Assembly (NCBI GenBank): GCA_945889005.1
Contig: CAMDBI010000028.1
Span: 1-45,689 of the forward strand
DNA length: 45,689 nucleotides
Direction of reading: 5' to 3'
DNA from: Bacteroides fragilis
GTDB taxonomy: Bacteria > Bacteroidota > Bacteroidia > Bacteroidales > DTGW01
Below, one piece after another: positions 1-45,689 of this stretch (positions within the stretch are counted from its first letter, which is position 1; each line of letters opens with the position of its first letter). A program made the position numbers and the translations under genes. The notes under the pieces were generated by a model that saw only the letters and a list, made by a program, of their open reading frames with translations, was not told the DNA's origin and did no database searches.

Positions 1-2
1 TT

Positions 3-2477
3 ACCGATAGTCTTGAAGTGTTATTGGATAATGCAAATAAGTCGGAAAAAGCCGATATTCAACTTCTTCTTGCTAATGAATATGTTTCGACTGATTTGGA
101 AAAAACTGTCGAATATGCTCAAAAAGCTATTAATTATTTTTCAAATAAAGATAAAAAGAGCAAAGTAGCCGAAGCATACAGTTATATTGGCGAAGCATAT
201 TCATTTAATGATGATTACCAGAGTTGCATAACTAACTATTTAAAAGCAATTTCTCTGTATCAACAAGATGAAAACTCCGAAGGGCTTGCCAAGGCATACA
301 ATGGTATAGGTATGAATGGGTTTTACTTTCAAAATAGTCAGGCAAGTATTGAAGATGCAATTAAATATTTCAATTTAGCTTTAAATGAGTCAAAAAAATA
401 TCCGCTTCAACAAGCAAATGCACTAAACAATCTGGGTTCGGCTTCAAAGAGAAAAGGCGAATTCGACAAAGCGCTAGAATATTGGAACAAAGCCCTTGTT
501 ATTGTCGAAAAAGAAGACGACAAAAAGATCAAAGCAAAAATAAATAACAATTTAGGGATTTTGTTTTTTGATTTGGGTAGATTTGAAGATGCCGTAAAAC
601 ACTACGAAATTTATGGGAATGTTCAAAAAGAAATGGGTAATGCTAGAGGTCATGGCATTGCATTGAACAATATTGGTAATGCTTATTGGAGGAACGGGAA
701 GTTTCAATTGGCAATTGCCAATTACCAGGAAGCCTTGAAAATATTTGAGAAGATAGATTTCCCAGAAGGTGTTTCGACCTGTTTTAACAATATCGGAGTC
801 ATTTATCAACTAATCAATAATTTTCCAAAAGCACTCGAGTTTCATCACAAAGCACTTGATGTAAGGCTTTTGATTGGGGATAAAACAGAAATTTTAAAAA
901 CATATTCTAATATTGGTGTCGTTCAATCGCTCATACTCAATGATAACTTTTCCAGAAAATACGGAACGAATTGGGAAAAGGATATTTTTAAAAAACTAAC
1001 TCCTTCACAGGTGCTCGATCAATACAAGGAAAGTATTGATAATTATAAAAAATCTTTAAAACTGAGTGAGGAAATCAATGATTTGCCCGGTGTAGCAAAA
1101 GCACTCAACAACCTGGGTTTGGCCTACAACTATTCGGGATTTTACAATAATGCACTTAATTATACAGAAAGAGCCTACAAAATCAATTTGCAATTGAGTG
1201 TTGAACCAGAACAGGTTACAAACTTAATTTTGTTGGGGAGCAACTATTACAAGCTGGGGAATCTTACAATTTCTGATCAATATCTAAATATGGCAGAGGA
1301 TTTGGCCATTAAACTGGATTTAAAAGATAAATTAAAAGACGTTTACCAATATCAGTCCGACTTGTATGAACGCAAAGGTGAGCACGATAAAGCACTGATT
1401 GCTTACAAAAAATATACCGAAATCAAAGATACACTTCTCAATAAAGAGAACTATAAGCAAATGACCGAGTTGCAAACTCAATACGAATCGGATAAACAAA
1501 AACAGCAAATCGTGTTACTCAACAAAGATCAGGCACTTAAAGAAAGCCAAATCAGGCAACAGAGGTGGGCAATCTTTATTTTTATATTAATCATACTTAT
1601 GGTTGCTGTTGTGGTTGTGGTTATTATCAAACAATACAACCAAAAGAAAAAGGCTAACCTCGCCCTGGCTCAGAAAAACGATGAGTTGGCACTTAAGAAT
1701 GACCTTATTACCCATCAGAAAAAGGAGATAACCGACAGTATCATGTATGCACGCCGTATACAGTCTGCAATACTGCCGCCCCAAGAGTTTTTAAACAAAG
1801 AATTGCCCGAACATTTTATCCTTTATCGACCACGCGACATAGTAAGTGGCGATTTTTATTGGATACACGAGAAAAATGGGCGAATGTACGTGATTACAGC
1901 CGATTGTACAGGTCACGGCGTTCCGGGTGCTTTTATGAGTATGTTGGGAACATCGTTACTCAATCAGATTATTACCGTTAACGATCATTTGCCTGCCAAT
2001 GAAATACTCAATATGCTACGTAGCCAGATTATTACATCGTTACATCAAACTGGAAAAGAAGGCGAAAACAAAGACGGTATGGATTTGGTTTTTTATATTT
2101 TCGACAAAAACGATTTTAGTCTTCAATATGCAGGGGCCAATAATCCGCTTATAATTGTTAGAAATGGCGAGCTAATTGAATTTAAGGCCGATAAAATGCC
2201 TATCGGAATTCATATTATGAGTCATCAACCTTTTAATAACAATATATTTCAACTCGAAAAAGGCGATTGCCTCTATTCGTTTTCCGATGGTTATCCCGAT
2301 CAGTTTGGTGGACCAAATGGCAAAAAGTTTATGGTTAAGCAATTGAAGCAAATGTTGGTCGACAATGCTTCGAAAAACATGAAACAACAACGCGATGTAC
2401 TCGAAAAAGCAATTTTAGATTGGATTGGAGAGGTAGATCAAATCGACGATATATTGGTAATAGGGGTAAGGGTATAA
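3..2477 (+). CDS. TPR-repeat membrane sensor with C-terminal SpoIIE (PP2C-type) phosphatase, 5' partial
   Basis: The reading frame is open from the first base of the window (codons for TDSLEV precede the GTG at 18), so the true start lies upstream and the gene is cut. About eight or nine tetratricopeptide repeats fill residues 1-480 (numbered from the GTG), with recurring NNLG/NNIG and A-A helix signatures. A short coiled linker follows, then one strongly hydrophobic segment at about 517-539. The C-terminal 240 residues form a SpoIIE/PP2C-type serine phosphatase with the metal-binding motifs SGDFYW, ADCTGHGVPGAFM, FSDGYPDQFGG and a final DDILVIG. TPRs are probably periplasmic and the phosphatase cytoplasmic. 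In this family the enzyme usually dephosphorylates an anti-sigma-factor antagonist; no partner gene is visible here. The same linker plus phosphatase recurs in the propeller protein at 8853-12170. Confidence 0.9.
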   Translation, partial: TDSLEVLLDNANKSEKADIQLLLANEYVSTDLEKTVEYAQKAINYFSNKDKKSKVAEAYSYIGEAYSFNDDYQSCITNYLKAISLYQQDENSEGLAKAYNGIGMNGFYFQNSQASIEDAIKYFNLALNESKKYPLQQANALNNLGSASKRKGEFDKALEYWNKALVIVEKEDDKKIKAKINNNLGILFFDLGRFEDAVKHYEIYGNVQKEMGNARGHGIALNNIGNAYWRNGKFQLAIANYQEALKIFEKIDFPEGVSTCFNNIGVIYQLINNFPKALEFHHKALDVRLLIGDKTEILKTYSNIGVVQSLILNDNFSRKYGTNWEKDIFKKLTPSQVLDQYKESIDNYKKSLKLSEEINDLPGVAKALNNLGLAYNYSGFYNNALNYTERAYKINLQLSVEPEQVTNLILLGSNYYKLGNLTISDQYLNMAEDLAIKLDLKDKLKDVYQYQSDLYERKGEHDKALIAYKKYTEIKDTLLNKENYKQMTELQTQYESDKQKQQIVLLNKDQALKESQIRQQRWAIFIFILIILMVAVVVVVIIKQYNQKKKANLALAQKNDELALKNDLITHQKKEITDSIMYARRIQSAILPPQEFLNKELPEHFILYRPRDIVSGDFYWIHEKNGRMYVITADCTGHGVPGAFMSMLGTSLLNQIITVNDHLPANEILNMLRSQIITSLHQTGKEGENKDGMDLVFYIFDKNDFSLQYAGANNPLIIVRNGELIEFKADKMPIGIHIMSHQPFNNNIFQLEKGDCLYSFSDGYPDQFGGPNGKKFMVKQLKQMLVDNASKNMKQQRDVLEKAILDWIGEVDQIDDILVIGVRV

Positions 2478-2650
2478 GTGGATAAAGTTAAAAGTTTGTA
2501 AAGTAGAAAGTAGAAATGTTTTTGTTTTTAAAAAAAATCCATAATTTTAATGGTTTTCATTAAACAATTGATTTGTCGGTTGTGTTATTAAAATGCAAAA
2601 GCTAACAGTAGCTTAAGTCTATCAAAGTAATAATTTAAAAAAGCAACGAT

Positions 2651-3964
2651 ATGCCAAATTTAAAAGAAAAATTAGCTGAAAAGATCGACCAATGGCGTCC
2701 ACGTACTCAACGTTTACTCGAAGAATATGGCGATGTGGTAGTTGATCAGGTGACTATAAGTCAGATAATTGGGGGTATGCGCGACATCAAATGTTTGGTA
2801 ACCGACATTTCGAATCTCGACCCCGAAGAAGGCATACGTTACAGGGGCTATACATTGCCCGAGCTATTTGCAAAACTTCCACGTGCACAGGGCTCTGAAT
2901 ACCCTTATGTAGAAGGGTGTATCTATTTGTTGCTTACCGGCGATATACCTACCGAAGAAGAAGTGTCGGATGTGATCGACGAAATATCGAAACGACGCAT
3001 TGTTCCCCGATATGTATATGATGTAATAGATGCATTTCCCGACATAAGCCATCCAATGGCTATGTTTTCAACCGCAATATTGACCATGAACCGCGAGTCG
3101 CTTTTCAATAAGAAATATCATGCAGGCATATCGAAAAAGCAATATTGGGATCCGATGTACGAAGACAGCATGAACCTAATGGCAAAATTGCCTGAAATTG
3201 CTGCGTATATTTATGCAAAAGTTTACAAAAAACCTCATCAAGTGCAGTCGAATCCCATACTTGATTATGGTGCTAACTTTGCACACATGATGGGCATCGA
3301 AAAACCTTACGACGACGTTTCCCGTCTTCACTTTATTCTTCATGCCGACCACGAAAGCGGCAACGTGAGTGCACATACCGGGCATTTGGTTGGTAGTTCG
3401 CTGTCGGACATTTACCTTTCTATTTCGGCCATGATCAATGGTTTGGCAGGTCCACTACATGGCTTGGCCAATCAGGAAGTGCTAATTTGGCTTATTGATG
3501 TGATGAAAAAAATGGGCGACAAAGTACCTACCGAACCGGAGTTGCGCCAATATGTATGGGATACCCTTAAAGCCGGACATGTTATTCCGGGCTTTGGACA
3601 TGCTGTATTGCGCAAAACAGACCCTCGATACATGATTCAGCGCGAGTTTGCTCTCAAACACATGGCCACCGACCCAATGATGCAATATGTCGATATGTTG
3701 TACCGAGTTGTACCACCTGTATTGATCGAACAAGGTAAAGCAAAGAATCCATGGCCCAATGTCGATGCGCATTCTGGAGCTATACAATGGCACTATGGCG
3801 TTAAGGAGTATGATTTCTATACTGTATTATTTGGCATTGGACGAGCAATTGGTATCTGTGCCAATGTTATTTGGGACAGAGCATTGTTGTACCCGCTCGA
3901 AAGACCTAAATCGCTTACAACAGATCAACTCGAAGAAATAGCTATGAAAAGCGCTAAAAAATAA
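2651..3964 (+). CDS. gltA: Citrate synthase, mitochondrial/eukaryotic-like type
   Basis: Condenses oxaloacetate and acetyl-CoA to citrate at the entry of the TCA cycle, in the cytoplasm. The 437-residue protein matches the eukaryotic-type (type I) group rather than the E. coli hexameric type. It carries the block LHADHESGNVSAHT, the active-site histidines in PLHGLANQEVL (His270) and GFGHAVLRKTDPRY (His317), and the catalytic aspartate in WPNVDAHSGA (Asp372). These correspond to pig heart His274, His320 and Asp375. The ATG start gives a normal N terminus (MPNLKEKLAEKI). The gene is flanked by a 173-bp AT-rich upstream gap, in which I see no clear promoter, and a long inverted repeat downstream, so it is probably monocistronic. 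Confidence 0.95.
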   Translation: MPNLKEKLAEKIDQWRPRTQRLLEEYGDVVVDQVTISQIIGGMRDIKCLVTDISNLDPEEGIRYRGYTLPELFAKLPRAQGSEYPYVEGCIYLLLTGDIPTEEEVSDVIDEISKRRIVPRYVYDVIDAFPDISHPMAMFSTAILTMNRESLFNKKYHAGISKKQYWDPMYEDSMNLMAKLPEIAAYIYAKVYKKPHQVQSNPILDYGANFAHMMGIEKPYDDVSRLHFILHADHESGNVSAHTGHLVGSSLSDIYLSISAMINGLAGPLHGLANQEVLIWLIDVMKKMGDKVPTEPELRQYVWDTLKAGHVIPGFGHAVLRKTDPRYMIQREFALKHMATDPMMQYVDMLYRVVPPVLIEQGKAKNPWPNVDAHSGAIQWHYGVKEYDFYTVLFGIGRAIGICANVIWDRALLYPLERPKSLTTDQLEEIAMKSAKK

Positions 3965-3967
3965 ATT

Positions 3968-4024
3968 TTAAACACAGAGACTATTCGAAATGTTTTTTTT
4001 GTGTTTCAGTGTCTCTGTGTTTAA
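3968..4024. terminator. Perfect 14-bp inverted repeat after citrate synthase
   Basis: Positions 3968-3981 are exactly complementary to 4011-4024 (core AAACACAGAGAC / GTCTCTGTGTTT), separated by a 29-base T-rich loop. The repeat begins four bases after the gltA stop. It may end gltA transcription, although there is no tidy T-run after the 3' arm. The CACAGAGAC core also resembles a simple dispersed intergenic repeat seen in many bacterial genomes, so a terminator role is only inferred. Confidence 0.45.
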
Positions 4025-4030
4025 TAGTAT

Positions 4031-4038
4031 TATATTTG
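4031..4038 (+). promoter_or_regulatory. Bacteroidetes -7 element (TATATTTG) upstream of the lipoprotein gene
   Basis: Exact match to TAnnTTTG, the -7 element of the Bacteroidetes primary sigma factor, 28 bases before the ATG at 4067. No TTG is found at the expected -33 spacing. Confidence 0.4.
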
Positions 4039-4066
4039 CCAATCGTTTACCAAGAACACGGGTTTT

Positions 4067-4516
4067 ATGAATCGTTTATGGCTTATTGTTTTATCAATTT
4101 TTTTGTTTGCTTCGTGTAAGCAAGTGGAAGTTGGTAAAATGCAAGCATTCAATGTAAAAGGTTTCTCGGGCAATTCGCTTACTGTCGATTTGCAATTCGA
4201 AGTATTTAATCAACGCATGTTGCCGGTAACCATAAAACAAAGCGAATTTTCACTTTTAATAGGCGACAGAGAACTTGGGGTAGCCACTTTGCAAAAAGCA
4301 ATTAAACTAAATCCTAATACCTTAGATTCCTATTATTTCCCCGTTGAATTAAATCTTTCGAAAGACATAACATCGTACTTTAGTATTTTTAAAATACTAA
4401 GAAAAAGCAACGAAACGATACTATTAAAGGGCTGGTTAATGGTTCAAACAGGGCCATTTAAAAAGAAAATGAATTTCGAAAAAGAAATAAAGAAAGACGA
4501 AATTCCATTCTTGTAA
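4067..4516 (+). CDS. LEA14/WHy-like lipoprotein
   Basis: A 149-residue protein with a lipoprotein signal peptide: a charged start (MNR), a hydrophobic stretch and a lipobox ending in FASC with Cys17 as the predicted lipidation site. The mature part is beta-rich, and its pattern (NVKGFSGNSLTVDLQFEVFNQRMLPVTI...) resembles LEA type 2/WHy domains, where a short motif about how a residue differs from its neighbours in an NPN-like loop is replaced here by VFNQRMLPV. It is probably tethered to the inner face of the outer membrane. The function of this group in Bacteroidota is not established. It sits just ahead of a SPOR protein gene and may be an independent unit with its own -7 element. Confidence 0.6.
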   Translation: MNRLWLIVLSIFLFASCKQVEVGKMQAFNVKGFSGNSLTVDLQFEVFNQRMLPVTIKQSEFSLLIGDRELGVATLQKAIKLNPNTLDSYYFPVELNLSKDITSYFSIFKILRKSNETILLKGWLMVQTGPFKKKMNFEKEIKKDEIPFL

Positions 4517-4523
4517 TTTTTAT

Positions 4524-4531
4524 TATTTTTG
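4524..4531 (+). promoter_or_regulatory. Bacteroidetes -7 element (TATTTTTG) upstream of the SPOR gene
   Basis: Exact TAnnTTTG match in the 37-base gap between the lipoprotein and the SPOR gene, 22 bases before the ATG at 4554. It could start a transcript covering the SPOR, purF-like and ubiD-like genes. No -33 TTG is visible at normal spacing. Confidence 0.35.
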
Positions 4532-4553
4532 GAGCTTCAACAAAATATCTTCT

Positions 4554-5024
4554 ATGCAAATAAAAATATCGGTTGTAGCGCTAATATTACTCTTCAAGGT
4601 ATCGCTTGGCGCCCAGCATACAGGCGCCAACATTGTTAGCTACGAAGCAATTCAGAAAACACTTTCAAGCTCCACTTCAAATGGAGGATTTCTAAATATT
4701 TATCAAGAAAAGTCGGAGGAAAATCTAATAAAGAAATATGTCGAATTCAGGGCAGAGAAAAATTATTTGCCCATTTATAGAATTAGGATCTATTCAAAAA
4801 CCGGCAATACAGCTAAGAAAGAAGCAGAAAGTGAAATACAGAGATTTGCAAATTTGTTTCCCGAAATATCGCCCTATTTAAAATACGAAGCGCCCGATTT
4901 TAAGGTGTATGTTGGCGATTACAGATCGCAAGTAGAGGCTTTTGTTGCATTAAAAAAAATAAAGAAAGAGTTTCCCAATGCATTTACAGTACCTCCTTCT
5001 TTAAAGACACTCCAATTAAAATAA
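4554..5024 (+). CDS. Exported SPOR-domain protein
   Basis: A 156-residue protein with a cleavable signal peptide (MQIKISVVALILLFKVSLGAQ). The C-terminal half, about residues 75-150, reads as a SPOR domain: a YRIRIYSKTGN strand, a helix rich in A/E/K, then APDFKVYVGDYRSQVEAFVALKKIKKEFPNAFTV. SPOR domains bind denuded peptidoglycan glycan strands and usually mark septal or remodelling sites. The Bacteroidota form, with a short N-terminal linker and a single SPOR domain, is common and little studied. Its stop lies six bases before the start of the purF-like gene, so the two may be co-transcribed, although no functional link is obvious. Confidence 0.75.
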   Translation: MQIKISVVALILLFKVSLGAQHTGANIVSYEAIQKTLSSSTSNGGFLNIYQEKSEENLIKKYVEFRAEKNYLPIYRIRIYSKTGNTAKKEAESEIQRFANLFPEISPYLKYEAPDFKVYVGDYRSQVEAFVALKKIKKEFPNAFTVPPSLKTLQLK

Positions 5025-5030
5025 TAAGTA

Positions 5031-6932
5031 ATGACAGATGAAGTAAAGCACGAGTGCGGAATTGCAATGATTAGGTTGTTGAAGCCCCTAGAGCACTATC
5101 AATTGAAGTATGGTACCTGGAGGTATGGTTTGCAGAAGCTTTATTTGCTCATGGAAAAACAACACAATCGCGGACAAGATGGAGCTGGAATAGCATCGGT
5201 TAAGCTCGATATGCCTCCTGGAAAAGAATACATTTTTCGCAATCGATCGGTAAAAACGATGGCAATTAACGATATATTCAAAAGAATTTATCAAAACTAT
5301 GCCGAAGTTGAACGCGACACCCCCGATTTGCTGAGCGACCCACATTGGGCAAAAGCCAACTTGCCATTTGTAAGTGAGTTGTATCTTGGGCACTTACGAT
5401 ATGGCACATTTGGCAACAATAGCATTGAAAGGGTACACCCAGTTATGCGTCAAAACAATTGGAAGAGTCGAAACCTATTGTTAGCCGGCAATTTCAACCT
5501 TACCAATGTCGACGAATTGTTCAATGTGCTGATTGATTTGGGGCAACATCCAATAGATTTTTCCGACACAGTTACAGTGCTCGAAAATGTTGGGCATTTT
5601 CTCGAAAGCGAAGTTCAACGAAAATTTATTTTATTTAAAACCCAGGGATTTGACAATAAGACTATTTCGCATCTCATTGCCGATCATCTCGACCTAACAG
5701 CAATATTGCGCGAATCGAGCAAGAAGTGGGACGGCGGTTATGCCATTGCAGGTCTTATTGGTCACGGCGATGCATTTGTGATGCGCGACCCTTGGGGCAT
5801 TAGACCAGCATATTACTACTACGACGACGAAGTTGCAGTTGTAACATCGGAGCGTCCTGTAATTCAAACCGTAATGAATGTGTCAGCCGAACAAGTTAAA
5901 GAACTTGAGCCGGGAGGTGCCATTATTATTAAGAAAAACGGATATGTATCGGTCGAAAGTATTAGACCTGCTCAGGAAAAGAGGTCGTGCTCGTTTGAAC
6001 GTATTTATTTTTCGCGTGGAGGAGATAAAGATATTTATGCTGAACGAAAAAAATTAGGTGAATTGCTTACTCCGGCCATTTTAAAAGCAGTAGACAACGA
6101 TGCTGAAAATACAGTATTTTCATACATCCCCAATACAGCCGAATCGTCATTTTATGGCCTAATTAACGGTGTTCAAGAGCATTTGAATGCTACTAAGATT
6201 GACCGCATTAGAGCTGCCAATGGCAATTTGACCGACGAACAGTTCAATGCCATTTTGAATCTCAAGCCCCGCTTCGAAAAGGTTGCCATTAAAGACATCA
6301 AATTACGTACGTTTATTTCACAAGATAAAGGTCGCGACGACTTGGTAGGTCACGTCTACGATATTACCTATGGTACTATTCGTAGTGGAGTCGACAATTT
6401 GGTAGTTATCGACGATTCTATTGTGCGTGGTACCACCCTGAAGCAGAGTATTATAAAGATACTCGACAGGTTAGGGCCCAAGAAAATAGTTATTGTATCG
6501 TCGTCGCCACAAATACGTTATCCCGATTGTTACGGTATAGACATGGCAAAGCTAAACGACTTTATAGCCTTTAAAGCAGCCATTGCATTGCTTAAAGAGA
6601 CTGGTAAAGAGCGGGTAATAAACGAAGTGTATCGCAAATCGAAGGCGCAGCAAGATTTTCCGAAAGAAGAGATTGTCAATTATGTGAAAGATATATACAA
6701 CGAATTTACACCCGAGGAAATATCGCATAAAATTGCACAAATGCTCAAGTCGCCCGAGATAAAAGCAGAAGTGATTATCGTTTATCAAACGGTTGAAAAT
6801 TTGCACAAGGCTTGTCCGGAGCATAAAGGCGACTGGTATTTTACCGGCGACTATCCAACTCCAGGTGGGAACAAAGTGGTAAACCGATCGTTTATAAACT
6901 TTATCGAAGGTCGTGACCAACGTGCATATTAA
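5031..6932 (+). CDS. purF: Amidophosphoribosyltransferase family protein, long Bacteroidetes type
   Basis: PurF makes 5-phosphoribosylamine from PRPP and glutamine, the first committed step of purine synthesis. The N-terminal part is a class II (Ntn) glutaminase: HECGIAM places the catalytic Cys at position 9, as expected if a short propeptide is removed, and QHNRGQDGAGIA and the GHLRYGT block follow. The phosphoribosyltransferase part contains the PRPP loop VVIDDSIVRGTTLKQS. At 633 residues it is about 150 longer than classical PurF, with an insert in the glutaminase half and a C-terminal extension ending in ACPEHKGDWYFTGDYPTPGG. Bacteroidota can carry such a long form besides a standard PurF, so this may be a paralogue. 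The gene lies nine bases before the UbiD-family gene. Confidence 0.8.
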   Translation: MTDEVKHECGIAMIRLLKPLEHYQLKYGTWRYGLQKLYLLMEKQHNRGQDGAGIASVKLDMPPGKEYIFRNRSVKTMAINDIFKRIYQNYAEVERDTPDLLSDPHWAKANLPFVSELYLGHLRYGTFGNNSIERVHPVMRQNNWKSRNLLLAGNFNLTNVDELFNVLIDLGQHPIDFSDTVTVLENVGHFLESEVQRKFILFKTQGFDNKTISHLIADHLDLTAILRESSKKWDGGYAIAGLIGHGDAFVMRDPWGIRPAYYYYDDEVAVVTSERPVIQTVMNVSAEQVKELEPGGAIIIKKNGYVSVESIRPAQEKRSCSFERIYFSRGGDKDIYAERKKLGELLTPAILKAVDNDAENTVFSYIPNTAESSFYGLINGVQEHLNATKIDRIRAANGNLTDEQFNAILNLKPRFEKVAIKDIKLRTFISQDKGRDDLVGHVYDITYGTIRSGVDNLVVIDDSIVRGTTLKQSIIKILDRLGPKKIVIVSSSPQIRYPDCYGIDMAKLNDFIAFKAAIALLKETGKERVINEVYRKSKAQQDFPKEEIVNYVKDIYNEFTPEEISHKIAQMLKSPEIKAEVIIVYQTVENLHKACPEHKGDWYFTGDYPTPGGNKVVNRSFINFIEGRDQRAY

Positions 6933-6941
6933 TATTTGAGT

Positions 6942-8810
6942 ATGGCTTTTAATGGTTTAAATTCGTTTGTAGAACGACTCGAAAAAAAGGATGAACTCAT
7001 AAGGATTAGCGATTTTTTTGACCCTGAGTTAGAAATAACCGAGGTTGCCGATCGCTTTTCGAAACTTAGCGATGGCGGAAAGGCTCTGTTGTTTGAAAAT
7101 AACGGCACTAGATTTCCTCTTCTCATCAATTCTATGGGTTCCGACAAAAGAATTTGCGAGGCGCTTAATTTTGCCGATATTGAACAACCTATAAAGGATA
7201 TTTTACATATTTTACGAGTGTTTGGTGCAAAACCAGATTCTATTTGGGATAAAATAAAGCTGTTGCCAGAACTCAAGAAAATAAGTGATTGGTTTCCCCA
7301 AATTGTTAAAAAGAAGGCTTCTTGTCAGGAAAATATATTGAGAGACCCCGATTTGTCGATACTTCCTGTGCTAAAATGCTGGCCATACGATGGAGGGCGT
7401 TTCATTACCCTACCCTTGGTTCATACTAAAGATCCGGTTACAGGCATTCGTAATCTTGGAATGTATCGTATGCAGGTTTTTGACAGCAAGACAACCGGTA
7501 TGCACTGGCATTTGCACAAAACCGGAGCCAGACATTATGCAGCCTACAAACAATTGGGCAAGCTAATGCCTATTGCCGTTGTACTGGGAGGTGACCCGGC
7601 ATATACTTATTCCGCGACTGCACCCCTTCCCGATAATTTGGACGAATATATTTTAGCCGGTTTTTTGAGAAAAAGAAAAGTTGAACTTGTAAAATGTATT
7701 ACTCAGGACATTGAAGTGCCTATCGATGCCGATATCGTTATTGAGGGTTTTGTCGACCCGTCTGAGGAGCTCGTTTGGGAAGGCCCATTTGGCGACCATA
7801 CAGGATTTTACTCATTGGCCGATTGGTATCCACGGTTTCATGTAACTTGCATTACCCATCGTAACAATGCTATTTACCCGGCAACCATTGTAGGCATACC
7901 GCCACAAGAAGATGCATACATTGCAAAGGCCACCGAGAAAATATTTATCACCCCTATAAAATTGTCTTTGGCTCCCGAAGTAATTGACTTTACGCTTCCA
8001 ATGGAAGGAACTGCTCATAATCTGGTAATAGTTAAAATTAAACAAAGCTACCCGGGACAAGCTGTTAAAGTAATGAACGCAATGTGGGGAGCAGGTCAGA
8101 TGATGTTTAATAAAATAATGGTAGTTGTCGACGCAAATGTCGATATATATAAACCCGACGAAGTTCTGAAAGCAATCGCTCAGAATGTCGATGTTCGCTC
8201 AAATATTCATTTCTCTTCAGGGCCTACCGATGTGCTTGATCATGCTTCATACACATTCGCGTTTTCGGGCAAAATGGGCATTGATGCATGTTCCAAGCCA
8301 GCAATGAATATAAGTAGCGGGAAAAGCGATTTTTTATATTTGAGCAAACTGCCAAACGTAAAGTCGCTCAATTGTATCGAAGCTTATTCAATGCTATTTG
8401 TTGCCATTGAAAAAGATTTGGAATTTGAATTTACTGAGTTCGCTCAAAAAATAGTAAATTTAGATATAACGAACGTTAAATTTATGGTACTTTACGATTC
8501 GAAAGTCGACACAAGTAATACATTTTTGCTTTCGTGGTTAGGCTTAGCCAATATAGACCCCTTGCACGACTGTATGCTTGTCGAAAAATCGGATGCAACA
8601 AATGTTCTGGTAATAAATGCTACCTCTAAAAGAAAATCAGATGGGTTTTTTCGCGATTGGCCCAATGCCATTGCAATGAATGAAGACACAATATTAAAAA
8701 TTGATTCTAAATGGGAAAAGTCTATAAATTATTCATTTTTAGATTCTCCATCCAATTTTTACAAACACCTAATATCAAATGAAGGTGCTGTTCAACACAA
8801 TAATACTTGA
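6942..8810 (+). CDS. UbiD-family decarboxylase
   Basis: A 622-residue prenylated-FMN-dependent (de)carboxylase of the UbiD family, probably cytoplasmic. Visible signatures are the FMN/metal region from GMYRMQVFDSKTTGMHWHLHK to GARHYA, and the active-site strand VWEGPFGDHTGFYS followed by ...THRNNAIYPATIVGIPPQED. Long UbiD homologues of this length in Bacteroidota are usually assigned to menaquinone biosynthesis, by analogy with 3-polyprenyl-4-hydroxybenzoate decarboxylase; the substrate cannot be read from sequence. I chose the ATG at 6942 over the TTG at 6936 because it is a standard codon and leaves nine bases after the purF-like stop. No ubiX (flavin prenyltransferase) gene is visible nearby. 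Confidence 0.85.
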   Translation: MAFNGLNSFVERLEKKDELIRISDFFDPELEITEVADRFSKLSDGGKALLFENNGTRFPLLINSMGSDKRICEALNFADIEQPIKDILHILRVFGAKPDSIWDKIKLLPELKKISDWFPQIVKKKASCQENILRDPDLSILPVLKCWPYDGGRFITLPLVHTKDPVTGIRNLGMYRMQVFDSKTTGMHWHLHKTGARHYAAYKQLGKLMPIAVVLGGDPAYTYSATAPLPDNLDEYILAGFLRKRKVELVKCITQDIEVPIDADIVIEGFVDPSEELVWEGPFGDHTGFYSLADWYPRFHVTCITHRNNAIYPATIVGIPPQEDAYIAKATEKIFITPIKLSLAPEVIDFTLPMEGTAHNLVIVKIKQSYPGQAVKVMNAMWGAGQMMFNKIMVVVDANVDIYKPDEVLKAIAQNVDVRSNIHFSSGPTDVLDHASYTFAFSGKMGIDACSKPAMNISSGKSDFLYLSKLPNVKSLNCIEAYSMLFVAIEKDLEFEFTEFAQKIVNLDITNVKFMVLYDSKVDTSNTFLLSWLGLANIDPLHDCMLVEKSDATNVLVINATSKRKSDGFFRDWPNAIAMNEDTILKIDSKWEKSINYSFLDSPSNFYKHLISNEGAVQHNNT

Positions 8811-8815
8811 TAGAC

Positions 8816-8846
8816 TTGTTATTAAACAATAGAAATGCTATATTAG
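8816..8846 (+). promoter_or_regulatory. Candidate promoter of the propeller/SpoIIE gene
   Basis: TTG at 8816-8818 is followed after 20 bases by TATATTAG (8839-8846), one mismatch from TAnnTTTG. The predicted start of transcription would fall at or just before the ATG at 8853, which would make the mRNA nearly leaderless. Confidence 0.35.
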
Positions 8847-8852
8847 CACTTC

Positions 8853-11800
8853 ATGTATAAGCCAGAAAAGATCATATTAACTGTCGTTCAACTCATTGTT
8901 GTTCTTACTCTTTTATTGTCAAATGGGGTGTTGGCTAGTAATTTCAATAACAGAGTTAATGTTTTTACAATCGAAGATGGTTTATCGCAAACTGGGGTTA
9001 CTTGTCTACTTATTGATCGTAAAGGTTTTTTGTGGACAGGTACACAAGATGGTCTCAATAGATTTGATGGCTACACATTCAAAACATATAGATGGCAGCC
9101 CTCAGATAACAATTCACTTTGCGACAATTTTATAAGAGCACTTTGTCAAGATCGAAAGGGAAATATTTGGATTGCTACAAACAATGGACTTAGTGTTTTC
9201 AACTACCAAACAGGGCTTTTTACTAATTACTTACATTCTGCAAACGACGTCAATTCAATTTCATCAAATTCGCTTTACAATGTTTACGAAGATAAAGAAG
9301 GCACTATTTGGGTGAAAACCATTGAATCTCTCGAAAAATATAATCCTCAAAACAACACATTTTCACATTATTTTCACTACAACAATGTTTTTAACTATGC
9401 AACAAGCGATATAAGTTTTCCAATATTTGAAGATAACAGAGGGCAATTTTGGATTGGCTCAAAAGATGGTTTGTTTTTATTTGACCGACAAATAGAACTG
9501 TTCGAACGTTTTTTTTATCGCCCAAACGACATCAATTCACTTAGTGACAATCGAATAAAGTCTATTGCAGAGGACAATAGCGGCAATATTTGGATAGGTA
9601 CCGAATATGGACTAAACCAGTATGATTTTAGATCCCAAATTTTTAAAAGAATAGACATATCAGCTCATAGTCAATCGCCCTCAGACATTTCTATAAACAA
9701 GCTATTCTTTGAGGAAAATCAAAAGCAACTATGGATTGGCACTCGCAATGGCGTAACTTTGTTGAACATTTCAAATAATAGTGTACAAAAGTTGTCGGCT
9801 ATTAACAATAAGGTCGAACAGTTGCTTGGCGATATTAGTTCAATAATTAAAGATAAATCGGGAATATTATGGCTTGGCACATCACAAGGTCTTATAAAAT
9901 TCGACTCAAAACCATATAAATTCAATTTATTTATTCAGAAAATTGCTAAAAATCAGTCGTCAAACAATGTGACTGCTATATACAAAGATCAAGCTCAAAA
10001 CCATTGGATTGGCACCAATGGCAGTGGCTTAATTGTGAAAAACGAAAAAACAGGAGAGGAAACTTATTACTATGGTTTGTCGAGAAATGAGAACCTTCCC
10101 GGAGATAAAATATTTGAAATTTATTCCGACAAAGAGCAAAATATTTGGATAGGTTCAAACAAAGGTTTGCACATTTATTCGGGAGAAAAATTTTCTTCTT
10201 TTTGCAGTTTTGCAAATACAAATTGTTCGAGTCTAAAAAATATTCGAATTTTTACGATTTATGAAGATATGCAGAATACCATTTGGATAGGGAGCAATCA
10301 GGGTCTTCATAAATTTAATAAAAAAACCAAGCAATTTGATCCATTTGTTAAACTTACTATCGACCAAAACAAAACCATACAACAAACGGTATATTCGATT
10401 GCTCAAGACAAAAGCAACAATTTGTGGGTAGGAACAGATAAAGGTTTGTACAAAATATTTCTGCAAACAGAAAAAAAAGTATTGTACAATACCGAAATTA
10501 ATAAAGTAGGTAGAATATGTAGCAACTACATATATTCATTGTTGTGTGATTTGAATGGTCAGGTATGGATTGGCACAAGTAATGGTTTGTGTTTGTACAA
10601 CAAAACGACCGACGACTTTTCGGTTTATACCGACAAACAGGGGCTTGTAAACAATACAATATTTTCGATGCTGCTCGACAAAGCAGGCAATTTATGGCTT
10701 GGAACCAAGAGGGGGATCACTAAAATGAATATCGAAAACGAAGAATTTACGGGCTTCGACATTTCAGATGGTTTGCAAGGCTACGAGTTTAATATTGGCT
10801 CTGCATTTATTGCAAAAGATGGAGAACTGTTTTTTGGTGGAATTTCGGGATATAATTCTTTTTATCCCGACAAAATGCAGCGCAATCAGTTTAAACCAGA
10901 GGTAGTTATTACTTCTTTAGAAATATTTGAAAGTGGAAAATTTTCAAATATTTCGATAGGTAGCACCGATAAAATAACCCTGCCTTATTCGACCGATATG
11001 TTTAATATTGAGTTTGCATCGCTCGATTATACAATTCCTCATAAAAATCTCTTTAAATACCAATTGTCGACTCGAAACGAGGTTGGAGTATGGATCAATA
11101 TTAACAATAAACATTCGGCTTCGTTTTCAAAACTGTCGCCCGGCGAATATGTTTTTAAAGTTATAGGTACCAATAGTGATCAGATTTGGAGCGACAAAGA
11201 AGCTTATTTGAAAATTGTTATTCTTACCCCATTTTGGCGTTCTCAATCGGCTTTGATTATTTATGGACTTGTTATTTTCTTTCTCATTTATAGCTTAGTG
11301 CAACTGCGAACTGTTCAACTTCGTAAGACCAATAAACATTTAATGGAGCGAGAGCTTATAGCGCAAGCCATAGCATTGCAAAAAGAAGAATTGACTCTTA
11401 AAAATAAAAATATTACCGACAGTATAAATTATGCTAAGCGTATACAGGAGGCATTGTTGCCATCTGAACGAGCTTTCAGAAAAATATTGCCCAATTCGTT
11501 TGTGCTTCATAAACCACGCGACATTGTTAGTGGCGATTTTTACTGGATTTACGAAAACAATCAAAAAGTTGTTGTTGCTGCCGTCGATTGTACTGGTCAT
11601 GGAGTGCCAGGTGCATTTATGTCGATTATTGGATTCGAAATCTTTCGAAAAATTGTGAATACTCAAACCAATAGTCCCGGTGAATTTCTCGATAAAATAA
11701 TGGAAGATTTTCAAAAGATTTTCAAAGACGTTGAACATATTAGTTTGAAAGATGGCATGGATGTTACCTTGTGTTTTATCGATAAGCAAACAAATATACT

Positions 11801-12170
11801 CGAATTTGCAGGGGCATTTAATCCAATCTATATTGTTCACGACAATAAACTCAATGAGATTAAGGGTAATAGGTTTTCTGTAAGTCTCGAAAAAAGCGAA
11901 GGACAGCAGAATTTCAAAACACATCAAATACAATTAGATCCCAATGATATGGTGTATATGTTTTCCGATGGGTTTGCCGATCAATTTGGAGGTTATGAAG
12001 GTAAAAAATATAAATACAGAAGATTTAGACATTTGCTTCTGAATATTCACGATATGCCATTAGACGAACAAAAGAAAACACTAGACGATTCTATTGAGAC
12101 TTGGCGCGGCAACCATGAGCAGGTCGACGATATCTTAATAGTAGGCATTAAGGCTCAGTATATATCTTAA
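8853..12170 (+). CDS. Propeller (Reg_prop)/Y_Y_Y sensor with SpoIIE phosphatase output
   Basis: A 1105-residue membrane sensor. After a signal peptide (to about residue 28) come many two-component-regulator-propeller repeats with the recurring core DxxGxxWIGTxxGLxxF, forming probably two seven-bladed propellers to about 660. A Y_Y_Y domain at about 700-790 contains SPGEYVFKVIGTNSDQIWS. A single transmembrane helix lies near 798-816, then a short helix and a SpoIIE phosphatase at about 865-1105 with SGDFYW, VDCTGHGVPGAFM, FSDGFADQFGG and DDILIVG. This periplasmic architecture is the one used by hybrid two-component systems for polysaccharides, but the histidine kinase is replaced by a PP2C-type phosphatase. 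The signal sensed is unknown. The linker ITDSINYAKRIQEALLP is nearly that of the first gene, suggesting a shared output partner. Confidence 0.9.
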   Translation: MYKPEKIILTVVQLIVVLTLLLSNGVLASNFNNRVNVFTIEDGLSQTGVTCLLIDRKGFLWTGTQDGLNRFDGYTFKTYRWQPSDNNSLCDNFIRALCQDRKGNIWIATNNGLSVFNYQTGLFTNYLHSANDVNSISSNSLYNVYEDKEGTIWVKTIESLEKYNPQNNTFSHYFHYNNVFNYATSDISFPIFEDNRGQFWIGSKDGLFLFDRQIELFERFFYRPNDINSLSDNRIKSIAEDNSGNIWIGTEYGLNQYDFRSQIFKRIDISAHSQSPSDISINKLFFEENQKQLWIGTRNGVTLLNISNNSVQKLSAINNKVEQLLGDISSIIKDKSGILWLGTSQGLIKFDSKPYKFNLFIQKIAKNQSSNNVTAIYKDQAQNHWIGTNGSGLIVKNEKTGEETYYYGLSRNENLPGDKIFEIYSDKEQNIWIGSNKGLHIYSGEKFSSFCSFANTNCSSLKNIRIFTIYEDMQNTIWIGSNQGLHKFNKKTKQFDPFVKLTIDQNKTIQQTVYSIAQDKSNNLWVGTDKGLYKIFLQTEKKVLYNTEINKVGRICSNYIYSLLCDLNGQVWIGTSNGLCLYNKTTDDFSVYTDKQGLVNNTIFSMLLDKAGNLWLGTKRGITKMNIENEEFTGFDISDGLQGYEFNIGSAFIAKDGELFFGGISGYNSFYPDKMQRNQFKPEVVITSLEIFESGKFSNISIGSTDKITLPYSTDMFNIEFASLDYTIPHKNLFKYQLSTRNEVGVWININNKHSASFSKLSPGEYVFKVIGTNSDQIWSDKEAYLKIVILTPFWRSQSALIIYGLVIFFLIYSLVQLRTVQLRKTNKHLMERELIAQAIALQKEELTLKNKNITDSINYAKRIQEALLPSERAFRKILPNSFVLHKPRDIVSGDFYWIYENNQKVVVAAVDCTGHGVPGAFMSIIGFEIFRKIVNTQTNSPGEFLDKIMEDFQKIFKDVEHISLKDGMDVTLCFIDKQTNILEFAGAFNPIYIVHDNKLNEIKGNRFSVSLEKSEGQQNFKTHQIQLDPNDMVYMFSDGFADQFGGYEGKKYKYRRFRHLLLNIHDMPLDEQKKTLDDSIETWRGNHEQVDDILIVGIKAQYIS

Positions 12171-12172
12171 TT

Positions 12173-12586
12173 CTATTTTAGACCATTTGCAATAAATAGT
12201 TTTGAATACTTCTTGTCTGATTCCAAAATATGGTCGATGAGCCATCTTTTCAAAAAATTGGTCATCTCCAGATATAATAGTAACTTGTCATTTGCGATTC
12301 GGTCTTTCCAATCTTTTACTTTTGCGGTAAACGCATCGTGTTCAGCTTTGTGCTCAGCATAACCTTCGTAGTTAAATTGCAACATTTGCTTTTCTTCAGA
12401 AAGAAAATGAAAATAAGCATATTCCAAAAGTCGGTTAATGTCTTTTGTTAACAAGTTTTTGTCTGGTATGGGCTTGTCTTTTATTTGATCATAAATATCG
12501 TTAATGATATAAAAGAGTGTTTTGTGATGCTCGTTTATAAATAAAATATTAACACTATACCGATCGTCCCATTCAATATAATTCAT
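12173..12586 (-). CDS. Bacteriohemerythrin
   Basis: A 137-residue single-domain hemerythrin that binds O2 with a non-haem di-iron centre in the cytoplasm. The ligand set and spacing fit the bacterial family: a histidine in NEHHKTL (His20 or 21), His60 and Glu64 in YFHFLSEE, His79 and His83 in EHKAEHDAF, and His119 and Asp124 in DHILESD. The opening EWDDRYSVNILFINEHH is the usual IxWxxxxSVGxxxxDxQH variant. It may store or deliver O2, or scavenge it in a microaerophile. The gene is convergent with the propeller gene (two-base gap) and divergent from the trp leader, so its promoter must lie in the AT-rich stretch after 12586, where I see no good -7 match. Confidence 0.9.
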   Translation of the reverse strand: MNYIEWDDRYSVNILFINEHHKTLFYIINDIYDQIKDKPIPDKNLLTKDINRLLEYAYFHFLSEEKQMLQFNYEGYAEHKAEHDAFTAKVKDWKDRIANDKLLLYLEMTNFLKRWLIDHILESDKKYSKLFIANGLK

Positions 12587-12648
12587 AGCTTAACGTTTTA
12601 TTAAAGTTAATTATTTTTAAAAAATATTTTCGAAAAAAATGATTTTAT

Positions 12649-12680
12649 TTGTTTTTTAGAAAGATTTTATTTTTATTTGC
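12649..12680 (+). promoter_or_regulatory. trpL: Weak candidate promoter for the trp leader
   Basis: TTG at 12649-12651, a 21-base spacer and TTTATTTG at 12673-12680 (one mismatch to TAnnTTTG). Transcription would begin near 12687, a few bases before the leader ATG. The surrounding DNA is extremely A/T-rich, so chance matches are likely. Confidence 0.25.
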
Positions 12681-12698
12681 TTTTATAATATTTGAAAA

Positions 12699-12758
12699 TG
12701 ATAACAATAAACAAAATATGGTGGTGGCAATTATTTCTCATGAATCCGTGGGGGTAAG
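12699..12758 (+). CDS. trpL: Tryptophan operon leader peptide
   Basis: A short frame encodes the 19-residue peptide MITINKIWWWQLFLMNPWG, ending in TAA at 12756-12758. Three consecutive TGG codons occupy 12720-12728 and a fourth lies at 12750-12752, in a strongly A/T-rich region. Four tryptophans in 19 residues just upstream of trpE, followed 23 bases later by an intrinsic terminator, is the signature of a ribosome-mediated attenuation leader. No Shine-Dalgarno sequence is present, which is normal for this phylum. Translation of the peptide is inferred from position and composition. Confidence 0.85.
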
Positions 12759-12799
12759 CATCATTTATATGTTTTGATATAAAAAGCGGCCTGTCGGAT
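12745..12799 (+). promoter_or_regulatory. Candidate antiterminator of the trp attenuator
   Basis: Bases 12745-12753 (ATCCG-T-GGG) can pair with 12790-12799 (CCT-GT-CGGAT), giving eight pairs, one of them G-T, around a small internal loop. The 3' partner lies in the 5' arm of the terminator, so the two structures exclude each other. A ribosome stalled on the three Trp codons would leave 12745 onward free to form it; a ribosome reaching the stop codon would cover it. This pairing was derived by hand and not by a folding program. Confidence 0.5.
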
Positions 12800-12826
12800 A
12801 ATCTCGATAGGCCGCTTTTCTTTTTT
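12782..12826 (+). terminator. Attenuator terminator upstream of trpE
   Basis: A strong intrinsic terminator: AAAAGCGGCCT (12782-12792) pairs perfectly with AGGCCGCTTTT (12809-12819), and the stem extends inward with wobble pairs to a small loop. CTTTTTT follows at 12820-12826. It lies between the Trp-rich leader peptide and the trpE ATG at 12856. The only other gene nearby (hemerythrin) is divergent, so it can act only on leader transcripts. Confidence 0.9.
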
Positions 12827-12855
12827 AAAATGCTAAAAACAAAAATATCAATACA

Positions 12856-14268
12856 ATGAAATCAATTAAGATTTTAACCCAAGTAAAACAATCGCTTGCC
12901 GATACCATTACACCGGTAAGCATTTATCTGAAATTACGAGAGCTTTATCCTAATTCATTTTTGCTTGAAAGTTCAGACTATCATGGAAACGAGAATAGTT
13001 ATTCATTTGTGTGCATTGCACCCATTGCTGAGTTTACAGTTAATAAAGGGCAAGCAAAATGCATGTTTCCCGACAAATCGGTATTTACTTCCGAATTGAA
13101 CACCCCTGACTCTTTCAACAATGTATTGAATAGTTTTATAAAGTCATTTCAAATCGACTACAAATCGCTAAAAGGTCCCGCAAACGGCTTTTTTGGATAT
13201 TCGAGCTACAATGCAGTACGGTATTTCGAAACTATCAAATTGCAAGCTCCTCAAAAGAATACGTACGAGATACCCGAAGTTCGATATACTCTTTTTAAGT
13301 ATATAATTGCCATCAATCATTTTCAAGATACAGTTAGTATTGTCGAAAATTTAACTGAAGGCGAAAAGAGCGAGATAGATCGTGTTGATACATTGATACA
13401 TAAGCTTAGTACATCGCCATCGGGTATGTTCGAGACAGTTGGTAACGAAATGTCAAATATTACCGACAACGAGTACAAAGAGATGGTTTCAAAAGGTAAA
13501 AATAGTTGTTTTCGTGGCGATGTGTTTCAAATTGTACTTTCGCGCCAGTTTTCGCAACAATATATTGGCGACGATTTTACACTCTATCGGGCACTTCGGT
13601 CGATCAACCCTTCGCCATATCTGTTTTACTTCGACTATGGCAATTTTCGAATTTTCGGTTCTTCGCCCGAAGCACAAATAAAAATACGAAAAGGACGGGC
13701 TTATATAAACCCCATTGCTGGCACATTTAAGCGCTCGGGAAGTGACGAGCGCGACAAACAGTTGGCTTCCGAACTTATAAAAGACAAAAAAGAAAATGCA
13801 GAACATGTTATGCTTGTCGATTTGGCTCGAAACGACTTAAGTCGACAAGGTAGCGATGTAAAAGTTGAGAGTTATCGTGAGGTGCAGTATTACTCGCACG
13901 TTATACACCTTGTGTCGACCGTGTCTGCTCAATTGCACGAAAATTCAAATCCTATAGATATGATGACTGCAACTTTTCCGGCAGGAACACTTTCGGGAGC
14001 GCCCAAGTTTAAGGCTATGGAGCTAATCGACACATACGAAAACCAAGCCCGTGGTTATTATGGAGGCGCTATTGGGCTGCTCGATTTCGATGGGTCGGTT
14101 AACCACGCTATTATGATACGCACTTTTTTGAGCAAAGACAACAGCCTTTTTTATCAAGCGGGAGCTGGCATTGTGGCAGCTTCGGTCGAAGAAAACGAGT
14201 TGCAAGAAGTGCACAATAAACTAGGAGCTTTAAAAAAAGCTATTGAAGTTGCAAAAGGTATTAATTAG
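12856..14268 (+). CDS. trpE: Anthranilate synthase component I
   Basis: TrpE converts chorismate to anthranilate with ammonia supplied by TrpG, the first step of tryptophan synthesis. The 470-residue protein has the N-terminal regulatory part, including LLESSDYHG (around residues 36-45), where the LLES motif contributes to the tryptophan feedback site in the family. The chorismate-binding part follows, with SPSPYLFYFDYG-like, FGSSPEAQIKI, PIAGTFKRSGSDERD and TFPAGTLSGAPKFKAMELIDTYE. It starts 30 bases after the attenuator terminator and is the first structural gene of the operon; trpG follows after 19 bases. Confidence 0.96.
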   Translation: MKSIKILTQVKQSLADTITPVSIYLKLRELYPNSFLLESSDYHGNENSYSFVCIAPIAEFTVNKGQAKCMFPDKSVFTSELNTPDSFNNVLNSFIKSFQIDYKSLKGPANGFFGYSSYNAVRYFETIKLQAPQKNTYEIPEVRYTLFKYIIAINHFQDTVSIVENLTEGEKSEIDRVDTLIHKLSTSPSGMFETVGNEMSNITDNEYKEMVSKGKNSCFRGDVFQIVLSRQFSQQYIGDDFTLYRALRSINPSPYLFYFDYGNFRIFGSSPEAQIKIRKGRAYINPIAGTFKRSGSDERDKQLASELIKDKKENAEHVMLVDLARNDLSRQGSDVKVESYREVQYYSHVIHLVSTVSAQLHENSNPIDMMTATFPAGTLSGAPKFKAMELIDTYENQARGYYGGAIGLLDFDGSVNHAIMIRTFLSKDNSLFYQAGAGIVAASVEENELQEVHNKLGALKKAIEVAKGIN

Positions 14269-14287
14269 AGGTTTTAAATAAAACAAT

Positions 14288-14857
14288 ATGAAAATTTTAG
14301 TTATAGATAATTACGATTCGTTTACCTACAATTTGGTTCATTATGTAAGCCAACTTACAAACGAAAAGGTAGATGTTTGCCGCAACGATAAAATTTCGCT
14401 GGAAGAAGTTGGCCAATACGATAAAATAATTTTATCGCCCGGACCCGGTATTCCCGTTGAAGCGGGAATCTTATTAGATGTAATTAGGCAATATGCGCCA
14501 AACAAGAGTATTTTGGGAGTATGCCTTGGACACCAAGCTATAGGCGAAGCATTTGGCGGCAAATTGACCAACTTGAAAGAAGTTTTTCATGGTGTAGCAA
14601 CCCCAGTAAAACTCTTGACTAACACAGAGCCATTGTTCAAAGGCTTTCCGGAGCGATTCGATGTTGGACGCTATCATTCTTGGGTAGTCGACAAAAACAA
14701 CCTTCCCGATTGCTTTACTCTTACTTGCGAAGACGACGAAGGCTTTATTATGGGATTAACACACAAAACCTACGACGTTAGAGGTGTGCAGTTTCATCCC
14801 GAATCGGTGCTAACTCCCAACGGATTGAAAATGATTGAAAACTGGTTGAACAAATGA
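14288..14857 (+). CDS. trpG: Anthranilate synthase component II (glutamine amidotransferase)
   Basis: A class I glutamine amidotransferase of 189 residues that releases ammonia from glutamine for TrpE. The nucleophile elbow GVCLGHQ contains the catalytic Cys, and VQFHPESV carries the His-Glu pair. The oxyanion-region motif LSPGPGIP is also present. In many Bacteroidota one such subunit also serves p-aminobenzoate synthase; whether this one is shared cannot be told. Its last codons overlap the trpD start (ATGA, four bases), implying translational coupling. Confidence 0.95.
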   Translation: MKILVIDNYDSFTYNLVHYVSQLTNEKVDVCRNDKISLEEVGQYDKIILSPGPGIPVEAGILLDVIRQYAPNKSILGVCLGHQAIGEAFGGKLTNLKEVFHGVATPVKLLTNTEPLFKGFPERFDVGRYHSWVVDKNNLPDCFTLTCEDDEGFIMGLTHKTYDVRGVQFHPESVLTPNGLKMIENWLNK

Positions 14858-15846
14858 AAGAAATATTAGTTAAACTATACACAGGAAAGGTTCTTACGCG
14901 CGATGAATCTGTTGAAGCATTGAAGGAACTGGCAAGTGGCAAATACTCCGAAGCCGAAATAGCTTCTTTTTTGACCGTTTATCTCATGCGCGAAATTGCT
15001 CCTGAGGAATTGCTAGGTTTTCGCGACGCGATGCTCGAAATGTGTGTTCAGGTCGACCTTTCGGACTATAAACTCATAGATGTTTGCGGCACCGGGGGCG
15101 ACGAGAAGAACACTTTTAATATTTCTACCATTTCGGCATTTGTATTGGCGGGAGCAGGTATTAAAGTAGCAAAACATGGCAACTACGCGGTATCGTCGCC
15201 GGTTGGTTCGTCAAATGTTTTTGAATATTTTGGTTATAAATTTGGAAACGACCCCGACAAACTCAAGCGCGAACTCGACGAGGCAAATATTTGTTATCTC
15301 CATGCACCATTCTTTCATTTAGCCATGAAAAATGTAGGTCTGGCACGTAAAGCTCTAAAAGTAAAAACTTTTTTCAACCAGCTGGGTCCATTGTCCAATC
15401 CGGCTCGCCCAAAATATCAGTATGTTGGAGTTTTCAACAAAGCAACACTCGATTTATATTCAAAGCTTTACCAGCAAACAGATATTAATTATTCGATTGT
15501 GTACAGTCTCGATGTATATGACGAAATATCGCTTACTTCCGATTTTATTATTAACTATAAGGGCAATTCGTCACAAATAAGTCCCAAATCGATCGGTTTT
15601 GTTAATGTAGAACCAGGAGCACTTTTTGGAGGCAATACCATTGTTGAAGCTGCCGATATTTTTACAAATATACTCAATGGAAAAGGTACAAAATCGCAGA
15701 ACGATGTTGTGATTGCCAATACGGCTTATGCTTTGCAATGCTACATGCCCGACAGATCAATTGCAGACTGTATTGCCATAGCAAAAGAATCGTTAGAAAG
15801 CAAAAAAGCACTTGGAGTATTTAAAAAACTAATAGACATTCAATAG
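14854..15846 (+). CDS. trpD: Anthranilate phosphoribosyltransferase
   Basis: Transfers phosphoribosyl from PRPP to anthranilate, the second step of the pathway. The 330-residue protein carries the PRPP-binding glycine motif DVCGTGGDEKNTFNIST, the KHGNYAVSSPVGSSNVFE block and the anthranilate-site region NVGLARKALKVKTFFNQLGPLSNPARP. It is a stand-alone TrpD, not fused to TrpG as in enterobacteria. It overlaps trpG by four bases and its TAG stop directly abuts the ATG of trpC. Confidence 0.96.
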   Translation: MKEILVKLYTGKVLTRDESVEALKELASGKYSEAEIASFLTVYLMREIAPEELLGFRDAMLEMCVQVDLSDYKLIDVCGTGGDEKNTFNISTISAFVLAGAGIKVAKHGNYAVSSPVGSSNVFEYFGYKFGNDPDKLKRELDEANICYLHAPFFHLAMKNVGLARKALKVKTFFNQLGPLSNPARPKYQYVGVFNKATLDLYSKLYQQTDINYSIVYSLDVYDEISLTSDFIINYKGNSSQISPKSIGFVNVEPGALFGGNTIVEAADIFTNILNGKGTKSQNDVVIANTAYALQCYMPDRSIADCIAIAKESLESKKALGVFKKLIDIQ

Positions 15847-16632
15847 ATGAGCACTATTCTCGACAAAATAATTGATTACAAACGCGCCGAAGTATTTGAA
15901 AGAAAAGAAAAACATAGTGTTAAAGAGCTTGCGAAAAGTGAATATTTTCAAGATACTTGTTTTTCGTTAACCGATTTTCTGTTAGATGATACAAAAACCG
16001 GAATTATAGCAGAGTTTAAACGAAAATCGCCGTCAAAAGGAGTTATAAACGATAAGGTTAGAGTCGAAGAGGTTACACAAGCATATTCGAAACATGGAGC
16101 ATCGGCTCTTTCGATATTGACCGACACCCCATCGTTTGGTGGCACTACCGACGATTTGCTCACTGCTCGCAATGTAAATGATATACCCATACTTCGCAAA
16201 GACTTCATTATTGACTCATACCAAATTGTTGAAGCTCGATCGATGGGAGCCGATATTATATTGCTCATAGCAGCTTGCCTAACACCCAACGAGACCTTTA
16301 AACTGGCTCAGTTTGCTTGGGAATTGGGCTTAGAAGTTCTGCTCGAAGTGCACGATCGCGACGAACTTATTCATTGCAACGAGTATGTAAATGTGGTAGG
16401 TGTCAACAACCGTAATTTAAAGGATTTTTCGGTCGACATCAATCGATCGGTCGAATTGGCTGAGCATATCGACGAGGCTTTTTTGAAAGTTTCGGAAAGT
16501 GGGATACATTCAATAGATCATATCAAAATGCTCAAAAATGCTGGGTTTAATGGTTTTCTCATTGGCGAAAATTTTATGAAAGAAACCGACCCCGGAAAAG
16601 CTTTTGAAGAATTTGTGAACAAATTGAAATGA
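15847..16632 (+). CDS. trpC: Indole-3-glycerol phosphate synthase
   Basis: A TIM-barrel enzyme of 261 residues that closes the indole ring of CdRP with loss of CO2 and water, forming indole-3-glycerol phosphate. Family motifs are AEFKRKSPSKG (catalytic Lys), LRKDFIIDSYQI, LLIAACL, LLEVHDRDEL, VGVNNRNLKDF and VSESGI...GFLIGENFM. It is separate from TrpF, unlike the enterobacterial fusion. It starts at the base after the trpD stop and ends with an ATGA overlap into trpF. Confidence 0.96.
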   Translation: MSTILDKIIDYKRAEVFERKEKHSVKELAKSEYFQDTCFSLTDFLLDDTKTGIIAEFKRKSPSKGVINDKVRVEEVTQAYSKHGASALSILTDTPSFGGTTDDLLTARNVNDIPILRKDFIIDSYQIVEARSMGADIILLIAACLTPNETFKLAQFAWELGLEVLLEVHDRDELIHCNEYVNVVGVNNRNLKDFSVDINRSVELAEHIDEAFLKVSESGIHSIDHIKMLKNAGFNGFLIGENFMKETDPGKAFEEFVNKLK

Positions 16633-17261
16633 GACGAGATCTGAAAATAAAAGTTTGTGGAATGCGCGATGCCGACAACATTTGCCGACTCATACAATTG
16701 CCAATCGATTATATTGGATTTATCTTTTACACTAAATCGCCTCGCTATGTTGGAGAACAAATTGATCGAAATATTTTGGACTTGGTACCAAGACATATAA
16801 AAAAAACAGGTGTATTTGTCAATGAAGCAAAGGAGAAGGTCTTGGAGATTGCTTTAAAGAACCAATTACAGGCAGTTCAGTTGCATGGCGACGAATCGCC
16901 CGAATACCTTTTATTTCTAAAAGATCGGGGCATTGAATTGATTAAAGCATTTAGAATTGCAGAAAATTTCGATTTCTCGAAGCTCGAAAATTACTCCAAT
17001 ATATGCAATTACTTTTTGTTCGATACTCAAACGGCTCATTTTGGAGGTAGTGGCAAAAAATTTGATTGGCAAATACTCGAAAACTTCACACTTGACAAGC
17101 CTTTTTTTCTGAGTGGAGGAATAGGAGCTGAAGATAAGCAGCACGTATTGAGTTTTAATCATCCTGCGCTTTTTGCTATTGACCTTAATAGCAAATTCGA
17201 GATTGAACCTGGTTTAAAAAATATTGGACTGTTGAAAGAGTTTATATATAGTGAGTTATGA
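16629..17261 (+). CDS. trpF: Phosphoribosylanthranilate isomerase
   Basis: Catalyses the Amadori rearrangement of PRA to CdRP. The 210-residue TIM barrel starts with KVCGMRDADNI (catalytic Cys). It continues with IGFIFYTKSPRYV, VQLHGDESPEYL, the catalytic-Asp segment FDTQTAHFGGSGKKFDW, FFLSGGIG and a terminal DLNSKFEIEPGLKN phosphate-binding region. It is coupled to trpC by a four-base overlap. A 154-base gap with inverted repeats separates it from trpB, so transcription through that gap is needed for the last two genes unless a second promoter exists there. Confidence 0.95.
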   Translation: MRRDLKIKVCGMRDADNICRLIQLPIDYIGFIFYTKSPRYVGEQIDRNILDLVPRHIKKTGVFVNEAKEKVLEIALKNQLQAVQLHGDESPEYLLFLKDRGIELIKAFRIAENFDFSKLENYSNICNYFLFDTQTAHFGGSGKKFDWQILENFTLDKPFFLSGGIGAEDKQHVLSFNHPALFAIDLNSKFEIEPGLKNIGLLKEFIYSEL

Positions 17262-17302
17262 AAACCATGCGAAAGTTTTGGCAAAAGCCTGAATAGTATA
17301 CA

Positions 17303-17393
17303 TTTCATTGCCGTTAGTTTGGATGCTGAGCATAGTCGATGTATAAACCGACGGCAATGAAAAAACAATCGATTGGGGGCTTTAGCCCTAAAG
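17303..17393. repeat. Inverted-repeat element between trpF and trpB
   Basis: TTTCATTGCCGT (17303-17314) is exactly complementary to ACGGCAATGAAA (17351-17362), and a second small hairpin, GGGCT-TT-AGCCC (17377-17388), sits inside the longer palindromic stretch CTTTA-GCCC-TAAAG (17380-17393). It lies in the only large gap of the trp operon apart from the leader. Its look is that of a dispersed intergenic repeat; an RNA-processing or attenuating role is possible but not shown. No T-run follows either stem, so it is not a typical terminator. Confidence 0.5.
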
Positions 17394-17415
17394 TAAAACA
17401 AAAAATATCTTATTT

Positions 17416-18603
17416 ATGAAATACAACGTAAACGGGAAAGGCTTTTTTGGCGAATTTGGTGGCGCTTATATTCCCGAAATGCTTTACCACAACGTAGAAG
17501 AGTTGCGTTCTCGATATCTCGATATTTTGAACTCTTCAAAGTTTCAGAACGAATTTAAAAGTTTGTTGAAAGATTATGTAGGTCGACCTTCGCCTCTGTA
17601 TTTTGCAAAACGCTTGTCGGAGAAATATGGCACAAAGATATATCTAAAACGCGAAGACCTTAACCATACCGGATCGCACAAGATAAACAATACCATTGGT
17701 CAGATTTTACTTGCCAAAGAATTGGGCAAGAAGCGTATTATTGCCGAAACCGGAGCCGGCCAACATGGCGTAGCAACTGCAACCGTGTGTGCACTCATGG
17801 GAATGGATTGTGTGGTACACATGGGCGAAACCGATGTAAAGCGTCAAATGCCCAATGTTTTGCGAATGAAAATGCTTGGAGCAAGAGTTGTTCCGGCTAT
17901 GAGCGGCAACCGCACATTGAAAGATGCCGGCAACGAAGCATTGCGCGACTGGATTAACAATCCCGAAGATACACATTATCTATTGGGCTCGGTGGTTGGA
18001 CCACATCCATACCCCGATTTGGTAGCTCGTTTGCAATCGGTTATTAGCGAAGAAATACGTTTCCAGTTGAAAGAACAAACTGGCTCGGAACTGCCCGACT
18101 ATGTAATTGCCTGTATTGGTGGAGGAAGCAACGCTATGGGAGCATTTTATCACTTTGTCGACGAGCCTTCTGTGAAATTGGTTGCCGTTGAAGCGTCAGG
18201 TTTAGGAGTCGATTCGGGCGAAACAGCGGCATCGATTGCAAAAGGAACATTGGGTATTATTCAAGGAGCAAAAACCTTTTTGATACAAAACGACGATGGA
18301 CAAATAACCGAGCCATACTCGATTTCGGCAGGTCTCGACTATCCGGGTATTGGACCTCAACACGCTCACTTATATGCTACAAAACGAGCTATTGTGTTAG
18401 ATGCTACAGATCAAGAAGCTTTAGATGCTGCATTTTTGCTTACCAAACTTGAAGGAATTATTCCTGCCTTAGAGTCGGCACATGCTGTTGCAGGTCTCGA
18501 AAAAATTAAATTTAAAGCCAACGACGTGGTTGTGCTCAATGTTTCGGGCCGGGGCGATAAGGACATGGATACGTATATTAAATTACTAATGACGAATTAC
18601 TAA
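17416..18603 (+). CDS. trpB: Tryptophan synthase beta subunit
   Basis: PLP-dependent replacement of the serine hydroxyl by indole, the last step of tryptophan synthesis. The 395-residue protein has the standard TrpB1 motifs: [10 protein letters not shown] near the N terminus, [15 protein letters not shown] with the PLP lysine at 89, [27 protein letters not shown] for PLP phosphate binding, and [14 protein letters not shown]. The last residues, MTNY, are encoded by a short tandem sequence that continues past the stop and also occurs at the end of dxr. It works in a complex with TrpA, encoded 81 bases downstream. Confidence 0.97.
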
Positions 18604-18612
18604 TGACTAATG
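18581..18612 (+). repeat. Short tandem repeat at the 3' end of trpB
   Basis: Variants of AATTACTAATGAC are repeated in tandem here and supply the last codons (MTNY and stop) of trpB. The same words, on the opposite strand, form the 3' end of dxr near 40221-40260. Confidence 0.55.
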
Positions 18613-18684
18613 TGAAAATTTGTAAATATGCAAATAATGGGAATGCACATATCTTGAATTTTAAATTTTTGAATATTAGAAAAC

Positions 18685-19452
18685 ATGAACAGAATAGATC
18701 AACTTTTTCAGAATAAGAAAAACAATATATTGTCGATATACTTTACTGCAGGTCATCCGCAATTGGACAGTACCTCGACTATTGTTGAGCATCTTTCACT
18801 GTCGGGAGTCGATATGATTGAGATCGGAATGCCCTTTTCAGATCCCTTGGCCGATGGGCCAGTAATACAAGCCAGTAGCAAAAAGGCTTTAGAAAATGGA
18901 ATGTCTTTAAAAATGCTATTCGAACAACTAAGCAGCATTCGACAAAAAACCAATATTCCCTTGCTTCTAATGGGATATATAAATCCAGTTTTTGTATATG
19001 GGGTTGAGGCTTTTTGCAAAAAATGTGCTGAAGTTGGTATCGATGGATTAATACTTCCCGATTTGCCTATGGACGAATTTTTGGAAAAATATAAATCTGT
19101 TTTCGATCATTATGGCTTGTACAATATATTTCTGGCAACTCCTCAAACCGATGAGAAAAGGCTAAAGCAAATCGACTCGGTCTCAAAAGGCTTTATTTAT
19201 CTGGTGTCGACATTCTCAACAACTGGTTCGGGCAAAGGAATAGAAGGTTCGCAAGCATATTTCGAAAAAGTGCAATCGATGAATCTTAAAAACCCGACTA
19301 TAATTGGGTTTGGAATAAAAGACAAAGCAACTTTTGACTTTGCTTGCAAGTATGCCAATGGGGCAATTATTGGAACGGCATTTGTGAAAGCGATTGACGA
19401 AACGAAGGATTTGGTTGGCGAAATAGACTCGTTTAAGAAAAAAATACAATAA
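18685..19452 (+). CDS. trpA: Tryptophan synthase alpha subunit
   Basis: Cleaves indole-3-glycerol phosphate to indole, which is channelled to TrpB, and glyceraldehyde 3-phosphate. The 255-residue TIM barrel shows the catalytic glutamate and aspartate in MIEIGMPFSDPLADGPVIQ (Glu of IEIG, Asp of PLADG), LMGYINPV, LILPDLPMDE and STFSTTGSGKG. It is the last gene of the trp operon. Its TAA stop is followed after one base by the stop of the convergent B2-like gene, leaving no room for a separate terminator. Confidence 0.96.
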   Translation: MNRIDQLFQNKKNNILSIYFTAGHPQLDSTSTIVEHLSLSGVDMIEIGMPFSDPLADGPVIQASSKKALENGMSLKMLFEQLSSIRQKTNIPLLLMGYINPVFVYGVEAFCKKCAEVGIDGLILPDLPMDEFLEKYKSVFDHYGLYNIFLATPQTDEKRLKQIDSVSKGFIYLVSTFSTTGSGKGIEGSQAYFEKVQSMNLKNPTIIGFGIKDKATFDFACKYANGAIIGTAFVKAIDETKDLVGEIDSFKKKIQ

Positions 19453-19453
19453 A

Positions 19454-19894
19454 CTACGAAAAACACGCTACTACTTTAAAGCGACTCATCCCTTTTCGGC
19501 CAAGAATAATAGCATTGCCACATCTAAGCCATGCATGAGCAATAAGTTCTTTTTTTGCGTCTTTGCTTACACCCAAATAAATGGTCGAAGGTATGTTGCG
19601 CTTGTCGAGCATTTTTTTGGCAGTCATAGCATCGACCAAGCACTTGGTCGGCCACAGTGCAAATCGCGAACTACGACGAACCGCATGGGCAATTGAGTAT
19701 GCTTTTGAACTAATACACGAAACTTCTTCTTCCTGCGACACCTTATTTATTTGTCCAAGCCAAATTGAATATCGCTTCAAAGGCAGAAACGAAACTGCCA
19801 ATCGGCTAATAAACGAATAGTAGTATGCTTCCCAAAAAAGAGCTTTTTCTTTTTTGCTAATTTGTGAATATCGAATGATAGGTAAGGGTGGCAT
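19454..19894 (-). CDS. Lasso peptide biosynthesis B2-like protein (Transglut_core3 family)
   Basis: A 146-residue protein whose C-terminal half matches the pattern of lasso-peptide B2 leader peptidases (papain/transglutaminase fold). Visible are a Trp-Pro-x-x-Cys segment WPTKCLVDAM (Cys85), KRNIPSTIYLGVSKD, IAHAWLRCG (His120) and a terminal RFKVVACFS. No Asp or Glu follows His120; Asn127 stands near where the third triad residue is expected, so peptidase activity is uncertain. The start at 19894 is chosen because its ATG overlaps the M16 stop (TAATG); a longer frame to 19948 would run into the M16 gene. No lasso cyclase, B1 or precursor gene is visible, so it is an orphan. It could act with the coupled M16 peptidase. 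Confidence 0.7.
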   Translation of the reverse strand: MPPLPIIRYSQISKKEKALFWEAYYYSFISRLAVSFLPLKRYSIWLGQINKVSQEEEVSCISSKAYSIAHAVRRSSRFALWPTKCLVDAMTAKKMLDKRNIPSTIYLGVSKDAKKELIAHAWLRCGNAIILGRKGMSRFKVVACFS

Positions 19895-22695
19895 TATTGT
19901 TTCATGCTTTCGGGGTAAAGAACAACCTTTATGTAGTCCTTCCCGCAATACTTATGGGCTACATCTTGAATGTTCTTCGACGACAATTTTTCAATATCGT
20001 CAAATTGTTTTAATATATTTTCAAGTTTTCGGTCGTAATTCACTGCATTCTGTATTGCAGCAATCCAATAACCGTTTGTTTTTAAACTTGTTTCAAGTTC
20101 TCGTTTCTGAGTTTCTTTTATTTTAATCAAGTCTTTAGGCTCAACACCATTTGTTTTAATTTTTTCAATCTCTTTTAAAGCGGCTTTTTCAAGACTATCG
20201 ACATTGTCGGGGGCACAAGGATAAACAATGGTGAATTTATAATTCTCGAAGGGGTATTTGCTCATACTGCTTTGGACACCCAGCGTGTAAACACCACTTT
20301 TTTCTTCACGCAACGACTCAATAAGCTTTATGTCGAGAAGATCTGACAAAGACAATAAGTAGTAATCTTCCTTGGGCGAATATTTTGTTTCCGATGTAAA
20401 TACTAAGTTTACTTTACTCTTTGGATCAGAGCCTTTGTAAAAGTCTTTTTTCACCGAACCCTTAGGAGGTCTCATTCCAATATCTTTGGGTTTTTCGAAA
20501 TTCTTATTTGAAGGCAAACTGCCAATCCATTGTTCGACGAATGGTTTTATGGTTTCGAGTTCGAAATTACCAGCAAATACGAAGGTGAAATCTGCGGCAT
20601 TTGAAAATCGGTCTTTATAGATTTGATGCACTCGTTGCAAATCAATTTTGTCGAAATCGCTTTCTTCTGGAATGGTATATGCACGAGGATGGTTTTGAGT
20701 AAGTACTTTGGCAAGTTGATCTTGGTAGAAATAATTTGGGTCGACTTTCAGATTAGCAACCATTGCCTTGCTACGAGTTTTGTAAGAGTTAAAGGCCAAG
20801 CTGTCGTAACGAGGAGCAGTAAAATATAAATACAAGAGTTGAAAAAAGGTTTCGAGGTCTTTGGGAGTAGTTCTGCCATTCATTCCTTCCGAAATGCCAG
20901 AAATATAAGAAGCAAGGCTAACAGTTTTTCCCGAAAGGGTTTTCTGAAGGTCTGTTTTTGAAAAATTGCCTACACCGCTTTCTCTTACGATATTGTTGGT
21001 AAAAACTGTCGAATAGAAATCCTTCATATCGTACAAATTTTGCCCACCATAACTAAAGCAGCTCATTAATATTTCGTCGTCTTTGAATTTTGTCGGTTTT
21101 AAGTATATCGTAGCTCCATTTGACAAAGTCCATATGGTAGTTTGAGTGTTTTTTTCATTTTTTTCTTTAACTATTTTTCCTTTTTGAGGAATCTCATTAA
21201 CAAGAGAACTGTCGATAAGAGACTCAGTATATGATTTAAGATTTGTTTTGTTAATTTCTTCAAATATTGATAAAACTTGTTCTTTGCTTGGCAAAACAAC
21301 TCCTTCTTTTTCGGGCGATGTTATTACAACGACTCGATTGGAATCTGTGATCCATGCAGTTGCAAGTTTATTTATTTCATCGAGCGAAATACTTGGCAAA
21401 TTGGTTGTTGCAAAATTATATTCCCAAAGAATGCCCGGAATTGGTTCGTTGTCGGTAAATGCACTGGTAAGTTCCGATGCGTAATTGGCCGATTCGCTTT
21501 TGTCGCGTTCATTATAGGCTTTTTCATAATTTGAAAGCACACTCTTCTTTGCTCTTTTTAACTCTGCACTTGTAAACCCAAATCGTTTTATTTTTTCATT
21601 TTCAGCCACTATTGTTTTAAGACCAAAGATTAAGCCAGTATCTGCAACTGTAGCACCGGTCATATAGGCATCTTCGGTTTGTGCTCCAATATTTCCATAA
21701 TTGGCAAAGGCTCTAATAAAGGGAGGATTTTCGGAGCGAGTCAATTCGTTGAATCGCATATTGATCATATAGGAGTATAGTTGTTTCATAATAAAGAATC
21801 TATAATCTTCAATTCGAGACTCGTCCTTTGAATCGGTTTTGTAAATTACGACACATTCAGATTCGACTGCTTCTTTGTCGCTACAAATCGAAACTAATGT
21901 TTCGGCATGACCGGGAACAGGAAACGACTCTCTTTTTCGGGGAGAAATGGGTGATTGAATTTTTTCAAAATATTTTTTGATCTTTTTTTCATATTCTTTC
22001 ACATCAATATCGCCAACAACGATTACTGCCATAAGATCGGGTCTATACCATTCGTTGTAGTATCGCTTAATGGCACTATGGGGAAATGTTTCAAGAATTT
22101 CTTTTTTGCCAATCGGTAGGCGCTCGGCATATTTCGAATGTTGGAAAATGACCGGCAAATATTTGTCGAGCATACGTTGTTCGGCACCTTGACCCAGTCT
22201 CCATTCTTCAACAATAATTCCACGTTCTTTTTCAATTTCGGCGCTATCGAAACTTAAGCCATGCGCCCAATCTTCGAGCACTAGAAAACCCTTTTCGACA
22301 ATCGAGTCGGCATCGGTTGGCAAATGAAGCATATACACTGTTTCGTCGAAACCGGTATATGCATTGAGGTGAGCTCCAAATTTAACACCTACAGACTGCA
22401 GGTAGTTTACCAATTCGTTTTTACGAAAGTGTGTTGAACCATTGAATGCCATGTGCTCTGTAAAGTGAGCGAGCCCTTGTTGATCGTCGTCTTCAACAAC
22501 AGAGCCAACTTTCATAGCTATGCGCATTTCGACCCTGTTTTCGGGCTTTTTGTTTTTCTTAATATAGTAGGTTATTCCATTGCTGAGTTTGCCGATTGTA
22601 ACAGATGTATCGGTCGGAATTAATTGATCGTTGCTATTTGCCGACACAGTGGTTATTAGCAAAATAGAAAGAAGTGTCAATAAAATAGTCTTCAT
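19894..22695 (-). CDS. Exported M16 (pitrilysin/PqqL-type) zinc metallopeptidase
   Basis: A 933-residue, two-halved M16 peptidase with an N-terminal signal peptide (MKTILLTLLSILLITTVSAN), so it probably acts in the periplasm. The inverted zinc motif HxxEH is HFTEH (His77, Glu80, His81), and the distal glutamate lies in EKERGIIVEEW about 76 residues on. The second half is the usual inactive M16_C-type domain with a VFAGNFELETIKPFVEQWIGSLP segment. Close homologues are the large Bacteroidota insulinase-like proteins of PqqL type, which degrade or process peptides. Its stop codon overlaps the start of the B2-like gene, so the two proteins are made together. Confidence 0.9.
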   Translation of the reverse strand: MKTILLTLLSILLITTVSANSNDQLIPTDTSVTIGKLSNGITYYIKKNKKPENRVEMRIAMKVGSVVEDDDQQGLAHFTEHMAFNGSTHFRKNELVNYLQSVGVKFGAHLNAYTGFDETVYMLHLPTDADSIVEKGFLVLEDWAHGLSFDSAEIEKERGIIVEEWRLGQGAEQRMLDKYLPVIFQHSKYAERLPIGKKEILETFPHSAIKRYYNEWYRPDLMAVIVVGDIDVKEYEKKIKKYFEKIQSPISPRKRESFPVPGHAETLVSICSDKEAVESECVVIYKTDSKDESRIEDYRFFIMKQLYSYMINMRFNELTRSENPPFIRAFANYGNIGAQTEDAYMTGATVADTGLIFGLKTIVAENEKIKRFGFTSAELKRAKKSVLSNYEKAYNERDKSESANYASELTSAFTDNEPIPGILWEYNFATTNLPSISLDEINKLATAWITDSNRVVVITSPEKEGVVLPSKEQVLSIFEEINKTNLKSYTESLIDSSLVNEIPQKGKIVKEKNEKNTQTTIWTLSNGATIYLKPTKFKDDEILMSCFSYGGQNLYDMKDFYSTVFTNNIVRESGVGNFSKTDLQKTLSGKTVSLASYISGISEGMNGRTTPKDLETFFQLLYLYFTAPRYDSLAFNSYKTRSKAMVANLKVDPNYFYQDQLAKVLTQNHPRAYTIPEESDFDKIDLQRVHQIYKDRFSNAADFTFVFAGNFELETIKPFVEQWIGSLPSNKNFEKPKDIGMRPPKGSVKKDFYKGSDPKSKVNLVFTSETKYSPKEDYYLLSLSDLLDIKLIESLREEKSGVYTLGVQSSMSKYPFENYKFTIVYPCAPDNVDSLEKAALKEIEKIKTNGVEPKDLIKIKETQKRELETSLKTNGYWIAAIQNAVNYDRKLENILKQFDDIEKLSSKNIQDVAHKYCGKDYIKVVLYPESMKQ

Positions 22696-22724
22696 GATTT
22701 TTTTCTTAGAATTGAGTTCGTGTG

Positions 22725-22732
22725 CAAAATTA
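22725..22732 (-). promoter_or_regulatory. Bacteroidetes -7 element (TAATTTTG) for the M16 gene
   Basis: On the - strand TAATTTTG matches TAnnTTTG exactly, 30 bases upstream of the ATG at 22695. No -33 TTG at normal spacing. Confidence 0.4.
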
Positions 22733-22774
22733 GTTATTTTAAGGATATTGGGGTTTTAAAATTGAACATATAAA

Positions 22775-23497
22775 CTATTTACAAAGCGATATGTATGCAT
22801 GTTCTGCAGCATTTTGTTCTGCTTCTTTTTTCGACGAACCTTTTCCTTCGCCCAAAATTTCGTTATTAATGAGCACTCTGGATACAAAAATGGGCGATTT
22901 CTCGTTGTTGTGGTATTCTTCCTGATTGTCGAAACTAATTTCCGTATGGTTTTTTTGAGCCCATTCTATTATGCGGCTTTTATAGTCGGTCTCTATGGTT
23001 TCGAGTTCGTGCAGATCGATATGTTTTTTTATTATTTTTTTTATTATGAATTTTCGAGTGGTTTCATAACCTTTATCGAGGTAAACAGCTCCAATAAGAG
23101 CTTCCAAGGCATTGCCATATAAATGTTTGCCTCCATTGCTGTTTACATTGATTACTTGTACAAGATTGTCGAGACCCAATGAAAGAGCCATTCCGTTTAG
23201 TTGTTTGCGTTTCACAATTTTTGAACGCATTTTGGAAAGAAAGCCCTCGTTGCGAGTAGGGTATTTTTTGAATAGGTATTCTGCTATAATAGCATCGAGC
23301 ATAGCATCGCCCAAAAACTCTAATCGTTCGTTATTAACTAGTGTTCCATTTATTTTTAGTGAGACAGATCTGTGTGTTAAAGCCATATCGTAAATAGCTT
23401 TATTTACAGGAATAAACCCCAATAAACTTTTGAGTTTTAAATAAAATGACCTGTCTTTCGAGAAAATGAGCGATATGATACTGCCGATAGAAGACAA
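22775..23497 (-). CDS. rnc: Ribonuclease III
   Basis: Cleaves double-stranded RNA in rRNA maturation and RNA turnover. The 240-residue protein has the RNase III signature NERLEFLGDAMLDAI, the second acidic cluster ALEALIGAVYLDKGY, and a C-terminal double-stranded-RNA-binding domain (DYKSRIIEWAQKN...GEGKGSSKKEAEQNAAEHAY). The start is TTG at 23497, four bases after the fabF stop; no ATG occurs before residue 38, and the N-terminal region SLLGFIPVNKAIYDMALTHRS fits the family from that point. It is the third gene of an acpP-fabF-rnc cluster, an order widespread in bacteria. Confidence 0.95.
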   Translation of the reverse strand: MSSIGSIISLIFSKDRSFYLKLKSLLGFIPVNKAIYDMALTHRSVSLKINGTLVNNERLEFLGDAMLDAIIAEYLFKKYPTRNEGFLSKMRSKIVKRKQLNGMALSLGLDNLVQVINVNSNGGKHLYGNALEALIGAVYLDKGYETTRKFIIKKIIKKHIDLHELETIETDYKSRIIEWAQKNHTEISFDNQEEYHNNEKSPIFVSRVLINNEILGEGKGSSKKEAEQNAAEHAYISLCK

Positions 23498-23501
23498 TTG
23501 A

Positions 23502-24749
23502 TTATAATTTTCTAAACATCACAGAAGCATTGTGCCCGCCAAAGCCAAATGTGTTGCTAAGAGCGATATTGATGTCGCGTTTTTGAGCAACATTAAATGT
23601 GAGGTTTAGTTTATTGTCAATATCCGGATCGTCGGTAAAATGGTTTATTGTTGGAGGAATTATACCGTTTTTAACGGCAAGTATAGAAGCAATAGCTTCT
23701 ATGCCACCAGCAGCACCCAGCAAATGTCCGGTCATCGATTTGGTTGAGCTTACGTTGAGTTTATAAGCATGATCGCCAAATACTTTTTTAATTGCTTTAG
23801 TTTCTGCGATATCGCCTAGAGGAGTAGCTGTACCATGCACATTAACATAATCTACATCTGACAGTTGAATGCCAGCATCTTCAATTGTATTTTTCATAAC
23901 CATGGTAGCACCCAAACCTTCGGGATGAGGAGCTGTAAGATGGTATGCATCTGCACTTGCGCCAGCGCCAATAAATTCGGCATAAATTTTTGCACCACGA
24001 GCTTTAGCATGTTCATATTCTTCGAGTATTAAACATGCTCCACCTTCGCCCATTACAAAACCATCGCGATCTTTATCGAAAGGACGTGACGCTGTTTTTG
24101 GGTCGTCGTTGCGTTGTGAAAGTGCTTGCATAGAACTAAAGCCTCCAAGTGCAGCTTCGTTGATAGTGGCTTCTGAACCACCAGAAATAATAACCTTTGC
24201 TTTTCCTAAACGGATATACATTAATGCATCCATTAGTGCATTTGTAGAAGAAGCACAAGCCGATACGGTTGCAAAATTGATGCCTCTAAATCCATATTTA
24301 ATTGAAATTTGACCTGCAGCAATGTCGCAAATCATTTTGGGTACAAAAAATGGACTGAAGCGAGGAGTTCCATCGCCATTTGCAAATGATTTTACTTCGT
24401 CGAAAAAGGTAGTAATACCACCAATACCCGATGCCCAAATAACACCGGCCTTATCCTTGTCAATAATGTCAAGGTTAAGGCCGCTGTCTTGCATGGCTTC
24501 TTCGGCAGCTATCATTGCGAACTGCGCGTAGAGGTCAAGCTTCTTCGATTCTTTACGGTCGAAATAGTTATTCGGGTCATAATTTTTAACTTCACAAGCA
24601 ATTTGGGTTTTGAATTTTGATACATCGAAACGTGTGATAAGTCCTGCTCCACTAACTCCATTTGATAAATTGTCCCAAAATTCCTGAACATTTTTTCCAA
24701 TTGGTGTAATGGCTCCAAGACCTGTGACTACTACTCGTTTAAGTTCCAT
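23502..24749 (-). CDS. fabF: 3-oxoacyl-[acyl-carrier-protein] synthase II
   Basis: Elongating condensing enzyme of type II fatty acid synthesis; it joins acyl groups to malonyl-ACP. The 415-residue thiolase-fold protein has the Cys-His-His triad: Cys165 in TVSACASSTN, His in VNVHGTATPLGD and His in KSMTGHLLGAAGG. The SACASS form of the nucleophile loop is typical of Bacteroidota FabF. It follows acpP after 47 bases and precedes rnc by four bases, consistent with one transcript. Confidence 0.96.
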   Translation of the reverse strand: MELKRVVVTGLGAITPIGKNVQEFWDNLSNGVSGAGLITRFDVSKFKTQIACEVKNYDPNNYFDRKESKKLDLYAQFAMIAAEEAMQDSGLNLDIIDKDKAGVIWASGIGGITTFFDEVKSFANGDGTPRFSPFFVPKMICDIAAGQISIKYGFRGINFATVSACASSTNALMDALMYIRLGKAKVIISGGSEATINEAALGGFSSMQALSQRNDDPKTASRPFDKDRDGFVMGEGGACLILEEYEHAKARGAKIYAEFIGAGASADAYHLTAPHPEGLGATMVMKNTIEDAGIQLSDVDYVNVHGTATPLGDIAETKAIKKVFGDHAYKLNVSSTKSMTGHLLGAAGGIEAIASILAVKNGIIPPTINHFTDDPDIDNKLNLTFNVAQKRDINIALSNTFGFGGHNASVMFRKL

Positions 24750-24796
24750 GTAATAAAATTTGTTTTGTTAAAAAATTGCTAAGTGATTGGTAAAAA

Positions 24797-25033
24797 TTAT
24801 TTTACGTTTGCCTCAATGTATTTGATGGCATCGCCTACTGTGCCAATGTTTTCAGCTTGATCGTCGGGAATTGCGATGTTAAATTCTTTTTCGAATTCCA
24901 TAATTAATTCGACTGTGTCGAGCGAATCGGCTCCTAAATCGTTGGTGAAGCTTGCTTCTGGAGCTACTTCGTTTTCATCAACACCTAATTTGTCTACAAT
25001 AATTGCTTTTACTTTTGCTGCGATATCAGACAT
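24797..25033 (-). CDS. acpP: Acyl carrier protein
   Basis: A 78-residue acidic protein that carries fatty acyl intermediates on a phosphopantetheine arm. The attachment site is Ser37 in the invariant DSLD motif ([15 protein letters not shown]). It is the first gene of the acpP-fabF-rnc cluster and diverges from purN across an A/T-rich 196-base region. A near match to the -7 element (TTACTTTG on the - strand, around 25131-25138) is the only promoter hint. Confidence 0.97.
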
Positions 25034-25178
25034 AACTTTTTTAATTTAAGTTAATACTTATTAATTTTTAAAGGTGCAAAGAAATGTAAATAAAAAAAAA
25101 CAACAAACATTTTTAAAAAAAAAATCATGCTCAAAGTAAAAATATTTTCTTCCTAGCTGATTATTAAGCTCTTTATTT

Positions 25179-25186
25179 TATATTTG
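25179..25186 (+). promoter_or_regulatory. Bacteroidetes -7 element (TATATTTG) for purN
   Basis: Exact TAnnTTTG match in the acpP/purN divergent region, 43 bases before the purN ATG. The expected -33 TTG is absent. Confidence 0.4.
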
Positions 25187-25229
25187 CAAGTTTTATTTTT
25201 TTAATCCAAAAAATGTTAAGAAGTTGTAT

Positions 25230-25805
25230 ATGACAAATATAGCTATTTTTGCCTCGGGGTCGGGTACCAATGCTCAAGCAATTTTCGAATACTTTTTGAA
25301 CAGCAAAAAGGCTAAAGTCGTCATTATTTTGTCAAATAATCCGGAAGCCTATGTTTTGACTCGTGCAAAAAACGCGAACATTCCCAGTGTCGTTTTTGAT
25401 AAAGATGAATTTTATAGAAGTGACATAGTGCTCGATACACTTAAACAGTATAATGTTGATTATGTAATATTGGCTGGTTTCTTGTGGCTTGTACCTCAAA
25501 ACCTCACGAATGCATTTTCCAATCGTATGGTAAACATACACCCTGCATTATTGCCCAAATATGGCGGTAAGGGGATGTATGGAATGAGGGTACACGAAGC
25601 CGTTGTTGCAAATAACGAAAGGGAGTCGGGTATTACTATACATTTTGTAAATGAAGTGTACGATAGTGGCGATATTATTATGCAAGCTAAATGTGAGGTT
25701 TTGCCTACCGATTCTGCTGAGGATGTTGCTCAAAAGGTGCATAATTTAGAATATCAGTATTTCCCAAGAATTATTGAAGATGTTTTGATGAAAACTATTT
25801 TTTAA
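25230..25805 (+). CDS. purN: Phosphoribosylglycinamide formyltransferase
   Basis: Transfers a formyl group from 10-formyltetrahydrofolate to GAR, the third step of purine synthesis. The 191-residue protein begins IAIFASGSGTNAQ, the phosphate-binding loop. The catalytic Asn-His pair is in VNIHPALLPKYGGKGMYG, and the essential Asp is in VNEVYDSGDIIMQ. I chose the ATG at 25230 rather than the TTG at 25224. The KGMYG (rather than PGLHG) variant of the folate-binding loop is common in Bacteroidota. It converges with the PAP2 gene across 15 bases. Confidence 0.94.
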   Translation: MTNIAIFASGSGTNAQAIFEYFLNSKKAKVVIILSNNPEAYVLTRAKNANIPSVVFDKDEFYRSDIVLDTLKQYNVDYVILAGFLWLVPQNLTNAFSNRMVNIHPALLPKYGGKGMYGMRVHEAVVANNERESGITIHFVNEVYDSGDIIMQAKCEVLPTDSAEDVAQKVHNLEYQYFPRIIEDVLMKTIF

Positions 25806-25820
25806 TAGTAGCGTTAATTT

Positions 25821-26657
25821 TCAAAATGTATAGTAGACAGACAGACCAATTTTGTCTTTATTGAGTATTGGCTTTAATTTTAATGAATTTAAGTTCGACT
25901 TCCCAGTCGATTCGTAGAGCTCTCTGAAACCTTTGCCAACAGACGAGCCAATTGAATATCCCATTAAGCTTCCGGCAACAACATCTGAAGTCCAGTGCAT
26001 AGTATTACCTTCGTGCGAAACAACTCCATATAGCATATATGCCCACGATGCCCACGCTGAATACTTAATTATTTTGCTATCGAAATAAAAATTTGTTAAG
26101 CTCGATACTACAGCGGTTGTAACTAGCATATGTCCCGATGGCCAACCATAATGAATGCCTCCCTGCATAAAGCCAAAACGAAAGCTGCTGCTTTGATCTG
26201 TAGCATTGGTATATACAAAATTATCGGGGTTGGGTCGACCTGTAAAAGCTTTTAAGACGCTTTGTTCGGCAAATGCTATAAGAGTGGCTTGCAAAACTGC
26301 ACAGCCAGCAGCGGCTGCTTTCGGATTGTTTTTGTACCATCCAAAGCCATATAGACTTGCACCTAATAAAACTGGCGCAGTATAACCAATATAGACTGCT
26401 GGCAGTGAAGATGCATTAAAAATATCGCGATTTTGCGAAAAATAATTATGTACATTCTTGTCTATGCCACTTTCGACAATTAAATAGGTTGCAGCTATAC
26501 CACCTATGTGAAATAATGAGTTGTAACCCCAAAAACTGGCAGCTGTATTATTGCCTAACTTGGAAAATGGGTGAATGTTGTATTTCCAACTTGTATCTTG
26601 CGTTTTTAATTGCTGGAAAAAAACCGTAAATAAAGCTACTAATAATAATTCTTTCAT
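25821..26657 (-). CDS. Exported PAP2-family phosphatase
   Basis: A 278-residue membrane-associated PAP2 (type 2 phosphatidic acid phosphatase) protein with a signal sequence (MKELLLVALFTVFFQQLKTQ). The three phosphatase motifs are KAFTGRPNP (KxxxxxxRP), WPSGH and HWTSDVVAG. Several hydrophobic segments surround them. The substrate, lipid A, undecaprenyl pyrophosphate or another lipid phosphate, cannot be read off. I prefer the ATG at 26657 to the TTG at 26678 because the signal peptide then starts normally. A long hairpin separates it from the upstream LytTR regulator gene, so it may be expressed independently. Confidence 0.85.
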   Translation of the reverse strand: MKELLLVALFTVFFQQLKTQDTSWKYNIHPFSKLGNNTAASFWGYNSLFHIGGIAATYLIVESGIDKNVHNYFSQNRDIFNASSLPAVYIGYTAPVLLGASLYGFGWYKNNPKAAAAGCAVLQATLIAFAEQSVLKAFTGRPNPDNFVYTNATDQSSSFRFGFMQGGIHYGWPSGHMLVTTAVVSSLTNFYFDSKIIKYSAWASWAYMLYGVVSHEGNTMHWTSDVVAGSLMGYSIGSSVGKGFRELYESTGKSNLNSLKLKPILNKDKIGLSVYYTF

Positions 26658-26713
26658 AATGTTGTCTTTTTTTAGCAAATATATTTTGACAACTATTATG
26701 TTTTAAACAATTT

Positions 26714-26775
26714 TCGACAAACACTATAGTGGCTCGACAAACATCGGTTTTTTGTCGACTTGGCAAATAGTGTTT
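26714..26775. other. Nested inverted/direct repeats between the LytTR regulator and PAP2 genes
   Basis: AAACACTAT (26719-26727) is complementary to ATAGTGTTT (26767-26775); inside it TCGACAAA (26734-26741) pairs with TTTGTCGA (26751-26758), forming one long interrupted hairpin. The 10-base word TCGACAAACA also occurs as a direct repeat at 26714 and 26734, exactly 20 bases apart, with the palindrome CACTATAGTG (26722-26731) between. The stem could end the kinase-regulator transcript. The 20-base-spaced direct repeat also resembles the layout of LytTR operators. Confidence 0.5.
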
Positions 26776-27512
26776 CAATTACTATTGAGACTATCAATCA
26801 GATCAAAAAATGCTTTTCGATATGTTTGACCAACAGAAATCTGTGTACCACTGATGTTTAATATATTACCTTCGATAGAATTGATTTTTGAAATAGCAAT
26901 AATATATGATTTGTGCACACGTGGAAAGCGATTTGATGGCAAAATTGACTCCATTTTTTTCATGGTTTGACAGGTGACATAAACTTTTTTGGAGGTAACA
27001 ATCTTTGCATAATCCCCAACAGCCTCTACATAGTAAATGTCTTTTAAGTCTACTCGGTAGCTGATTTTATCGTCCTTGACAAATATAAAAGCTTCGTCTA
27101 TTTGCTGACGACTACTTTCGCTAATGACAAATGATGAACTAGCGTTTGCCGTAGGTTTTAATCGCTCCATGGCTTTATTGACCGCTTTCATAAAACGCTC
27201 GAACGAGATTGGTTTCTTTAGATAGTCTATAACATCAAGTTCAAAGCCCTCAACGGCATATTCGCGATAAGCAGTTGTAATTATAACCAAAGGTGGATTT
27301 TTAAGCGTTTGCAAAAAACTTAATCCGGACATTTTAGGCATATTTATATCAAGAAACATCAAATCTATCGATTTAGAGTGCAACAATTCTATTGCCTCAA
27401 ATGCGTTGTTACATTTTCCTTCGACTTTAAGTCCGGGCATTTCTGAAATATATTTTTCAAGCACTCTTTGTGCTGGTGGTTCGTCGTCTATTATTAAGCA
27501 TCTAATTTCCAT
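26775..27512 (-). CDS. LytTR-family response regulator
   Basis: A 245-residue transcription factor with an N-terminal receiver domain (acidic pocket IIDDE, phosphoacceptor Asp55 in LMFLDINMPKMSG, Lys in YLKKP) and a C-terminal LytTR DNA-binding domain (about 150-240). The latter includes YVEAVGDYAKIVT and RFPRVHKSYIIAISKI. LytTR regulators bind pairs of direct repeats about two helical turns apart. Its start overlaps the 3' end of the kinase gene by 11 bases, so the two form a cognate pair. Likely targets nearby are the divergent TonB-dependent receptor or the PAP2 gene. Confidence 0.93.
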   Translation of the reverse strand: MEIRCLIIDDEPPAQRVLEKYISEMPGLKVEGKCNNAFEAIELLHSKSIDLMFLDINMPKMSGLSFLQTLKNPPLVIITTAYREYAVEGFELDVIDYLKKPISFERFMKAVNKAMERLKPTANASSSFVISESSRQQIDEAFIFVKDDKISYRVDLKDIYYVEAVGDYAKIVTSKKVYVTCQTMKKMESILPSNRFPRVHKSYIIAISKINSIEGNILNISGTQISVGQTYRKAFFDLIDSLNSN

Positions 27513-28581
27513 TATTGTATAGATTAAGTTCTACTTTAAATTCGTTTTCATTTTTCTCAATCGTCAGGCTATGTTTCGATGGGTAAAGCAATTCGAGTCT
27601 CTTTTGAACATTCTCAATTCCCACACCTCCAGGTTTGTTGAGAGTGTTTACATAATTCATATTTACCGAGTTCACAATAGTGAATCGAATTGCATCGTAG
27701 TCGACCACAAGTTTTACTCTTACAAAGGGCTTTTTGCCCATTACATTACCTCCATGTTTAAATGCATTTTCTAAAAAAGGGATTAATAATAAAGGGACAA
27801 TAAGTTGCTCAGTATAATTAATATCCATTTCTGTTTCTACATGCAACTGATCTTCGAAACGAAGTTTTTCGAGTTCGAGGTAATTTTTTAAAAATGCAAT
27901 TTCGTTCGATAGAAGTACTTTTTCGTCGTGACATTCGTAAAGAATATAGCTCATTAATTCCGACAGTCGCATAATCATTTCGGGAGTTTTGGGCGACTGG
28001 TCTAGACTGTGCGAGTATATATTATTAAGAGTATTGAACAAAAAGTGAGGATTGATCTGCGCCTTCAATACTTGCAACTCCGATTGTACTTTCTGCCTCT
28101 CAGCTTCTTGTATATTGATTGTAATGCCTTGCAGTCTATTCCATTCATCCAACACCAGAAACAGGGTTGTTATTATTACAATTATAAACTCACCAGTAAG
28201 TAAATGCCAAAAATAACGAAACAATGTAAGTTCATGCTGTTTGAAGTTCTCGTTGTGCAATCCAAAAAAATCTGAAAAAAGTTGTAACAATACAATCATT
28301 AGTGCTCCCAATATCATTGTAGTTGCAATTGAAATTATATATATCCAATATCTTTTCTTTTTTAAAAAAAATGGAACCAATACATATATGTTAAAATATG
28401 ACACAGCAATAAAAATTACAAAAGCTGCAATATAGTTGGCAAAATATGTGAAATTTAACAGATTGATTTGATTCCAATTTTCAAAATAGAATACTATAAT
28501 TAGCAACGAAATCCAGAACAAACCGTGAGATAATAGTTTGCGATTTACAAATCTTTTAATGTTGTCATTATAAGTACTCAT
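27502..28581 (-). CDS. LytS/YpdA-type sensor histidine kinase
   Basis: A 359-residue membrane kinase of the His_kinase (PF06580) group. Four hydrophobic segments lie within residues 20-145 (LFWISLLIIVFYF, NYIAAFVIFIAVSY, YIISIATTMILGALMIVL, GEFIIVIITTLFLV). A short coiled helix and the phosphoacceptor region QINPHFLFNTLNN (His179) follow, then an ATPase domain with LLLIPFLENAFKHG (N box) and GGVGIENVQKRLELLY (G box). There is no separate extracellular sensor domain, so the signal is probably sensed within the membrane. It is coupled to the LytTR regulator gene. A -7 element lies 51 bases upstream. Confidence 0.93.
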   Translation of the reverse strand: MSTYNDNIKRFVNRKLLSHGLFWISLLIIVFYFENWNQINLLNFTYFANYIAAFVIFIAVSYFNIYVLVPFFLKKKRYWIYIISIATTMILGALMIVLLQLFSDFFGLHNENFKQHELTLFRYFWHLLTGEFIIVIITTLFLVLDEWNRLQGITINIQEAERQKVQSELQVLKAQINPHFLFNTLNNIYSHSLDQSPKTPEMIMRLSELMSYILYECHDEKVLLSNEIAFLKNYLELEKLRFEDQLHVETEMDINYTEQLIVPLLLIPFLENAFKHGGNVMGKKPFVRVKLVVDYDAIRFTIVNSVNMNYVNTLNKPGGVGIENVQKRLELLYPSKHSLTIEKNENEFKVELNLYNNGN

Positions 28582-28631
28582 CTGCTTTATATATTAATTA
28601 AATAAAAATACAATTTCTGAAATCTAAAAAG

Positions 28632-28639
28632 CAAAAGTA
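28632..28639 (-). promoter_or_regulatory. Bacteroidetes -7 element (TACTTTTG) for the kinase-regulator operon
   Basis: Exact TAnnTTTG match on the - strand upstream of the kinase ATG at 28581, in the region shared with the divergent TonB receptor gene. Confidence 0.4.
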
Positions 28640-28813
28640 TCTATTCAAATGCATAAAACTATCTTTTCTTCGACCAATGATTCGATAATAACGACATACA
28701 GTCAAATTCAATCGATATTGCAAAATACAATATAAAAACATGTTTTTTACAACATTGAACGACACTTAATAGCAGCTTGTCGAAATTTACTAAATAGATA
28801 AAAAGACAACAGA

Positions 28814-28821
28814 TATGTTTG
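28814..28821 (+). promoter_or_regulatory. Bacteroidetes -7 element (TATGTTTG) for the TonB receptor gene
   Basis: Exact TAnnTTTG match 28 bases before the ATG at 28849. No TTG at the proper -33 distance, which would fit a promoter that needs an activator such as the neighbouring LytTR regulator (inference). Confidence 0.4.
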
Positions 28822-28848
28822 CTCCATTAAATTTAAAAAATAAAAAAT

Positions 28849-31212
28849 ATGAGAACAAAATTTATCGTTTTATTAGCCTTTGCATCATACGTGTTTAATA
28901 TACTTATGGCACAAAATCTTACTCAAAACATTAAGGGTAAAATAATTGACAAAGAATCGCAAGCTCCGTTAATTGGAGCAAACGTATATCTTGAAGGTTC
29001 AAATCCGACACTAGTAACTAGCACAGATTCTGAAGGTTTTTTCAAACTAACTGCTGTACCTGTAGGACGACAAACTGTTTCGGTTTCTTATATTGGATAC
29101 AAATCCATTTGTATTCCTGAAATATTGGTAGGTTCTGGCAAAGAAGTTTTCTTGAATATTGAATTAAAAGAAGAAGTATCAAACCTTGCTGAAGTTGTTG
29201 TAACTGCTCGTAAAAACAAAGGTGATGTTATGAACTCAATGGCATCGGTAAGTGCACGAAGTTTCAATGTAGAAGAAACACGTCGATATGCAGGAGGTTT
29301 GGATGATCCCGCCCGTTTAGCTGCTGCCTTTGCAGGCGTAAGTTCTATGGGTAGTGTAGAATCTAATGCTATTATTATTCGAGGAAATGCCCCTAGTGGT
29401 GTTATGTGGCAGGTTGAAGGTGTAGAAGTACCAACTCCAAGTCATTTTGCAAATGCCGATGTAATGGGAGGTGGAGCAGTTACCCTTTTTAGTAATCAAA
29501 TCTTAAACAATTCCGATTTTTTTACAGGTGCTTTCCCTGCTGAATATGGCAATGCTTCGGCAGGTGTATTTGATGTGAAGCTCCGCACAGGAAATAACGA
29601 AAAACGAGAACATGCTTTTTCTGTTGGAGCATTGGGAATTGACGTGTCATCTGAAGGTCCATTTAAAAAAGGTGGAAGAGCATCTTATTTGTTCAATTAT
29701 CGCTATTCTACATTTGGACTGGTTAAGCAATTTTTACCTCAGTCGGGTTTGCCTGTATATCAAGATTTGAGTTTCAAATTAAATTTTCCTACTGCGAATG
29801 CCGGAACTTTTAGTTTATGGGGTATTGGAGGGTTAGACAACTACACGAATACAGCAAAGAAAGATAAGTCGGAATGGACGGACGATCACGCCCGATTGGA
29901 TTTGGACAGTAGATTTTATCCCGGAAGTACTGGTTTGGGTCATAAAATTATAATAGGCTCCCAAACCAATATTCAATCAGCAATTGCAGCTTCTTCTTAC
30001 TCAAATACAGACAATTCTAAATGGTTAAACGAAAATCTAGAAATTATACCATTTTACAATTCAAAAATTAACGAATATAAATATACTGCTAAAACTACAG
30101 TCAATCATAAATTTAGCTCTAAATTCTCATTGCGTTCAGGTGCTATAGCAAATCTTTACACATTCAACAATAAGGCATTTGGTAGCGAGCGCATTAATGA
30201 CAGTATTACTCCACAAAAGGTGTTTTATAACAATAACGGCAACTGCTATTCTCAACAATTATTTACCCAGTTGAAATACGACATTTCTTCATTGTTGTCT
30301 GTCAATGCTGGCCTACACTATATTTATTTAGATTTGAATAAAAAAAGCAATGTTGAACCACGATTTGGCATTCGTTATGCTTTAACTCCAAGTCATGCAT
30401 TTAGTTTTGCTTATGGTTCGCACAGCCAAATGCAACCATTAAACATTTACCTTATCGAAGAAACTAACAACGGTATTACAAGTTTCCCAAACAAAAATCT
30501 TGACTTTTCAAATGCACAGCACTTTGTATTTAGCTACGATTTTACAATTAACGAAAACATGCGTTTAAAAGTTGAGCCATACTACCAAACTTTAAGCAAA
30601 CTGCCTGTTGAAGAAGGCTCAACTTTTTCACTTATCAATTTGCAGGAAACTCATGGTTTCAACAAAGCGTTGGTTAGCAATGGAAAAGGAGTCAATTATG
30701 GAGTCGATTTAACACTTGAACGCTTTTTAAATAAAGGATTTTACTATTTATTTACAGCTTCATTGTTTGATTCAAAATATATCGGAAGCAATGGCAAGGA
30801 GTACAATACTATGTTTAACTCAAATTACCTTGTAAATCTAATGGCAGGAAAAGAGTGGAGTATAGGGCGCAATAGCAATAATAATCTTTTGGGCTTAAAC
30901 GGACGAATGTATATTCGAGGTGGCGATCGTATAAGTCCAGTAAATATATCGACCTCTATAGCAAAACAGAGTGTTGTTTATGACAATGCAAATGCATTTT
31001 CAGAACAGAACCCAATGCTATATCGTTTTGATATTAGTGCAACATATAGAATCAATCGTGCAGGATTGTCGCATATATTTGCCTTACAATTAAACAATGC
31101 TCTGGCATCTCCAACAGTGTACACAGATGTATTTGATTATAACAAAAATACTGTTCGTAAAGTAATTGATGGAAGTCCATTCCCTTCTATGAGTTGGAAG
31201 GTAGAGTTTTAA
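28849..31212 (+). CDS. TonB-dependent outer-membrane receptor with CarboxypepD_reg-like domain
   Basis: A 787-residue protein with a signal peptide ending at LMAQ (about residue 22). A carboxypeptidase-regulatory-like beta-sandwich follows (residues 27-110: IKGKIIDKESQAPLIGANVYL...), then a plug domain (about 115-230) with IIIRGNAPSGVMWQVEGVEVP and GAFPAEYGNASAGVFDV, and a 22-stranded-type barrel ending in MSWKVEF with a terminal aromatic residue. No SusD-like partner is encoded next to it. This kind of receptor, without SusD and beside a LytTR/LytS pair, usually serves metal or small-molecule uptake; the substrate is unknown. It is transcribed divergently from the kinase. Confidence 0.92.
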   Translation: MRTKFIVLLAFASYVFNILMAQNLTQNIKGKIIDKESQAPLIGANVYLEGSNPTLVTSTDSEGFFKLTAVPVGRQTVSVSYIGYKSICIPEILVGSGKEVFLNIELKEEVSNLAEVVVTARKNKGDVMNSMASVSARSFNVEETRRYAGGLDDPARLAAAFAGVSSMGSVESNAIIIRGNAPSGVMWQVEGVEVPTPSHFANADVMGGGAVTLFSNQILNNSDFFTGAFPAEYGNASAGVFDVKLRTGNNEKREHAFSVGALGIDVSSEGPFKKGGRASYLFNYRYSTFGLVKQFLPQSGLPVYQDLSFKLNFPTANAGTFSLWGIGGLDNYTNTAKKDKSEWTDDHARLDLDSRFYPGSTGLGHKIIIGSQTNIQSAIAASSYSNTDNSKWLNENLEIIPFYNSKINEYKYTAKTTVNHKFSSKFSLRSGAIANLYTFNNKAFGSERINDSITPQKVFYNNNGNCYSQQLFTQLKYDISSLLSVNAGLHYIYLDLNKKSNVEPRFGIRYALTPSHAFSFAYGSHSQMQPLNIYLIEETNNGITSFPNKNLDFSNAQHFVFSYDFTINENMRLKVEPYYQTLSKLPVEEGSTFSLINLQETHGFNKALVSNGKGVNYGVDLTLERFLNKGFYYLFTASLFDSKYIGSNGKEYNTMFNSNYLVNLMAGKEWSIGRNSNNNLLGLNGRMYIRGGDRISPVNISTSIAKQSVVYDNANAFSEQNPMLYRFDISATYRINRAGLSHIFALQLNNALASPTVYTDVFDYNKNTVRKVIDGSPFPSMSWKVEF

Positions 31213-31242
31213 TAAAAATCATACACATATACAATAAAATAT

Positions 31243-31368
31243 AAAGAGGTTGTCTCAAAATTTAAAATACAAACAAAGACTTGCAAAATATTGTGGCCAA
31301 TAATTTGAAAAAGAGTATTCAATATCCTTTGTTTTCTGTAAAAACTTTTTTTTTGAGACAGCCTCTTT
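31243..31368. repeat. 126-bp element with 18-bp terminal inverted repeats (MITE-like)
   Basis: AAAGAGGTTGTCTCAAAA (31243-31260) and TTTTGAGACAGCCTCTTT (31351-31368) are inverted copies with one mismatch. They enclose 90 bases of A/T-rich DNA with no coding potential. GAGGCTGTCTCAAAA-type ends are reminiscent of insertion-sequence termini in Bacteroidota, so this may be a non-autonomous relic. It could equally serve as a two-way terminator between the converging TonB receptor and the exported-protein gene. No clear target-site duplication is seen. Confidence 0.5.
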
Positions 31369-31441
31369 TATTAATTTCTAGATCGATAGGTTTTTTTTTG
31401 TTCGATCTTCAGAATATGCACTTAAAAAGTTTACAGATTAA

Positions 31442-32020
31442 TTATTGCAGCATACATTTTGCGCGTTCTTGAATTTTGCTAGAATTTAGATTGTTGTAAA
31501 ATGTCAATTTTTGGACATTAAGATCTGCTTTGTTTTTCTTCTTTTCTTTAATATTGAAAGTTACATAAAACCTATAATTCTCGGCAAAATGTTGAATGTC
31601 TTTTTTGCTTGCTCTGCATTCAAATGTAATTGAGTTCTTTTGAATATCGGTTACTTTTGAGTCGAAAAACTGACGAGTTGGCGCTGTTCTTATATAATAG
31701 CCATCGTTGAAAAATACTTCAAGTGTCATTTCTTTGTCGGTGGCGTAGTAAAAATCGGTGCTTTTGAAATACCTGTAATTTATTACTAAAAAGTAATAGG
31801 TCGAGTCGGTATATTTCTTCGATTTAAAAGAAATGTCCATTACTCGATTGGCTACTTTTGTAGAATCTTCGCGAAGATAATCGCCTGTACCACTTGGTTT
31901 AATAATTACTGTTTCATCGTCCGATATGGGGTCTTTTTCGAAAAAACGTGTTTTACATGGTTGTGAAAAGCTGCTTGACAAAATGGTAAATAAAATAAGT
32001 GTAATTAGTAGTTTTTTCAT
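31442..32020 (-). CDS. Exported protein of unknown function
   Basis: A 192-residue protein with a clear signal peptide (MKKLLITLILFTILSSSFSQ) and a mature part rich in beta strands and aromatic residues (STYYFLVINYRYFKSTDFYYATDKEMTLEVFFNDGYY... in outline). I recognise no family. Conserved-looking features are one cysteine soon after the cleavage site (QPCKTRFF) and one near the C terminus (AKCMLQ), which could form a disulphide. I chose the ATG at 32020; the frame extends upstream into the MDR gene but the signal peptide and a -7 element (32041-32048) favour this start. It may sit at the end of the mltD-MDR transcript or have its own promoter. Confidence 0.65.
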   Translation of the reverse strand: MKKLLITLILFTILSSSFSQPCKTRFFEKDPISDDETVIIKPSGTGDYLREDSTKVANRVMDISFKSKKYTDSTYYFLVINYRYFKSTDFYYATDKEMTLEVFFNDGYYIRTAPTRQFFDSKVTDIQKNSITFECRASKKDIQHFAENYRFYVTFNIKEKKKNKADLNVQKLTFYNNLNSSKIQERAKCMLQ

Positions 32021-32040
32021 GGATTTGCAATTATTGAATT

Positions 32041-32048
32041 CAAAATTA
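32041..32048 (-). promoter_or_regulatory. Bacteroidetes -7 element (TAATTTTG) for the exported-protein gene
   Basis: Exact TAnnTTTG on the - strand, overlapping the stop codon of the MDR gene and 21 bases before the ATG at 32020. Confidence 0.4.
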
Positions 32049-33185
32049 GTTTTTTTTGTGTATTCTTCGCAAAATGCTAGCAACTAATTGTGTGGGGAAA
32101 ATTTTGCTATTGATTATTTTAGCTGCGAAATATTCCGATTTGTTAAAGTGTATATCTGGGTGTGCTACTTCAACTAGCTGTTTTCCTATGTTTTTACTTT
32201 CTAAAAGTCCCAATAAAGCATCAGGACAGGTTTCTATGCCGCTGCTTTTATTCTCGGCTATTTTTAGTAAACCTTTTTTATACCAAGCCAACAATTGAAG
32301 TGTCGCTTCTGAATATCGGTGAGAATAATCAATAATTACAAATCCTTCTTTTCTAATTCTTTTGCGCACAAGTGAAGTGTGATCACGTATTCCAATATCT
32401 TCTTGTTCCGAGTCGAGGTGCTGTAGAGCCATGCGTCCACATAAGGCTATTCGGGCATGGGTATTGTACAATGGGAGTAGATAATTTGGTATATCGCCAC
32501 CAATATTATCGAAATAGGCATCGATGCCATTCGGACAAGCATCTTTTAAATCGGAAGGAAATGTTGGCGAATGATACGAGACGGCTGCATGGCAACCTAA
32601 TTGCTCAATTGCATATTTCATTTTTTCTTTCGAACTGGTAATTGCAACAGTTCTGCAACCTTTTATTTTTGCTAATTGGCATACTATTGATCCTACGCTT
32701 CCGACTGCTGCAGAAACTACGAGCGTTTCGCCTTTCTTAATTTTCAGTATATCGAACAATCCGAAATATGCAGTAATACCTGCAATGCCAAAAATGCTCA
32801 GGTTGAGCGAATATGGAAAAAGGTATGGGTTTATTTTTCGGATTTCGGACTCGTGAAGTACGCAATATTGTTGTATTCCGGTAAGGCCAAAAATCATATT
32901 GCCTTTTTTAAAACGATTAGAATTTGATTCAACAATCTGGGCTATTCCATAACATGGCATTACATCGCCTTCTTTTGCTTTAGGAGCATAATTGTCGTCG
33001 TTTCGGAGCCGGGCAAATAATGCAGGATCGATTGACAATGTAAGAATTTTGCAAAGCACCTCATTTTTGAGAGGGACGGGGAGTAGTCGACTTTCGAACA
33101 ATTTAAAAATATCTCTAGAAATAGCTCCTTGAGGGAATTTTGAGAGAATGATTTTTTTATTAAACGTGTTCAATTTTAAAATCAA
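32046..33185 (-). CDS. Zinc-independent MDR-family NADP-dependent oxidoreductase
   Basis: A 379-residue member of the medium-chain dehydrogenase/reductase superfamily, leukotriene B4 dehydrogenase/quinone-reductase-like branch. The N-terminal GroES-like domain includes LTLSIDPALFARL and EGDVMPCYGIAQIVES. The nucleotide-binding domain starts with FGIAGITAYFGLFDILKIKKGETLVVSAAVGSVGSIVCQLAKIKGCRTVAI, in which the AAxGxVG loop binds NADPH. YFDNIGG is the family signature. No zinc-ligand cysteines are present. It probably reduces an activated double bond; the substrate is unknown. Its ATG overlaps the stop of the mltD gene (ATGA), so the two are translationally coupled, at a place where many Bacteroidota carry a (p)ppGpp synthetase instead. 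Confidence 0.85.
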   Translation of the reverse strand: MILKLNTFNKKIILSKFPQGAISRDIFKLFESRLLPVPLKNEVLCKILTLSIDPALFARLRNDDNYAPKAKEGDVMPCYGIAQIVESNSNRFKKGNMIFGLTGIQQYCVLHESEIRKINPYLFPYSLNLSIFGIAGITAYFGLFDILKIKKGETLVVSAAVGSVGSIVCQLAKIKGCRTVAITSSKEKMKYAIEQLGCHAAVSYHSPTFPSDLKDACPNGIDAYFDNIGGDIPNYLLPLYNTHARIALCGRMALQHLDSEQEDIGIRDHTSLVRKRIRKEGFVIIDYSHRYSEATLQLLAWYKKGLLKIAENKSSGIETCPDALLGLLESKNIGKQLVEVAHPDIHFNKSEYFAAKIINSKIFPTQLVASILRRIHKKN

Positions 33186-34717
33186 TTATTCGATTGGCTA
33201 ACTTTTTTTATTTTAAGTTTCTGCCCTGGTTTTATGGTTTCACGATTGCTAATATTGTTGAGTTGACGTATTTCGTCGTCGTTTGTTCCAGGGAACTGTT
33301 GAGAGATGCTCCAAAGCGAATCGCCCGATTTTACAGTGTAAACTACATAATCGCCTGATATTTCGTTAGCTTTTGATAGTTGTTTGTCATTTCCCAAATC
33401 TGTTTTGTATTTTGAAGATTTGCTTTTGGGGATGTAAATTACTAATTGTTGCCCTACTCTTATTTTATTGCTGTTGAAATTGTTCCAATCTTTAATATCG
33501 TTTACCCGGCAGTTGTACCGCATTGCAATTGCTCCCAGGTTATCGCCCGACTTCACTCTGTAATATATTTTTGTATGGTTTCTGCTTGGCGATGCGCTAT
33601 GCGAAGTGTAATAATTTGGTGATTTGAGATAATCGACCGGAAAATAAACTGAATCTTTACAACTATAAATAGCATATTCGTTGTCGATAAATTTTGAGAT
33701 ATATTCAATAGGGAGCCTTATGGGGTAGTTTGTTTTACTACTGGCAGGCACAATATCTTTTATATACTGAGGATTTATTTCGCGCAATTGTTCAATCGGA
33801 ATAGCGAGTATTTCGGCAATTTGACCAAGATGAACATCTTGATTTACCATAATAGTATCGGTATATAAAGGCAATGTAATAGGTGTGGGTGTTATGTTGT
33901 ATTCTTTATAATAGTTCAAAGCGTATGATGCACCTATAAAAGCGGGCACATAACCGCGAGTTTCTCTGGGCAAATAACGGTATATTTCCCAAAAATCGCG
34001 TTTGCCACCCGAACGGCGTATTGCTTTTTTAACATTGTTGGGACCACAATTATAGGCAGCAATACACAAATGCCAATCGCCATAAATTGCGTAGAGGTCA
34101 GTAAAAAAACGACATGCTGCATGAGTAGCTTTAATAGGGTCGCGGCGTTCATCGACCAACGAGTTAATGGTCATACCATACATTCGACCTGTACCATATA
34201 TAAATTGCCACAAACCAACTGCTCGGGCTTTCGAGGACGCTCTTGGATTTAGAGCCGACTCAATTACAGCAATGTAAATGAGTTCTTTTGGAACATTGTA
34301 AGTATCGATAATATCGTTGAGTATCGGAAAGTAATAGTCGCTCAATCCAATAATTGATTGTAATTTATCTCTTTTTTTGTAAACATAGAGTTCAATAAAA
34401 TTGCGAACAACTTTATTGTAGGTAAGCTGAACTTCAAAAGGCAATGCTTTTAATCGGCTAATATACAGCGAGTCGGAAGTTTGAAAAGTTTGAATATCGA
34501 TAGAGTCGCTCATTATAGAGTCTCCAAAGAAACTTTCTTCAACATGTGAGTTTTGCAAATACCACTGGTTGAGCAGACTATCGAGATTTTCCTGAAATTC
34601 GTCCGAAATAATTGGAGATTCGATATACGACGAGTCTACATCGAGTTTCGATGCGTTTATATTTGTAAAAGAAATAAAAATCCCTACTATTATTAAAGCC
34701 CACAATCTATTTTTCAT
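33182..34717 (-). CDS. mltD: MltD-type lytic transglycosylase with two LysM domains
   Basis: A 511-residue murein lytic transglycosylase that cleaves glycan strands with 1,6-anhydro product formation in the periplasm. A signal peptide (MKNRLWALIIVGIFISFTNINA) is followed by the GH23/SLT domain at about 120-290. Catalytic Glu153 lies in AVIESALNP, and GLWQF and AAYNCGPNNV complete the signature. Two LysM peptidoglycan-binding domains follow: YRVKSGDNLGAIAMRYN... and YTVKSGDSLWSISQQF... near the C terminus. It sits directly downstream of DUF5683 (12-base gap), the usual Bacteroidota order parA-parB-DUF5683-mltD. A second, one-LysM paralogue lies on the other side of parA. Confidence 0.9.
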   Translation of the reverse strand: MKNRLWALIIVGIFISFTNINASKLDVDSSYIESPIISDEFQENLDSLLNQWYLQNSHVEESFFGDSIMSDSIDIQTFQTSDSLYISRLKALPFEVQLTYNKVVRNFIELYVYKKRDKLQSIIGLSDYYFPILNDIIDTYNVPKELIYIAVIESALNPRASSKARAVGLWQFIYGTGRMYGMTINSLVDERRDPIKATHAACRFFTDLYAIYGDWHLCIAAYNCGPNNVKKAIRRSGGKRDFWEIYRYLPRETRGYVPAFIGASYALNYYKEYNITPTPITLPLYTDTIMVNQDVHLGQIAEILAIPIEQLREINPQYIKDIVPASSKTNYPIRLPIEYISKFIDNEYAIYSCKDSVYFPVDYLKSPNYYTSHSASPSRNHTKIYYRVKSGDNLGAIAMRYNCRVNDIKDWNNFNSNKIRVGQQLVIYIPKSKSSKYKTDLGNDKQLSKANEISGDYVVYTVKSGDSLWSISQQFPGTNDDEIRQLNNISNRETIKPGQKLKIKKVSQSNN

Positions 34718-34729
34718 TTTCTCTGTTTT

Positions 34730-35326
34730 TTAAAATCTAATACTAATTTTCATTCCGGGATTCATTGCCGAAATATGGTCAATTACGACCGGTTTTATAT
34801 TGATAGACAAATCTTCTGAAACATCGTAATTGAAGAGATAGCCTTCAACAGTAGCATCGAGGATGGTTGCAACATAAACTGCTGCTAAACCCAAAACAGT
34901 TAAATCTCTTTGACGACGATACCAATCGCGTCCCTCAGCTAAATGTTCCATTGGAATGATTAATGCTCCTTTATCAAATTCGTCTACAGTATTGGGGTTG
35001 CCATCGGTTCTATAAATGTATGCATCGCGATATTTCTGGTATCCGTCGTTATAAACCACCAAATAATACCCCAAAAACCCCAATCCGCCATATACCAATG
35101 GCAATTTCCAGTAGCTTCGGTTGTAAATTTGTCCAAGTCCGGGCAAAACTGCCGAATACATTGCTGCTCGTTGAGGAGAATGTATTTTTAAATTTTCGGC
35201 ATTGTACTTTTCAAATCCAATGCTATCGATTCGAACTGTGTCGGATTGAGCTTCAACAATAGTTAAAGAACATGTAATTAAAAGTATAATCGAAAACGAT
35301 TTCTTGTATATATTAATGTATTTCAA
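34730..35326 (-). CDS. DUF5683-family membrane protein
   Basis: A protein of about 199 residues with an N-terminal signal-like segment (KSFSIILLITCSLTIVEAQ). The DUF5683 core is HSPQRAAMYSAVLPGLGQIYNRSYWKLPLVYGGLGFLGYYLV, with NPxxA/LPGxGQxYN as its mark, and a second hydrophobic helix DLTVLGLAAVYVATILDATVEGYLF. The function of this family is unknown; its constant place between parB and mltD suggests an envelope role. No ATG is available. The frame allows TTG at 35356, 35329 or 35326. I chose 35326 because a TACATTTG promoter element lies at 35339-35346 and the signal peptide then starts normally, but the exact start is uncertain. Confidence 0.8.
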   Translation of the reverse strand: MKYINIYKKSFSIILLITCSLTIVEAQSDTVRIDSIGFEKYNAENLKIHSPQRAAMYSAVLPGLGQIYNRSYWKLPLVYGGLGFLGYYLVVYNDGYQKYRDAYIYRTDGNPNTVDEFDKGALIIPMEHLAEGRDWYRRQRDLTVLGLAAVYVATILDATVEGYLFNYDVSEDLSINIKPVVIDHISAMNPGMKISIRF

Positions 35327-35338
35327 CAATACTTTATG

Positions 35339-35346
35339 CAAATGTA
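35339..35346 (-). promoter_or_regulatory. Bacteroidetes -7 element (TACATTTG) for DUF5683-mltD-MDR
   Basis: Exact TAnnTTTG on the - strand, followed by GC, between the parB stop at 35371 and the likely DUF5683 start. It would allow the envelope genes to be transcribed apart from parB. Confidence 0.4.
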
Positions 35347-35370
35347 AGAAAATCAAAATAATTATTTTTA

Positions 35371-36267
35371 TTATTTCAATGAATCGAAAACACTCAGTAT
35401 TCGTTCAAGTTCGTCGTCGGATCTGAAGGGGATTGTAATTTTACCATCGCCTCTTGGATTGCGTGAGAAATTGACAAGTGCACTAAACTTGTTTTCAAGT
35501 TTTTTTCGAATATCCTCGTATTCTACGGGCAATTCGTCTTGTTCTTTTTTTATTTTAGGTTCTTTGGGTTTGTCGAGATTTCGAACCAATTCTTCAACAG
35601 CGCGTACCGAAAGACCTTCGTCGATAATTCGATTGTAAACTCCTAGTTGTTTCTTGGTATCATCGATAGACACAATGGTTCGTGCATGCCCCATCGATAT
35701 TTTGTCTTCTCGTATTCCATATTGAATTTCGGCTGGCAATTTCAATAAACGCAGATAATTGCTAATGGTAGCTCTTTTTTTGCCAACTTTGTCGCTCAAA
35801 TCTTCTTGTGTAAGGCTACATTCGTCTAGCAATCGTTGGTAGCTAATAGCCACTTCAATTGCATTAAGGTCTTGGCGTTGTATGTTTTCGACAAGAGCAA
35901 CTGCTAGCATGTCTTGATCGTCGACCATACGAACATAAGCAGGTATTTTGGTAAGTCCTGCCAATTTTGATGCTCTAAATCTACGTTCGCCGGTAATAAG
36001 CTGGTATTTTCCAGCCGACAATTCGCGAACCGTAATGGGTTGTATTACTCCAAGTTGTTTAATTGAAGCTGCAAGTTCAGCCAAAGCTTCATCGTCGAAG
36101 CTTTTTCGGGGTTGAAACGGATTGACTTCGATTTTGCTCAGTTCAATCTCGTTCATGGCTTGAACCGACTGAACTACATTAATAACTTCCTGGGGTGCAT
36201 TTGGCGAATGTGCTTCTTCTATAAGTGCACTTAATCCTCTGCCCAATGCCATTTTCTTTGGTTGCAT
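35371..36267 (-). CDS. parB: Chromosome-partitioning protein ParB
   Basis: A 298-residue ParB/Spo0J CTP-switch protein that loads at parS sites and works with ParA in origin segregation. The N terminus ALGRGLSALIEE is the ParA-interacting segment. The ParB/Srx domain contains NPFQPRKSFDDEALAELAASIKQLGVIQPITV and the CTP-binding GERRFRAS and ENIQRQDLNAIE motifs. A helix-turn-helix (LTQEDLSDKVGKKRATISNYLRLLKLP) binds parS, and a C-terminal dimer domain follows. I chose ATG at 36267 over GTG at 36288, because a TACTTTTG element overlaps the GTG. A terminator stands between parA and parB. No parS-like palindrome was noticed. Confidence 0.95.
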   Translation of the reverse strand: MQPKKMALGRGLSALIEEAHSPNAPQEVINVVQSVQAMNEIELSKIEVNPFQPRKSFDDEALAELAASIKQLGVIQPITVRELSAGKYQLITGERRFRASKLAGLTKIPAYVRMVDDQDMLAVALVENIQRQDLNAIEVAISYQRLLDECSLTQEDLSDKVGKKRATISNYLRLLKLPAEIQYGIREDKISMGHARTIVSIDDTKKQLGVYNRIIDEGLSVRAVEELVRNLDKPKEPKIKKEQDELPVEYEDIRKKLENKFSALVNFSRNPRGDGKITIPFRSDDELERILSVFDSLK

Positions 36268-36287
36268 ATACAAATTTTTTCTAGCCA

Positions 36288-36295
36288 CAAAAGTA
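36288..36295 (-). promoter_or_regulatory. Bacteroidetes -7 element (TACTTTTG) for parB
   Basis: Exact TAnnTTTG on the - strand, just after the terminator that follows parA and 21 bases upstream of the parB ATG. No -33 TTG at the usual spacing. Confidence 0.45.
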
Positions 36296-36299
36296 ATAT

Positions 36300-36333
36300 A
36301 TTTAAAAAAAATTCCGGCACTTAGTCCGGAATT
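36300..36333 (-). terminator. Intrinsic terminator between parA and parB
   Basis: On the - strand AATTCCGG (36333-36326) pairs with CCGGAATT (36317-36310) around an eight-base loop and is followed directly by a run of eight T. It lies 48 bases after the parA stop. Confidence 0.75.
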
Positions 36334-36381
36334 ACTTATGGCATTTATGAATAATAATGGTTGAAGACTATAAAAGCCTGA

Positions 36382-37158
36382 TTATAAGCCTTTATGTTCG
36401 TTTTTTTGGAATATTTCGCGAGCCAAATTCATATAATTGATGGTTCCCTTCGATTCGGCATCGTACAGCACGCATGGCTTGCCAAAACTTGGCGACTCAC
36501 TTAGCTTAATATTGCGTTGAACTATGGTATCGAAAACCATGTTTTGGAAATGCTTCTTAACTTCATCTACTACTTGGTTCGATAGTCTTAAACGAGGATC
36601 GTACATGGTTAGTAAGAAGCCTTCGATTTCCAGTGCCGGATTTACTCTCGATTGTATAATCTTAATGGTATTGAGAAGCTTACCCAAACCTTCGAGTGCA
36701 AAATATTCGCACTGAACAGGTATAAGAACCGATTGAGCGGCAGCAAGTGCGTTAACCGTAATTAAACCTAACGAAGGCGAACAGTCGATGAGTACGTAAT
36801 CGTAATCGCCGGCTATTTTCTCGATCACACCTTTCATCATTTTCTCTCGGTTGGGCAAGTTGAGCATTTCAATTTCGGCACCAACCAAATCGATTGAAGA
36901 TGGAATAAGATCTAAGCCATTTATTTCGCTGTGGAGAATAAATGGTTTGGGATCTTGTTCGTCTATAAGACATTCGTAAATACCTGATTTAATACTGCGT
37001 GTATCAAATCCTGTACCTGAAGTGGCATTTGCTTGGGGATCGGCATCAATAATCAATACCCGTTTCTCCAAAACGGCCATACTGGCTCCTAAATTGATGG
37101 CTGTGGTGGTTTTACCGACTCCGCCTTTTTGATTGGCTATAGCTATTACTTTGGCCAT
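36382..37158 (-). CDS. parA: Chromosome-partitioning ATPase ParA (Soj)
   Basis: A 258-residue deviant-Walker ATPase that drives ParB-origin complexes over the nucleoid. The deviant Walker A motif is [10 protein letters not shown] (residues 10-19), with the signature lysine in KGGVGK. Walker A' is [14 protein letters not shown] and Walker [20 protein letters not shown]. It has the short, chromosomal Soj form without the N-terminal HTH of plasmid ParA proteins. It precedes parB, from which it is separated by 114 bases with a terminator. The 147-base region upstream is very A/T-rich and shows no convincing promoter. Confidence 0.96.
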
Positions 37159-37305
37159 GTGAAAGATTTTTTTTTGTAATTTGGTTTTTTCTATTAATGC
37201 AATAATAGTTATTTATTCATTACCAATAAAATTTTTAGCGGTCGCTTTTGTTAATATCTTGTTAATAAGCTGTTTTTTTTATCAACAAACCAAAAGTTTT
37301 TATTT

Positions 37306-38544
37306 TTATTTACTTTTGGTACTGTCTTTTTGCCATATAATGAGCTCCTGCCCAACATTCAGATTTTTATCGGTCAAGTTGTTCCATGCACAAATGCTTT
37401 CTACACTACAGGCATGCTGAATAGCTATCTTATGAAGGAAATCGCCTTTTTGAACTTTGTATACTCCTTTTTTTAAGCCAGTTGTATTGCCGGCATTGTT
37501 CAACTGATCGATATAGTTGGTTTGTTTTACTTGTTTGCTGTAAATTCTGTTTTCGTTTTTCAGAAACGAGGTAGTTTTGTTAGAGGGCAATACCAATAAA
37601 TTGGGCTTCTCGGTATCGGGTATTATGTCCAAACGATACATTGGATTGAGAAATCGAAGGATGGCAGTATCGATCTTCAGACTTTGCGATAATTGAGCAA
37701 AACTTACCGCTTCTTCGACCCACAATGTGTCGGTTTGAAAGTATGAACATAGAGGTTTCTGAGCTTTTATACTGTGTTCGTGTGCAAAATTTATTACATA
37801 TACCGATGCTATAAATGCCGGCACATAGTTGCGGGCTTGTTCGCTCATGTATTGGCGTATTTCCCAATAGTTGAGTTTGTAACCCGAGCGAACTATAGCG
37901 TTTCGAACTTCGCCAGGGCCTCCGTTGTATGCTGCCAGTGCAAGGTGCCAGTCTTTAAAGATATCGTACAGGTATGATAAATAGCGGCAACCGGCATCGG
38001 TCGACAAATAAATATCGCTTCGTTGGTCGATATACGAATTGGTCTCGAGCCCCATTTGTTTGCCCGAATTAAGTTTAAACTGCCAAAGCCCTACAGCTCC
38101 CGACGACGATATTGCCAACGGGTTGAGACCCGATTCGAGTACAGGTAAATATTTAAGTTCCAATGGCAACTTGTATTTGCTTAAATAGTCTTCGAATACT
38201 GGGAAATACATTTCTTTTAGCCCCAATATGCGCGAAACCTGAGCTTTTCTTTCAATCAGAAACTTGTCGATATATGCCTGAACATCGGCATTGTAGTCGA
38301 GCTTAATAGCCGACAACTTGTTGAGTTGCTCTATGCGATATTCGTAAACGATGCTTGAATTCGACTGTGTGTGTTCTGCGATCTTTTCTTGAGCATTCTG
38401 ATCTGAAAGGTTGAAATGCCGAATTTGAATCATCGAATCGATTCGGTTGAGCACTTTCAATGCTGCCGAATCTGATGTTTCTTGCGCAAAAACGATGCTC
38501 GGGAAAATTGAAACAATAAAACTTACCAGATAATAACTTTTCAT
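37306..38544 (-). CDS. MltD-type lytic transglycosylase with one LysM domain
   Basis: A 412-residue paralogue of the MltD protein at 33182-34717. It has a signal peptide (MKSYYLVSFIVSIFPSIVFAQ), an SLT/GH23 domain at about 105-280 with catalytic Glu137 in PVLESGLNPLA, GLWQFKLNSG and AAYNGGPGEV, and a single C-terminal LysM domain (YKVQKGDFLHKIAIQHACSVESICAWNNL). It is a periplasmic murein hydrolase. The gene lies between tatA and parA, with a bidirectional-looking terminator just upstream, so it seems to be its own unit. The pair of MltD proteins around parAB may differ in septal versus lateral wall use (inference). Confidence 0.88.
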   Translation of the reverse strand: MKSYYLVSFIVSIFPSIVFAQETSDSAALKVLNRIDSMIQIRHFNLSDQNAQEKIAEHTQSNSSIVYEYRIEQLNKLSAIKLDYNADVQAYIDKFLIERKAQVSRILGLKEMYFPVFEDYLSKYKLPLELKYLPVLESGLNPLAISSSGAVGLWQFKLNSGKQMGLETNSYIDQRSDIYLSTDAGCRYLSYLYDIFKDWHLALAAYNGGPGEVRNAIVRSGYKLNYWEIRQYMSEQARNYVPAFIASVYVINFAHEHSIKAQKPLCSYFQTDTLWVEEAVSFAQLSQSLKIDTAILRFLNPMYRLDIIPDTEKPNLLVLPSNKTTSFLKNENRIYSKQVKQTNYIDQLNNAGNTTGLKKGVYKVQKGDFLHKIAIQHACSVESICAWNNLTDKNLNVGQELIIWQKDSTKSK

Positions 38545-38559
38545 TGCAAATGTTAAATA

Positions 38560-38593
38560 AAAATGCCTGTGATAAATACTTCACAGGCATTTT
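38560..38593 (-). terminator. Terminator after tatA
   Basis: AAAATGCCTGTGA (38560-38572) and TCACAGGCATTTT (38581-38593) form a perfect 13-bp stem with an eight-base loop in the 71-base gap between the tatA stop and the mltD-like start. T-rich flanks on both sides would let it work in either direction. Confidence 0.75.
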
Positions 38594-38615
38594 GTGTTTT
38601 TTTTAAGACTATTGG

Positions 38616-38822
38616 CTAATTCTTATCAATTTTTTCGATTTCCGATTTTTTTTCTTCTGATTTTTCTTCAAGTTTACTCGATTTTTTGAATTCACGAATG
38701 CCTTCGCCCAAGCCTTTCATGAGCTCCGGTATTTTCCGCCCTCCGAAGAGTAATAGCACAACCACTAAAATTAAAACAATCTCGGTAACTCCAAATGCGC
38801 CAAGAAATACAAATAAACTCAT
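38616..38822 (-). CDS. tatA: Twin-arginine translocase subunit TatA
   Basis: A 68-residue TatA/TatE protein, the pore-forming part of the Tat export system for folded proteins. After a short periplasmic N terminus comes the transmembrane helix [17 protein letters not shown], the hinge (GGRKIPEL), an amphipathic helix ([17 protein letters not shown]) and a charged tail rich in Lys and Glu. The FGGRKIPEL motif is diagnostic. tatC is not in the window. A TACATTTG -7 element lies 24 bases upstream and a terminator follows, so it is probably transcribed alone. Confidence 0.93.
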
Positions 38823-38845
38823 AATATGTATTTATTAATATTTTT

Positions 38846-38853
38846 CAAATGTA
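38846..38853 (-). promoter_or_regulatory. Bacteroidetes -7 element (TACATTTG) for tatA
   Basis: Exact TAnnTTTG on the - strand in the 45-base gap between rseP and tatA, 24 bases before the tatA ATG. Confidence 0.4.
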
Positions 38854-38867
38854 AGAAAAATCTAAAT

Positions 38868-40181
38868 TTAAAAAAATAATCTGATGACATCGTTCAAATT
38901 TGCATAGATCAAAAGGCTAAATAAAAGTATCATGCCAGAAATTTGGGCATATTCCAAAAACTTGTCGCTTGGTTTACGACGAGCAATAATTTCGTATAGT
39001 AGAAACAATACATGTCCACCGTCTAGTGCCGGTATTGGAAGTATATTCATAAATGCCAGCATGACCGACAGAAAAGCAGTAAGCCCCCAAAACGCTTGCC
39101 AATCCCAATAGCCTGGAAAAATATTGCCTATTGAAATGAATCCGCCTAATTGTTCGTGTCCGTTTTTGGTAGTAAACAAAAGTCCCAATGACTTTACATA
39201 CATACCGATAGATGCAAACCCTTTGTCGATTCCGGCTGGTATGGCTTCGAAAAATCCATACGATTTGGTTTTTGTTTCCAAATAATTTCCGTTTTTGATC
39301 TGAACACCCATTAGTCCTGTTTCGGGAAGTTTCATTATAGTTGAATCAAACGAACCATTTCGAACAAAAAAAACTGAAATTTGCTTGTTTTTGTTTTTTT
39401 GAAGTTCGTTTTTGATTTCGTCGAAAAAAGCAGTTTTTGTGCCGTTTATTCCGACAATGCTGTCATTCTCAATAAGTCCTGCATTACCTGCAGCCGAGCC
39501 GTCCATTACCTTCCCAACAACAAAGGGTACACGTACCGAAATTGATATTTTTCGGTTTTCGATTAGCTGTTCGACAAATTGTTTGTCGAAATTTATTGTA
39601 ACTACAGTGCTGTCGCGAAGTACATCCATTGTTTTGGCTTTGTCTATTACAATACGAGTGCTTACTTCGGCAAAATCCTCAATTTCTTTTTCATCGATGC
39701 TGAGTATTTTGTCGCCATTGCGAAGACCGGCATTGTAGGCAACAGAGTCGACAGAAATACCATATTTTACATTTTTGTTTGGAAGATATTCTTCGCCCCA
39801 TACATATAGTATCATGGCAAAAATTATTAAAGCCCCAATGAAATTGACCATTACGCCACCAGTCATTATCAATAGCCTCTGCCATGCTGGTTTTGAACGA
39901 AACTCCCACGGCTGGGCGGGCTTTTTAAGTTGCTCGGTGTCAATCGATTCGTCGATCATGCCCGAAATTTTTATGTAACCTCCCAATGGAAGCCATCCAA
40001 TACCATATTCGCAATCGCCTTTCTTGAATTTAAACAACGAAAACCATACGTCGAAAAACAAATAGAATTTCTCTACTCGTGTTTTGAACAATCGGGCAAA
40101 AAAGAAATGCCCCATTTCGTGTATAACAATTAGAAAGGATATGCTAAGAATAAATTGCGCAATTTTTACAAGTACTTCCAC
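38868..40181 (-). CDS. rseP: Site-2 protease RseP
   Basis: A 437-residue intramembrane zinc metalloprotease that cleaves transmembrane anchors such as anti-sigma factors. The first helix carries the zinc motif HEMGH (near residue 21). PDZ domains follow (GLRNGDKILSIDEKEIEDF and GNAGLIENDSIVGINGTK), and the C-terminal helix has NILPIPALDGGHVLF, whose Asp is the third zinc ligand. GWLPLGGYIKISGM is also characteristic. It is encoded 52 bases after dxr, an association found in many bacteria, where dxr and rseP are adjacent. Confidence 0.95.
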   Translation of the reverse strand: MEVLVKIAQFILSISFLIVIHEMGHFFFARLFKTRVEKFYLFFDVWFSLFKFKKGDCEYGIGWLPLGGYIKISGMIDESIDTEQLKKPAQPWEFRSKPAWQRLLIMTGGVMVNFIGALIIFAMILYVWGEEYLPNKNVKYGISVDSVAYNAGLRNGDKILSIDEKEIEDFAEVSTRIVIDKAKTMDVLRDSTVVTINFDKQFVEQLIENRKISISVRVPFVVGKVMDGSAAGNAGLIENDSIVGINGTKTAFFDEIKNELQKNKNKQISVFFVRNGSFDSTIMKLPETGLMGVQIKNGNYLETKTKSYGFFEAIPAGIDKGFASIGMYVKSLGLLFTTKNGHEQLGGFISIGNIFPGYWDWQAFWGLTAFLSVMLAFMNILPIPALDGGHVLFLLYEIIARRKPSDKFLEYAQISGMILLFSLLIYANLNDVIRLFF

Positions 40182-40220
40182 GTTTTTTTAAATATTAGAT
40201 GTGAGATAATAGACATAAAT

Positions 40221-40260
40221 CATTTGTAATTTGTCATTTGTAATTAGTCATTACTAATTG
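40221..40260 (-). repeat. Short tandem repeat at the 3' end of dxr
   Basis: CATTTGTAATT is repeated with a 14-base period (40221-40231 and 40235-40245), and TAATTAGTCATTACTAATT follows. Read on the - strand this encodes the C-terminal MTNYK of Dxr. The words match the trpB 3' end (18581-18612). Confidence 0.55.
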
Positions 40261-41397
40261 TTCTGCATATTTTCGAGCTTCTAAGTCTGTTTCAATTAAA
40301 TCGCTCAAAGTAGGAATGCTTATAAAGGGTATTTTGTTCATGGTTTGTTCAATAATTTCTGACATATACAGAAAATCGATTTGTTCCGAGAGAAAAGCTT
40401 TCACGGCAACTTCATTTGCAGCGTTCATGGTGCAAGCCAGATTGCCGCCTATGTTCATAGCACTTAATGCAAGCGAAAGATTCCTGAATGTTTCTAAGTC
40501 TGGCTTTTCGAATGTAAGCTGTGGATAATCAACAATGTTGAAACGAGGGAAAGTTGTTTTAAGACGGTCGGGGTAGCTCAATGCGTATTGTATAGGCATG
40601 CGCATGTCGGGCACACTCAATTGTGCTTTAACAGAGCCATCTTCGAACTGAACCATAGAATGTATAATCGATTGCGGATGAACCACTACTTCAATTTGTT
40701 CGGGCGACAAACCAAAGAGCCATTTTGCTTCTATGGCTTCAAGTCCTTTGTTCATAAGCGAAGCAGAGTCGATGGTAATTTTAGCGCCCATGTTCCAGTT
40801 CGGATGACAAAGTGCTTGCGAAGGTTTAACATTTTTCAGAAAAGTTTTGTCTTTCTCTCTGAAAGGTCCTCCTGATGCGGTTAAAAATATTTTTTCAATG
40901 GTATTGCCCACTTCGCCAGTTAGGCATTGGAATATTGCTGAATGTTCGGAGTCGACAGGTAAAATACTCACACCCTTCTCAATGCAAAGTTTACTAATAA
41001 GATCGCCGGCAACTACCAGTGTTTCTTTATTTGCCAAAGCAATAGTTTTTCCCGCTTTAATAGCATTGAGCGTTGGTTTTAAGCCCGAATAACCAACCAT
41101 GGCAGTAAGTACAATATCGATCGATGGCATTTCAACTATTTGAGCTATAGACTCTTCTCCGCCATATACTTTTATGGGGTATTGCGAAAGAGCTTCTTTA
41201 ACAAACAGATATTTTTCTTTATTGGCTATTACAACATGGTTGGGCTGGTATTTAATAGCTTGTTCAATAAGAAGGGTGTCGTTGCTGTGAGCAGTAATTA
41301 ACTCAACCTCAAATTTATCGGGATTTTGATCAATAACATCGAGCGTTTGTGTTCCTATGGAGCCTGTTGAGCCTAAGATTGCTACTTTTTTCTTCAT
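40234..41397 (-). CDS. dxr: 1-deoxy-D-xylulose 5-phosphate reductoisomerase
   Basis: Converts DXP to MEP with NADPH, the committed step of the non-mevalonate isoprenoid pathway. The 387-residue protein begins with the dinucleotide loop ILGSTGSIGTQTLDVI. The metal/substrate region is ILPVDSEHSAIFQCL, with the catalytic loop SGGPFREKD and the CHPNWNMGAKITIDSASLMNKGLE block; GLSPEQIEVVVHPQSIIHSMV also fits. The C-terminal residues VMTNYK come from a short tandem repeat and are not part of the conserved fold. It is followed by rseP, and preceded by an M23 peptidase gene 19 bases upstream. Confidence 0.96.
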   Translation of the reverse strand: MKKKVAILGSTGSIGTQTLDVIDQNPDKFEVELITAHSNDTLLIEQAIKYQPNHVVIANKEKYLFVKEALSQYPIKVYGGEESIAQIVEMPSIDIVLTAMVGYSGLKPTLNAIKAGKTIALANKETLVVAGDLISKLCIEKGVSILPVDSEHSAIFQCLTGEVGNTIEKIFLTASGGPFREKDKTFLKNVKPSQALCHPNWNMGAKITIDSASLMNKGLEAIEAKWLFGLSPEQIEVVVHPQSIIHSMVQFEDGSVKAQLSVPDMRMPIQYALSYPDRLKTTFPRFNIVDYPQLTFEKPDLETFRNLSLALSAMNIGGNLACTMNAANEVAVKAFLSEQIDFLYMSEIIEQTMNKIPFISIPTLSDLIETDLEARKYAEQLVMTNYK

Positions 41398-41416
41398 TCA
41401 AATGAGAAAATAAAAT

Positions 41417-42292
41417 TTAAAAAACTATATAATTTTCGGGGTTAACGGGTCTTCCGTTGTTCCAAAGCTCGAAGTGCAAATGAGGACCAGTCGAGAATTC
41501 TCCCGAATTGCCTATTATTGCTATTACTTCGCCGGCTTCAACATGATTGCCAACACGTTTGAGCAATTCAGAATTATGTTTGTAAATAGAAATCAGATTG
41601 TTTTCGTGTTGAATTTGAATAATATATCCGGTTTCGATAGTCCAAGTAGCAATTATTACAGTACCATCTAAAACAGATTTTATAACTTCGTTTGTTTTAG
41701 CAACTATATCTGTTCCATAGTGGTTAATTTCAGCATTAAAAGAATTGGTAACAATTCCTTTAACCGGAGGGAAGAAATGTATTTGCGAAAGCGATTGCGC
41801 CTTAATCATCATTTGTTGAGGCGCTTCGTAAGGCAAGTTAAATTGTTCGTCTTCTTCAATTTTTTTGCGAAATAACGAATCTTCTTCTGATTTTGTAAAA
41901 TGAATCGTTTTCGATTGAAGGCTGTCGGATATTTGATCGTCGATGAAATTTTCGGGTGTTTTGCCTGCAATAATACTACTTATGTTTTCAAAATATACAT
42001 CACGTATTTTCAGTTCGTGCTCAACCGAATCGAGTTTTAGAGCATTCAATACTATGCGACGGCGCATATCGGTGTCGGGATAGCCAGGAATAAACTCTTT
42101 AATACCAGTATAGGCAATTAATGAAAAAGTGACGGCAATTAAAGCAACAGCAAGGGCTCCAATTATCCACAACAAGTTAAATCCTTTGAGCCGAATAAAT
42201 CCAACCTCTTCGAAGGTGTTGTCATTGTAAATAATAAGACGGTATTTATCCTTAAGTTTTTCGGTGTAGCTGCGTTGAGGCTTAACGGGCAT
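41417..42292 (-). CDS. Membrane-anchored M23-family peptidoglycan endopeptidase
   Basis: A 291-residue protein with a cytoplasmic N terminus (about 35 residues, KLKDKYRLIIYNDNTFEEV), one transmembrane helix (LLWIIGALAVALIAVTFSLIAY, about 40-62), a coiled region and a C-terminal LytM/M23 domain. The domain's zinc ligands are in NHYGTDI (His, Asp) and GPHLHFEL (His-x-His). The HYGTD form replaces the usual HxGxD, retaining both ligands. It is probably an inner-membrane-anchored cross-bridge hydrolase or EnvC/NlpD-like amidase activator. The genes of superoxide reductase, this protein, dxr and rseP follow with gaps of 15, 19 and 52 bases and may form one transcript. Confidence 0.9.
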   Translation of the reverse strand: MPVKPQRSYTEKLKDKYRLIIYNDNTFEEVGFIRLKGFNLLWIIGALAVALIAVTFSLIAYTGIKEFIPGYPDTDMRRRIVLNALKLDSVEHELKIRDVYFENISSIIAGKTPENFIDDQISDSLQSKTIHFTKSEEDSLFRKKIEEDEQFNLPYEAPQQMMIKAQSLSQIHFFPPVKGIVTNSFNAEINHYGTDIVAKTNEVIKSVLDGTVIIATWTIETGYIIQIQHENNLISIYKHNSELLKRVGNHVEAGEVIAIIGNSGEFSTGPHLHFELWNNGRPVNPENYIVF

Positions 42293-42307
42293 ATTTAACG
42301 TATAAAA

Positions 42308-42691
42308 TTATTCGACTACTTTAACTTCTTTTGGTTCGCTTTGCCACAAACCATGCTTAGTGCAATTCGACATAGCAGTTAGATTCATGCTCACCTGTGG
42401 TACAATGTATAAATCGACTTCGGCATTTACTGGTTGATTGCCAAAAGCTCCAGCCGAGTACAACGTTTGAGCCAACAATGTTTCGCGGTTCCAAAGTTGA
42501 ATGAAACTAATGAAGTGATCAGCATCGTCGGGGTGTTTGTAGTTTTCGCCCATTTTAACTTTAACTTTAAAAAGTTCGCCACGTTTGGCTTTGTTGTTAC
42601 AAATAACCTGTGGCGTATGACGATCGAAATAATCTTTGTGAATTTCCTTGTCAAAATTTTCTACTTCTGTTCCTTTAAATACACGTGGCAT
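42308..42691 (-). CDS. Superoxide reductase (neelaredoxin-type, class II)
   Basis: A 127-residue protein of the superoxide reductase family, which reduces superoxide to hydrogen peroxide without making O2. The iron-site ligands can be placed: His25 (DRHTPQV), His53 and His59 (YKHPDDADHF), Cys110 and His113 (NCTKHGLW). Spacings of 6 and 3 residues match His69/His75 and Cys116/His119 of desulfoferrodoxin. There is no N-terminal desulforedoxin Fe(Cys)4 domain, so it is the one-iron type. The ligand pair usually written HHI is DHF here. It fits an anaerobe or microaerophile, as does the bacteriohemerythrin. It lies 15 bases before the M23 gene. Confidence 0.85.
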   Translation of the reverse strand: MPRVFKGTEVENFDKEIHKDYFDRHTPQVICNNKAKRGELFKVKVKMGENYKHPDDADHFISFIQLWNRETLLAQTLYSAGAFGNQPVNAEVDLYIVPQVSMNLTAMSNCTKHGLWQSEPKEVKVVE

Positions 42692-42753
42692 AATGTGTTG
42701 AAATTTTAAAGTGTAAATATCGTATTATTTTTTTAAAAAAAGAGTGTTTTTTT

Positions 42754-42783
42754 TTGCATTTGTTGATTAATGGTATAAATTTG
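42754..42783 (+). promoter_or_regulatory. Consensus Bacteroidetes promoter for the initiator tRNA
   Basis: TTG (42754-42756), a 19-base spacer and TAAATTTG (42776-42783) match the -33/-7 consensus TTG-N19-TAnnTTTG exactly. Transcription would start near 42790, giving a leader of about 100 bases before the tRNA. It is the best full promoter match in the window. Confidence 0.65.
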
Positions 42784-42892
42784 CAGCCTCAAAGAAATGA
42801 CAGGGGTAAGTTCCGAAATGATTTGAAAAGCCTAACGGAATTAATAACTGAATACTAAATTTTAACAAAGCAATAGAAATTGAATAATATAT

Positions 42893-42965
<73 letters not shown>

Positions 42966-42971
42966 CAAAAG

Positions 42972-43010
42972 AAGCCCTTTAGACATAATGTTTAAAGGGC
43001 TTTTATATTT
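42972..43010 (+). terminator. Terminator of the initiator tRNA
   Basis: AAGCCCTTTA (42972-42981) pairs with TAAAGGGCTT (42993-43002), followed by the T-rich tail TTTTATATTT. It starts seven bases after the tRNA end, so the tRNA unit is complete and undamaged. Confidence 0.8.
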
Positions 43011-43066
43011 TCAGGGTGTAAAAAAAGTGTAAAAATACACATTGGCAAATGAAAAGAAAGACAATT

Positions 43067-43630
43067 TTAAAATAGTCTTTCTATATAAGGTGCTATTTTT
43101 TCACCCATCTTTATTCTATATGTAAGTTTTCTAAATTTCTTTGTTGGTTTGCCTCTGTAATGCTTCTTTAAATGTTTCTTATATAATTGCATATAGTTAT
43201 TTTCAAGTTCAGAATAATAAGAAACACCCCTGAATTGTTTTGAGTATATTTGACTTTGATAAAAGAAGCCATTTGCAGCCTCTCGGTGTAAAAACTTACC
43301 TCTATAAAAATATAGTTTTCTGCATAGTTTACCAGTTTCAGGGCATTCAAAGAGCCACATTTCACCTTTGCCCAAATTTGAAGGTCTTTTTATTAGATTA
43401 ACTGTATATTGAATTTTTATAGTTTCCTGAAAAGTATAATGAAATTGTATTGTCATTGTATTGGTATTGATTAAAGCCCCAATACTGCTATATTTTTCAC
43501 CGTTTCTATTCCAGTTTATAGTTGCATCATTACAAATGTTTGGCTTTAAATACTGCCATTCTATAAGCTTTTTTATGTTCAATGTTTTGACCTCATCAAA
43601 TAGATAAGGCATTGTTGAATATCTACCCAT
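43067..43630 (-). CDS. Hypothetical accessory-element protein with degenerate zinc-ribbon-like core
   Basis: A 187-residue basic protein. Its centre, GEMWLFECPETGKLCRKLYFYRGKFLHREAANGFFYQSQIYSKQ in outline, follows the pattern of phage/plasmid proteins with W-x-x-C-P-x-x-G-x-x-C-R-K-L-Y, then a second metal pair, then GLxYxSQ. Here the first Cys pair is kept but the second is replaced by HREA, so the metal site is incomplete. The tail (KKHLKKHYRGKPTKKFRKLTYRI) is strongly basic and could bind nucleic acid. It is the gene nearest the tRNA, last of the - strand series, and shows no sign of being a recombinase. Confidence 0.65.
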   Translation of the reverse strand: MGRYSTMPYLFDEVKTLNIKKLIEWQYLKPNICNDATINWNRNGEKYSSIGALINTNTMTIQFHYTFQETIKIQYTVNLIKRPSNLGKGEMWLFECPETGKLCRKLYFYRGKFLHREAANGFFYQSQIYSKQFRGVSYYSELENNYMQLYKKHLKKHYRGKPTKKFRKLTYRIKMGEKIAPYIERLF

Positions 43631-43699
43631 TTTTTTACTTTTTTAATTTTTGCCATTGTGTGAGGCTTATCACTTTACTGTCTTTGATATTGCTATATG

Positions 43700-43740
43700 T
43701 ACACCCGCCCCCCTGCTTAAATTACCCCCTGAGGGGTGTA
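43700..43740. other. G/C-rich inverted repeats in the gap upstream of the 187-residue gene
   Basis: In otherwise A/T-rich DNA, TACACCC (43700-43706) is complementary to GGGTGTA (43734-43740), with the smaller hairpin ACCCC-CTGA-GGGGT (43724-43737) inside and a run of six C between. The 193-base gap (43631-43823) holds no gene. The structure could be a terminator for the 72-residue gene or a replication signal for Rep. Confidence 0.4.
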
Positions 43741-43823
43741 TGTTTATTGTGTAAAGTTGTATTGGTTTACTGTAACAAAATATAGTTAACCAAAGAAAAT
43801 AACCTAAATTATTAAGGAACTTA

Positions 43824-44042
43824 CTACCAATCATATTCTGAGGGTTCACCTTTACTCATCGTTACAGCCTCAACCTTTGGGAACACAAAGGGCATTAACT
43901 TTATTAATACTTCAATCTTTTTTTCAGGTGTTAAACTTGTTAAATAATCGGGCAAATGTTCCATTTCTTTTGCAATGATACTTTTAAGGTTTACCCTCAT
44001 ATCAATTACTTTTGTGCTTTGTTCTTTACTATCTGTTTTCAT
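43824..44042 (-). CDS. Small hypothetical protein of the accessory element
   Basis: A 72-residue protein with a polar N terminus, a central helix (LKSIIAKEMEHLPDYLTSL) and LTPEKKIEVLIKLMPFVFPKVEAVTMSKGEP. The pattern LSPExRLxxLxKLxPYVxPKVE...W is found in short proteins that accompany replication and mobility genes in Bacteroidota elements; its function is not known. It starts 46 bases after the second palindromic repeat and follows Rep, so it may be co-regulated with it. I found no DNA-binding motif. Confidence 0.6.
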   Translation of the reverse strand: MKTDSKEQSTKVIDMRVNLKSIIAKEMEHLPDYLTSLTPEKKIEVLIKLMPFVFPKVEAVTMSKGEPSEYDW

Positions 44043-44087
44043 ATTTATCTTTATGACTGTTAGAAAATCTTTTATTATTTAATGTTA

Positions 44088-44127
44088 TTACCAAATTTTG
44101 GTAAAGGAATACAACTTACTATAAGAG
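44088..44127. repeat. Palindrome-containing repeat, copy A (downstream of Rep)
   Basis: TTACCAAA-T-TTTGGTAA (44088-44104) is a perfect 8-bp-arm inverted repeat, followed by AATACA and TTACTATAAG. The same arrangement occurs at 45070-45109. It lies between the Rep stop and the 72-residue gene. Confidence 0.75.
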
Positions 44128-44134
44128 TATATTT

Positions 44135-45067
44135 TTACCTGTAATAATGCTTTATCTGTTTTATGTTTTGGTCAAGTTCATTTATCAATTCACTTTTTTC
44201 TGATATTTCTTTTTTATTCATTGCACTAAATAGCATTTCTTTTAATCGGCTATAATATTTTGGGTCGGTAAAGGTTTTTTGTGCCTTAAAATCGTTAAAT
44301 ATTGCCTCAATCTCACTTTGTCCCATTTTCTGAAATGCTATGCCACAAATGGCTTTAAATGCCTCATCGGGTTTCTTTATGGTGTTCATATTGGATATTG
44401 TTAAACTTTGTATCTTATTAATATTTATATACTCTTTTACCCATCGGTTGATAATATCAATATAAAACCGTTCATTGTACAATGTAGCCCCTGTAAATTC
44501 AGATATATTAAACTGATTGTTCAACCGCCCTTTGTGCCTCATTTCATATCTTAACAAATTGGTGTTCTGATATATTTTGGGTATTTCAACTTTTTTATTG
44601 GTTGATTCCAAAACCTTATCATAAAATATCAATTGTTTTGGCTTGGTATTGTAGTACAAAGTATCGGTTGAGGCTTGTAACCTTGTAAAGTATTTTTTAG
44701 CGCCCAAAAATGAATAATAATTGTTTGGTGGATACTTCATAATAAAATGGGTTGCAATGTCAACGGCTGTTATTTTAGCTTTGTCCATTGGTAGGCTTAA
44801 ATTATCGCTAAGGTGTTCAATTGCTTCATGTGTTCCTGAGCGTGTGAGAGTATGCAAATTGTCGGTTAAGTGAAACTTTGCCAAACTGCCTTTTACAGAT
44901 ACACCACTTTCATATATGTTTACTTTAAGATTATTGAGTGAACCACTTACAAAATAACCTTTGTCGCTTTGGTGTTCCGATATGCCAGTTAAACAGGTGG
45001 TAATGGTGGACAAATTGAAATTGTCCACCAAATACCTGTCAAACCAAAAGTTTATACTATCATACAT
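44135..45067 (-). CDS. Phage/plasmid replication initiation protein, gene II/X family
   Basis: A 310-residue protein resembling the rolling-circle replication initiators of filamentous phages (gene II/X, Phage_CRI-type) and related plasmids. Family-type blocks are VSVKGSLAKFHLTDN, VDIATHFIMKYPPNNYYSFLG, TLYYNTKPKQLIFYDKVLES and NLLRYEMRHKGRLNNQF. In this family such proteins nick the plus-strand origin through a tyrosine; I cannot single it out here. I chose ATG at 45067 over TTG at 45076, because the TTG lies inside a palindromic repeat that probably regulates the gene. The same repeat also follows the gene. No coat or assembly genes are visible. Confidence 0.75.
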   Translation of the reverse strand: MYDSINFWFDRYLVDNFNLSTITTCLTGISEHQSDKGYFVSGSLNNLKVNIYESGVSVKGSLAKFHLTDNLHTLTRSGTHEAIEHLSDNLSLPMDKAKITAVDIATHFIMKYPPNNYYSFLGAKKYFTRLQASTDTLYYNTKPKQLIFYDKVLESTNKKVEIPKIYQNTNLLRYEMRHKGRLNNQFNISEFTGATLYNERFYIDIINRWVKEYININKIQSLTISNMNTIKKPDEAFKAICGIAFQKMGQSEIEAIFNDFKAQKTFTDPKYYSRLKEMLFSAMNKKEISEKSELINELDQNIKQIKHYYR

Positions 45068-45069
45068 AT

Positions 45070-45109
45070 TTACCAAATTTTGGTAATTGAATACATATTA
45101 CTATAAGCA
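45070..45109. repeat. Palindrome-containing repeat, copy B (upstream of Rep)
   Basis: The 17-base palindrome TTACCAAATTTTGGTAA (45070-45086), then AATACA and TTACTATAAG, as in copy A. It ends three bases before the Rep ATG on the - strand and begins just after the stop of the preceding gene. An operator bound by an element-encoded repressor is the simplest reading. Confidence 0.75.
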
Positions 45110-45114
45110 TGGCA

Positions 45115-45540
45115 TTAATAATTAAAGAATGGTTTTGCCGTTGCTCTCATTTGTTGCAATGCCTCATCGAGTTCACCGTTTACCAGTTTTTTCAAATACC
45201 CCTTTATTGTGTACCGTTCATTTTCAATAATAAGTAATTCAATCTTTGTATAATCGGTGTTAATCACAAATAGAAAACCATCGTTTCTAAAATCAAACAT
45301 CGGGTTTGGTTTGGGTTCTTTTTTCCCAACTGTTTTTTTATTATTGGGTTCACCATAAGCAAACCCGCTACAATCGAGCTGCATATTAGGGTAAAGACTG
45401 CTAAAATTTAAAGAATTGCTTTGCAAAACATAGTCGGTTAACCGTTCATCGGGAGCGTTTACCATTGTGTTTGCTTTTGACATATATAAATTAAACATGC
45501 CCTTTTTATTCATAAACGGCTCAATGCCTTTGTAATAACC
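45115..45540 (-). pseudogene. Hypothetical element gene, 5' end removed by the IS21-family insertion
   Basis: The first ATG is at 45513 and would give 132 residues, but the frame is open upstream (codons for GYYKGIEPF) right up to the insertion-sequence end near 45541. Those codons look coding, so the original protein was longer and its N terminus was lost. The remaining protein has no family I recognise. Its parts are YMSKANTMVNAPDERLTDYVLQ, a central stretch with LDCSGFAYGEPNNKK, and a C-terminal FDFRNDGFLFVINTDYTKIELLIIENERYTIKGYL block, which is a beta-rich stretch. It is the gene before Rep, with which it shares orientation and repeat B. Expression from the IS end is possible. Confidence 0.6.
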
Positions 45541-45689
45541 TGCTGATTATTTCGGTCAAAGTGTACAACTCATTTCGGAGCAAAGTGTACAACTCAAAAG
45601 GTATTGATTTGTGATTGTAAATATACTTATTTTCTCTTTCTAAGAGAGTCTCCTTTTAAATCAAATCGATGTGCATTAACTGCCATTCT
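45541..45689 (-). mobile_element. IS21-family insertion sequence, terminal part (continues beyond the window)
   Basis: Two direct copies of ATTTCGG-x-CAAAGTGTACAACTCA lie at 45549-45572 and 45572-45596 (one reads GGTCAAAG, the other GGAGCAAAG), the multiple terminal repeats of IS21-family elements. The likely outer end is TG at 45541 or 45544. Inward, the - strand carries the 3' end of istB. The rest, with istA, must lie to the right of the window. Confidence 0.8.
45627..45689 (-). CDS. istB: IS21-family helper ATPase IstB, C-terminal fragment (cut by the window edge)
   Basis: The last 20 codons visible read RMAVNAHRFDLKGDSLRKRK followed by TAA at 45627-45629. This is the typical IstB C terminus (AHRxELxGxSxRKKR). 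IstB is the AAA+ helper that directs the IstA transposase. Too little is present for more detail; identity is supported by the adjoining IS21 terminal repeats. Confidence 0.75.
   Translation of the reverse strand, partial: RMAVNAHRFDLKGDSLRKRK

Follow-up and report, generated by a model that had tools for sequence, protein, structure and literature searches.

A predicted ribosome-mediated tryptophan attenuator before a Bacteroidota trp operon, and parallel leaders of other amino acid operons

The window analysed here is a stretch of 45,689 nucleotides from a Bacteroides fragilis assembly (contig CAMDBI010000028.1 of GCA_945889005.1), and coordinates given without a locus number refer to it. 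Its plus strand carries a complete trp operon in the order trpEGDCFBA, as assigned from Pfam domains: trpE, encoding anthranilate synthase component I (12856..14268; PF04715 and PF00425), trpG, encoding a glutamine amidotransferase (14288..14857; PF00117), trpD (14854..15846; PF00591 and PF02885), trpC (15847..16632; PF00218), trpF (16629..17261; PF00697), trpB (17416..18603; PF00291 together with its place in the operon) and trpA (18685..19452; PF00290). The closest named matches of trpE are from Bacteroidales MAGs, the best of them at 64% identity, which suggests that the genome belongs to the class Bacteroidia. A gene for a hemerythrin-like protein (12173-12586, minus strand; PF01814) is divergent from the operon, while a gene for a transglutaminase-like protein, which is not a trp gene, is convergent with trpA (19454-19948, minus strand; PF13471) and overlaps the end of a minus-strand frame at 19894-22695.

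Upstream of trpE, on the same strand, lies a short frame (12698..12757) that would encode the leader peptide MITINKIWWWQLFLMNPWG; the frame was read from the sequence, and its run of Trp codons is kept in relatives. It starts with the ATG at 12698-12700, ends with the TAA at 12755-12757 and is 19 residues long. Three adjoining Trp codons (TGGTGGTGG, 12719..12727, plus strand), referred to here as WWW, form the putative Trp sensor, and a fourth Trp codon lies at 12749-12751. A leader of this length with WWW and a fourth Trp codon had been proposed in the first-pass annotation and is confirmed here, the ATG being one base 5' of the start given there. In the window and in its relatives alike, the leader is thus a short frame rich in the amino acid that the operon makes.

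Most translation starts in Bacteroidota are thought to do without Shine-Dalgarno pairing. Among 77 non-redundant WWW leaders of trp operons, one has AGGA, GGAG or GAGG at -16 to -4, with 3.2 expected from shuffles, a count that points to no Shine-Dalgarno enrichment over chance and falls short of proving depletion. At position -3 of the leader starts A is favoured (58% of the 77 leaders). The sequence TAnnTTTG is the consensus of the Bacteroidota promoter box, and it occurs no more than 60 bases upstream of the leader in 42 of the 77, compared with 4.7% in mononucleotide shuffles. The locus in the window has no exact TAnnTTTG box, only versions with one mismatch, one of which belongs to a weak candidate for a Bacteroidota promoter (12648..12679, plus strand), composed of TTTG, a 20-nt spacer and TTTATTTG. 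Our guess is that transcription starts near 12685. A scan for the sigma-70 consensus gave nothing above shuffles (4 found, 4.8 expected).

The leader frame is followed by a predicted intrinsic terminator, a hairpin (3:4) at 12782..12819 on the plus strand with 16 pairs and a folding energy of -26 kcal/mol, and then by the T tract CTTTTTT (12820..12826, plus strand). The ATG of trpE is 36 bases 3' of the end of the hairpin, so that the strong intrinsic terminator that had been called before trpE indeed stands between the leader frame and the first gene. The 167-nt leader folds at -46.3 kcal/mol, compared with -27.1 (sd 3.4) for 200 dinucleotide shuffles (z -5.7), none of which folds as low. A hairpin of this kind could be a plain terminator or insulator, with the WWW frame coincidental and the operon controlled at its promoter. 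The surroundings speak against this, since the hairpin stands some 600 bases beyond the end, at 12170, of the nearest upstream plus-strand frame of at least 100 aa.

Folds were computed for the transcript at successive lengths, with a ribosome placed as a mask at several positions; the mask for a stalled ribosome took in everything up to 12735. When the ribosome is set at the first of the Trp codons in a transcript that ends at 12803, positions 12744-12748, 12750, 12752-12755 and 12758-12759 pair with partners in 12786-12799; the total is -16.3 kcal/mol, part of it from a small inner hairpin at 12764-12783. From folding and from the coevolution described below we recognize region 2 (12744..12759, plus strand), the predicted 5' strand of an antiterminator, which overlaps the end of the leader frame and its stop codon, and region 3 (12786..12799, plus strand), the predicted 3' strand, which is part of the terminator, in its 5' arm and loop. 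The pairing of 12745-12753 with 12790-12799 suggested in the first-pass annotation forms the core of this antiterminator, but the stop codon does not lie just past the pairing region, as had been stated: the pairing region passes through it. With the ribosome at the stop codon the best remaining fold is -2.3 kcal/mol, a fold that is weak partly because the mask takes away sequence, and with nothing stronger left the terminator would be free to form. The masked folds (stalled against at stop) thereby support the earlier suggestion that a stall would favour read-through and free translation would favour termination, and prediction and coevolution, as far as these go, point to an antiterminator exclusive with the terminator, freed by a stall and covered at the stop.

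The ribosome-free fold contains hairpin 1:2 (12712..12776, plus strand), which holds seven of the nine WWW bases together with region 2. The WWW codons are paired with the downstream segment in 59 of the 77 non-redundant WWW leaders. When no ribosome is present, the antiterminator is preferred at a transcript end of 12799 (-19.1) and hairpin 1:2 is best from a transcript end of 12803 onward (-20.0); ribosome-free folding of this leader is, as modelled, mixed and not clean. Once the transcript is complete the terminator is the favoured structure throughout, even with a stalled ribosome, which suggests that the decision must fall during transcription, as in a kinetic switch. The attenuator of E. 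coli also decides kinetically during transcription.

A short frame with WWW is found within 1500 bases upstream of trpE, or of trpB-trpE, in 126 of 139 Bacteroidota loci. In a stricter test (ATG start, WWW, within 500 nt of trpE) the leader is present in 121 of the 139 loci, and the leader together with a terminator in 120, while the same test finds a leader in none of 1390 dinucleotide-shuffled regions. The WWW leader upstream of trpE is not a product of chance, and its association with a terminator in 120 of 139 loci is hard to reconcile with a coincidental frame before a plain terminator. WW is kept in five of the 13 loci without WWW (L014, L018, L021, L057 and L085), L032 and L033 have W-C-W followed by the same kind of terminator, and L082 has a terminator-like hairpin with no Trp-rich frame seen. 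Terminators without Trp codons in relatives, which had been named as evidence against attenuation, are therefore not the general case, L082 being an exception. Two loci, L029 and L030, are weak TrpE matches and probably not trpE.

In further loci of the window's class WWW is found in 18 of 26, WW in six more and neither in two; in other classes of the phylum WWW is found in 19 of 29 loci, which are the best-scoring ones and not a random draw. When the sets are merged, WW or WWW is present in 177 of 193 loci (WWW in 161), a count that includes the WW frames of L016, L025, L151 and L154, which look like chance; in L016 and L025 trpB immediately precedes trpE and overlaps the counted frame or abuts on it. 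A terminator of -8 kcal/mol or lower with a T tract follows 174 of the 177 leaders, the three without it being L025, L151 and L154. The 16 loci without a WW frame are divided equally between the window's class and the rest, and L147, outside the class, is among them only because its WWW frame fell beyond the fixed search span. In L010, L014, L017, L020, L024 and L186 the leader is more than 1300 bases upstream, with trpB between leader and trpE, and the distant leaders of L014 and L186 have WW only. L034 was left out because it has the same contig and leader as L008, and L170 because its genome is that of L112; L054 and L063 have one leader in common and were merged only in the non-redundant sets. 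Tandem Trp-rich short frames were seen before a single trpE in L004 (-325 and -162), L015 (-285 and -134) and L066 (-264 and -136).

The terminators also bear on the possibility that the leader peptide controls translation of trpE, the structures hiding or exposing the trpE start. Full-length minimum free energy folds do contain weak pairs toward the trpE start. The stable hairpin, however, ends 36 bases before the ATG and has the T tract next to it, and such a hairpin with a T tract recurs after nearly all of the leaders; we regard translational control as very unlikely.

For 89 non-redundant leaders, incomplete transcripts were folded under both ribosome masks. The mean energy is -14.0 kcal/mol when the ribosome sits on the first Trp codon and -1.8 when it sits on the stop, and in all 89 the stalled fold is the stronger by more than 1 kcal/mol. 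The duplex that region 2 is predicted to form with the terminator (5' arm and loop) has a mean of -12.1 kcal/mol in these leaders, compared with -8.4 when region 2 is shuffled. Against such shuffles 39 of the 89 leaders singly reach a p of 0.05 (0.073 for the window), and the combined p is 4e-33, a statistic that ignores shared ancestry. In a partner-swap test of the 77 WWW leaders, own partners pair at a mean of -12.3 kcal/mol and swapped partners at -9.0 (z -10.9), and in none of 20,000 permutations do the swapped partners pair as well as the leaders' own. Taken singly, the own region 3 ranks within the top tenth for its region 2 in 32 of the 77 leaders, and the own region 2 for its region 3 in 20; given such modest results for single leaders, the signal resides in the set. 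These comparisons indicate that strands 2 and 3 of the antiterminator coevolve. With this the plain-terminator explanation becomes extremely unlikely.

Part of the covariation has a recurring form. Region 2 contains GUGA in 42 of the 77 leaders, starting 28-31 bases after the first Trp codon in 32 of the 42, and UCAC is present in or beside the terminator loop in 38 of the 77. UCAC in or next to the terminator loop, as in L058, L010 and L004-L007, recurs across families, and with it GUGA at a distance of about 29 bases from the first Trp codon. This recurring pair is best explained by antiterminator pairing; the window's leader has different letters at both places. In leaders with an early stop, +15 to +18 from the first Trp codon (for example L015, L019, L136 and L138), much of the fold persists with a ribosome at the stop, so that the switch model fits these leaders less well.

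The same architecture is found before other amino acid operons of the same genome. A His-rich leader, MNKQTTHILSIPMHHHHHGRLLP, precedes hisG (L140, minus strand), a Val/Leu-rich leader, MKLLNTVLVVVVVVVLKNIE, precedes ilvD (L141) and a Phe/Tyr-rich leader, MSVLASLVGYFYFYFFFATQKSRD, precedes pheA (L143), each followed by a terminator. In loci from 60 related genomes leader and terminator occur together before hisG in 22 of 30, pheA in 28 of 29 and ilvD in 17 of 30, while shuffles give both in 0 of 300, 0 of 290 and 0 of 300, respectively, and the leader alone in 1, 11 and 6. The loci examined were 30 of 38 hisG matches, 29 of 30 pheA matches (the fragment L258 being left out) and all 30 ilvD matches; at the hisG locus L203 only 232 bases upstream are present. 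Regions 2 and 3 coevolve in the hisG, pheA and ilvD sets as well, with 0 of 20,000 swaps in each and z of -5.8, -8.9 and -7.5 (n = 22, 28 and 17). In the own genome ilvD (-19.5) and pheA (-12.4) have a strong predicted 2:3 pairing, and hisG (-7.5) a weak one. The 23 his, phe and ilv loci tried (three from the own genome and 20 from relatives) gave no match to an Rfam leader family at gathering, and no Thr-rich leader was found before thrA of the own genome, either in L174 or in the 400 bases upstream of that gene. A short frame, MVSFILLILFI, lies 231 bases before the thrA frame. The Bacteroidales small SRP RNA (RF04183) is found upstream of ilvD in L274 (970-1077) and L283 (1067-1174).

These parallels are informative about what is sensed. 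A protein or free tryptophan might work the switch, by way of a TRAP-like protein, a riboswitch or TnaC-like stalling, with the Trp codons only a part of it. TRAP control uses a series of GAG/UAG repeats in the leader, and the sequence leaves room for another ligand. What recurs, however, is a run of Trp codons in frames that otherwise differ in their residues, and the His, Phe and Val/Leu operons have matching residues in the same architecture, which together point to tRNA charging as the signal. Nor was any T-box or riboswitch over the cut-off found by Rfam in the whole window, where only a tRNA is matched at gathering. Control by a protein or by free tryptophan thus seems improbable in the extreme.

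The element in the window is a divergent copy of Rfam RF01692, 'Bacteroid-trp', which Rfam describes as a Bacteroidete tryptophan peptide leader RNA. In a search of 301 bases RF01692 is the best of 26 matches, aligning over the full length of the model to 12678-12795 with 39.8 bits and an E value of 0.0019; the score is below the cut-off of 49. A gathering-level scan of the window does not report the family, nor does a scan of the own genome at an E value of 0.001. The next match, to a plasmid antisense RNA family (26.2 bits), includes the hairpin and is a hairpin-type chance match, yet its E value (0.0024) is almost equal. Apart from the score, the window agrees with RF01692 in place, upstream of Bacteroidetes trp genes, in phylum, in the WWW-coding strand, with Trp codons at the UGGuGGUG of the model, and in having a hairpin over them. 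Of 17 trp loci tried, six exceed the cut-off (L010, L017, L020, L037, L058 and L117) and the other 11 are below it, so that leaders at the same place in relatives do include members of the family. In a draw from the phylum, under strict filters, RF01692 matches in 13 of 146 genomes, with 11 of them above the cut-off. By comparison, the TrpE N-terminal domain is matched in 130 of 148 genomes drawn in a similar way, a number that may also count PabB. This suggests that the Rfam model finds only part of the Bacteroidota trp leaders. The model stops within the terminator's 5' arm and thus contains neither the terminator nor the antiterminator pairing.

The claim of the first-pass annotation that such attenuation is little described in the phylum did not stand, since RF01692 is the same element, and either it or attenuation by leader peptides is mentioned in Flavobacterium papers. 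Vitreschak and others (2004) reportedly made a comparative study of attenuation, the abstract of which is said to name Bacteroidetes/Chlorobi, and Lopatovskaya and others (2010) reportedly made another. RF01692 was listed in 2010 in Table 1 of PMC2864571, and a 2019 paper discusses it for F. psychrophilum, with a mention of the E. coli leader (PMC6414381). A 2021 transcriptome study of F. psychrophilum refers to strong clues of leader peptide attenuation before amino acid operons (PMC9723704), and in a B. thetaiotaomicron map small frames in long 5' UTRs are said to resemble attenuation leader peptides (PMC7366714). A literature search, mostly outside the reach of subscription papers, found no functional test of such an attenuator in Bacteroidota. 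The trp attenuator type is therefore already catalogued for the phylum.

The predicted architecture resembles that of E. coli trpL in having a leader peptide with Trp codons, 1:2, 2:3 and 3:4 alternatives and a T tract, all ahead of trpE. Rfam gives no match to the E. coli Trp_leader (RF00513) in the window. The E. coli leader has WW where the window has WWW, and the Bacteroidota leaders differ from it in lacking a Shine-Dalgarno-like motif in 76 of 77 cases. The 2:3 pairing of E. coli extends upstream of the terminator stem, whereas region 2 of the Bacteroidota leaders extends its pairing into the loop of the terminator (GUGA with UCAC in 34 of 77). Leader peptide attenuators based on the same principle have been described outside Proteobacteria in different taxa, in papers on Actinobacteria (PMC1262725) and Firmicutes (PMC2965389); a word search of the latter paper did not find the word Bacteroid.

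Taken with the folds and the coevolution, the leaders make it very probable that the trp operon of the window is controlled by a ribosome-mediated transcription attenuator. RNA polymerase would make the leader while a ribosome translates the 19-residue peptide. When charged tRNA-Trp is short, the ribosome would stall at WWW, leaving region 2 free to pair with region 3, so that the terminator would be blocked and trpEGDCFBA transcribed. When tryptophan is plentiful, the ribosome would reach the stop at 12755 and cover region 2, the hairpin at 12782-12819 would form and transcription would stop. If the leader is not translated, hairpin 1:2 would hold region 2 and the operon would be kept off. 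Stalling, coupling, termination and the response to tRNA-Trp are the steps that we infer.

More broadly, attenuation is likely to be a core, phylum-wide form of amino acid control, covering at least trp, his, phe and ilv, with starts that do without Shine-Dalgarno pairing and an antiterminator geometry of its own: region 2, some 29 bases beyond the first Trp codon, would pair into the loop of the terminator (GUGA with UCAC). Phylum-wide occurrence is seen for trp, and the leaders of his, phe and ilv were examined within the window's order. The trp branch is also the only one for which a curated family was found in Rfam, and its model covers a small part of it. The part worth following is this combination of trp leaders across the phylum, his, phe and ilv leaders in the order, the absence of Shine-Dalgarno enrichment and the loop-invading antiterminator. 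Classical attenuation depends on a ribosome and a polymerase that keep pace with each other and on rapid initiation at a short leader. If attenuation works in Bacteroidota, coupling and fast initiation would not need Shine-Dalgarno pairing. The attenuator also offers a prediction, open to experiment, of how amino acids are sensed in a phylum that is prominent in guts, soil and sea.
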